This document shows positions 1 through 40,984 of a stretch of 40,984 nucleotides of DNA, piece after piece. The notes below the pieces were generated by a model. That model was given only the letters and a program-made list of their open reading frames with translations. It had not been told where the DNA came from and searched no databases. The stretch comes from a virus. The stretch is taken from positions 1 to 40,984 of IMG/VR virus record IMGVR_UViG_3300005265_000017; one strand, given 5' to 3'. Position 1 is the first letter of the stretch, and every line of letters begins with the position of its first letter. Made by a program: the position numbers and the translations under genes.

Positions 1-3000
1 GGCAACGCGGATTCAGGCATTTTCTCGGATACAGCTAATAACAAGTATTTTGCTGTATCAGCTAATGGGACTCAGACACTTGCTATTTCTGGCACACGAG
101 CATGGGACGTAGACACTGCAGTCTTTAATCTTGACGGTACGTCCCTGAGTCTTGATGCTACTTCGAGTTCAAATTTTACGGTTACTGGAACATCTGCGGT
201 TGATCTAACGATTTCTGCTACTTCTACTGGTGGTGATGCTAGAGTTCTAGTTTTAGCTGATTCCGAGATTGATCTTACTGCAAATAATATAGATCTCAAT
301 GCTACGAATGCATTAAGTATAGACGGAACGTCATTTTCGATTGATGGTACTACGTCGTCAAATGTATCTGTTACTGGAACATCTGCGGTTGATCTAACGA
401 TTTCTGCTACTTCTACTGGTGGTGATGCTGATGTTGATATTTCTGCGACTAAGGATATTACGTTTAATGCTCGTGGGGCTACTGCGCCTATCCCGATAAA
501 TAGCGCGGCAGATTCTGACCTAGAGACTATTGCTCAAAACATTGTTGGAGCCATTAACGAACTTAATGACGCGATTGCTGCTGAGAACTTATGGAATAGG
601 TCAGGCACAACACTCAACCCACACACAACTGGAGATATAGTGGCGGTAGGCTCTGGAAGTGCAACTACACCTGCCTACTCGTTTACGTCTGATAAGGATA
701 CAGGTCTTTACAATTCATCAGCTAATACGCTTGGTATAACAGTTGGAGGGGGCGTGGCGGGAACCTTCTCTGAGACTCAAGTATATCTCAAAGGTGGTGA
801 CCATGCAGAGGTAACTATCGACAACACCTCTGGAATTGCCTTAAGTGCTACTGACGGTATTGTGAATATTGATGGTGCTGATGGCATTGATGTAGACACT
901 CCGAAGTCTTTTACGGTTGATGCTGGAGAAGCTATTTCTTTGGATTCTGCTGCAACCTCGAACTTTACAGTGACCGAAGCTAACCTAACGCTTTCGACCG
1001 TGACGAGTGGAGGAATAGAAATTTCTTCGGTTGGTACGTTGGATGCCTTGTCGGTAGACGTACTTAACCTTGGGACTGTTTCCGATAAAGCTCTCACAAT
1101 AAAACAGAATAATGAGGCTCGTTTTTTAGCGGCTGCTGGAGGGGATATAACGATTACTCCGGCTATTGACAGCGATTTGACCTTGCAAGTTACCGACTCG
1201 TTAGTCGCTGCTCCAAAGTTGAATGTTAATGCTGTAGGTGCGGGTGCTGAGCTTAATTTTGATTCTGAGTTCCGTATAAATTTTGTGTATGAACAACTTT
1301 CGGGGTCAGGGTATTTTCGAATTTCGCAAAACTCCAACCTTATTTTAGATATGAATAATGTGGGTTCGGTAGCATGGACTCCTCCTAACAATCGGTCTTT
1401 CTCTGTTACTACTGGTGGAAGCGGTGGAGATATTTCTTTTACCTCTTCGGGGACCGGGAACATCACCGCCAATTCAGGCGGTACTGCTATGTTTGTGGCT
1501 GCTGGACAATTCTCATTAGGTTCGACATCACTGTCCAACGTGTATTTTTCGCAAAACAGTGAAACACGTATGTGGTTCAACACGTCCGGTTCCGTTATCG
1601 TTACTCCTGCGTCGGGACAGGATTTCACGGTGGCTACGGGTGGTGTGGGCGACATTAACCTGACGTCTAACGCGGATCTGGTGGCGACGTTCAATGATGG
1701 AGCAGCGGGAAGCTCTTTTACGGTTGTAAACGATACAACGACTATCGGAACGTTTAGCGGTAATATTACGATGGAGCCGCTCTCAAACTTCCAAGTTGAC
1801 ACGTCTACGAACGGAAGTGGATACACCATTATCGATGGGGTTTACTATGTAAACGGAAGCAACACCTCTACGCTAGCGTCGATCCTGGCTAACTTGACGG
1901 CAGCAACGCACATCGTTCTTGGTCCTGGCACCCACAATATCGGTTGGACGACTGCTCAAACGATGTCGTATCCGGTCAAGATTACGGGGAGTGGGCGGGA
2001 TAGTACATATATCTACTTTACGAGTTCTGACGCTGACTGTTGTTTGAATTTCGCAGACCACGTACACATCTCAGACGTGAGCTTCCAGCGCACAACTTCA
2101 ATGACGAATCAGGGGTACGCGATTAATATCACTGCTCCTTATTCGACGATTGAGCGGTGTACTTTCAAAGATGTTGATCCGCAGAACAATGCATCTCTTA
2201 TTAACATTTCGAATACGTTGGCTACGGATGTTACCTTGCGGGACGTGTCGTTCGAGGGGCTTAATGCGCCTAATGGGTACTATATCCGTACGATAGCTAT
2301 GCGTACAACTCTCGATAACATCTTTATTAATGAGACTCCGAATACGAACGATGCGATCTATTTTGTTACTGGAGCGCAGCACGGTGTTATCACTAACAGT
2401 TACATTTCTTGTAGTACCGGCACAAACGCCAACTGTAACGTGTTAATAGAAGCCAATGATGTAAAGATTTCAAATACTAATATTGTTGCTGGAGCGACTA
2501 CTTCATCTAATCATAATATGCGACTTCTCACCGTTACTGGAGATCGCTGTACCGTAAACGCATGTGAAATGTGGGCTAACGGGGTACTCACAACGGCTAC
2601 AAATGTATCTGCTATTTCGGTTACAGGTGGTCAGTTCCGGCTCACTAATTCTAACCTCATACAGTACGGGCTGTACTATACCAATACAAGTTCAACGCCC
2701 CCCGCTGGGATGATTGATATTGATGGTCACACTTTTGTTATCTCGAATAACTATCTAGCATCTATAAATTGTAAAGCTACTATACGGCTAGCTAGTAGTA
2801 GTGCTGATTACGGGACTATCAGTGGTAACCGCTTTAATAGCTTTAGAGCGAACGCTTCCGGGACCGATACCTATGCTTATGGTATCTGGGCTAATGCGAG
2901 TGCTGACAAGATTACTGTGATAGGAAACCAGTCGTATACTCCGTCGACATACATTAATTGTTACTTCTTGCGGACAGCCGCATACGTTTACGATTGGACA

Positions 3001-3189
3001 GTTATTGGTAACACAGTTGCTAAGAGTGCGGGTTCAAAAGGCATCTACACTACGTATATCCGCAGAAGCGTTATTCTTGGGAATACTGATGATGATGCCA
3101 CCCTCAACTCGGTTGTTGCTGGTAGCAGTGCTACAGCCGCTCAGTACGGAACTTCTGGTACGACTTATAATGGTGGTGCCAACGGCTAG
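1..3189 (+). CDS. Tail fibre / tailspike protein (5' end outside window)
   Basis: The frame is open from base 1 to the TAG at 3187-3189, giving 1062 visible residues; the true start lies upstream of the window. A GTG at 640 is in the same frame and has nothing to mark it as a start, so it is internal. The first ~400 residues are Ser/Thr/Gly/Asp-rich beta repeats. Around residues 178-190 is an NIVGAINELN-type segment often seen in phage fibres. From about residue 615 the protein reads as a right-handed parallel beta-helix of the pectate-lyase superfamily, with recurrent 'IxNxxI', 'ISNTNI' and 'ISGNRF' rungs. The probable role is host-surface recognition, perhaps with polysaccharide-degrading activity; no catalytic residues can be assigned. 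It leads a + strand virion gene run, and a small zinc protein follows after 9 bases. Confidence 0.85.
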   Translation, partial: GNADSGIFSDTANNKYFAVSANGTQTLAISGTRAWDVDTAVFNLDGTSLSLDATSSSNFTVTGTSAVDLTISATSTGGDARVLVLADSEIDLTANNIDLNATNALSIDGTSFSIDGTTSSNVSVTGTSAVDLTISATSTGGDADVDISATKDITFNARGATAPIPINSAADSDLETIAQNIVGAINELNDAIAAENLWNRSGTTLNPHTTGDIVAVGSGSATTPAYSFTSDKDTGLYNSSANTLGITVGGGVAGTFSETQVYLKGGDHAEVTIDNTSGIALSATDGIVNIDGADGIDVDTPKSFTVDAGEAISLDSAATSNFTVTEANLTLSTVTSGGIEISSVGTLDALSVDVLNLGTVSDKALTIKQNNEARFLAAAGGDITITPAIDSDLTLQVTDSLVAAPKLNVNAVGAGAELNFDSEFRINFVYEQLSGSGYFRISQNSNLILDMNNVGSVAWTPPNNRSFSVTTGGSGGDISFTSSGTGNITANSGGTAMFVAAGQFSLGSTSLSNVYFSQNSETRMWFNTSGSVIVTPASGQDFTVATGGVGDINLTSNADLVATFNDGAAGSSFTVVNDTTTIGTFSGNITMEPLSNFQVDTSTNGSGYTIIDGVYYVNGSNTSTLASILANLTAATHIVLGPGTHNIGWTTAQTMSYPVKITGSGRDSTYIYFTSSDADCCLNFADHVHISDVSFQRTTSMTNQGYAINITAPYSTIERCTFKDVDPQNNASLINISNTLATDVTLRDVSFEGLNAPNGYYIRTIAMRTTLDNIFINETPNTNDAIYFVTGAQHGVITNSYISCSTGTNANCNVLIEANDVKISNTNIVAGATTSSNHNMRLLTVTGDRCTVNACEMWANGVLTTATNVSAISVTGGQFRLTNSNLIQYGLYYTNTSSTPPAGMIDIDGHTFVISNNYLASINCKATIRLASSSADYGTISGNRFNSFRANASGTDTYAYGIWANASADKITVIGNQSYTPSTYINCYFLRTAAYVYDWTVIGNTVAKSAGSKGIYTTYIRRSVILGNTDDDATLNSVVAGSSATAAQYGTSGTTYNGGANG
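181..240 (+). repeat. 60-bp exact direct repeat, copy 1 (inside tail fibre)
   Basis: These 60 bases recur without a mismatch at 370-429. The repeat is in frame (spacing 189 bp) and encodes a 20-residue unit starting VTGTSAVDL. Flanking bases differ, so the identical block is sharply bounded. This suggests recent duplication or gene conversion within the fibre's repeat region. Confidence 0.9.
370..429 (+). repeat. 60-bp exact direct repeat, copy 2 (inside tail fibre)
   Basis: Second copy of the block at 181-240, identical at nucleotide level including third codon positions. It encodes the same 20 residues in the same frame of the fibre gene. Confidence 0.9.
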
Positions 3190-3198
3190 GGGAAAATC

Positions 3199-3459
3199 AT
3201 GGCTACGTATGAAGAAAACAAGGCAGCTCTTGCTACATTGATTTCGGATATTGAGGTTATCGAAGCACAGGCGGAATCAGATATTGCAGCAAAGCAAGAA
3301 GATATCGACACTCTTGCTGTTACGATTCTTGCGCAGGAAGAAGCATGTGGTCATACAAGCTGGACCAAAGTGGATGGAGAGTGGGCCATCGAGTGCGATG
3401 CTTGTGGTAAGAAGGTCGAGTTTGTAGACCCCGCTCTTTTGTGGCCTTGGGCTACGTAA
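3199..3459 (+). CDS. Small coiled-coil plus zinc-ribbon-like protein, unknown function
   Basis: An 86-residue protein; ATG at 3199 follows an AGGGGAAA ribosome binding site just after the tail fibre stop. Residues 1-48 are Ala/Glu/Ile-rich and heptad-like, suggesting a short coiled coil. The second half holds C50, H52, C70 and C73 (ECDACGKK), which could bind one zinc. I do not recognise the family. Its position directly downstream of the fibre suggests a small fibre-associated or chaperone-like protein, but that is inference from context. A candidate promoter and operator follow it. Confidence 0.65.
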   Translation: MATYEENKAALATLISDIEVIEAQAESDIAAKQEDIDTLAVTILAQEEACGHTSWTKVDGEWAIECDACGKKVEFVDPALLWPWAT

Positions 3460-3462
3460 ACA

Positions 3463-3491
3463 TTGTCAAAGTGTTTTTAACGTGTTAAAAC
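3463..3491 (+). promoter_or_regulatory. Candidate sigma70-like promoter containing a 16-bp palindrome
   Basis: TTGTCA at 3463-3468 (5/6 to the -35 consensus) is 17 bp from TAAAAC at 3486-3491 (4/6 to -10). The perfect inverted repeat TTTTAAC-GT-GTTAAAA at 3475-3490 lies between and over the -10 element, where a repressor would bind. The spacer is followed by an AAAGGAG ribosome binding site and the gene at 3525. Promoter function is inferred; the palindrome is seen directly. Confidence 0.35.
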
Positions 3492-3524
3492 GTCGTTGTT
3501 TCTACTAAACAAAGGAGAAAACCC

Positions 3525-4133
3525 ATGAAACGTAAGAAAGTAGAAATGACGATTACCGAGATGCTTGAGTTAGAAAATCTTCTTTCTCTGTACGGAGGAG
3601 CAAAGCAAGCAAAGTTATGTTATGCAGTTGCACGTAACTTGGCATCCATCAAGGCTCCTCTGAAAGCATTCCGAAAAGCCCTTGCTCCTACCGAGGCTAT
3701 GCAAGAGTTCGATAAAGAGAAGATGAAGCTCCTCGAACAGCTTGCGCGCAAGGATGAGCATGGGCGTCCGGTTAAAGAACCCGTTCCCCAGCGTCCCGGA
3801 ACTTGGAAGTATGATTTGGAAGATGAGGCTGCGCTCAATAAGGAACTCGATAAGGTTGAGTGCAAAGCGCAAGCTGAGAAGGACTCCGAAGATCTTGCGG
3901 AGAAAGAGGTACAGTTGCGCGAGGATTCGGAAGAGATCAGTGTTTTTGAGCTCCCCTTTAACGCACTTAAAGAAGACGAGAATGGTGACTTACCTATTAC
4001 GGCGCTCCACCTTTCTCGTTTCATGGATGTGGGTATCATTGTAGATGACGATGATGATTTTGCTGAGGAAGAGCCTACTCCAATCAGTAAAGCAAAAAAG
4101 AAGAGTTCTGGAAAACGAGCAAAACGGTCCTAA
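3525..4133 (+). CDS. Charged DUF1617-like phage protein
   Basis: A 202-residue protein; ATG at 3525 has a strong AAAGGAG site. Residues ~60-115 contain 'KLLEQLARKDEHGRPV' followed by a 'GTWKYDLED' strand. This pattern resembles the DUF1617 family of small phage proteins, though that resemblance is from memory and not verified. The rest is very charged: an acidic stretch with five consecutive Asp near residues 174-178, then a Lys/Arg/Ser-rich tail ending KRAKRS. No membrane segment or signal peptide is visible. It opens a run of overlapping virion genes (4143 onward) and probably takes part in tail or baseplate assembly, but the function is unknown. Confidence 0.7.
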   Translation: MKRKKVEMTITEMLELENLLSLYGGAKQAKLCYAVARNLASIKAPLKAFRKALAPTEAMQEFDKEKMKLLEQLARKDEHGRPVKEPVPQRPGTWKYDLEDEAALNKELDKVECKAQAEKDSEDLAEKEVQLREDSEEISVFELPFNALKEDENGDLPITALHLSRFMDVGIIVDDDDDFAEEEPTPISKAKKKSSGKRAKRS

Positions 4134-4142
4134 TGAGGTGTG

Positions 4143-4574
4143 ATGGGAGTCAAAGGTGGATACGGTGTTTCGGCGCTTGGACGTTCTGAATTCGGTCACG
4201 CCGAGAGCGTGATTGAAGCTCGTTTTTCTACATCCCAGCCTGTAGATAAATCTCGTAACAATTCAATATACGCTTGGATACGGTTCGTTACGTACTGTTA
4301 TTCCAGTTGGATTTCTGTTGATGATGTCCTGATTGAGATTAGCGAGGATAACGGAGCATCCTACTCTGTTGCGTTTGATGGTACCGCGTTTATCGCTCCG
4401 TATAACGGAGCCAACTCTCGCTATTTCCGCCCGGATGGACAGCGTCTTGTCTTTTTGATAACCAAGAATGGGGTATGGATACGAGGTACTACGGTGAAGA
4501 TCCGGTTTACTGGGCCGGATGAGTACGGACAGCCTGCAACTAAAGAAATACCAGTATACTGGCCAGAGCCATGA
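4143..4574 (+). CDS. Hypothetical virion protein, beta-rich
   Basis: A 143-residue protein. The ATG at 4143 is preferred over the in-frame GTG at 4140 because GAGG at 4135-4138 gives the ATG a workable spacing and would nearly touch the GTG. The sequence is rich in aromatic residues and short beta-prone segments (IYAWIRF, VLIEIS, TVKIRF), consistent with a small beta-sandwich structural protein. The stop overlaps the next start (ATGA at 4571), so the two are translationally coupled. The family is not recognised. Confidence 0.65.
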   Translation: MGVKGGYGVSALGRSEFGHAESVIEARFSTSQPVDKSRNNSIYAWIRFVTYCYSSWISVDDVLIEISEDNGASYSVAFDGTAFIAPYNGANSRYFRPDGQRLVFLITKNGVWIRGTTVKIRFTGPDEYGQPATKEIPVYWPEP

Positions 4575-5068
4575 CGTACGTTTGGGAATTTTCAATAGCG
4601 GGTATCCCTATAGGGGCGCGTAGATGTCACCGCGGTCCTATGATTGATGTGGAGATCGTGATGTCCCGGCCATTTACGTATATGATTGAATACAACACGC
4701 TCCGTAAGAAACTGCTAAATCATATAGTGGCTACCGAAGACCTCGCGGTTGCTACGCGGGAAATAGTGCTGCGTTGTCTCAACAACCTCTTAGGTCCTAT
4801 GTTCTTGCGGTTAGCTCCCCAGAAAAAATACCTCCAAGCATTAATCTGCGAAAAGAAAAACAGCGTTGTTATCGAGGGAGAACTAGAAAGTTTAAATCCT
4901 TTTTACCTAACCGCAGCAAAGCAGCTGTTCAACTATAACCTTCCACAGCCACAGGTAGACCTTCTCGTGTCCGCACTTACGTCTAATAGCCCGGTCCTAA
5001 GAGTAGCGGGCAAATGTGCGGTCATCCTAATCGCGGCGTATACCGAGATGGACTACCTTAATGGATAA
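4571..5068 (+). CDS. Hypothetical protein, coupled to hub gene
   Basis: A 165-residue protein starting in an ATGA overlap with the previous stop and ending 8 bases inside the next gene. The N-terminal ~30 residues are beta-prone. The remainder looks alpha-helical with Leu-rich stretches (e.g. 'VLRCLNNLLGPMFLRL') and no clear transmembrane helix. I do not recognise the family. The tight coupling on both sides suggests it is made in step with the hub-like protein and acts in tail-tip assembly. Confidence 0.65.
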   Translation: MTYVWEFSIAGIPIGARRCHRGPMIDVEIVMSRPFTYMIEYNTLRKKLLNHIVATEDLAVATREIVLRCLNNLLGPMFLRLAPQKKYLQALICEKKNSVVIEGELESLNPFYLTAAKQLFNYNLPQPQVDLLVSALTSNSPVLRVAGKCAVILIAAYTEMDYLNG

Positions 5069-7451
5069 TTACACTGTAAATATGCCGAAACAGGCGGCGT
5101 ATCTAGTCTACATTAATGGATTGGAAATTCCTGTAATCTCTGTGGAGGCACAGTACGGGGTGTGGCGGATGCCTACGCTTACCCTGGAGATGGTACCCCA
5201 CCCCATGCTCCAGCAGATAGGAAGAGAAGACCGGCTTCAAGTGGTCGTGTTCTACTTAGATTATCACTGGGAGCCAGAAAATCCACAGTTCTGCTTGTTG
5301 GGGGAATTCGAGGTCGTTGGGTGGGGGTATAGTAATATAGGGGAGGGGATGCGGAGCATTCAGTTACGGTGCGTATCTCAGCTCCAGATTTTCGAGCAGC
5401 TGCATTTTTATTACATATCTTCGCTTAATGATATCGTAGCAGCCTCGGGGGGTTCTGTTGGAACAGACCCGCAGACTGCTACCCAGGTAAAAGTACTCTA
5501 CCCGACATCGCTTTTCCTGGAGGGGCTCACGTCGCCCTCGTCAGTTTCTGTAGATTCTCCGGGAAGCGGGGGAACAACTGCTACTTCGGATAACTTTATT
5601 AAGCGTCCTATTGATTTTGTGACCAACATCTTTCGAGCACTTTTACGCCCTGTTGCGAGTACTGGGGATGATATGGTCGATGGGGATTCTGACTATATAC
5701 CGCGCGGTGCTTCGTCAGTACCCGGCAAGAATTTTTTTGCTCGCTGGCTGAAGATGACGGGGTTCCACCGGCGATGGGCGGCGTTACCTCTTATGGAGGA
5801 CATAGGGGAGGATGGGTGTTTCCCGATTCTCAAAGCAACACAAGATACTAATACTCTCCCGGCGTTGCAGCAACAGATAGGGCAGAGTATAGGCAATGCG
5901 GGGAGTGCTTGGCAATTGCTGCAACAAGTATTGGGGTACATGTACATGGAGATAGGTACTATCCCGTGCCCCCCGGCTGTTGTGACAGAGAAGAAAACAG
6001 GAATTATTGAGGGAAAGGGTTATCCAACTCAAAATAAATTTCAATCATTGGTGACTTTTTTTGTGAAACCGCAGTGTATGTTCGCACTCCCCCCGGCGTG
6101 TAATGTTGTGTTTCCCTCGATGCTTGACCGTTATACGTTTACTGAAACATATGTCACGCAGCCCACGCGAGTATACCTAGGTGAGTCCTTTATATCTAAC
6201 GTGATTAATCAATCACAAAATGGCGGAGTGAGCGCTATTGTTAAAGAACTTCTCACTACAGGATATCCTCTGGATGTTAAGAAGAGGATGCAAGATTTAG
6301 CGGACGGGCAGCAGGCCAATAACAAAAACTTTTTACTTTTTCCCGAAGAGTTTTTCAAAGGACCAGTATCACGTCGATTGAATGCTCCTCCTTGGATGTA
6401 CCTCTTAGCACAGCAGGAGGGGGCTTATACGTCTAAACAAACCGCGTTGGAAAAAGAGCTCGAAATATTCGCGGGGTCTGAGGCCGCTGAACCTCTGGGT
6501 AAACTTTTCGATATGTACGCAGAGTACGAGTACTTCCGTTCCCGTTTTGCCGAACGCAGTGGGGGTGTGTCTCTCGCTTGGAATCCCTATATTGTTCCTG
6601 GTTTCCCGCTGGCTGTTTTTGACGAGGAAGAAGCGGGGTTCCACACGATGGGATACGTAAATAGCCTCACACTCTCCATGGCGGCGGGAGATCCTCCTCG
6701 GATGTCTACTGCGGTTAACCTTTCATTCATGCGGACAATGCACGAATTCATGGGGCTTCTCGGGGCTACAGGAGGGTCAGCGGCGGGGGATACAGAACTC
6801 GACATCGCTCCCGTTGAGATAATCCCCGATGTGAGTGAGAACTTCCAGCGTGTCCAGAATGCGCACACCATTTATAAAGGACTCTTGTTCCGTAACGAAC
6901 CCATGGCTAAGTCCGCCGTTTTCAATTGGAAGGATATGCTAGATGTTCGGAATGAATTCGGAGACCTTTTAGACTTGGATACCGATTCTTGGAAACTGGA
7001 TACTTATATCAAATTGGACCCGAAAGCGGAGTACCAAGATCTTTTCGAGAACTACGATGCAGGGATGCGTTATGCTTCTCGTCCGGTATGTACACTGCGG
7101 GAGTACATCGAAACTTGGCATGGGAGACCCATAGAAGATCTGGTGGAAGACGGGACGGTACGAGGAGAATATCGGTCATTCTATAGTCCTGCTAGCGACC
7201 GAGGAGATCAACAGGGTGCTATTTTTTGGGGAAGGATATACAAGCTTGTTCAAGGTCCCGGTAATACGCCCTCTATAAATTTCTCGAATATCGGAAGCGC
7301 GCCGGATTATGACACTGCGGGAGACGAGGCATGGCTTCCTGCTAGCACCGAGCAAGGAATTCCACAAACACGCGAAGATTGGGATACAATTCTAGAGGCG
7401 TATCGTAAAATAGTACGCAGTGAGGACGGACATTTAGGTCCGCAGTCGTAA
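5061..7451 (+). CDS. Putative baseplate hub / tail-tip protein
   Basis: A 796-residue protein. The N-terminal ~90 residues (AAYLVYINGLEIPV... then 'VEAQYG' and 'TLTLEM') have the pattern of the first beta domain of gpD/gp27-type hub proteins, where a strand-rich domain starts with 'xVyInG'. Residues ~165-235 are Ser/Gly/Asp-rich and probably a linker. Near residues 505-570 there is a second beta segment ('LAWNPYIVPGFPLAVF' and 'GYVNSLTLSM') of the sort that closes hub domains. The downstream genes are amidase-like, gp25-like and J-like, the usual neighbours of a hub. The assignment is from pattern and context; no enzyme motif was seen. Confidence 0.55.
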   Translation: MDNYTVNMPKQAAYLVYINGLEIPVISVEAQYGVWRMPTLTLEMVPHPMLQQIGREDRLQVVVFYLDYHWEPENPQFCLLGEFEVVGWGYSNIGEGMRSIQLRCVSQLQIFEQLHFYYISSLNDIVAASGGSVGTDPQTATQVKVLYPTSLFLEGLTSPSSVSVDSPGSGGTTATSDNFIKRPIDFVTNIFRALLRPVASTGDDMVDGDSDYIPRGASSVPGKNFFARWLKMTGFHRRWAALPLMEDIGEDGCFPILKATQDTNTLPALQQQIGQSIGNAGSAWQLLQQVLGYMYMEIGTIPCPPAVVTEKKTGIIEGKGYPTQNKFQSLVTFFVKPQCMFALPPACNVVFPSMLDRYTFTETYVTQPTRVYLGESFISNVINQSQNGGVSAIVKELLTTGYPLDVKKRMQDLADGQQANNKNFLLFPEEFFKGPVSRRLNAPPWMYLLAQQEGAYTSKQTALEKELEIFAGSEAAEPLGKLFDMYAEYEYFRSRFAERSGGVSLAWNPYIVPGFPLAVFDEEEAGFHTMGYVNSLTLSMAAGDPPRMSTAVNLSFMRTMHEFMGLLGATGGSAAGDTELDIAPVEIIPDVSENFQRVQNAHTIYKGLLFRNEPMAKSAVFNWKDMLDVRNEFGDLLDLDTDSWKLDTYIKLDPKAEYQDLFENYDAGMRYASRPVCTLREYIETWHGRPIEDLVEDGTVRGEYRSFYSPASDRGDQQGAIFWGRIYKLVQGPGNTPSINFSNIGSAPDYDTAGDEAWLPASTEQGIPQTREDWDTILEAYRKIVRSEDGHLGPQS

Positions 7452-7452
7452 T

Positions 7453-7548
7453 ATGGAAACACGACAACAAAAAGACCTGGAATTGTGGGAGCAGTGGCGG
7501 AAGGACAAGAGTTCTAACACGCTGAACCAGCTAATGGAAGCTCTATGA
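7453..7548 (+). CDS. N-terminal fragment of a sigma-factor-like gene (frame-broken)
   Basis: An ATG at 7453, directly after the hub stop, opens 31 residues (ending NQLMEAL) that stop at TGA 7546-7548. 'DLELWEQWRKDKSSNTLNQL' is the pattern that opens region 2 of FliA/WhiG-type sigma factors ('LWxxY/WKxxxxxxxxxxL'). The matching C-terminal part continues in the +1 frame just downstream. No ribosome binding site better than weak purines is visible. It is either the first half of a frameshift-expressed protein or a remnant. Confidence 0.4.
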   Translation: METRQQKDLELWEQWRKDKSSNTLNQLMEAL

Positions 7549-7648
7549 TGAACTCGGGCGGGAACCCACAATAGAAGAATTATCGGACGAACTGGCTTGG
7601 ACCAAAAAGAAAGTACGGGACTTCCAATCCGCCTTTGGAAGGCGTGAA

Positions 7649-7894
7649 TTGGTAGAGTCTGAGGGGGCGTTTCAAGATGATGATGGGGAAGATTCTCCTC
7701 TCGTGGATTTTTACTATCACGGACTCTCCCCAGACGACAAACTTCTCTTTGAGGATATTACGGGGTACGGGGGTAAGAAGGCGCTGGATAATACGGCACT
7801 GCGCCGCAAATATCGGATGACACAAGGGCAACTCAGCTACAAGAAACGGAAGTTTACCGAACAGATCTCTCAGATACAAAAAGGAAAGATCTGA
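7649..7894 (+). CDS. Sigma region 3/4-like C-terminal part (frame-broken sigma-like gene)
   Basis: This frame is open from 7535 to the TGA at 7892-7894, but it has no ATG, GTG or TTG before the TTG at 7649. That TTG has a GGAAGG site six bases upstream, giving 81 residues. The conserved part begins earlier: 7541 onward encodes 'LYDELGREPTIEELSDEL', the GREPT...EEL signature of sigma region 3. Then follow 'WTKKKVRDFQ' and a region-4-like helix-turn-helix near the end (TALRRKYRMTQGQLSYKK). Compared with the sigma family, region 2, which melts and reads the -10 element, appears absent between the two parts. The stop overlaps the next start (TGATG). It may be a decayed sigma factor or a truncated DNA-binding regulator; I am unsure which. 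Confidence 0.5.
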   Translation: MVESEGAFQDDDGEDSPLVDFYYHGLSPDDKLLFEDITGYGGKKALDNTALRRKYRMTQGQLSYKKRKFTEQISQIQKGKI

Positions 7895-9273
7895 TGGCAC
7901 TCACCGCGGACCAAAAAAGTGCGTTTGACCAACTCAAGGAGGTTATGCCAACTGACCTGGTTCCCGGTTATTCTGTAGCTACAACGGGAGAGCTCGATCC
8001 CAATTCTGTTTTTTTAAAAGGGATGGAATCGTATTCAGACGTTCTCGGTCAGAATGCGTATGCCTATTTTAATTTTGAAGTAAGTAAACGGGGGTTGAAG
8101 CGGCGGCGTAGACGTCCCAGTAAGATCCTTAGTCCGGAGGGGTTTCCCCCATGGGTGGGTATTAGCTATGCGTATCCCGCGCCCCGCTCTTTCAGGACGC
8201 CTATGGAAGAGCGAGAAGTAGAACACTTTGTTTTTCACTCTTTTGGGCATGGTTGGATGGCTTCTTTTAAAAACAAGAAGTGGGTTGGGTGGATGAACGA
8301 CAAGAGGAAAAAGAGGGGAGTGGAGGCGTATGAGTTCGAGGGGAGAACAGTGTACGTGGCAAAAGGGTCTGATCCAGAATCGCTAACACATCTAACGCGG
8401 TTCAAGGCAGGGCTCGGTAATTGTTTGGCGCTGTCGTCGGGGGTTGCGCCTAACTTTTTTATAGACCGCTCAGGGAACCTAGTGGTGATAGGAGACTGTA
8501 ACGATATTCAAATAGCATCAAACTGGTTGGACCGAAAAGGAGTATCCGTAGAGCTCGAGGAAGCTTTCTACGTTACTAAAGATACGGGAGGAAGTAAGAA
8601 TAAGGCTACGTTCAAGTCCGGCGGTACACCGAGAGGGACAGCGGGCAACGTAGAGTATTTTGCGTATTCTCCGCTCCAAATGCTTACATTGAGTATCGTG
8701 TGTAAAAAGTTGGAGACCGCGTTTCCTGCTATCCGAAACCGGCATCTTAGCTTTGCTAATCGTACATCGACATGGAAAAATACGCCCCCCGGGTATGCGA
8801 TGCATGATTGGATTAAGCAAGGTAAGCACGGGGGGCACTTTGACATATCCCCCCATTTTCAGACGCAAGCACTTTGGGACGCCTTTTTTGAGTTGGTGGA
8901 CTCCCATACGCATATAAATCCTACTAACGTGTTCAAGCCGCGCCAAAAATATAAAGATGTTGGTATGTCATATACAACGGAAGCCCTGGCTGAAGACACA
9001 TTGGAGGCTATGACTGACCGCATGTTGCAGTACGCCAAAGACCGCGGGCTTGCGACGGAGCGGATGAACAACATCATAACAGCCAATAAGCGAACGGTAA
9101 ATTCGAACGCAGGAACATCAGCAGCAAAAGAAGCTCTGAAGGTAAAACAACAAGTAGCTACGACGACGAGTTTAGCGCAGCAAACGCAGAATCCCCCCGT
9201 GAGTCTACCATCGGTAGACTTGCCGATAGGCCAGGATGATGGGCTCCAGGTATGCTCGGATGACGTGTGGTAG
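7894..9273 (+). CDS. Tail-associated N-acetylmuramoyl-L-alanine amidase-like protein (Amidase_2 fold)
   Basis: A 459-residue protein whose start overlaps the previous stop. Residues ~108-215 match the Amidase_2/PGRP plan: 'EHFVFHSFGHGW' (H111, H115, H119 as candidate first zinc ligand), then 'VAPNFFIDRSGNLVVIGD' at ~184-201, which corresponds to the 'S-x-HYxIDRDGTVYQ' strand of amidases. Later, near residue 310, 'GGHFDISPHF' resembles the 'GHxDxxP' ligand motif. In the middle motif the usual His is Asn (N187), so zinc binding may be altered. The N-terminus has a basic patch (KRRRRR) and the C-terminal ~80 residues are Thr/Gln/Ser-rich. Lying between hub and baseplate wedge genes, it fits a tail lysin that opens peptidoglycan at entry, not a holin-linked endolysin. 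Confidence 0.6.
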   Translation: MALTADQKSAFDQLKEVMPTDLVPGYSVATTGELDPNSVFLKGMESYSDVLGQNAYAYFNFEVSKRGLKRRRRRPSKILSPEGFPPWVGISYAYPAPRSFRTPMEEREVEHFVFHSFGHGWMASFKNKKWVGWMNDKRKKRGVEAYEFEGRTVYVAKGSDPESLTHLTRFKAGLGNCLALSSGVAPNFFIDRSGNLVVIGDCNDIQIASNWLDRKGVSVELEEAFYVTKDTGGSKNKATFKSGGTPRGTAGNVEYFAYSPLQMLTLSIVCKKLETAFPAIRNRHLSFANRTSTWKNTPPGYAMHDWIKQGKHGGHFDISPHFQTQALWDAFFELVDSHTHINPTNVFKPRQKYKDVGMSYTTEALAEDTLEAMTDRMLQYAKDRGLATERMNNIITANKRTVNSNAGTSAAKEALKVKQQVATTTSLAQQTQNPPVSLPSVDLPIGQDDGLQVCSDDVW

Positions 9274-9275
9274 TG

Positions 9276-9710
9276 ATGGCAGGATACGATATACATTTTC
9301 AGCCGGTACCCTCGGGAAGTGTAAAGGGTTTTAAGTGTTTTGAATTCGGGTTTGAAGCGGCGCTCAAAGTTAAAGGACCCCAGGCGCTCATAAACCGGTG
9401 GGTCAAAACTCTTATGACTCCTCGCGGGAGTGATCCGCTCTACCCCTCAGAAGGTACTGCGTTTGGTAATTTAGTGGGAGCTAACATTACGGACATTGAC
9501 ACAGATGTTCAAGACATGGTCTATCTGTCAGTGGAAGACGCAAATGAACAAGTTCGGAGACAGGACATTGATGGATTGTATCCCGACAATGAGCGTCTTC
9601 TAAGCGCTGAGATAATCGATTATCAGGCAAATGCGGATGGCATAGAAGTGTACGTACGTATAAAGAACATGGCGGAAGAGGCGGTTACTTTCCGTCTGGT
9701 AACTCTATAG
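9276..9710 (+). CDS. Baseplate wedge protein, gp25 / gpW-like
   Basis: A 144-residue protein. The ATG at 9276 is chosen over GTG codons at 9267 and 9273, which overlap the previous stop; the ribosome binding site is poor for all. The core 'INRWVKTLMTPRGSDPLYPSEGT' at ~38-60 followed by 'FGNLVG' is the gp25/gpW-type signature seen in contractile-tail baseplates ('LLTxxGExxxxPxxGxxL'). The C-terminus is beta-rich ('IEVYVRIKNM'). It is followed by the J-like protein, the standard order in myovirus baseplate operons. The expected role is nucleating the wedge and initiating the sheath. Confidence 0.75.
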   Translation: MAGYDIHFQPVPSGSVKGFKCFEFGFEAALKVKGPQALINRWVKTLMTPRGSDPLYPSEGTAFGNLVGANITDIDTDVQDMVYLSVEDANEQVRRQDIDGLYPDNERLLSAEIIDYQANADGIEVYVRIKNMAEEAVTFRLVTL

Positions 9711-9723
9711 GCAGGTAAGTGTA

Positions 9724-11868
9724 ATGCCCGAGTACAATATCACTCAAAAAGATCTTCGGGATGCCGAGGCATTCTTAGTAGAGTTCCAGTCTGAGAAGGT
9801 TCCTGGCGCTAACTTGGAGAAGGGCGGGGCTGTTCGAGATCTCCTCATCAAGGGCTTTACATATTTGTATGCTTTTTTGCGTGGAGAAATAGACCGAGTT
9901 GCGGCGCGTCAGTCACTTATCCGCATACAAGAGGAGTTAACAGACGAGGATGATATTTCGCAGGCAGTTGACGAGATTCTCTCTAACTGGTTTGTTACAC
10001 GCAAGGGAGGACAGAGAGCTCGGATAACCGCCCGAATGCACTTCAATGAGAAGCGTGACCAGCATATCCCATTGTCTTCTCGTTACTGGCGTACTAACGC
10101 TACGGTATTCTACATCGACGCACAGACTGACCCTTACGTAATCCCCGAGAGTTCATTTCTCCCTATTTTCGATAGTACAGGAACTCTTGTGGATTATGTA
10201 GTAGACGTTCCCATGATTGCTGCAAGGACGGGGGAAGGGTACAACATTGATCCCGGCAAGTTTGTCCGGGTGCAGGTACCGGGGGGACTGCCCTTCTTCA
10301 GCTATGCGGAGAATGTGGAGGCATCTAGCGGCGGGAAGGGTGTGGAGAGTACAGAGGATCTCATAGACAGGTCTGAGACGGCTATCGCGGTACGTAACCT
10401 CATAAATAACCGGTCGTGTGACGCAACCTTACAAGAAGTGTTCCCTGAGATAACCGATACGCTGACCATCGGTATGGGGGAGCCTGAAATGATACGTGAC
10501 CGTAGGACTGAGATAGCTCGGCATATCCAGATACATACTGGAGGGCATTACGATACGTACATTGGTCTTGAACTGACTACGGTGGAAGAGAACCTCACTG
10601 TAGGAGGTTTCTTTTATCGACCAGATGGTATTCCCAATGTTTTCAGGGACCCGTTGCTAACATACGGAGATGGTACCCCCGGTTCTGGGATTACCTTCCC
10701 GGATCTAGGTGTGCAGGTCGGACATAACCTCTATCTTCGTGATGGTATTGTGGAGGCTCCTCGTGGGTTTGTGATTGTACGGGTTGATGACCATGAGCTC
10801 GGGGTGAGTGAGTATACGCCGTTTACTGAAGCTTCGGATGAAAAAGACGCGGGGGATAACGCAGTAGTATACTCAATTGGCTGGTTGGGCCCTGATTTCG
10901 AAGAGATAGATTTTGGGGGAGGAACGTACCAACGAACTGCACAGCAAAGTACTGACCCGGATTACGAGAATGTTCCGTGGGGTACTTCTCGAAGGATTCA
11001 ACAACCAGGTAAAGTAGTGTTGAGTGGAAAGCCGGTTCAGGATATTTCGTGGGTAGAGGTCACTGACCCAGATTCTTCGATGTCGGCCATCATAGACCCA
11101 TCCACTGAGACCATTATATTCCAGGACCGCGTAAACTATCCTCCATCGGAGCAAGCTGACCCGTCGTATACGCAGTACCAGTTCACTGTACTCAATCCTG
11201 AAAAATCCGAATCGATGGAGGCGGTTAACGTTGTTAATGTGGGATATGCTCACACGTTAGTCGGTCCGGCGGATCTTTCATATTTTGACGGTAAAAATTT
11301 GCGCGTGGTTTACTCGACTCTTCGTGGTTTTTCGAACGTGCATGATTACGTTGTAAATCGGGAAAATAGAGTTGCAGCCGCTAATCAGCTCATTCGCGCA
11401 CGACATCCTATTTGGATAGAGGTGCATATGCCGTATAGGTTGGCGGATACTGCTACAGAAAGTTTGGACGAGGAGGCAGCAGCGGTCGCCCTTGCCGCGC
11501 ACATCAATGACTTTAATCCAAACGATACGTTGGACTTGTCGGATTTGCAGACGGCTTTCCGTAACCAGAATACTATGGTGGGAGCGGCGTTCCCTCCGGA
11601 GGTTCACTACTATCTTCAAGCTCCCGATGGGCAGATCGTTGAGTTTTCTACGGACGATATCATCTCTATTTTCATGACAGATACCAACACAGTAGTGTGG
11701 GAAAACCGTGCGGATATAACCTTTCCGGCAGACCTAATTACAAGAGGGGTGGATAGTAAATCTGATAAAGATGCACTAGATGATTGGTTTAACTATGCGG
11801 GTATTTCTAACAGAACTGTAGAGTACCGTTCAGTAGAAGACCTCATAACATTTGTTCTGAGAGACTAG
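9724..11868 (+). CDS. Baseplate J-like wedge protein (gp6-like)
   Basis: A 714-residue protein, 13 bases after the gp25-like gene. The sequence has the baseplate-J plan: a helical N-terminus with 'GGAVRDLLIKGF' (~35-46, the 'GS-x-xRdLxia' segment), a beta domain with 'IPESSFLPIF' and 'VPMIAARTGEGYNIDPG' (~138-180), then 'AENVEASSGGKGVES' and 'TEDLIDRS' (~197-215), which corresponds to the 'N..pasGG.d.Es.e.lr.R' signature. The protein is longer than P2 gpJ and has an added beta-rich C-terminal half, closer to large myovirus wedges. It should join wedges into the baseplate ring together with the gp25-like protein. Confidence 0.75.
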   Translation: MPEYNITQKDLRDAEAFLVEFQSEKVPGANLEKGGAVRDLLIKGFTYLYAFLRGEIDRVAARQSLIRIQEELTDEDDISQAVDEILSNWFVTRKGGQRARITARMHFNEKRDQHIPLSSRYWRTNATVFYIDAQTDPYVIPESSFLPIFDSTGTLVDYVVDVPMIAARTGEGYNIDPGKFVRVQVPGGLPFFSYAENVEASSGGKGVESTEDLIDRSETAIAVRNLINNRSCDATLQEVFPEITDTLTIGMGEPEMIRDRRTEIARHIQIHTGGHYDTYIGLELTTVEENLTVGGFFYRPDGIPNVFRDPLLTYGDGTPGSGITFPDLGVQVGHNLYLRDGIVEAPRGFVIVRVDDHELGVSEYTPFTEASDEKDAGDNAVVYSIGWLGPDFEEIDFGGGTYQRTAQQSTDPDYENVPWGTSRRIQQPGKVVLSGKPVQDISWVEVTDPDSSMSAIIDPSTETIIFQDRVNYPPSEQADPSYTQYQFTVLNPEKSESMEAVNVVNVGYAHTLVGPADLSYFDGKNLRVVYSTLRGFSNVHDYVVNRENRVAAANQLIRARHPIWIEVHMPYRLADTATESLDEEAAAVALAAHINDFNPNDTLDLSDLQTAFRNQNTMVGAAFPPEVHYYLQAPDGQIVEFSTDDIISIFMTDTNTVVWENRADITFPADLITRGVDSKSDKDALDDWFNYAGISNRTVEYRSVEDLITFVLRD

Positions 11869-11869
11869 T

Positions 11870-14842
11870 ATGTCACAAGATATAGGCGACAACCATTCTA
11901 CTCTTTTCCGCGGCCTGTCTGGTTTCTGGCAGAAGTTCTTCAAAGATGCCCCAGATATTGAGGCTTACTACCAAGCAGCAGAGGTGTATCTTGGTCAAGC
12001 CTATTTAGACCTTTTATCTGCGATTCTTAATATAGGGATCGTTGATACCCCTATCTTCAATAAAGAATACTGGAAGCTTTTTGCAATCAAGGAAACAGAA
12101 GTAAACTTCAAGCAGGGCATCATCTCTGCGGATAATCGATATGTCTACGACATGCCGGGAGATATAGTAAACACAGATTATTTACAAAGCACCATTTTTG
12201 AACCCGACGTTCTCTTGGAGAAAGATGTTGATTTCGAAGTTGAGGATAATGATGGACTTATTCAGTTTTACGCAGATCCTTTTCGTGCATACCAGGATGA
12301 GAGTGGAGCATGGTTACCTTCTCCTGGTGTAGCGTGGCGGAGCTTGCGGGTTGAGGTTGGTAATCAGTTTACTGATCAAGACAAGACAGGGACTTGGGAG
12401 GATGATTGGGGAGTACGGCGTGGAGACACTCTCCGTATCCTTGCGCAGACCGGAACTTTTTTGCGGGAGGGCATTAGCGGACAACCTACCGAAGGACAGA
12501 TTGTATACGTTGGACCGGGTCAGTGGGTGTTTAACGGGACGGATGTGGGTAATTGTCAGGTCGGTGATATCATTCAGGTTTACAACACGGCGGCTCCTGA
12601 AGAAGAATTTGACGGGTTTTACGTAGTGAAATCTACGTCACCGCCAGGTCAAGTGATGTTGGAAGCTACTGCGTTTATTCCGGCTGCTACGAGCACTGTA
12701 GGATTGAATTGGAAGCAGTTTCACGCCACTTATTTTGACGACACTTACCAAGATTACGAGATTGATTATTTTGAGGGCGGACAGATGGTGGGTCCTGCAG
12801 ATAATCCGTATCCGCTGAATCTAACGTCGTCGTTGGTTTATGCCGTTGTACGAGACGCTGCTGATCCCCAAATACTCGGAGCTTCAGTATTGTTCAGTTC
12901 GACTTGGCCTAACCCATGGCTTACGACTGATTTAGGGTTTAAGCATATTGTTCGAGGCTCCGTAGTAGTCCACGCCACGGTATCAGGACAGCCGGTAGAG
13001 GAGGGGGTTGACTACGCGGTAGACTATTTCAGGGGACGTATTTCCCAGCTAACATACTGGGATGCGTCTTCTGTTGGCACTTGTAACTACCAATACCAAG
13101 ATGAGGTGCTCTTTGCAGCCGGGGGGATACCGTCAGAAAAAACAATAGGGACAGTAAAACAAGTTTCCTATTGGGTGCCTGAAGTATTGGTAGACCGTTT
13201 TACCCTCTGGTACAACTACGGGTCTCTCCTTAATAGGTTTGACTCGTCGTCGGAGCCTTACCGTGCGTTTTTGCGGGGCGTTATGCACCTCTACATGATG
13301 GGACCCATCTTAGAGCGCATCGAAGCGGCCTTGAATGTGGCTGCGGAATACCCTGTAGTGAAGAACGCGGGGGAGATCCTCCAGGCGTACGACAATGGTA
13401 TGGTGGCGTCAGGCAATGATGGAACAATAGACGGAGTGGCTAGTTCATTCAACAGTCCTTCTTACACTTTTACGACACAAGATGTGGGGGGTTATGTTAT
13501 TTTCCCCGACCCTTTGAGTGATATCAATAAAGGTCGTTTTCTAGTAGTAGACCTTATTGATGAACACACGGTTCAGCTCCAGTCTGAATATGGATTCGCC
13601 TCGGAGACTCCTGTAGATTGGGAGATTTCACACACGTATCAGAAAGTAGTTACTACCGACCAGCGGTCGTATGCGTATCCATATTACGTTCCGATACGCG
13701 AAGATATTCAAGAAAGCGGCAATTTCGGAACTCTCGTTTTCGACGCGTTTGAACCGTTAACTCTAGCGTTTAACGTTACGGATTATATCGAAGACCCGCA
13801 CTGGTGGCATAACAAGTCTATCCCCAAAATTCTTTGGGATATCGAACCTAACCGTCGACTTGCTACAACACTGTTGTACGAGAATGTTATCGGCCCTGAT
13901 GACGACGCCAAGATTGGTGATCCCGGGTTTTTTATTGGGGCGGATGACGAGGGCTATGCCTTTACGCCTAACGATAACAGCGGGGGACCTGGTGTAGGGT
14001 TGCCGGTGAACCTCTACCGCCATCAGGCAGCATTTATTTTGTTTGACCGTTACGTCAAGCTCCACATGTTCTTTGTAGAAATACACCAAGATCTGGAGTT
14101 AGACGCTCAGTTCAAGGAAGACTTAGAGGAGCTCATCTTAGTCGCTAAGCCTTCATATACCTATCCCTATGTTGAGAAGGGGGAGGCGTTCTTGGACGAG
14201 GTTGGGTTAGACGACTTATTTGATATCCCAGGCATCGGATTTCATTTCGGAGGGGAAGACGATGGAGAGTCAGATAGTTTATTCTTAGCCAAGAACGAAC
14301 TTAAAATTGGGGACGCGGACTTTCCTTGGGCTATTGGGGATTACTTTATGTACGACAACCCCGGAGCTACTCCTGTTCCCGGGGCTCCGAATCCTGTGAC
14401 GGCGGGATACGCATTTACGGTTCCTCTTCCGAATCCTACAGACCGTCTTTTTAACTTGGTAATTCACGCCACCGTAGGGGGAGAACCTATCTTGGAGGGG
14501 CGTGATTACACTGTAAATTGGTTAGTTAATTCGGTAAACGCCTGGGAGGTTACTGCTCTCACTGACTGGGATGCAGTGTCTCCTCTTACGGTAACGATGG
14601 AATTGGCAGCTGTAGATAATATCAGCGTGACGCCTACTCCCGACACTGTCGTAGGGTGGACACCGCTCTTTATCGGGGGTCTAAACCCATTTTACGTGAG
14701 AAGTACTGCGTTAGATCCGGATGACCCCGATTATCCTACGCAGTGGTCGGCGCTACGTACTGAGCAGATTGACCGTGCTATCATGTTGAAGGTAAACGCG
14801 AATACCGGGATACCGGGAGGGGTGCCCTATACTTATCCATAA
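11870..14842 (+). CDS. Large tail/baseplate structural protein with an internal domain repeat
   Basis: A 990-residue protein starting one base after the J-like stop. No enzyme motif, signal or membrane segment is visible; it is acidic, aromatic and beta-rich, as expected of a large wedge or tail structural protein. It contains a clear internal repeat: 'VVHATVSGQPVEEGVDYAVD' around residue 368 and 'VIHATVGGEPILEGRDYTVN' around residue 866, each followed by a Trp-Asp 'YWDASS'/'DWDAVS' strand. The two beta domains therefore flank ~480 residues of unrelated sequence. Position after the J-like gene suggests a gpI/gp7-like place in the baseplate periphery, but sequence alone does not prove this. 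Confidence 0.6.
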   Translation: MSQDIGDNHSTLFRGLSGFWQKFFKDAPDIEAYYQAAEVYLGQAYLDLLSAILNIGIVDTPIFNKEYWKLFAIKETEVNFKQGIISADNRYVYDMPGDIVNTDYLQSTIFEPDVLLEKDVDFEVEDNDGLIQFYADPFRAYQDESGAWLPSPGVAWRSLRVEVGNQFTDQDKTGTWEDDWGVRRGDTLRILAQTGTFLREGISGQPTEGQIVYVGPGQWVFNGTDVGNCQVGDIIQVYNTAAPEEEFDGFYVVKSTSPPGQVMLEATAFIPAATSTVGLNWKQFHATYFDDTYQDYEIDYFEGGQMVGPADNPYPLNLTSSLVYAVVRDAADPQILGASVLFSSTWPNPWLTTDLGFKHIVRGSVVVHATVSGQPVEEGVDYAVDYFRGRISQLTYWDASSVGTCNYQYQDEVLFAAGGIPSEKTIGTVKQVSYWVPEVLVDRFTLWYNYGSLLNRFDSSSEPYRAFLRGVMHLYMMGPILERIEAALNVAAEYPVVKNAGEILQAYDNGMVASGNDGTIDGVASSFNSPSYTFTTQDVGGYVIFPDPLSDINKGRFLVVDLIDEHTVQLQSEYGFASETPVDWEISHTYQKVVTTDQRSYAYPYYVPIREDIQESGNFGTLVFDAFEPLTLAFNVTDYIEDPHWWHNKSIPKILWDIEPNRRLATTLLYENVIGPDDDAKIGDPGFFIGADDEGYAFTPNDNSGGPGVGLPVNLYRHQAAFILFDRYVKLHMFFVEIHQDLELDAQFKEDLEELILVAKPSYTYPYVEKGEAFLDEVGLDDLFDIPGIGFHFGGEDDGESDSLFLAKNELKIGDADFPWAIGDYFMYDNPGATPVPGAPNPVTAGYAFTVPLPNPTDRLFNLVIHATVGGEPILEGRDYTVNWLVNSVNAWEVTALTDWDAVSPLTVTMELAAVDNISVTPTPDTVVGWTPLFIGGLNPFYVRSTALDPDDPDYPTQWSALRTEQIDRAIMLKVNANTGIPGGVPYTYP

Positions 14843-14881
14843 ACGCATGGTAAAGTACGGGCGAAATCAGAGAGGTAACGG

Positions 14882-15445
14882 ATGAGTCATACGATGAAGT
14901 TACGGGATGCGGGCCCAGCCCTTTTCGGGATTTTCGATATTCGTGTGTATGAACATCGAGATGGGGTTAAGCAGCAGTTAAGGCACATTCATAAGCGAAA
15001 CCAAATCACGAACCAGGGGCGCGAGGCGCTCTTGGATTTGATGCGCCCAGAAACGAATGACCCGGTGACTCCTGATGTGTTACAGCGGGAGAGTAAGATC
15101 CGTTCTCTCAGTGTAGGCACAAATGCTACGCCCCCTACCATTAACGATGACGATAGTACAATGGTGCAAGTGTGGAAGGGTGAATTCGCGCTAACAGAAT
15201 GCCAGGTGGTCGTGGTACCTCCTGATATATTCCTTTTACAGGTGAGTAAGACACTCCCAACTACCGCAGCAGTCGGCCAAGTTCTCACAGAGGCTGGGAT
15301 CTTCACTCGAGGAACAGACGATGATCCCAATCTGGCAACTGGGCGTAGGTTGTATGCTCGACAGGTACACCCCCCGATTATAAAAAGCGGCACGATGACA
15401 ATCGAGTACGATTGGAAACTGGGTATCACTATCCAGGGTTCATAG
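14882..15445 (+). CDS. Tail/baseplate structural protein, fibre-connector type
   Basis: A 187-residue protein; ATG at 14882 follows an AGAGAGGTAA site. The N-terminal part has 'RNQITNQGREALLDLM' then 'IRSLSVGTNATPPTINDDD', a pattern common in large-phage virion proteins that bind fibres to the baseplate. The C-terminus is beta-rich with 'EAGIFTRG' and 'LYARQVHPPIIKSGTMTIEYDW', as in repeated tail-tube/fibre-attachment beta sandwiches. The fibre-like gene follows after 10 bases. The exact role is not known. Confidence 0.6.
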   Translation: MSHTMKLRDAGPALFGIFDIRVYEHRDGVKQQLRHIHKRNQITNQGREALLDLMRPETNDPVTPDVLQRESKIRSLSVGTNATPPTINDDDSTMVQVWKGEFALTECQVVVVPPDIFLLQVSKTLPTTAAVGQVLTEAGIFTRGTDDDPNLATGRRLYARQVHPPIIKSGTMTIEYDWKLGITIQGS

Positions 15446-15455
15446 GAGAAGTTCG

Positions 15456-17477
15456 ATGGCAAAACAGATTATTGTATTTGAGCACGGCGGTCCTGTAACA
15501 GGGGACTCTGGAGAGCGGGGAGACAGTACTGAAGGCATCGATTCCGTGAAGCCCAATGAGGATGGTGAGAGTGCTGTTGCGTCGAACTTCAATCGACCGG
15601 GGGAGAACTTACGGCAACGCACGGAGCGATTGCGGGATGCGGGAGAGGATAACCTGTACCTTCAAGATTCCGATATGCGTTGGATTATCTCTGCGGGACG
15701 CGCAGACGGGATGGCTGACGGTGAAGATTACCCCGAGGTCATAGATTGGGATTATGCGGCAGGGACGTTTACGATTGCTCCGACACATCTGGTGATACAG
15801 CCGTTGAATACTCCCAAAGAGGACTATCAGGAAACCAAGTCTTTTACTTTCCCGAATCCTGGACCGGCTACGTCGAGCGTAGATTTCTACCCAACACACA
15901 CTAAACGGGCGTACAACCACGCAAATTTGATTCGTATTGTTTGGGTAGAGGCTGACCCTGGAGACATATCGGGAGGATATTGCGAAGCCGAACTTTCAGG
16001 AGACCCCGAGCACATTGTGACCATCACCGTACGTGATGACGGACTCACCCAGACAGCACATGTCGATAATGCTCTGGTGGCTATTTCTGCGGCGTTAGCA
16101 TCTGCGGGGATTGACTACCATGTGGGCGGAGTGGTCTCGACATACGTAGATTATTCTACGATGCCGGAAGTGGAGTACGAACTTTCGGGGACGTTCGAGC
16201 GAGAACTGCACTACCTCACCAAGGCAGTGCTCGATGATTTCTTCACGACGAAGTCTCTAGTAGATGGAGACACTCTCGCTATCTGGTTCGAGGAGCTTGT
16301 TGAAGCTGATCCGGGTACGGACGGGAGACGCCAGGCAGTCCCATCTAACAGCAACACAGAAATAGGACCTGCGGGCGTTGGCGAGCTCTTCCTGACCTCG
16401 GAATATCCGGAGAGGATTCCGTTAGCTATTCCGATATGCAAGCGAATTGGGCGCAACCTGTTTTTCTTGGACGGTACTGTTGTTCTTGAGGGGCAGTCCG
16501 CGGTTTTCTTTGGAGAGAACGGAAAAACCGTGGAACGGTTGACGGGAGGAGGCATCACAATTGCGTCACACGCAAACGCGGGCAAGCCTCCTCGTTATTC
16601 TGAAGACCGGTGGGATGTTCCCGCGGATACCCTACAGTCTGTTTTTGAGGATCTCCAAGCCTTTGTTAACAACAAGGCGTCTTTGCAGTCGGATGAGGCG
16701 GTAGCAGGGGAGTGGACGTTTTCAGCTGATACGACATTTGGGGCTGGCGCGGAGTTTCAGGACGGTCTAACTGCTCTGGATACCCTCCTCCTTTTTGGCC
16801 CAGATACTCCGGGTATTCGGTTAGGTAACCCAGCGACGTGGACTGATAATATCGTTCAAGTACTCACTACGCTTAACGGTTATGCTCTTCCGGGGATCGC
16901 TCAGGCTAATATCTATCAGAATGCTGACGGTATTTACATAACACAAAACTGTTACTGGAATTACACAACGCATCAGTGGAACCGGTATGACCCAACGCTA
17001 GCGAGTGTTGCGTTCTTCATTGGCGGTGAAGGCTATACACTGTACTACCAGGTGGTAGGAGATCCCGATGCCTGGGCAGTTTCGGCATGGTCTTCAGAGA
17101 GGCATTGCGGGAATGATATTGGTACGGGAGGGTTGCCTGCGTTTGCGACACTCTCTGGAGATTCTTTTGATATCGTGCGATGGGGATTATCTGTACAAAA
17201 CAGTAGCGGGATGTCTATTGTGGGTTATGACAGCCAGGAAGTAACTTGGCATGCTCGTCTTCCTACTTCGATTACTGCAGTTGACGCGTATGTAGGAGTC
17301 TATGACGAAATTTTATGGGACACTTCTGTAAGTGCCTTCTGGATGATTAGTAACGTGGATGAATACGGCTGTACTATGCAAGGGTATTCAGAGCCGATTC
17401 CGGCGTATGTAGGACCTCCTGTATTCCCGGAGTTTGCGCGCATCCGCGGTACCATAACAGTATTCGTGACTCCGTAG
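15456..17477 (+). CDS. Putative tail fibre / baseplate appendage protein
   Basis: A 673-residue protein with an AGGAG site before ATG 15456. The N-terminal ~75 residues are Gly/Glu/Asp-rich and include 'ASNFNRPGENLRQRTERLRDAGED', a segment resembling fibre-attachment regions. The middle is beta-rich, with 'VSTYVDYSTMPEVEYEL' and 'VFEDLQAFVNNKASL'. The last ~220 residues (Trp/Tyr-rich, e.g. 'IYITQNCYWNYTTHQW') look like a receptor-binding beta domain. I see no beta-helix rungs like those of the fibre at the window start, so this is a different appendage. The assignment rests on composition and position. Confidence 0.55.
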   Translation: MAKQIIVFEHGGPVTGDSGERGDSTEGIDSVKPNEDGESAVASNFNRPGENLRQRTERLRDAGEDNLYLQDSDMRWIISAGRADGMADGEDYPEVIDWDYAAGTFTIAPTHLVIQPLNTPKEDYQETKSFTFPNPGPATSSVDFYPTHTKRAYNHANLIRIVWVEADPGDISGGYCEAELSGDPEHIVTITVRDDGLTQTAHVDNALVAISAALASAGIDYHVGGVVSTYVDYSTMPEVEYELSGTFERELHYLTKAVLDDFFTTKSLVDGDTLAIWFEELVEADPGTDGRRQAVPSNSNTEIGPAGVGELFLTSEYPERIPLAIPICKRIGRNLFFLDGTVVLEGQSAVFFGENGKTVERLTGGGITIASHANAGKPPRYSEDRWDVPADTLQSVFEDLQAFVNNKASLQSDEAVAGEWTFSADTTFGAGAEFQDGLTALDTLLLFGPDTPGIRLGNPATWTDNIVQVLTTLNGYALPGIAQANIYQNADGIYITQNCYWNYTTHQWNRYDPTLASVAFFIGGEGYTLYYQVVGDPDAWAVSAWSSERHCGNDIGTGGLPAFATLSGDSFDIVRWGLSVQNSSGMSIVGYDSQEVTWHARLPTSITAVDAYVGVYDEILWDTSVSAFWMISNVDEYGCTMQGYSEPIPAYVGPPVFPEFARIRGTITVFVTP

Positions 17478-17492
17478 TGGAAAGGAAAGCTA

Positions 17493-17924
17493 ATGTCTGC
17501 GAAATCACTCAACAACCTAAACCTTGTTTTTGACTGCGAAAAGTGCAAGTTGGAGGGAGAAGAGGATACAGAGAGAACTATTGCTACCGCAGATCTGCGT
17601 GGGTACATAGGAATTCAAGACCGTAAGCTGTACGCTCGACTACCCGGTTGTCCTAAGTGTAATTCTGTTGTCATTATGGCAATACCTCCCGGGGGTTTGA
17701 CTTCGGAGACAAATGAAGGACATCTACGGCGATGCCTTATGAGCCTAATCGTTAGAGAGGGGCGTTTACAGCATCGACCAGGAGCCGAAGAAGATGAGAT
17801 TACCCGGGACAATGAAGACGCCGCGGCCCAAGTAGCTGAGTTCCGCACCTTCTACACGCAGAAGGGAGACTCTGTCTTAACGAACGAATTTGACGGGGTT
17901 TCGTCGCTTAACCTGCGGAGCTAG
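17493..17924 (+). CDS. Small zinc-ribbon protein, unknown function
   Basis: A 143-residue protein with an AAAGGAAAG site before ATG 17493. It carries two CxxC pairs, C15/C18 (CEKC) and C53/C56 (CPKC), enough for one zinc ribbon in the N-terminal half. The C-terminal half is charged and helical. It is the last gene of the left + strand virion run and has no + strand U-rich terminator after it. The family is not recognised. Confidence 0.6.
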   Translation: MSAKSLNNLNLVFDCEKCKLEGEEDTERTIATADLRGYIGIQDRKLYARLPGCPKCNSVVIMAIPPGGLTSETNEGHLRRCLMSLIVREGRLQHRPGAEEDEITRDNEDAAAQVAEFRTFYTQKGDSVLTNEFDGVSSLNLRS

Positions 17925-17926
17925 TC

Positions 17927-17955
17927 AAAAAAAGAGCCCCCAGTTTCCTGGGGGC
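17927..17955 (-). terminator. Rho-independent terminator for the minus-strand RNR block
   Basis: An 8-bp perfect stem (17936-17943 with 17948-17955, GC-rich, TTTC loop) is flanked by seven A at 17927-17933. Read on the minus strand this is a GC-rich hairpin followed by GCTCTTTTTTT, a textbook intrinsic terminator ending the transcript that begins at the resolvase. A second weaker hairpin (17960-17964 with 17971-17975) precedes it. On the + strand there is a hairpin but no U tract. Confidence 0.85.
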
Positions 17956-17965
17956 CGATGCCACG

Positions 17966-18175
17966 TTAGAGTGGCGTATCCAATCCAGACATTTCAGTAG
18001 GAATCAGAATGCCGTCAGCGTTGCGCTTGAAGAGAACACGTACGGCTGGAGCGTTCCCTATACACACGTCGCAGAATCCTCCCGCAGGTTTTCCCTTGTG
18101 TGTGAATTCCAGGGAGTCGGGTCCCATCTCGTTGTCGCAGTCTTCGTTGGAACATTTGGTGGGGTCTTGGCTCAT
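17966..18175 (-). CDS. Small zinc-finger-like protein downstream of RNR
   Basis: A 69-residue protein. The ATG at 18175 is chosen because an AAAGGAG site lies just upstream, overlapping the RNR stop; an in-frame ATG at 18193 would start inside the RNR gene. Four Cys in two pairs (KCSNEDC near residues 7-12 and FCDVC near 34-37) suggest a single zinc site. It probably is co-transcribed and coupled with RNR, and the transcript ends at the adjacent terminator. Function unknown. Confidence 0.6.
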   Translation of the reverse strand: MSQDPTKCSNEDCDNEMGPDSLEFTHKGKPAGGFCDVCIGNAPAVRVLFKRNADGILIPTEMSGLDTPL

Positions 18176-18186
18176 TACTATCTCCT

Positions 18187-20853
18187 TTAGCTGCATACTC
18201 CGCTCGAGTACGCGCAGTTACTACAGAACCAGCAGGTTCCTGATTTACGCAAGAGTTCTCCACATTGTGGGCATGGGTTAGCGTTGATATCGAATGGAGC
18301 ATTCTCGGTTTCAACTGCGGGAGGAATGGTAGAGATAATCTGCAATCCTTCCGTTCTTGGTTGCAGATGTTTTTTCCGCAGGAATTGAGCGATGTAATCC
18401 AGTATCGATGTTGCCATGTGGATTTCACGATGTGCAGTAGGTCCTGCGGGTTCGAATTTAGTGCCCTCCATGTGAGCTAGCAGTACGTCAAGAGGGATTC
18501 CGTACTGGAGAGATTTGGAGAAGAGAATAAAGTAGTTGTCGAGAAGACCGTGAACGGTTGCTCCCGGATTTGCTACGCGTACGAATACTTCGATGAGATT
18601 ACCATTTTCAGGGTCGTATCCCTCATGGATAAATCCTTCGGTGCCGCTTATGGAGAACTTATGACAGTGGGCTTCCCTGTCGTTGGGGGGTTTCCTACGT
18701 GTTGGGACGCTATGTTCTTCTGCTTGTTTCCGTGCTTCTTGTACCCGCATGGGGGAGTCCATCTTACTGTCATCCCGGAAGATCGTGATACATTTAAGCC
18801 CGCTTTCCCATGCTTGCAGGAACACTTGTTCAACGTCCCTTACAGTTGCGTTGTGCGGCATGTTGAACGTCTTCGAAATAGCTCCGGACAAGAAAGGTTG
18901 GATGGCGGCAATCATTTTGATATGGCCGTCTATGGAGATACTCCGAGTTCCCGGGAGTTCATCATGGTGGGTAGTCAGCGCACAATCGAAAACAGGGAGA
19001 TCCTTGTCGTGTAGCGCGGAACCTTCTACATGGCCGTATTTAGCTATGTGGTTTTCTATCTCTTTTATTTCGCTATCCGTGTACTGTAGTTGCTGGAGGG
19101 CCTGGCGCACTAGACTATTCGAGTAAGCGAGTTCCCCTCCTCCCACGAGCTTCTTGTACTTGCGAAGCCCTACGTCGGGTTCAACTCCTGTTGTGTCACA
19201 GTCCATCATAAAAGAGATAGTACCGGTGGGTGCGAGGAGCGTAACTTGACAGTTCCTGAAACCAACCGGGGTTTCCACCGATTTTCGTCTACCAAACCCA
19301 ATGCCTAGTACATCCTGCCATACCTTAATGGCACTAGCGTGGATTCCTAGGTCGTCCTTGTCCACGCTCTTTGCGCTGGCGTAGTGTTGCAAGAGTACTG
19401 ATTCCATGGGGGCAGCGTTATCCTGGTACTTGGCGAAAGGAGCTAACTCTCCCGCGATTTCCATACTGGTACGATATGCCTGCGCAGTGAGAAGGCTTGT
19501 GATGTTCGCTGCGATATTACGTCCTTCGTCGCTGTCGTACGGGAGACCCCATGACATTAGTAAACCGCCTAGATTAGCGTACCCCAACCCTAGGGGGCGA
19601 TACTCACTACTATTCTTTTTTATGAGAGGTGTCGGGTACCCTGCGAGATCTACAATGATGTCTTGTGCGATAGTGAGTAGACGTACTACGTGCTTAAATT
19701 TAGCTGTATCAAATTCCCCATCGGAGGTTGCGAAACGATACAGGTTGATACTTGCTAAGTTACACGCGCTGTCGTTTAACCACATGAATTCGGAGCAGGG
19801 ATTGCTCGCTTCAATAGTCCCAGAGTTGGCGCAGGTATTCATGTTGTTGATCGTCGTATGGAACTGCATCCCGGGGTCTCCGCATTGCCACGCGCACTCG
19901 GCTATCTCGTGATAGAGTTCCTTTACGGATACCATATCCGTTACCATGCCGTCTGTTCGGTTATGCAGAGGCCATTCCGAGTCTTTGCGGTAGTGCATAA
20001 CATCGCGAACGCGTTTCATGAATTCATCGGTAACCCGTACGGAATTGTTGCCGCTCTGATGTTTGGCGTGGTTGTACGCGGTGTCGGGGTCATTGAAATC
20101 AACCTTCATGCCGGTAGACACGAGCCGTTCAACAATTTTTTCTTCGTTGGCTTTACATTGAATGAATTCGAGGATGTCCGGATGGTCTGCATTGAGAATG
20201 ACCATGCGGGCTGCGCGCCGGGTCTTACCTCCGCTAAGAATCACATTAGCGAAGGCGTCGTAGCCCTCCATGAAGGACACAGGACCGGATGCATGACCTC
20301 CTCCTCGGACTTTTTCGTTGGACCCACGAAGATTGGATATGTTGATACCGCTCCCTGAGCCCTCCTTGAATATCATTGCGGAGACTTTAGCCACGTCCAT
20401 GATAGATTCCATACTGTCTTCGATGCTGTTGATGAAGCACGCAGAACATTGGGGATCTTTAACTCCAGGGACACCCAAGTTAAACCATACGGGGCTGTTG
20501 AATGAGGCCATCTGGTGAAGGAGTACGTATCGGAGTTCCTCTGCGAATATGTCACCGTTTACGCTATCGAAATATCCCTGTTGTTCTCCGCTGATAGTAA
20601 GAGCTTTTACGACGCGTTCAATAATTTCACGTAAGCTGGTTTCTTTCTCGTCGGAAGTATGGGATTCCCGAAAGTATTTGTTAGCGGTTATGCGGCGTGC
20701 AATAGGAGACCAAGTAGACGGAAATTCGGCGTGAGGGCAGTGATAAGTAATGCGGTTTTTGTTATCTTTGACGATGACTTCTGTGGTTTCCCAGGTGACG
20801 TTGTCGTAGACACTTTGTCCTTCGCTCGAGAGAACGCGAGAGAACTCTAGCAT
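18187..20853 (-). CDS. nrdJ: Ribonucleotide reductase, adenosylcobalamin-dependent (class II, NrdJ-like)
   Basis: An 888-residue protein with a strong GAGGAGG site before ATG 20853. It reduces ribonucleotides to deoxyribonucleotides using adenosylcobalamin. Family hallmarks seen: 'SFNSPVWFNLG' and 'QCSACF' near residues 117-138, 'EGSGSGINISNLRGS', 'NPCSEFMW' (thiyl-radical Cys with the N-C-E triad), 'CNLASINL', 'APTGTISFMMDCDTTGVEP', and a C-terminal domain ending in a Cys-rich tail with CPQC and CSNC pairs. No NrdB-type radical subunit gene is nearby, as expected for class II. It sits 10 bases after the resolvase gene on the same strand. The enzyme would depend on host or salvaged B12. Confidence 0.92.
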   Translation of the reverse strand: MLEFSRVLSSEGQSVYDNVTWETTEVIVKDNKNRITYHCPHAEFPSTWSPIARRITANKYFRESHTSDEKETSLREIIERVVKALTISGEQQGYFDSVNGDIFAEELRYVLLHQMASFNSPVWFNLGVPGVKDPQCSACFINSIEDSMESIMDVAKVSAMIFKEGSGSGINISNLRGSNEKVRGGGHASGPVSFMEGYDAFANVILSGGKTRRAARMVILNADHPDILEFIQCKANEEKIVERLVSTGMKVDFNDPDTAYNHAKHQSGNNSVRVTDEFMKRVRDVMHYRKDSEWPLHNRTDGMVTDMVSVKELYHEIAECAWQCGDPGMQFHTTINNMNTCANSGTIEASNPCSEFMWLNDSACNLASINLYRFATSDGEFDTAKFKHVVRLLTIAQDIIVDLAGYPTPLIKKNSSEYRPLGLGYANLGGLLMSWGLPYDSDEGRNIAANITSLLTAQAYRTSMEIAGELAPFAKYQDNAAPMESVLLQHYASAKSVDKDDLGIHASAIKVWQDVLGIGFGRRKSVETPVGFRNCQVTLLAPTGTISFMMDCDTTGVEPDVGLRKYKKLVGGGELAYSNSLVRQALQQLQYTDSEIKEIENHIAKYGHVEGSALHDKDLPVFDCALTTHHDELPGTRSISIDGHIKMIAAIQPFLSGAISKTFNMPHNATVRDVEQVFLQAWESGLKCITIFRDDSKMDSPMRVQEARKQAEEHSVPTRRKPPNDREAHCHKFSISGTEGFIHEGYDPENGNLIEVFVRVANPGATVHGLLDNYFILFSKSLQYGIPLDVLLAHMEGTKFEPAGPTAHREIHMATSILDYIAQFLRKKHLQPRTEGLQIISTIPPAVETENAPFDINANPCPQCGELLRKSGTCWFCSNCAYSSGVCS

Positions 20854-20863
20854 TTCAGCCTCC

Positions 20864-21463
20864 TCAAATATTTAGGGTTCTGTCGTTGATAGCTTGTTTG
20901 CGCTTCTTTTGAGACATCTCCCTTATACCCCGGATTGCCTCTAATTGTTTGCGTGTAAATGGTTGTGTTCGTTCAAAGGGTTCGTCAATGGCTAGCGCGA
21001 GTTCAGCTAACCAGGCGGCATCGGCCTCGTCTTCTCTTACGATACCCCAGTTAGGTTGCGCGGCTACTATCATTTTATCTTTAGTAGCGTGTCCTGTACC
21101 TGTTGCAAATTTTTTAAGAGATGTAGGCGGAGCTTCGATAGGTGTAGCGAGTGCTATGTCGGCTAATAGGAGGCGTAATACCCCCCTTACCTCTCCTAAT
21201 TTATCGGCCTGGTTTACACTGTAAAGGGAAGGGCCTTCAATAGCCCCCAGAATAATCGGGGTTTGTCCAAACTCCTGAATAAAGGCTTGTGCGCCGTCCC
21301 TCAATTTCTGTAACCGCAGAGATTCGTCCATTCGAGGGGATGTGGTTAAACGGCGTGTACGGCGGATGAAGGGACCGCCAGGAGGGCAAGTGATAATCGC
21401 AATTCCGGTGCTTGAAATAGACGGGTCGATTCCTACGTAGCTTCTTGACCTAAACGTTTGCAT
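20864..21463 (-). CDS. RuvC-like Holliday junction resolvase
   Basis: A 199-residue protein of the RuvC/RNase H fold. Acidic catalytic residues are visible in order: D13 in 'VGIDPSISSTG', E76 in 'AIEGPSLYS', and D145/D148 in 'EDEADAAWLA'. The basic pair K128/K130 in 'TKDKMIV' matches the lysines before the last motif in RuvC. It cleaves four-way junctions, probably resolving replication intermediates before packaging. Only a weak AGG site precedes ATG 21463. The last ~50 residues are Lys/Arg-rich. It is first in the minus-strand RNR block and diverges from the + gene at 21503 across 39 bases. Confidence 0.85.
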   Translation of the reverse strand: MQTFRSRSYVGIDPSISSTGIAIITCPPGGPFIRRTRRLTTSPRMDESLRLQKLRDGAQAFIQEFGQTPIILGAIEGPSLYSVNQADKLGEVRGVLRLLLADIALATPIEAPPTSLKKFATGTGHATKDKMIVAAQPNWGIVREDEADAAWLAELALAIDEPFERTQPFTRKQLEAIRGIREMSQKKRKQAINDRTLNI

Positions 21464-21502
21464 AGCCTACTATTTTTGGCAGACTTTAGCCGGAAGGTCA
21501 AT

Positions 21503-22162
21503 ATGGGATACGCCCAACTCACTATAGAGTATAAAAAACAAACTCCTCTTGCTGGGGTCTATTTAATGGAGACACTAGTTACGACTAGTGAGACATACCC
21601 CACTGAGCTCTACAAATGTCTGAAGGTAAAAAAGGGGTCCGCGGGTGTAGAAGAGGAACTTGTGGATGTCGTTACTGAGTCAGAGTTAACGAGCCTTGAC
21701 GAACTCCCCGCGAGTATTCGCGTCTTCAGTTCTCCTTATTTGAGTACGATGCCGGGGGGCACTCCGCAGGCACACGATATCATACGCATTCAAGTGATGC
21801 CCGATGTTTGGGAATACCTTTATGGGGCATCTCCCGGCACTGTGGATTACGAAGTTGTAACTGTAATAGATCCTAATACCGTTGTTGTTGACCAGGATTT
21901 CCCTGCGTTTGGCCGTGATTTGGGATTTCAGGTGTACCGGAGTACCACTCTGTACGTAGATGTACCTGACTCTGGATTGGCTAATCGAGACTATTCTGGA
22001 CTCGTGGGACTGTACTTTCGAGCAACGTCCCACGGGGATAGTTTTTCCGATTATGACGCCGCGAATAACCGCTATGAATCCTTGAGAGCTAATGCCCAAT
22101 CTCTCGTGGATGCGTTAAACGACACAGACTTCGTGGGTGATACGCAGGAGACATACGCCTGA
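21503..22162 (+). CDS. Hypothetical phage protein, first of a coupled trio
   Basis: A 219-residue protein. ATG 21503 has a GGAAGG site; an in-frame ATG at 21458 would overlap the divergent resolvase start and lacks a good site. The protein is beta-rich in its first half (e.g. 'AQLTIEYKKQTPLAG', 'DYEVVTVIDPNTVVVDQDF') and ends in a helical, Asp-rich segment. No catalytic motif is visible. Its TGA overlaps the ATG of the next gene, so the three genes of this trio are translationally coupled. A virion or virion-assembly role is likely from style and strand, but not shown. Confidence 0.65.
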   Translation: MGYAQLTIEYKKQTPLAGVYLMETLVTTSETYPTELYKCLKVKKGSAGVEEELVDVVTESELTSLDELPASIRVFSSPYLSTMPGGTPQAHDIIRIQVMPDVWEYLYGASPGTVDYEVVTVIDPNTVVVDQDFPAFGRDLGFQVYRSTTLYVDVPDSGLANRDYSGLVGLYFRATSHGDSFSDYDAANNRYESLRANAQSLVDALNDTDFVGDTQETYA

Positions 22163-22533
22163 TGAGTGTTAAGATCGAGATACACCAAGTGCGTTCAGTC
22201 GTTGAAGGGCCTCTTTACCGTGTAAATACCTCAGTGGTTCACGCTATAGGGATTGATCGGGGCATCTTTGTGTTTCGGATGGACACCCAAGAGTTTTCCC
22301 ATGTTGCTACTACGTGGGACATGGAGAACTACCCGGATAATCTCGCGGAAGCTCAAGCAACTCCTTTTGAATTCTACAGACAGACATCTTGTGTAAAGGA
22401 TTACGAGGATGCGGAAGTGGCCACACAGTTTGCTGCGTATACTCGAAGTCGTATCGACTGGTTAGCTAAACAGTATGCTATCATGCAAGAGGAGTTCGTA
22501 GGCGAGGGTGACTACGAGTATGTGAGCGGCTAA
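22162..22533 (+). CDS. Hypothetical phage protein, paralogue of the next gene's N-terminus
   Basis: A 123-residue protein coupled on both sides (one-base overlaps). It reads 'GIFVFRMDTQEFSHVATTWD' in the middle, then a helical segment 'RSRIDWLAKQYAIMQEEF'. The same order of strand then helix occurs in the first ~130 residues of the next gene ('SIFVYAISTADTPASDEFKRVAS', then 'ASRINELIRTWIAYRDEF'), suggesting tandem duplication. The function is unknown; it has no signal peptide or membrane segment. Confidence 0.6.
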   Translation: MSVKIEIHQVRSVVEGPLYRVNTSVVHAIGIDRGIFVFRMDTQEFSHVATTWDMENYPDNLAEAQATPFEFYRQTSCVKDYEDAEVATQFAAYTRSRIDWLAKQYAIMQEEFVGEGDYEYVSG

Positions 22534-23408
22534 TGGAACACACCAATATAATACAGCAGGGGTATGCCTACAATGTAGGCGACGGTACTGTAGAATATAA
22601 GCTAGAGACTACTGTAGACACACAAGGAGAGCTACCTACTCGGAGTATCTTTGTCTACGCGATATCCACCGCGGACACCCCCGCCTCCGATGAATTCAAG
22701 CGCGTGGCTAGCGTTGCAGACCTCACAGACTTAGTAGCAGACCGAGATGCAGCTATTGCCGCTGACGCTACGGAATACCGCTCTAGCTACAGTACCGTAA
22801 GTTACAAGGGGATAGATGTTGCGCGGCAGGCTAAGACCCTTTTAGCCTCTCGTATTAACGAGCTGATTCGTACCTGGATAGCTTATCGGGATGAGTTCCA
22901 GGTGGACGATGATGTTACGCAGTACTTCCCCACTGCGAGTACGACCGAAGAAGAGCAGCTTGCGAGTGCGTATAAAGACGCTAAAGATGCCCGAATCGAA
23001 AAAGAAGATGAGGTCACTGCTAAAGACGCGGAGATTGCCGTAGCGGAAGCTGAAGCCGAAGCCGCTGCGGATATCATACAGATCTATGAGAATGAGGTGG
23101 ACTTTAGTAGTACCGTACTCAACGGAGAATTTAACACTTATTATGGGTTGATTTCGGTAGAGGGGAGTGGAGCAGAGACTTACCGGTTAAATACATTGTT
23201 GGTTTCTTTCGCGAACTTCCGTGCTAATGCTAGTTCGAATCTTGCCCAGTGGAAGAACACTAAACAGATACGAGACAACAATGTTGCGGATCTGACTACG
23301 CAAAAGGCGCAGTTAGATGCGGAGTTGACCGCCGCCCAGGCAGCGGAGGACGCCGCATTAGCGGCGGTCCTCGCGATCTGCCCGGACTTCGATCCTGAAT
23401 TTGTTTAA
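22533..23408 (+). CDS. Hypothetical phage protein with long coiled coils
   Basis: A 291-residue protein. Residues 1-130 look paralogous to the preceding 123-residue protein. Residues ~140-185 form an Ala/Glu/Lys-rich coiled coil ('KEDEVTAKDAEIAVAEAEAE'), and a second coiled coil covers ~255-282. Between them is a short 'GEFNTYYGLISVEGSG' beta stretch. The layout suggests an elongated structural or assembly protein. Its stop at 23408 abuts the stop of the convergent minus-strand gene at 23409, leaving no room for a terminator. Confidence 0.6.
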   Translation: MEHTNIIQQGYAYNVGDGTVEYKLETTVDTQGELPTRSIFVYAISTADTPASDEFKRVASVADLTDLVADRDAAIAADATEYRSSYSTVSYKGIDVARQAKTLLASRINELIRTWIAYRDEFQVDDDVTQYFPTASTTEEEQLASAYKDAKDARIEKEDEVTAKDAEIAVAEAEAEAAADIIQIYENEVDFSSTVLNGEFNTYYGLISVEGSGAETYRLNTLLVSFANFRANASSNLAQWKNTKQIRDNNVADLTTQKAQLDAELTAAQAAEDAALAAVLAICPDFDPEFV

Positions 23409-24764
23409 CTAGTATTTGCCGTAAATTTTCCGGTCTTTATGTTCTGTTTGGGAGATGTAGTGAAAGGTTTCCCAGTGAGAATACACTTGTTCTAGTGTAC
23501 TAGCTTCGGCCCTGAACCAGGTTTCTCTGCGTTGTCCCTCCATGTAGAAGTGTGCCCGTAGTTCATCCCGATAACTCTGTGTAATTCCCAATAGCGGATA
23601 TGTTGTTCTACGCCACTTCCCTCGATTTGTGGGGCTTCGGTAGAAACGGGCAAGTTCGATTAGCACAGCTTTGAGTTCTGGGTTGATGGGGAGTTCTAGT
23701 GTGGGGGTGTGGTCTTCCCCGTATTCAAGAATGAATGCTTCAGCTTCTGTAAAGTTATCGAAAAATTCTATGTCCTTCCACGGGAGGGTATGTCGGTGTA
23801 CCCCGAAAAGGAGAGACGATCCTCTAGGATTTTTCCAACCTATCCCGAAAGTTGTCCAATAGATACACCGCCGGTATCGTTTATTCAGCTTGTAGGAATT
23901 AGCTAACAGGAATGCCAGTTCTTCATCAGTGAAGGGTATGTGTACTCTGCGCAGGATTTCGACTGTTGCGTCTCCTGCGGTTTTCGGATAGGGCCCATCA
24001 CACCATCTCCGAGTATCCCGACTTCGTTGGTCGTGACACGTTTCTCGAACAAAACACTGTGAGCACGCCTCTTTTTCGAATCGACGGAATCGTGTTTGTT
24101 CTTTACGTCCTTTCGAGATTTGCTCAGATTTATAGTCGATAACGCCGAAGTCATGCCAACCTGACGGGCGAAAGGTATTCCCGAAATCTTCTGCGAGAGT
24201 GAGCCGGGGACTGAGGTAGGTGAATCCTCCTATTTTTGTTTTTCGGTTTTTGAGTTTGCTTATGAGATCTGCTGCGGTTATTTCGCTGCTACGTAGGCGT
24301 TTGAATATACAGTCTTTGGGATTGTCTTCTTCTTCTTCATAACACCGCCTACATCCTAAAATGGACTTTTGAGGGAGCAAGCAACTGTAGTAAACGTCGT
24401 GAAGGTTGATTTCTTGAATCCCGTTTTCGGGGGTATGTACAACTGCTGTAGTATGTTTATCTGCGCGTTCTAGAAGCTCCAAAAGTTCGGACCCTACGTC
24501 AGTATGTAGTTTCCACCCGACATATGTAGCGTCTTCGCCCGATGCGAATTCCTCCCGGGAGAGCATATGAGTCCCGGGAATGAGTTCTTGTAGTACAGGG
24601 TCGTGCAGAATGAGATGCTGTGTTGCGGGGTCTAAGATCTCAGGGTCGTTAGATCGAGAAACAAACAACAAAACAGCTGGGCAATCTCCCGAATGCCATT
24701 GACGTTGGTTTCGCGCGTCATCGTGGATAGCCACAGTAAATAGTTTATCTGGAGTTTCAAGCAT
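23409..24764 (-). CDS. Unrecognised Cys-rich protein encoded after the reverse transcriptase
   Basis: A 451-residue protein. ATG 24764 lies inside the end of the RT gene (8-base overlap) and has an AGGAGG site. Two cysteine groups are visible: C138, C141 and C152 ('GCRRC...DC') and C234, C237, C243 and C255 ('ACSQCFVRETC' then 'RRWC'). The second has C-x2-C-x5-C spacing, the same as the last three Cys of WhiB-type 4Fe-4S proteins, so a metal or Fe-S site is plausible. The C-terminal ~200 residues are rich in aromatic and basic residues with no motif I know. Sharing an operon with an RT, it may be an RT partner or effector. It is the last gene of the minus-strand run. Confidence 0.6.
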   Translation of the reverse strand: MLETPDKLFTVAIHDDARNQRQWHSGDCPAVLLFVSRSNDPEILDPATQHLILHDPVLQELIPGTHMLSREEFASGEDATYVGWKLHTDVGSELLELLERADKHTTAVVHTPENGIQEINLHDVYYSCLLPQKSILGCRRCYEEEEDNPKDCIFKRLRSSEITAADLISKLKNRKTKIGGFTYLSPRLTLAEDFGNTFRPSGWHDFGVIDYKSEQISKGRKEQTRFRRFEKEACSQCFVRETCHDQRSRDTRRWCDGPYPKTAGDATVEILRRVHIPFTDEELAFLLANSYKLNKRYRRCIYWTTFGIGWKNPRGSSLLFGVHRHTLPWKDIEFFDNFTEAEAFILEYGEDHTPTLELPINPELKAVLIELARFYRSPTNRGKWRRTTYPLLGITQSYRDELRAHFYMEGQRRETWFRAEASTLEQVYSHWETFHYISQTEHKDRKIYGKY

Positions 24765-25932
24765 TGTTCGTTCCCTCCTGGAACAGGGCTACTGCGGGTT
24801 TGAATTCCAGCATCAACTTCTCTCCCTTGTAGGGATTGATCTGTGAGATGTAATTTATTTTGCCGCGTAACCATGTTAGGAGCGCGCCGCCGGAGGGTTG
24901 TCCCGCTCGTTCTGCTTGGGAGTCAAACCCATGCACCAGGCAGTTATGTGTTATTGCTCTTACCCTCCGGTATTCTGCATCAGGGATGTTGGGCTTCTGG
25001 TTAAATACAGTCCCCAGGAGGCGTCTGCCGTAGTACCCGTGAGCTATCCTCGTTTTGTCTGGGTTTACTCGATAACCTACGCTGTGAACGATACTCCGGA
25101 TATCCGCGATGAAATTTTGCGTTTCCTCTTTGGTAAACGTTCTACCGCAGGTAAAGGAGAGATCGTCGCAGTACCTTGTATAGACCCATCTGTTAGGTCC
25201 CTCTAGTCCGTGGCATTCATTTTGGTTTTCTAAATAGCTGAGTATGCGTTGGTCTATCAGGCTATCTGCGACTAGATTGCATATCGCGCCAGACGCAGGC
25301 GAACCTTGCGGGACTCCCGATAGGTATTTGGGTATCCAAGTACCTTGAGGATATTTACCTCTATTTTTGTATTTAGGATTTGGAAAGTCCGTTACGGTGA
25401 GGAGATTAGCCAGGAGACCTGCGACGTCGTGGTTGTACCCAAGTTTCTTGAAGTAGTTTCTCACCATGGCGCGGCTTGTTGACGGAAAGAAGTCTTTCAG
25501 GTCCATGTGGACGTAGAGTCCTTTACGTGGGCAGTCATGACTTTTTGGTGTCTTGTCTCCTGCTTTTTCACAAATCTCACACGGCGGAATATGCTGGAGA
25601 ACTGCGTGGCGACAGGAAAGACCCTTTCGATACGCAGTTACGTGTTCTCCTAGCTGATCCTGAAGAGGGATGAGGTATTTCACATGAAGCTGCCGCAATA
25701 ACAGTTTCATGAGATCGGTAGGTGCGTGGATAATCCGATGTCCCTTTTTCTTTTTGGGAATCCTGTGGACCGTGTACATCTCGTCTTTGTTTTCGAGGAC
25801 GTACCACATGACCTTATTGCGGAACCCCAGGCTGAAAGCCAGGGAGCAATCATCGAATACGTAGGGAATCTCCTCGGGGATATCGGGAAGTTCGATGATT
25901 TCGATGGTTGTTTCGTTGAACCCCACGCTCAT
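24757..25932 (-). CDS. Retron-like reverse transcriptase with a Cys-rich insertion
   Basis: A 391-residue RNA-directed DNA polymerase. Motifs in order: 'RIPKKKKGHRIIHAP' (~57-71), 'AYRKGLSCRHAVLQH' (100-114, the FxxGxS...NAxxH region), catalytic 'MDLKDFFPS' (D144), 'GVPQGSPASG' (206-215), 'YCDD' (254-257), 'NPDKTRIA' (~290) and 'RRLLGTVFNQ' (303-312, where retrons have VTG), then 'LRGKINYISQINP'. This order and the PQGSP motif 4 fit retron/G2-intron-related RTs and not diversity-generating RTs (which carry SQ). There is no maturase or endonuclease domain. Between H114 and D144 lie ~20 extra residues with C118, C121, H132 and C134, a possible zinc knuckle. The start has a GGAGGTGA site and overlaps the upstream gene by 4 bases. 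Role in the phage unknown. Confidence 0.88.
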   Translation of the reverse strand: MSVGFNETTIEIIELPDIPEEIPYVFDDCSLAFSLGFRNKVMWYVLENKDEMYTVHRIPKKKKGHRIIHAPTDLMKLLLRQLHVKYLIPLQDQLGEHVTAYRKGLSCRHAVLQHIPPCEICEKAGDKTPKSHDCPRKGLYVHMDLKDFFPSTSRAMVRNYFKKLGYNHDVAGLLANLLTVTDFPNPKYKNRGKYPQGTWIPKYLSGVPQGSPASGAICNLVADSLIDQRILSYLENQNECHGLEGPNRWVYTRYCDDLSFTCGRTFTKEETQNFIADIRSIVHSVGYRVNPDKTRIAHGYYGRRLLGTVFNQKPNIPDAEYRRVRAITHNCLVHGFDSQAERAGQPSGGALLTWLRGKINYISQINPYKGEKLMLEFKPAVALFQEGTNNA

Positions 25933-26597
25933 GCGTCACCTCCTATCTCTTCGATAGACCGCATGCTGTTGCGGAAAAGGTCACTGTCGAGGGGGAGTTC
26001 TGATTCGATCTGCTCCCTGCACTTGTGTGTCCCGGGGGAACATTCCCCAGTATGAAATTGCGGGAGACATTTACAGGCAGCGCATAAGAGTGGGATAACT
26101 CTATTGGGGGTGTGGAAAGCAATCTGGGGCATGGATACCTGGTTGTTATGCCCCCGTTGGATTGCCCGGGTCATCAGGTATACGACTTCGGATGCGTACG
26201 GATTTTTGAAGTTCTTAGTATCTCGGTACTTACTTTTGACGTGGGTGGGGACAATCATGGTCCACCCTTTGGGGTTGCGTACAAGGTTACGATCCTGGAA
26301 GTTATCCTGGGCGCGGCCCGGCGACCCCGCACGCCGGTTATCATCACGAATAACGGTGGATTCACGAATGTCGGATACGTTCAAGGAATTTAATGCATGT
26401 AGCAGGTCTTTTGTGAGAGGCATGGAAAGGTAATAGCGGAATGTTTTTCGGAAGATGGGAGCTATCTTGGTGCGTACCAGATAGACCCGGTCGTAGGGAA
26501 AGTAGTCGTATGCGGGACGTGTTTTTGTGTGTCTAAGTTTGCGTTGCGCTATTTTGACACAGATAACGGAGTCCCGTTTTGCCTGCGTAGCCTGCAT
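25929..26597 (-). CDS. Unrecognised basic Cys-rich protein upstream of the RT
   Basis: A 222-residue basic protein with an AAGGAGA site before ATG 26597. Its end overlaps the RT start (ATGA), so the two are coupled. The N-terminal ~60 residues are Arg/Lys/Tyr-rich, as in nucleic-acid binders. Residues 172-193 hold C172, C175, C177, C186 and C193 with H182 and H191 nearby, a likely zinc-binding module. No family is recognised. In retrons the RNA gene occupies this place; here a protein gene does. It may bind RNA or DNA for the RT, which is inference from charge and position. Confidence 0.6.
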   Translation of the reverse strand: MQATQAKRDSVICVKIAQRKLRHTKTRPAYDYFPYDRVYLVRTKIAPIFRKTFRYYLSMPLTKDLLHALNSLNVSDIRESTVIRDDNRRAGSPGRAQDNFQDRNLVRNPKGWTMIVPTHVKSKYRDTKNFKNPYASEVVYLMTRAIQRGHNNQVSMPQIAFHTPNRVIPLLCAACKCLPQFHTGECSPGTHKCREQIESELPLDSDLFRNSMRSIEEIGGDA

Positions 26598-26611
26598 AGC
26601 TTCTCTCCTTG

Positions 26612-28339
26612 CTAGTTATCGATCTTCAGTACTCGTGGTTGCATGTAGTCGTCTTCGTTACCGTTGCTCGTAAGTACCCAGATGAGAGGGCATGCGGGAA
26701 GGTATTTAGGAATGGGTCCGTGTGGCGGACCTACGGGGGCGTAACCATCAGTCAGGATTATCGCCATGTCCGGGGGGTCTTTCATAGGCTGTTCTTCGCA
26801 GACTGCCCCTGCCGCCCAGTCGTTTTCCGTATCCATGCCACACATGTAGCGTAAGGGAGGAGAAAAGTCGGTGCCTCCGCACCCGTAACGGTTGATACTC
26901 GTGTAACGTTCCTTAGCGAACTTCTCCATATCATCGGGAGAGAGGACCTTTTCGTACTGGATAGCAGCGTCGAACATGATGAGGCGCACCGAGACTTCGT
27001 CTTCTTGGTCCATGATTCCTTTAATCTCTGCCATGAAGTCGAGGAAATCTTTTTGGCTCACACTTCCTGAAGTATCCACCATGACGGACATGCTGAACGC
27101 GAAGTTCTTCTGGAATCCGGGATAGGGTTCCATCCCCTCGTCTTCAAGATGGAAGAACGAGGGATTAGGGTAGGCAGTGCTCTCGTCTAGCTTGGAAGAG
27201 AGCTCTGAGCGCATCATGTTTTTGAATACTATCTGCCAGGGGATCGTGGGTTCATGAAGAAGGTTTTCGATGGCCTGCATAAAGGCTCCGGGAAGCGTGC
27301 CCCGACTCTTCTTGGTTTGCTCGATAGCATTTTTGGTGATGCGCTTGGCTTCCCGTTTAGCGCGGTCTATTGCCCTTTCTATCTCTGCACTTGTCATTTC
27401 GTCGAATTGGAGGTCACTCGGAATGTTGGGAGGGTTTTGTTGGTTCAAGAGATCTTTGAACCATTGAGGGTAGTTGTCGTCTAGGAGGTCTCCCGGAGGT
27501 ATACGGTCTTCGCCCATTCCTGAACCTCCCCCATTGTCGGCATCGTCTGTGTCTTGGTTATCAGGGGCACCAGTTCCTCCTGTAGACGGGGTGGGAGGTT
27601 CGGCAGTAGTTCCAGAGGGAGGTGCATTTCGAGTTGGCGGCGGGGCAGTTGAAGAATCTCCTTTATTATTTTCGGGAGCTCCTGCGTTTCCTCCAGATTG
27701 ACCTTGTTGACCTGAGTTATCAGGTTGATTGGATTGATTGCCATTGAGTCCTCCTAGGACCGGCGCAGTTGGGAGGTTTTCGTCGAATCCGTGAGCTTTC
27801 AGATCTCTCAGGAGTTCGTTGAAATAGTATTCGACAGTTTCTCCTGTGGGGTAATCGCGGTCTTCGGGCCAGATAAATTCTTTTGTGTACTTGGTGAAAA
27901 CCCTCTTACGCGGGTCATTGATTAGCGGGCGTACTGCAATGTCATTCGCGGCCATATCTTGCGCGACATTCATCACAGGTTCGAGACGTTTGAATTTGGT
28001 AAGGTTATGCACTTTTAGGCGCAGACGAAGACTCTTTTCCAGATGTTGGAGCGCTAGATGTGCGGCTTCGTGTACTACTACGAGTAGCTGGAACGGGCCG
28101 TCTTGGCGTACAAACCAATCAGGTTGCCATATCAACATGTAGCGACCCTTGGTATCCAAGGATACCGCAGCTGTCGGAGGCCACAGGTCTTTTCGGGGTG
28201 CCCTCCCACAACCGTTGAGAATGCGCCCGTAGAAGTTGTTTCCCCCACGAGGGCTACACAACCACTGGAGGGCCACGGACATTGCGTTGTTCTTTTCCTC
28301 TTCGGTGTACTCTTTTTCAGTCGTCATTTCCTCTTCCAT
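26612..28339 (-). CDS. Putative metallopeptidase with VWA-like domain (DUF2201/CobT-like)
   Basis: A 575-residue protein with an AGGAG site before ATG 28339. The N-terminal domain carries H90-E91-x-x-H94 ('VVVHEAAHLAL'), the zincin motif. Residues ~190-285 are a low-complexity Gly/Pro/Asn/Asp/Thr linker. The C-terminal VWA-like domain has the MIDAS start 'VMVDTSGSVS' (D422) and a late 'ILTDGYAP' (~530). This order is that of the DUF2201 family (metallopeptidase plus VWA-like), which pairs with MoxR-type AAA+ ATPases; a MoxR gene lies 1.8 kb away on the same strand. The downstream Cys-rich protein and RT follow after 14 bases, so it leads the RT operon. Substrate unknown. Confidence 0.75.
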   Translation of the reverse strand: MEEEMTTEKEYTEEEKNNAMSVALQWLCSPRGGNNFYGRILNGCGRAPRKDLWPPTAAVSLDTKGRYMLIWQPDWFVRQDGPFQLLVVVHEAAHLALQHLEKSLRLRLKVHNLTKFKRLEPVMNVAQDMAANDIAVRPLINDPRKRVFTKYTKEFIWPEDRDYPTGETVEYYFNELLRDLKAHGFDENLPTAPVLGGLNGNQSNQPDNSGQQGQSGGNAGAPENNKGDSSTAPPPTRNAPPSGTTAEPPTPSTGGTGAPDNQDTDDADNGGGSGMGEDRIPPGDLLDDNYPQWFKDLLNQQNPPNIPSDLQFDEMTSAEIERAIDRAKREAKRITKNAIEQTKKSRGTLPGAFMQAIENLLHEPTIPWQIVFKNMMRSELSSKLDESTAYPNPSFFHLEDEGMEPYPGFQKNFAFSMSVMVDTSGSVSQKDFLDFMAEIKGIMDQEDEVSVRLIMFDAAIQYEKVLSPDDMEKFAKERYTSINRYGCGGTDFSPPLRYMCGMDTENDWAAGAVCEEQPMKDPPDMAIILTDGYAPVGPPHGPIPKYLPACPLIWVLTSNGNEDDYMQPRVLKIDN

Positions 28340-28356
28340 TTAGCTTCTCCTATGTC

Positions 28357-28362
28357 TATAAT
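28357..28362 (+). promoter_or_regulatory. Candidate -10 element for the gene at 28411
   Basis: A perfect TATAAT lies in the 71-bp gap between divergent genes, preceded by a near extended -10 (TG two bases upstream). No good -35 is visible; the matching position holds TTCCAT. A short inverted repeat (GGCGT at 28364-28368, ACGCC at 28377-28381) follows. An AGGTG site precedes ATG 28411. Confidence 0.35.
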
Positions 28363-28410
28363 TGGCGTTGAGACGTACGCCTTTGAAAACACTTACGTCG
28401 AGGTGTGTAG

Positions 28411-29427
28411 ATGACGCAGGTAATTGACCAGACAAATGACCCCGGATTTTCTACTCTTCGTGTAATCGTAGAGCGATACCCCAAACTTCGTGAAATGGCT
28501 AAAACCGCTAACTTGGATCCTTCCGAGTTTTCTGCGTTACCAGATGAGGCGTTTGCGTGGCCCGGGCAGCGGCGTTTTCCTATACACAATGCAGAGCATA
28601 CGGCGCTCTCATTCGGGTACAGTAAGGTTGCGTCGTCGGTCCCCTCCGATGTGCGTGAAACTATGGAGAAGGCCGCGGAGCTTCATGGGGTACCTACGCA
28701 GGACTTTGACACTCCGGTAGCTGTCGAAAAAGTAGCAGCAGGGGATTCTGCGGACTACTTGATCCCGCATAAGCGGAGGTTCAAGGTAGCGTCTGCTCAG
28801 GATATCCCGCTAGCTGAACAGCTAGTTCACCAGAAGTATTCTTCTCTTTCGGTAGGTGACCGTACTCTGGCCTGTATGCAGTTAGTCAAGCTGGCTAAGC
28901 GACACGGTCAGGACCTTCATTCTTCTACCATCAAACTGGCAGGATTAACGCTCACCAGCACCCAGAAGATGCGTGATTGGATTGAAGCGCGGCGGGAAGC
29001 GTCCATAAAGTTAGGGTCTGCGCTGGCGGATGCTTACGATGCTTTTGCTAAACAATTTGAAGGAAAGCAATCGTTCATTTCGGATAGGTCTGACCAGATG
29101 AAGTTAGCTAATGCTATCCGAATTCTCGATAAGGAAGCGGGGCTAGACCAGTTGTATAACCGCACTATTCTAGACCCTGTGCAAACCGTGTTTAACACGG
29201 ATATGCCTACCGAGGACTACGTTAAGGTAGGTTCCGCGCTCCAGAATAAAGCCCTCTTGTTGTCTCTTCCTCTGTCGTTTTGGCAGGATACTTTAGGGGA
29301 TGACATCGCAGCAGAGATCGCTCCTCAAGGACAGGTTGACATGAACACGTTGGAGCAGATCCTCCCCACTCTTCCCGCGGATCTCAAGAGTGCTCTTGAA
29401 ACTCAATTGGCTGCGTACAACCGGTAA
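28411..29427 (+). CDS. Large-phage protein of unknown function (virion-associated?)
   Basis: A 338-residue protein; ATG 28411 with a GAGGTG site. Residues ~43-68 read 'LPDEAFAWPGQRRFPIHNAEHTALSFGYSK', a pattern I associate with conserved large-phage proteins ('FPDxxxRxFPIxxxExAxLS'), possibly virion or protease-related. The rest is helical and Ala/Leu-rich, without motifs. Its end is 4 bases before the next gene, with which it seems to form a pair. It lies between the VWA protein and the MoxR gene on the opposite strand. Confidence 0.6.
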   Translation: MTQVIDQTNDPGFSTLRVIVERYPKLREMAKTANLDPSEFSALPDEAFAWPGQRRFPIHNAEHTALSFGYSKVASSVPSDVRETMEKAAELHGVPTQDFDTPVAVEKVAAGDSADYLIPHKRRFKVASAQDIPLAEQLVHQKYSSLSVGDRTLACMQLVKLAKRHGQDLHSSTIKLAGLTLTSTQKMRDWIEARREASIKLGSALADAYDAFAKQFEGKQSFISDRSDQMKLANAIRILDKEAGLDQLYNRTILDPVQTVFNTDMPTEDYVKVGSALQNKALLLSLPLSFWQDTLGDDIAAEIAPQGQVDMNTLEQILPTLPADLKSALETQLAAYNR

Positions 29428-29431
29428 GTGA

Positions 29432-30193
29432 ATGGAACACCTCCTGGAAAAATTCGCGAGCAAAATGCCCTCGCTGTCGGGTTACATTGTAAAGACAGCC
29501 CAGCGTGCGGATATCGCTCGACAGTTTTTGCGGGAATCGGATGAGAGGTCAGCTGCCGTCCTCTTGATGGCGTTACGTACACTCCACGGAATCGACGCCT
29601 TCTATTGGGAGCCTGAGACTATTTGGTTGACGTTAGAGCGGGATGACAAGGTGGAAACAGAAGAGCTGGGGCGTAACAAACTTCAAGCAGCGCTCACCTT
29701 AATCCATAACCCTGCGTTTTTCTGGGATAGTATCGTGTTTCAGCGGACAACACAGGCGTTCAATGGAGAGCCCTTTGATCCCGAAACGCTCCAAGAGTGC
29801 CATCCCGGATACATGGCGTGGGCCGTTTACGAAGCACGTCTTATCCGCGGGCTTGATCCGGATGAACCAGTTTCAGCGGAGATTGATGAAGATGTACAGC
29901 AGTACATAGCAGTATGTCTCAAGCGTGCCGGGTATGTCTATCCTCCCACACAGCTAAGTGTCGTATCCGATAATCTAGAACGGATGCTCCCGAAGACGAC
30001 AAAGCCATTCATCGAAGAAGTAAAAAAATCGTGGGAGCATCTCGACAAGGGGGCCCTCGCAGAACGTAAGTTCCAGGAGGACCCCCTTGGCGTTCAACTT
30101 GCACAATTATCTAGTTGTTACGAATACGTCAGGGCGCGCGCGGATGAGATGGCGACCGAAGTGTTACAACTAGACCGGGCGCTCACTCCGTAA
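29432..30193 (+). CDS. Hypothetical helical phage protein
   Basis: A 253-residue protein starting 4 bases after the previous gene. It is mainly alpha-helical, with 'LRESDERSAAVLLMALRTLHGIDAFYWEPETIWLTLE' near the start and a C-terminal helical stretch. No cofactor, membrane or catalytic motif was seen. It overlaps the end of the convergent MoxR gene by 11 bases. Probably co-expressed with the 338-residue protein. Function unknown. Confidence 0.6.
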   Translation: MEHLLEKFASKMPSLSGYIVKTAQRADIARQFLRESDERSAAVLLMALRTLHGIDAFYWEPETIWLTLERDDKVETEELGRNKLQAALTLIHNPAFFWDSIVFQRTTQAFNGEPFDPETLQECHPGYMAWAVYEARLIRGLDPDEPVSAEIDEDVQQYIAVCLKRAGYVYPPTQLSVVSDNLERMLPKTTKPFIEEVKKSWEHLDKGALAERKFQEDPLGVQLAQLSSCYEYVRARADEMATEVLQLDRALTP

Positions 30194-31403
30194 CGTTTTC
30201 GTCCATCTTTCGGAACTGTGTGTCGATCTCTAACTGGAGATTGCACCAGCTATCGAAATCCTGGAGTTCACGCATCAGGGCGTTCAAGTATTCTATAGCC
30301 TTGTTTTCTTCTGCGATTTGCCGCATTTGGAACAGCATGGCTCCCGCCATTTCTAGCGGGTGGAGTTCTATGAACTTCAGGAAGTTCCTGGCGGTTTCTT
30401 CGGGATCGGGTGTCGTAGCGAACATCAGACGCAAGACGTTTTGGTCCAAGTCTCCTAGAGCTTCGTGCATCGACTTCTCAACCATTTTCTTGATCGCAGA
30501 CTTTACCTTTCCGAAGTTACGGAGAACGTCGTCTGCGCCTATGGTCATGTCCTGATTTTTCAGGTGTGCTACAAGCTCTGATGCCATCGTTACCCCGATA
30601 GATGCGGAAAACCGTTGCAGAGCAAATTCGCTATGAACTGGTATTCCGCGAGCTTCCATGTTGTAAGCGTCTTCGCTAATTGTCTCGATATTGGCGGGGC
30701 AGTTGTATTGCTTCTGTGACTTCAGTGCTTTCCAGTCATAGATGTTGTCTGGCTTCGCTTTGAAGTAACTAAGGATGCCGTCGTGGCAAGCTTTTCCTTG
30801 TGCTGCTCCCTTACCAAATAGATGGAACCTCTCGGTAGATGCGTGTTTCATGAACCCTTTGAGGTCCGGAAGTACGTAGAAGAACTTCACGCGGCGTCGG
30901 ATTGCTGCCTCGTTCTCGATGGAGGTAACGTTGTACTCCGAGGTTGAGGGGTTCATGGTTCCTGCTACAAGACACTGTTCGGGTACAACATAGTTGAACA
31001 TGCGCCCGTCCTCCATCATCGTGAAGAACTGATTGATAGCATGCTTTAATCCGCGGTTGAGCTCATCGAAGAGGATAATTTTCTTTTCATCACCCTTCGG
31101 GAAAATCTCGGGGACCGCTACCTTGAAGAAATCTTCGACTGTACGAACCGGAATACCTGATCCCATCAGCCCCCAGTGTGCGGTGTGTACTGGGACTACT
31201 TCATAACCGGTGTCGTGAGATATCTGTGACCAGATCTGTGTTTTTCCGATGCCGGAGTCCCCGACGAGGATTATGCAACCTCGACGTTGATGAAATTCTA
31301 ACGAGAGACGTATTTGCGCTGCAGCCTCTGCTAGTGTAACCTGAGGGATATCCCGCAAGTCCGCGTACTTAGGGATTATCTTTTCTTCTTTCTCACTTGC
31401 CAT
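30183..31403 (-). CDS. MoxR-like AAA+ ATPase
   Basis: A 406-residue AAA+ protein with an AAGGAGAGAAGC site before ATG 31403. Walker A is 'GDSGIGKT' (48-55), Walker B 'IILFDELNRG' (D113, E114), sensor-1-type 'VAGTMNPS' (~147-154) and an arginine cluster 'AAIRRRVKFF' (~165). The 'FDELNR' version of Walker B is typical of MoxR/CobS ATPases, which act on a VWA-domain partner and load metal or remodel a target. The VWA/HExxH gene on the same strand is the obvious partner, though two + strand genes separate them. The start is 33 bases from the divergent terminase start. Its physiological target here is unknown. Confidence 0.82.
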   Translation of the reverse strand: MASEKEEKIIPKYADLRDIPQVTLAEAAAQIRLSLEFHQRRGCIILVGDSGIGKTQIWSQISHDTGYEVVPVHTAHWGLMGSGIPVRTVEDFFKVAVPEIFPKGDEKKIILFDELNRGLKHAINQFFTMMEDGRMFNYVVPEQCLVAGTMNPSTSEYNVTSIENEAAIRRRVKFFYVLPDLKGFMKHASTERFHLFGKGAAQGKACHDGILSYFKAKPDNIYDWKALKSQKQYNCPANIETISEDAYNMEARGIPVHSEFALQRFSASIGVTMASELVAHLKNQDMTIGADDVLRNFGKVKSAIKKMVEKSMHEALGDLDQNVLRLMFATTPDPEETARNFLKFIELHPLEMAGAMLFQMRQIAEENKAIEYLNALMRELQDFDSWCNLQLEIDTQFRKMDENVTE

Positions 31404-31435
31404 GCTTCTCTCCTTGGCTTACGTTTTGAATAGCA

Positions 31436-33049
31436 ATGAGTAACTTAAAGCGATACCGGTTGAGTGATGTTGCGCAGTCTTGGCTGCGGCTGGATGGACA
31501 CCCCTTTCGTTTAGCTGATTGGCCGATGCACCGAGAGTTTTACGACGGGCGTTACCGCCGCACATTGTTTAAGACAAGTCGTCAGGTGGGTAAGAGCGTT
31601 ACGATGTGCAACTTCAGCATCATTGAGTGTGCTCTTATACCGCATTTCTCTACATTCTTTGTAGCTCCCACAAAAGAGCATACCGTCAGGTTTTCCAACA
31701 CGAGACTGGGAAAGATAATGCGGTATTCTCCCATCATACATAAGACCTTCCTTAAAACAGACCTGACTGACCGTGTATTCCATAAGCAGTTTACTAACGG
31801 GTCAGAGATGCTGCTTACGTACGCGTCGGATAGTGACGAGCGTGTCCGTGGTCCTTCTACCCACCGGAATATGTACGATGAGGTGCAAGACATGCTGTAT
31901 GACCCGGTTATCACGGTAGGTAATGAGACGATGGCCAACTCTCCTCACGCTTACGAGACATACGCTGGGACACCCAAGACGATGGAGAACACCATTCAGT
32001 ATCTCTGGGAGTTGTCTACACAGTCTGAATGGGTGATGAAGTGTGACTCTTGCGGATCTTATCAGTTTATAGATACGGAAAAGAGCATCGGTAAGTTAGG
32101 TCCTGTTTGTCTGAAGTGCGGTGCGTACCTGAACCCGTTCACTGGACAGTGGGTCGACATGAACCCTATAGATTATGCTAACGGGGAGGATGAAGACACC
32201 AAGCTAAAAGGTTTTCATATTTCACAGCCGATCATGCCGTTCAATGTTCCGAAAGCGATGGAAGGACGGGGGGAAGACCATGCTGTAGCTGTCCGTAGGT
32301 GGAAACGTCTTTTGGATAAATTCGAAAACAGTCCAATAACGGCGTTCCGTAACGAAGTCTTAGGGGTTTCAGACGCTATCGGAACGCGGATGCTCTCCAA
32401 GCAGGAATTACTAGATCTGTGTACCGACTACGAGATGTTGGACAAGCCAGAAGACAAGACATTCCAAGGTATTTCCTTTACGGTAGGGGGAGTTGATTGG
32501 TCCGGCGGCGGTACTACCGGTATCTCGCGTACGGTCATGTGGATATGGGGATTTCGTCCGAAAGACCAGAAGCTGGTTACACTTCTTTACAAAGTATTCC
32601 CCGGGATCAACCCGGTTAATGTTATCGACCAAATCGGTACAATTTTTGACTCCTATCGGGTTCAACTTGTTGTGGGTGACGCGGGGGAGGGGCATACGGC
32701 TAACGATCTTCTGCGAAACAAAATAGGGCATCACCGGGTTCAACAAGTACAGTACGGGGCACAGAAAGAGGCCATTAAGTGGAACGGAGTAGACCGCTGG
32801 ATGGCTGATAGGACTACTCTTATTGATAACTACTTCATGGGACTAAAAAGAAGAGAATTTGAATTCGCTCACCGCGACCAGATGGGAGTCGCGGTGGCTG
32901 ACATTCTTAATGAGTATGAAGAGATAACATCTTCAGACCGAAGAGTGTGGAGGCATTCCCCACAGAAGCCAGATGACTGTTTACACGCCGGTCTTTTCGG
33001 TTGGCTTGCCTTTAAGATGACGCAAAACGATATGCGATTCTATCAATAA
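31436..33049 (+). CDS. terL: Terminase large subunit (TerL)
   Basis: A 537-residue DNA-packaging ATPase/nuclease. ATPase: Walker A 'TSRQVGKS' (47-54), Walker B 'NMYDEVQD' (145-152) and motif III 'TYAGTP' (175-180). A zinc-ribbon insertion lies at C203/C206 and C225/C228. Nuclease: D354 in 'GGVDWSG', D415 in 'VVGDAGEG' and D513/D514 in 'DDCLHA', the three acidic positions of the RNase H-like domain. No ribosome binding site is evident upstream of ATG 31436, and an in-frame stop at 31430-31432 excludes a longer start. The stop (33047-33049) is followed at once by the helix that opens the structured RNA. Confidence 0.92.
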   Translation: MSNLKRYRLSDVAQSWLRLDGHPFRLADWPMHREFYDGRYRRTLFKTSRQVGKSVTMCNFSIIECALIPHFSTFFVAPTKEHTVRFSNTRLGKIMRYSPIIHKTFLKTDLTDRVFHKQFTNGSEMLLTYASDSDERVRGPSTHRNMYDEVQDMLYDPVITVGNETMANSPHAYETYAGTPKTMENTIQYLWELSTQSEWVMKCDSCGSYQFIDTEKSIGKLGPVCLKCGAYLNPFTGQWVDMNPIDYANGEDEDTKLKGFHISQPIMPFNVPKAMEGRGEDHAVAVRRWKRLLDKFENSPITAFRNEVLGVSDAIGTRMLSKQELLDLCTDYEMLDKPEDKTFQGISFTVGGVDWSGGGTTGISRTVMWIWGFRPKDQKLVTLLYKVFPGINPVNVIDQIGTIFDSYRVQLVVGDAGEGHTANDLLRNKIGHHRVQQVQYGAQKEAIKWNGVDRWMADRTTLIDNYFMGLKRREFEFAHRDQMGVAVADILNEYEEITSSDRRVWRHSPQKPDDCLHAGLFGWLAFKMTQNDMRFYQ

Positions 33050-33570
33050 CTATTGTCGCTGTTCTCAGTAGGGTTCCTTGGGCTGTGGAACACTACTGGA
33101 TTGCCAAGCAGACTTCATGGGGTCGGGTGCCCATGAGGTCTGCGCGTACATTTAGCCGCTAAGAACGGAGCGTAGCGCTCCTGCGTCTCATGAGAGAAGC
33201 TCCGACAATAGTCGCTGTCATCGGCTGTTAGTTTTCTGGGCGACCCCTCGCCCAGAAGAGTAACCGCATGGCGCGGGGTACTGCTGGTATTTGCCTACCC
33301 TCCTCGAGAAGCCGCTCTGACGTATCCGTGTAACGGTACGTGGAAAGTGCGGACTCTCGAGGAGGAAGAGGCAGGGCACTGCTGTTCTCCTGTGAGCTGA
33401 CAGCAGCTCGTTAGGAGGTACTGCTGTGAGTTAGGAGACTGGGCGCCGTGCGTGGGCGTGCAGGGCGTCACGCCTGCGAGTCCCGCAGAGGCTGCGCAGG
33501 TTTCCTAATCGCAATGAGCGTGCTAAGGGTCAACAACGGAACGTAACGTTCCTTCTCCTCATTCTGTTGC
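33050..33570 (+). ncRNA. Large structured non-coding RNA (candidate, GOLLD/ROOL-like in setting)
   Basis: No ORF covers 33050-33611. Helices I can pair by eye: 33050-33058/33203-33211 (9 bp, perfect, starting right after the terL stop); 33066-33071/33093-33098 with 33073-33077/33087-33091; 33108-33121/33130-33143 (14 bp, one U·G); 33167-33172/33176-33181; 33234-33243/33248-33257 (10 bp, CCCC loop); 33265-33274/33443-33452 (10 bp, long-range, one U·G); 33292-33296/33369-33373 then 33299-33309/33355-33365 (11 bp perfect); 33320-33324/33337-33341 then 33326-33329/33333-33336; 33484-33488/33492-33496; 33513-33518/33558-33563; 33538-33543/33547-33552. The wobble pairs are U·G only if the + strand is the RNA, which supports that strand. 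It may be transcribed through from terL. After ~33570 I see nothing until the polymerase stop at 33612. Family unassigned. Confidence 0.72.
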
Positions 33571-33611
33571 CACACAGATAGAGATCCAGTACCGAAAGCT
33601 TATACCGTTGC

Positions 33612-36600
33612 TTAGCTCAAGTTTGTAAAGTCTTTGCGTATCTCTTCTTCGATTAAGTCATAATCTTCTTGGTTGAATTCAACTACAGGATGTTCTGACA
33701 AGTAACTCTCCACGGATTGCAGTTCTCCGTAAGAGGGGCCTACCTCAACGTCCCATTGGAAAGGAACAGGTAACCAAGGGTATTGTTTAGCTACACGTCG
33801 AACGCCATACTCTTCAAAGAATTCTGGCATTTGCCCAATGTATTTTTTGGGGAGTTCGAAAACGATGGAGTCATGTACGGTAATGAGCAGTCGACCGCCC
33901 AGCTCTCGAATGGGGTGGTCTACGTCGCAGAGAACGCCCAGCACGATATCGGAGCTTGTACTTTGGATTTTGAAGTTTACCGCTTGGCGCTCTGCCTTTG
34001 CTATGAGGTATCGTGTCATCCCCTGAAGATCGAAACGTCTGCGACGACCAATAAAAGTCTCTACGAGTCCCAGATGGTGTATCTGGTCTTTGGTGATTTC
34101 GATGTAACGAGGAATAGTAGGAAACATTCGAAATAGTACATCGATAATTGCTTGGGCTTGGTCGTGGGGGATACCCACGATAACTGAAATTTTGTTTTTA
34201 CTCGCACCGTAGAGAATTCCGAATACCACCCGTTTAACGTTTTTGCGGAGTTTCCCCAACTGTTTACCGTACCAAGGGTCTTCTTTCTCTATGTGTTCTC
34301 TGTTCTGGAAATCGTCGTAACTCCAGGCGTGTTCATCATCGATTCCGATGGTGTCCAACACCGTTTTTTTATCAGATGCGGGTACTCCTTGGAGCACACT
34401 TTCTGGGTTGTATACCATTGAAGAGAAAAAGCTGTGGGGGTCCATCCCGTCGTTAAGGGCTTGGATAAGATTTGCATCGCCGCTATACGCCGCATAGATT
34501 CGCACTTCAGCGGCTTTGGCGTCGGCATTTACTATTAGTTGATCGTCTCGTTGGGTAGGTATGAATATCTTTTTGATATTGTGATTGCCGATTCTCTTAG
34601 GAATATTCTGCATATTCTCATCTGAAGAAGACAACCTACCTGTTGCAGTCCCGGCGATATGGAAAGACGTATGCATCTTCCCGTCTTCCCGACTCAAGGC
34701 TCGGATGTTCTCCACGAAAGTGTTACGTGCCTTACTAACTCCTCGATACACAAGAAGCTCCTTAGCAAAAGGACACTCATGTTGGGTAACGAGGCTCCGT
34801 AGGAACTTAGCATCTGTAGAGATTTGGCCAGTTGGTGTGTAAGTAACTTCCTCATCTGTTAAATGGTTATAAGAAATAATTTCACAACTTTCGGGATGAT
34901 AGAACCCCGTACCGAACAGTATTTTGCGGAGGTGTGCTGTACTGTTGGGGTTAAATTCATCGTCGAAAGTATTTGGTGGGATCATTTCGAAGAGCTTCAC
35001 TTTGGACATAGCGATAGACTCGTCCATGTCAATTACCAGGTCTTCGATGTAGGGGAGGTCTACCGCCATCCCGTAGAGTTCCATGTCTGCCAGAACTCTG
35101 GATGCAGGAACTGCCCGCTCGAACATTATATCTTTAAGAGGGTCCTTAGCGTTATTACCCGGCGCTGCGATGCGTTTGAAATGTTTGCTCTTCGCTAGCT
35201 CCGCTCTACGATGTCGCAGTTGTTGGTTTTCCTCATGTATGCGAGCTCGTTGTAGCGTAATGAGTTGGCGTGTAACGTCTGCGTCGACTGCCCCGTACTC
35301 GTTAAGCTCTTTGAGGGGGATGTTGATAAACCCTTCGTCTTCTGCCAGTTTCTTAGCAACACCCTTAAGCTCGCTCTTGAGACTGTCTTTGGTTTCGAGG
35401 GTTTCTAAGATCCCCTGTAATTGGTCTTCGTACCCAGAATATTTAGGGAGCATCAATTTTGTGAGGGCCTTCAGGCTGTAATACCCGCGCTTATCCTCAG
35501 ATATCAAGTGCTCCCCCAGCATGGTGTCCCACGCGAATCTCCGTACTTCCCAGCCCTTTCGTTTGAGCACCTTTAAGTCAAACTTGGCGTTATGAAATCC
35601 TTTGGGTTTAGGACATTGGAGTAGCTGGGTGATGTAGGGATGTACTTCTTTTAGCGTCCAAGGAGTTTCCGGATGCTCAATAGGAATGGACGCGGCGAGT
35701 CCCGGACCCCAGGACACTACTAGACTGAGTATTTTTAGTTTATCCCGGTGGGGGTAGAGGGTATTCGTCTCTGTATCTATCGCGATTACGTGGTTGTCTG
35801 GATTTTTTCCGTCCTGGGAGTACTCCACAATCATCTCAACGAGTCGTCGGACTTCATCTAATTTTTTAGGGAAGACGTAATCCTTTATTAACTCTGAGAG
35901 GGGTGTTTCTGTTTGTACCGGTGTTCCACTTTGTAACCCGTACACTGCGTCCATGAAGATTTCTACATGGCGTTGGAATATTTTGTAGTACCCGCTCTTA
36001 ACTAGCAGTGCGCGCTTTGACAATGTAGGAAAGATAATTACACGCCGCGGCCCAAGACGTCCTTCTATGAACTTACCTTGAACCGCGGCATATTTACCCA
36101 CCTTGATACCAAAGGACTGCACGACGGAAGGGCCGAGTGCGAATACCATAAGGGGACGATCCTGATGTTTCGCACACTCTAAGAGCTCCTCTCGGAATAG
36201 CGGGAAACAACAGGTACGCATTTTCTTTTTGGGCTTATCCACACTACATCGGACAGAGGAGGTGAAACGTCCTGCTAGATTAAGTGTGTGCGGATGCGTT
36301 TTCTTGTACGTAGTGAAGGTGTCTTTTACTACCTTCTCTACATCGTACTTCCACGGAGTATGTGTATCGAGTGCTCCAGAAGGCCCCGATAGATACGGGG
36401 ATTCCGCTACGACGAAGAAATCCGCGCTGGTCGCTCCGATTCCCTCTGCGTAGTGTTCCTTCCGGTAGCACTCACATTCTGGACACTTGGGGCCTTTCCA
36501 GGCGTTTGGACCACAGAGATTACACTGTAAAAACTTCGAAGTGAGGTCCTCGGGTTTTATGTCTTTACCACTCGTGGTCGCTGGCGTCTTTGACGATTGG

Positions 36601-36629
36601 TTTGGTGGGTTCACCTTGTTGATTGTCAT
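33612..36629 (-). CDS. DNA polymerase, family A, with N-terminal UDG-like and 3'-5' exonuclease domains
   Basis: A 1005-residue polymerase. ATG 36629 is preferred over GTG 36647 because a GAGG site sits six bases upstream of it; both start inside the primase gene. Residues ~30-235 look like a uracil-DNA-glycosylase superfamily domain with C36/C39, C49/C52 and C128/C140 as possible Fe-S or zinc ligands, 'VVAESPYLSGPSG' and 'VFALGPSVVQSF'. Residues ~280-460 form a DnaQ-like exonuclease: D285/E287 in 'AIDTETNT', D351 in 'FHNAKFDLKVL', D449/D451. Polymerase: 'TATGRLSS' (661-668), motif A 'NADAKAAEVR' (D703, E708), motif B R795-K799-F803-Y807-G808 and motif C 'VHDS' (H919, D920). A UDG-like domain on a PolA enzyme is also known from SPO1-type phages. 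Confidence 0.92.
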   Translation of the reverse strand: MTINKVNPPNQSSKTPATTSGKDIKPEDLTSKFLQCNLCGPNAWKGPKCPECECYRKEHYAEGIGATSADFFVVAESPYLSGPSGALDTHTPWKYDVEKVVKDTFTTYKKTHPHTLNLAGRFTSSVRCSVDKPKKKMRTCCFPLFREELLECAKHQDRPLMVFALGPSVVQSFGIKVGKYAAVQGKFIEGRLGPRRVIIFPTLSKRALLVKSGYYKIFQRHVEIFMDAVYGLQSGTPVQTETPLSELIKDYVFPKKLDEVRRLVEMIVEYSQDGKNPDNHVIAIDTETNTLYPHRDKLKILSLVVSWGPGLAASIPIEHPETPWTLKEVHPYITQLLQCPKPKGFHNAKFDLKVLKRKGWEVRRFAWDTMLGEHLISEDKRGYYSLKALTKLMLPKYSGYEDQLQGILETLETKDSLKSELKGVAKKLAEDEGFINIPLKELNEYGAVDADVTRQLITLQRARIHEENQQLRHRRAELAKSKHFKRIAAPGNNAKDPLKDIMFERAVPASRVLADMELYGMAVDLPYIEDLVIDMDESIAMSKVKLFEMIPPNTFDDEFNPNSTAHLRKILFGTGFYHPESCEIISYNHLTDEEVTYTPTGQISTDAKFLRSLVTQHECPFAKELLVYRGVSKARNTFVENIRALSREDGKMHTSFHIAGTATGRLSSSDENMQNIPKRIGNHNIKKIFIPTQRDDQLIVNADAKAAEVRIYAAYSGDANLIQALNDGMDPHSFFSSMVYNPESVLQGVPASDKKTVLDTIGIDDEHAWSYDDFQNREHIEKEDPWYGKQLGKLRKNVKRVVFGILYGASKNKISVIVGIPHDQAQAIIDVLFRMFPTIPRYIEITKDQIHHLGLVETFIGRRRRFDLQGMTRYLIAKAERQAVNFKIQSTSSDIVLGVLCDVDHPIRELGGRLLITVHDSIVFELPKKYIGQMPEFFEEYGVRRVAKQYPWLPVPFQWDVEVGPSYGELQSVESYLSEHPVVEFNQEDYDLIEEEIRKDFTNLS

Positions 36630-39600
36630 GTGCGGCCTCACTCTCACCTTGTTGGGTGTTCTTCGCTTCTTCTGCTGCCCGTACAGCGTCGTCTAGCGCT
36701 TCCTGGGCAGAGTTCAACCATCGGTCAGCGCGGAACACTACAACATCTTGGAGCTTGATACCTGCTCCCAAGTAGGGTCCGACTTTACGGAGAATATTCG
36801 TAGCTTGTACTTCTTTGGGAGTGAGGGCTGCATTATGCCGTTCTAGCGTATCTTTTAACCTCGAACCCGCCATACCTCTTGTCTTGAGATGATTAGGTAA
36901 GAGACGCGGGACCGCTTGGTCGAGGAGCAGCAAGAGGAGTTCTTTTTCTTCATCGAAGAAAACCCCACAAGCCGAGCTGTTGATCTCGGCACGCTTCTCG
37001 GGGGAGATGAGTAACTGCGAGACTGCTACATTGATGTTGTCGTCTCTCTGGAAAATGACGGGGTTGTACAGCATTGCGTTAAGGTACGTTTCCGATTCCG
37101 AAATCGTAGTAGCTCGCTGGATTATGCTCTCGTTGCTAACCACGTACGATTTGAAGAAAGACTTCCAATCAAGCCCGAGGAACTTCATAACCGCCAGGGC
37201 ACTGAAGAGAGAGGATGCAAATCGCCATTCCACAGTAAACGGGAGGGTAGCCTGAAGATCTCTGAACTCTTTTCGTATCTCTTTCTCGTATTGCGCGAGA
37301 ACCTGTGCGTGGGGGTACATTGCGGTAGCGATTTGCCGCCCCATCTCCGCTATGCGGTCTTCTCCAAACTCATCTAGGATGACAGTTATCGGGCTGTTCT
37401 TCCCGGTAATCTTCTTCATCTCAATCATGAGCATCCGGTTCAAGTCTTGCGGACGTTCCGCTCCTTGAATGGCGGCGAAGATGATAGGCATCCTCAATAT
37501 GGATTCGTAGTGGGACCCATCGGGGCGACCACGAACGCGCTTGGTTTCCCCAGAGATGAGGCCACGCACCATTTCCAAGATCTTCCTTACCTCTTCACCC
37601 ATCCTGTTATCGCTACTTTCGAATTCATCGAGGACGAGTAGCAGCGAATTGGCGTTGCACATGCTTGCGACTGACGCTGCAGTGTAGTTTTCTGTGCCTT
37701 GGGATGCGTAGAGTAGTCGAACTTGACCGTATCCGAGTCCTGAGAAAGTGGATAACAAGCTCGTTTTACCCGAACTAGTGTCTCCTGTTACGAACATGAG
37801 GAGCGGTCTTTCGAAGGCATCCATGACCGGGAACGTCAGCATGAGAGCTGCGAGAAGCTGTGTTGTGATGTCCTGATTTTTGAATTTGTAACCAATATCG
37901 AATAGGTGGACGAGATCGTCATAGAGTTTCTTCAGGTCAGTATCTTTTCCATCTTCCAGTTTCTTGACGGATAGGCCGGTAGGGAACCAGGGTTCTTCTA
38001 CGTTACCCCGGATACCAACATCGAAGATGACTCCATTATCGGAAGGTCCTTCAAGTTGTTCGTACGTTAACTTGTCGCCCTCTCTCCGCAGGGCAAAAAC
38101 ATCTGCGCCACAAACGATATATTCCACACGCTGTTTGGTTGGAAGATCGATACAATGATAACCCTGACGATATTGACGTGATGACATGAAATCTGGTGCT
38201 CCTCTAGCCAGGCTCTGAACGGCTTCTCTTACGTAATAACGTATTTGCCGGTCTAGCTTAGGGCGTACAAGCCCCTCGTTTCCTTGATCTGGCTCTTCAA
38301 GGAAAGAGGGAAACCCCACTTTCTCGACTACGAAATCAAATAGGGTGCCCACGATAGGGGCAAGCTCTTGCGCCAATGACTGTTCACTGTCTAGTTTAAC
38401 ACGGTTAAACCTTTTGTTTTTCTTATCGTAAAGTACGAGATAGCGGTTGCCTGCGGTAGTTTCTGTTCCTACGACAAACAGAAGCTCTTTCAGGGCATCT
38501 GTGCATCGCATGATGAAACCGTTTTCACTCTCTTCACGTGAGGCTATCTGTCGTTTGAGGATACTAGCATTGACGTTGTACTTATTGGCTACCGCGTCAG
38601 CAAATGCTTCGCACTCTAAGCGGTGCCGTAGATATTTGCCGTGCTCTGCTGCACGTTCTATGAGATTTCGGTAGTCGTGTTCTGGCACTGCGTCGAGCTC
38701 TATGGAGGCACATTCGAATGCCCAATCCCACGCAGTAGTAAAGTGGTCTTTGAATTTACCCCACAGGACTTCGGATACCTTGGGTTCCCCCAGTTTTACA
38801 ACGGCTTCATCTACGTCGCCACATCCTGCGAGAGAGTCCCAGCCGGTAAACACTCGAGTTTCCAGCTTGCTGATTTTTTCTAGCCAGCTTCTAACAACCT
38901 CGTTACCTCTCTTGGAGGGGGCATCCCCTACTAGGAAGGCTTTGGAGATACCCGAAGCGGTGAGAATAGGTTCAATATGCGCAGCCCCACCGCGTCCGCC
39001 TACGGAGAACAGCGGGTATTTGGCAGATCCTTGCAGTGCAAATCGAGACATCACGGAGAGTACATCAATCTCTCCTTCCGTCAGATAGGCAAAATCTACT
39101 TGAGCGTTCGGAGTAGTGAAGAGATCGTACTGATTCCAACCAAGTCCGAAAAGCCCAAGGAGATCTTCAAAATCATCATCAGGAATTGTAATGTCTTTTT
39201 TACTCTGGCTATGCGGTGCTCTTAGTTTTAGTCGCCCGATTTCTTTGGGGTTAACGTGGAGAGGAAACAGGAGAGCACCAGCAAATGTCGCTCCGCGTAC
39301 GTAGTTTTTTAAGTATTCGAATGCCGCGTCCGCTAAGTTTTGCGGTTCTGCCTTCCCTCCCGGAGCGTTCTGCCATTGCTTATGTCTGCGCCTATAGCGG
39401 TCAATCATGAACTTCTGGAGTCGCGCTAGTTCTGGCATCACTCCAACAGGGAGAAGGTGAAGAGTATCTTTAGGTATTTGGCGAACATTGATTAGCCAAT
39501 CGAGTGCTGGCTTAGCTGTTTGATATTCTTTCGTGGTAGGGTCTGCTAGTGCGTCACACATGTACGCATGGGTTACCTGAAATACCTCCTCTTTCATCTG

Positions 39601-39984
39601 GAGGTTATTGCGTTGTGCTTCGAGTTCTGCGAGAGCCTTCTTGGGTAAGAAGCTCAGTCCAAATTTTTCTTTGAGGTGCTGGAGGGCATCTGCCTCCGAC
39701 GCATCCATGAAGTGACCGAGAAGCTCTATGGGGTTGGTAACAAAGTACCCACACCCAAAGCACTTGGCATAACCTTTACCGGTATAGATAAAGAACGAAG
39801 GGTCTTTATCATCATGGTCCGGGTGGACACAAAGACCCTTTAACGTGTCTTTACCTGCGGGGGTGAAGTTGTGGGAACGTTTGTAGCTATTGGCTATGTC
39901 GAGCCAGTTATGTGTGCCGACCTGGGCCCATACTTTCCATAGTTGTTCCCTAGTGAGTCCCTTGTTCTTTTTCTTTGCTGCCAT
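36565..39984 (-). CDS. Primase-helicase (DnaG-type zinc finger, TOPRIM, P-loop ATPase)
   Basis: An 1139-residue protein. ATG 39984 ('MAAKKKNK') is preferred; longer in-frame starts at 39999 and 40026 sit deeper in the upstream gene with no better site. Residues 52-78 are a CHC2-type zinc finger ('LCVHPDH...DPSF', then 'KCFGCG'). A TOPRIM domain follows with 'YLTEGEIDVLSVMSRF' and 'AFLVGDAP'. The C-terminal third has Walker A 'GDTSSGKT' (~residues 732-742) and Walker B 'LLLVLDEFES' (~780). It should prime and unwind at the fork. It overlaps the polymerase start by 65 bases and the nuclease end by 35, so the replication genes form one coupled operon. The C-terminus is Glu/Gln-rich. Confidence 0.87.
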   Translation of the reverse strand: MAAKKKNKGLTREQLWKVWAQVGTHNWLDIANSYKRSHNFTPAGKDTLKGLCVHPDHDDKDPSFFIYTGKGYAKCFGCGYFVTNPIELLGHFMDASEADALQHLKEKFGLSFLPKKALAELEAQRNNLQMKEEVFQVTHAYMCDALADPTTKEYQTAKPALDWLINVRQIPKDTLHLLPVGVMPELARLQKFMIDRYRRRHKQWQNAPGGKAEPQNLADAAFEYLKNYVRGATFAGALLFPLHVNPKEIGRLKLRAPHSQSKKDITIPDDDFEDLLGLFGLGWNQYDLFTTPNAQVDFAYLTEGEIDVLSVMSRFALQGSAKYPLFSVGGRGGAAHIEPILTASGISKAFLVGDAPSKRGNEVVRSWLEKISKLETRVFTGWDSLAGCGDVDEAVVKLGEPKVSEVLWGKFKDHFTTAWDWAFECASIELDAVPEHDYRNLIERAAEHGKYLRHRLECEAFADAVANKYNVNASILKRQIASREESENGFIMRCTDALKELLFVVGTETTAGNRYLVLYDKKNKRFNRVKLDSEQSLAQELAPIVGTLFDFVVEKVGFPSFLEEPDQGNEGLVRPKLDRQIRYYVREAVQSLARGAPDFMSSRQYRQGYHCIDLPTKQRVEYIVCGADVFALRREGDKLTYEQLEGPSDNGVIFDVGIRGNVEEPWFPTGLSVKKLEDGKDTDLKKLYDDLVHLFDIGYKFKNQDITTQLLAALMLTFPVMDAFERPLLMFVTGDTSSGKTSLLSTFSGLGYGQVRLLYASQGTENYTAASVASMCNANSLLLVLDEFESSDNRMGEEVRKILEMVRGLISGETKRVRGRPDGSHYESILRMPIIFAAIQGAERPQDLNRMLMIEMKKITGKNSPITVILDEFGEDRIAEMGRQIATAMYPHAQVLAQYEKEIRKEFRDLQATLPFTVEWRFASSLFSALAVMKFLGLDWKSFFKSYVVSNESIIQRATTISESETYLNAMLYNPVIFQRDDNINVAVSQLLISPEKRAEINSSACGVFFDEEKELLLLLLDQAVPRLLPNHLKTRGMAGSRLKDTLERHNAALTPKEVQATNILRKVGPYLGAGIKLQDVVVFRADRWLNSAQEALDDAVRAAEEAKNTQQGESEAAHDNQQGEPTKPIVKDASDHEW

Positions 39985-40768
39985 TGGTACCGTCCGCATG
40001 TGCCGGACATATGTGCTGGTAATCACACCAACCGCACAGAGGTCCTGGCCGCACCAATTCGTGCTTGTGAGCTTCCTTTGTCGACTCGTTAAGGAATTGT
40101 ACGATCTCTTCGAAGATCGGCTGAACGTCCCTCACGTCCTGCAAACCCTTAACAAATTCGATAGTGTCTTCTTTCAAAAAATTAATACCGGTCTGTATTC
40201 CCTCCAACTCGGGCGAATTGGCCTTGAGTAGGAGGATATATGCGTTGAATTGATTTCGAAAATAATGGAGGGCGCGGTGTTTCCCTGTCTTATGGTCCAG
40301 GATAACAGCGTTACGCGTACCCTTAAACGTCATGTAAAGGTCGATTACACCTCGCAGGAAACCCTTGTTGTTGAAGAACTCAACGGGATTACCCTCGAAG
40401 TCTATCCCAAAACGTTGTTCCATCTTGGGAGTATTAGCATTGTGCTTTTTGCAATAATGATTGAACTTGCGTAAGAAGTTTTGCGTTGCCGGGATCAGCG
40501 CCCGAGCTCGTTCAATCTCGTTGGATGTGAGCTTGAATTCTTCTATGGCAAACTTGAATGATTTATCAACAGGACGACCACTGAGCGCAAACTCTACGGC
40601 ACGGTGTACGGCCTGGCCTATCAATGCATCGGCGTTAGGCGGGAGATCAACCTTTTTCTTTACAATGTATTTTAGGTAGAACCGGTGAGGGCATTGTTTG
40701 GCCGTATCTGCTTTACTTACAGACCACGGGGCGTGCTCTTTGACGAATGTTGTGGGTTTAATCGTCAT
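39950..40768 (-). CDS. PD-(D/E)XK nuclease, Cas4/RecB-like, Fe-S type
   Basis: A 272-residue nuclease with an AGGAG site before ATG 40768. Motifs: 'SVSKADTAKQCPHRFYLKY' with C26, H55 in 'GQAVHRAVE', D143 in 'GVIDLYM', 'ILDHKTGK' (D158, K160) and the C-terminal cluster C245, C248 and C254 ('LCGWCDYQHIC'). With C26 these four cysteines are spaced as in the 4Fe-4S cluster of Cas4 and AddB nucleases. It likely processes DNA ends for replication or recombination. It is not a CRISPR adaptation gene here, since no cas genes or arrays are in view. It overlaps the primase by 35 bases. Confidence 0.85.
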   Translation of the reverse strand: MTIKPTTFVKEHAPWSVSKADTAKQCPHRFYLKYIVKKKVDLPPNADALIGQAVHRAVEFALSGRPVDKSFKFAIEEFKLTSNEIERARALIPATQNFLRKFNHYCKKHNANTPKMEQRFGIDFEGNPVEFFNNKGFLRGVIDLYMTFKGTRNAVILDHKTGKHRALHYFRNQFNAYILLLKANSPELEGIQTGINFLKEDTIEFVKGLQDVRDVQPIFEEIVQFLNESTKEAHKHELVRPGPLCGWCDYQHICPAHADGTNGSKEKEQGTH

Positions 40769-40804
40769 GGGTCGCTCCTGTCGTTAAAAATGGGGAGGAG
40801 AGAA

Positions 40805-40828
40805 GGAGGAGAGACGAATCTCTCCTCC
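40805..40828 (-). promoter_or_regulatory. 10-bp hairpin with UUCG loop between two replication genes
   Basis: A perfect 10-bp stem (40805-40814 with 40819-40828) with loop TTCG on the minus strand stands in the 82-bp gap between the acidic-tailed gene and the nuclease. A CCATTTTT run follows ~20 bases downstream on the minus strand, too far for a classic terminator, so an attenuator or processing site is equally possible. The nuclease's AGGAG site lies after it. Confidence 0.5.
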
Positions 40829-40850
40829 AACTCCCTCACCATCGTCATAC

Positions 40851-40984
40851 TTACACGTTCGGTTCTTCGTCTGGGGCGTCGTCCATGTCGCCGTAGTCGA
40901 GACCCTTCTGTGCGTCTTCTTCTGAAAGTAACCCGGAAGACCCGCCACCATCGCTAGGACCTTGTTCGTCCAGTGCTTCTTGTG
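40851..40984 (-). CDS. C-terminus of an acidic-tailed replication-block protein (5' end outside window)
   Basis: Only the last 44 residues are in the window; the frame is open to the edge and stops at TAA (40851-40853). The sequence is Asp/Glu/Gly/Ser-rich and ends 'DMDDAPDEEPNV'. Acidic C-termini of this type are usual in phage single-stranded-DNA-binding proteins, and the place in front of a nuclease-primase-polymerase operon would fit, but too little is visible to name it. Confidence 0.6.
   Translation of the reverse strand, partial: QEALDEQGPSDGGGSSGLLSEEDAQKGLDYGDMDDAPDEEPNV

Follow-up and report, generated by a model that had tools for sequence, protein, structure and literature searches.

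Candidate tandem retron-type RNAs between the terminase and DNA polymerase genes of an uncultivated phage with its own retron-type reverse transcriptase

RESULTS

In the window (the whole 40,984-nt stretch of viral DNA that was analyzed), the convergent genes terL (31436-33049, + strand) and polA, encoding DNA polymerase A (33612-36647, − strand), flank a gap at 33050-33611. No open reading frame (ORF) of at least 60 amino acids was found between them, which bears out the gene-free region that an initial annotation had described directly after terL. RNA folding of the gap gave z scores of −9.56 for the + strand and −6.85 for the − strand, a stability that none of 100 shuffles reached, and the gap was the top structured cluster of the window (z −3.53; runner-up, −1.72). 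The strong helices named in that annotation were also located, namely, an 11-bp perfect stem (33299-33309/33355-33365), a 14-bp stem (33108-33121/33130-33143, U-G at 33114/33137), and the sequence of a long-range 10-bp helix (33265-33274/33443-33452, U-G at 33269/33448) that is missing from the minimum-energy fold. Its suggestion of membership in GOLLD or ROOL found no support, as scans with Rfam covariance models, including those of GOLLD and ROOL, matched the gap to no family and returned only chance-level matches or tRNAs.

Searches with TerL yielded about 50 distinct related contigs plus more distant ones, many of them from phages of 140 to 197 kb. Among these relatives the terL-polA gap ranges from 0 to 3.2 kb; most gaps of at least 150 nt are strongly structured (z of about −3 to −13), and terL itself mostly is not. 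In the distant TerL relatives Arash and D181, coding sequence follows terL. The gap element is modular, in that the same domain recurs, its sequence ever different, in many terL-polA gaps and at a second locus. Each domain comprises a helix P, at least one long variable hairpin A, a short hairpin B with a three-base loop and a G-C closing pair, a hairpin C, and fixed junction bases adjoining P. Triloop hairpins of the B type were enriched in the gaps. A descriptor of the P helix, the B triloop hairpin, and the fixed junction bases, derived from part of the sequences on which it was tested, gave 25 matches on one strand and 1 on the other in 50 kb of gaps. The flanks, totaling 1.55 Mb, contained 2 matches, and one of these is actually a gap in a truncated contig. 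P helices mostly differ in sequence between domains with pairing retained, and the C regions of the 25 domains, which were not part of the descriptor search, folded better than shuffles (mean z −1.27). Covariation from whole-gap minimum-energy folds or two-sequence consensus folds proved noisy or biased and was discarded; local hairpins and unit tests were used instead. Watson-Crick pairing was retained in 40 of 74 double changes in local hairpins (null 1/3, p = 2e-4). A conserved, structured non-coding element with compensatory changes among its homologues is thus real, as had been proposed.

Independent genome scans revealed a second, syntenic locus, set between a lysozyme-like gene on one side and a small gene and a nucleotide kinase gene on the other; G012 (the L001 phage) has two units there, and G005 has three. 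The same units were read by eye at the syntenic place in G014, a genome that has no terL-polA gap. A TAAAGT..GTTAACGT motif of locus 2 did not recur in the window and was dropped. The distribution and build of the domains bear on two alternatives. A REP/BIME-like palindromic 3'-untranslated array, protecting or terminating the converging messages on both strands, would suit the position between convergent genes, the near-perfect palindromes with wobble pairs free of strand bias, and a terminator-like hairpin that follows at locus 2 in G005. Such an array is very improbable given the fixed orientation of the domain (25 versus 1), the long-range P helix enclosing several hairpins, the conservation of unpaired junction bases and linkers, and the clean absence of the element after terL in related phages whose convergent genes touch. 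Symmetric Watson-Crick palindromes next to polymerase and terminase genes might also form a single-stranded DNA structure for replication, recombination, or packaging; copies at several loci per genome, absence after terL in some phages, and a promoter-like motif at fixed spacing (see below) all speak against this, and we consider it very improbable.

Further structured regions were observed in the group. One is a hairpin field of more than 2 kb, with many three-base loops and no evident gene (L130:12830-15300, at 145.8 to 148.3 kb of G010). Another is a structured stretch of ~700 nt in G005 (L158:13100-13800) with an imperfect stem of roughly 40 bp, which adjoins tRNA genes and for which tRNAs were the sole Rfam matches. 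One contig of the group with a minimal, single-unit gap (L062 / QMZE01000001.1, L118) is binned in an Archaeoglobales metagenome-assembled genome, reflecting either its host or mis-binning.

Read on the − strand, the gap displays the order of a retron: a1, a G, two short msr hairpins, a long variable msd hairpin, and a2. All unit coordinates below refer to that strand. Unit 1 spans 33593 to 33277, beginning with a1 (GGTACTG, 33587-33593) and a candidate priming G at 33586. Folding then places msr hairpin C at 33558-33583 and msr hairpin B, with a GGAACG-TTA-CGTTCC triloop, at 33538-33552. By the layout of the unit, three msd segments follow, each ending in a copy of a2: segment 1 (33424-33537) with CAGTACC (33417-33423); segment 2, a short hairpin (33382-33416), with CAGTGCC (33375-33381); and segment 3, a long hairpin that includes the 11-bp perfect stem (33284-33374), with CAGTACC (33277-33283). 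All three copies pair with a1 at 7 of 7 positions, the second through one G-U on the − strand. Unit 2 spans 33212 to 33049 and starts with a1 (ACTATTGTCG, 33203-33212) followed by GAGC. Its layout gives msr hairpin C (33183-33200), msr hairpin B with a GGAGCG-CTA-CGCTCC triloop (33167-33181), and an msd (33059-33166) that includes the 14-bp stem (33108-33143); a2 (CGACAATAGT, 33049-33058) shares the final base of the stop codon with terL. The a1/a2 pairing measures 10 nt in unit 2 and 7 nt in unit 1 and shows compensatory changes across phages, among them an A-T to T-A change in L001 that affects a1 of unit 2. In retrons, the priming G stands directly after a1, usually within AGC. A candidate priming G directly follows a1 in 31 of 31 listed units, found with a descriptor that required that G in most of them; the full GAGC surrounds it in part of the units only, with GAGC in unit 2 and GATC in unit 1.

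In the clade of the window, a2 occurs in several copies downstream of a single a1/msr, and a separate hairpin precedes each copy. Linkers pairing at all 7 positions with the single a1 account for 3 of 3 in the window, 9 of 9 in L001, 3 of 3 in both L002 and L019, and 4 of 4 in L023; nine, in L001, is the highest number of a2 copies behind one a1/msr, and in eight of these the pairing includes a G-U found on the − strand alone. The near-identical phages L018 and L019 differ by the loss of one array stretch. A different arrangement was seen in the L003 clade, in which each phage carries three tandem units with a common msr block, a conserved msd end, and differing a1/a2 pairs. Across 12 units of this clade with near-identical msr, a1 and a2 lie ~130 nt apart and are complementary over at least 7 nt in 10 of 12, versus 3 of 60 control tails. 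The possibility that the repeated linker acts as a small-RNA sponge was considered and abandoned because every linker is complementary to the single a1.

A retron-type reverse transcriptase (RT) of 391 amino acids with a YCDD motif is encoded elsewhere in the window (24757-25932, − strand); it matched PADLOC RT_XIII (4e-51), Pfam RVT_1, and the NCBIfam model of retron St85 (7e-37). Nearly all of its PDB matches are named retron RTs (Ec67, Ec86, Ec78, Kva2), and it is far closer to retron models (7e-37) than to Drt2 (1.7e-7) or Drt4 (0.008), with scores that lie under the NCBIfam cut-offs of single retron families. In addition to YxDD, the protein carries an invariant His and an invariant Gly at the sites of retron regions X and Y, reading AVxxH and LLG versus NAxxH and VTG in retrons. 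The RT gene is overlapped by two conserved partner genes, p222 (25929-26597, − strand; 4 invariant Cys) and p451 (23409-24764, − strand; 7 invariant Cys), whose predicted structures were weak (pLDDT 50 and 61, respectively), p451 having no significant fold match. Genes of the RT operon overlap or lie 15 nt apart and therefore leave no room for a template RNA in cis. A search of the window for a template repeat/variable repeat pair of a diversity-generating retroelement near the RT found none; the sole direct repeat of at least 40 nt is a 117-nt, 82% identical pair at the window start (124-240/313-429), far from the RT. Also near the operon are genes for a VWA/metallopeptidase-like protein (26612-28339, − strand) and an ATPase (30183-31403, − strand); a VWA gene lies near the RT in 6 of 6 genomes checked.

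The RT is encoded in 27 of 30 records of the phage group, and its relatives among named phages share 24 to 26% identity with it. In the three records lacking the RT, the gap is coding and triloop hairpins are absent (Fisher p = 0.028 over 24 related records, kinship ignored). L031 and L034 encode the RT and have no triloop hairpin in the gap, and several RT-bearing phages have no gap, G014 being the only one of these in which units were seen elsewhere.

The initial annotation had taken U-G wobble pairs as evidence for a + strand RNA. Wobble fails as a strand test because G-U and A-C interruptions are nearly equally frequent across related gaps and both are rare: local hairpins hold 14 G-U and 12 A-C, and longer stems show only a weak bias, with 44 and 27 in one count (p = 0.057) and 148 against 138.6 expected from composition in another (p = 0.26). 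Strand-resolved, composition-controlled folding energies of 28 gaps favored the + strand (Stouffer z −4.7, compared with −1.0 and +0.5 for coding controls), with a z of 0.02 for the window itself. This preference might reflect selection on a + sense DNA product, although that explanation is ad hoc.

Other features point to the − strand. A promoter-like GGTATAAG lies at 33599-33606 (− strand), 5 nt upstream of a1 of unit 1, and a conserved promoter-like GGTAWAAN precedes a1 by 4 to 5 nt in seven lineages (the window, L001, L002, L015, L016, L019, and L023). In many lineages the 8-mer GGTATAAG or a close variant is found on the − strand behind the polymerase stop, and its constant spacing looks like that of a promoter that would start an RNA at a1. 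Copies of GGTATAAG stand 17 to 70 nt before several ORFs in other genomes. Two further copies in the window, at 20922-20929 (−), 68 nt upstream of a class II ribonucleotide reductase gene (18187-20853, −), and at 31634-31641 (−), inside terL, both recur at homologous sites in G012 and G005. A terminator for a − strand RNA was looked for and none was found. The structured non-coding element of the initial annotation stands; its assignment to the + strand, favored by the asymmetry of folding energy, is doubtful, since the − strand is indicated by the retron architecture, by the wobbles in a1/a2 pairing, and by the conserved promoter-like motif.

In a further alternative, the gap would encode a large, ornate structural or scaffold RNA with a GOLLD/ROOL-like function, which would have no connection to the RT and would be made on the + strand by extending the terL message at its 3' end. 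Its size, extreme structure, and phage setting, the better folding of the + strand beyond composition in 28 gaps, the P helix that overlaps the terL stop codon, and another structured locus adjoining tRNA genes in G005 are compatible with this idea. We nevertheless regard it as unlikely, as no Rfam match was obtained, the promoter-like motif enters the gap from the other side at a fixed distance to the helix, the same orientation at locus 2 would be antisense to the flanking genes, and the repeated a2 copies would be left unexplained.

DISCUSSION

Structure, repeated units, a1/a2 complementarity, a promoter-like motif at fixed spacing, and a conserved retron-type RT are all present in this phage group. 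We propose, with a probability of roughly 0.75, that the gap holds tandem retron-type RNAs on the − strand, belonging to a trans-acting, multi-template phage retron that uses the phage's own RT. The initial reading was supported in part, and retron msr-msd units tied to an RT of the same phage were not foreseen in it. Because the RNA lies at 33.0 to 33.6 kb and the RT gene at 24.8 to 25.9 kb, the system is classed as retron-like in trans and not as a standard member.

From these features we infer transcription, pairing of RT with RNA, a priming site, and a DNA product as follows. On the − strand, the GGTATAAG promoter at 33599-33606 would drive transcription of the tandem RNAs. Unit 1 would provide one a1, an msr made up of two short hairpins, of which one has a YWA triloop, and three msd hairpins, each with its own a2, and unit 2 would be a standard a1-msr-msd-a2. 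The RT (24757-25932) would bind the msr in trans and use as primer the 2'-OH of the G that immediately follows a1, with a1 paired to one of the a2 copies, and reverse transcription of the hairpin adjoining the paired a2 would yield branched single-stranded DNA. An RNA that carries several a2 copies could give rise to several different msDNAs. The hairpins are almost purely Watson-Crick, with equal G-U and A-C, as would be expected if folding were required of the RNA as well as of its DNA copy. Extended to the phage family, the proposal is that a core retron RT acts in trans on RNAs from several loci, a single a1/msr serving up to nine interchangeable msd-a2 cassettes that are gained or lost as units and yield a set of msDNAs per transcript; we judge the case for this wider version to be evenly balanced. 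As a guess, the phage might use such products to exclude competing phages or as a decoy for host single-stranded-DNA sensors or DNA-binding defenses.

It would be new for a retron that its RT acts on repeated RNA templates at scattered sites, and a literature search of limited coverage found no tandem, trans, or multi-msd phage retron. If true, the proposal would turn the usual roles round, with a phage family having a retron RT as a core gene together with tandem multi-template RNAs. It would also open the use of msDNA by phages to direct testing, provide a natural blueprint for making several single-stranded DNAs out of a single transcript, and probably explain what the unannotated, strongly structured gaps of dozens of uncultivated phages are.

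Retrons are known as bacterial defense systems in which one RNA lies beside one RT. Their msr-msd layout is defined by complementary ends a1 and a2 of 8 to 30 nt (PMC6868368), and a short msr stem capped by a three-base loop serves as a binding site of the retron RT (PMC6868368). As in the bacterial retrons Eco1/Ec86 and Eco2/Ec67, the phage units show the order of a1, candidate priming G, short msr hairpins, long msd hairpin, and a2, have an msr stem with a three-base loop, and share a genome with a retron-type RT (nearest to PADLOC RT_XIII). Compared with the 8- to 30-nt range (PMC6868368), a1/a2 of unit 2 falls within it (10 nt), and that of unit 1 is just short (7 nt). Unlike in bacterial retrons, the phage RNA is encoded 7 to 8 kb away from the RT and occupies more than one locus instead of sharing one cassette with it, the units are in tandem, one msr may be followed by several msd-a2 cassettes, and the RT belongs to the core genes of large phages and not to a host defense island. 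GOLLD and ROOL resemble the gap in being phage-borne, highly structured, and several hundred nucleotides long, but the gap matches no covariance model and is built of repeated small domains in variable number. RTs of the DRT2/DRT9 type likewise combine an RT with a structured template RNA; in contrast to these, the phage RT is nearer to retron models, and its RNA has flanking complementary ends.
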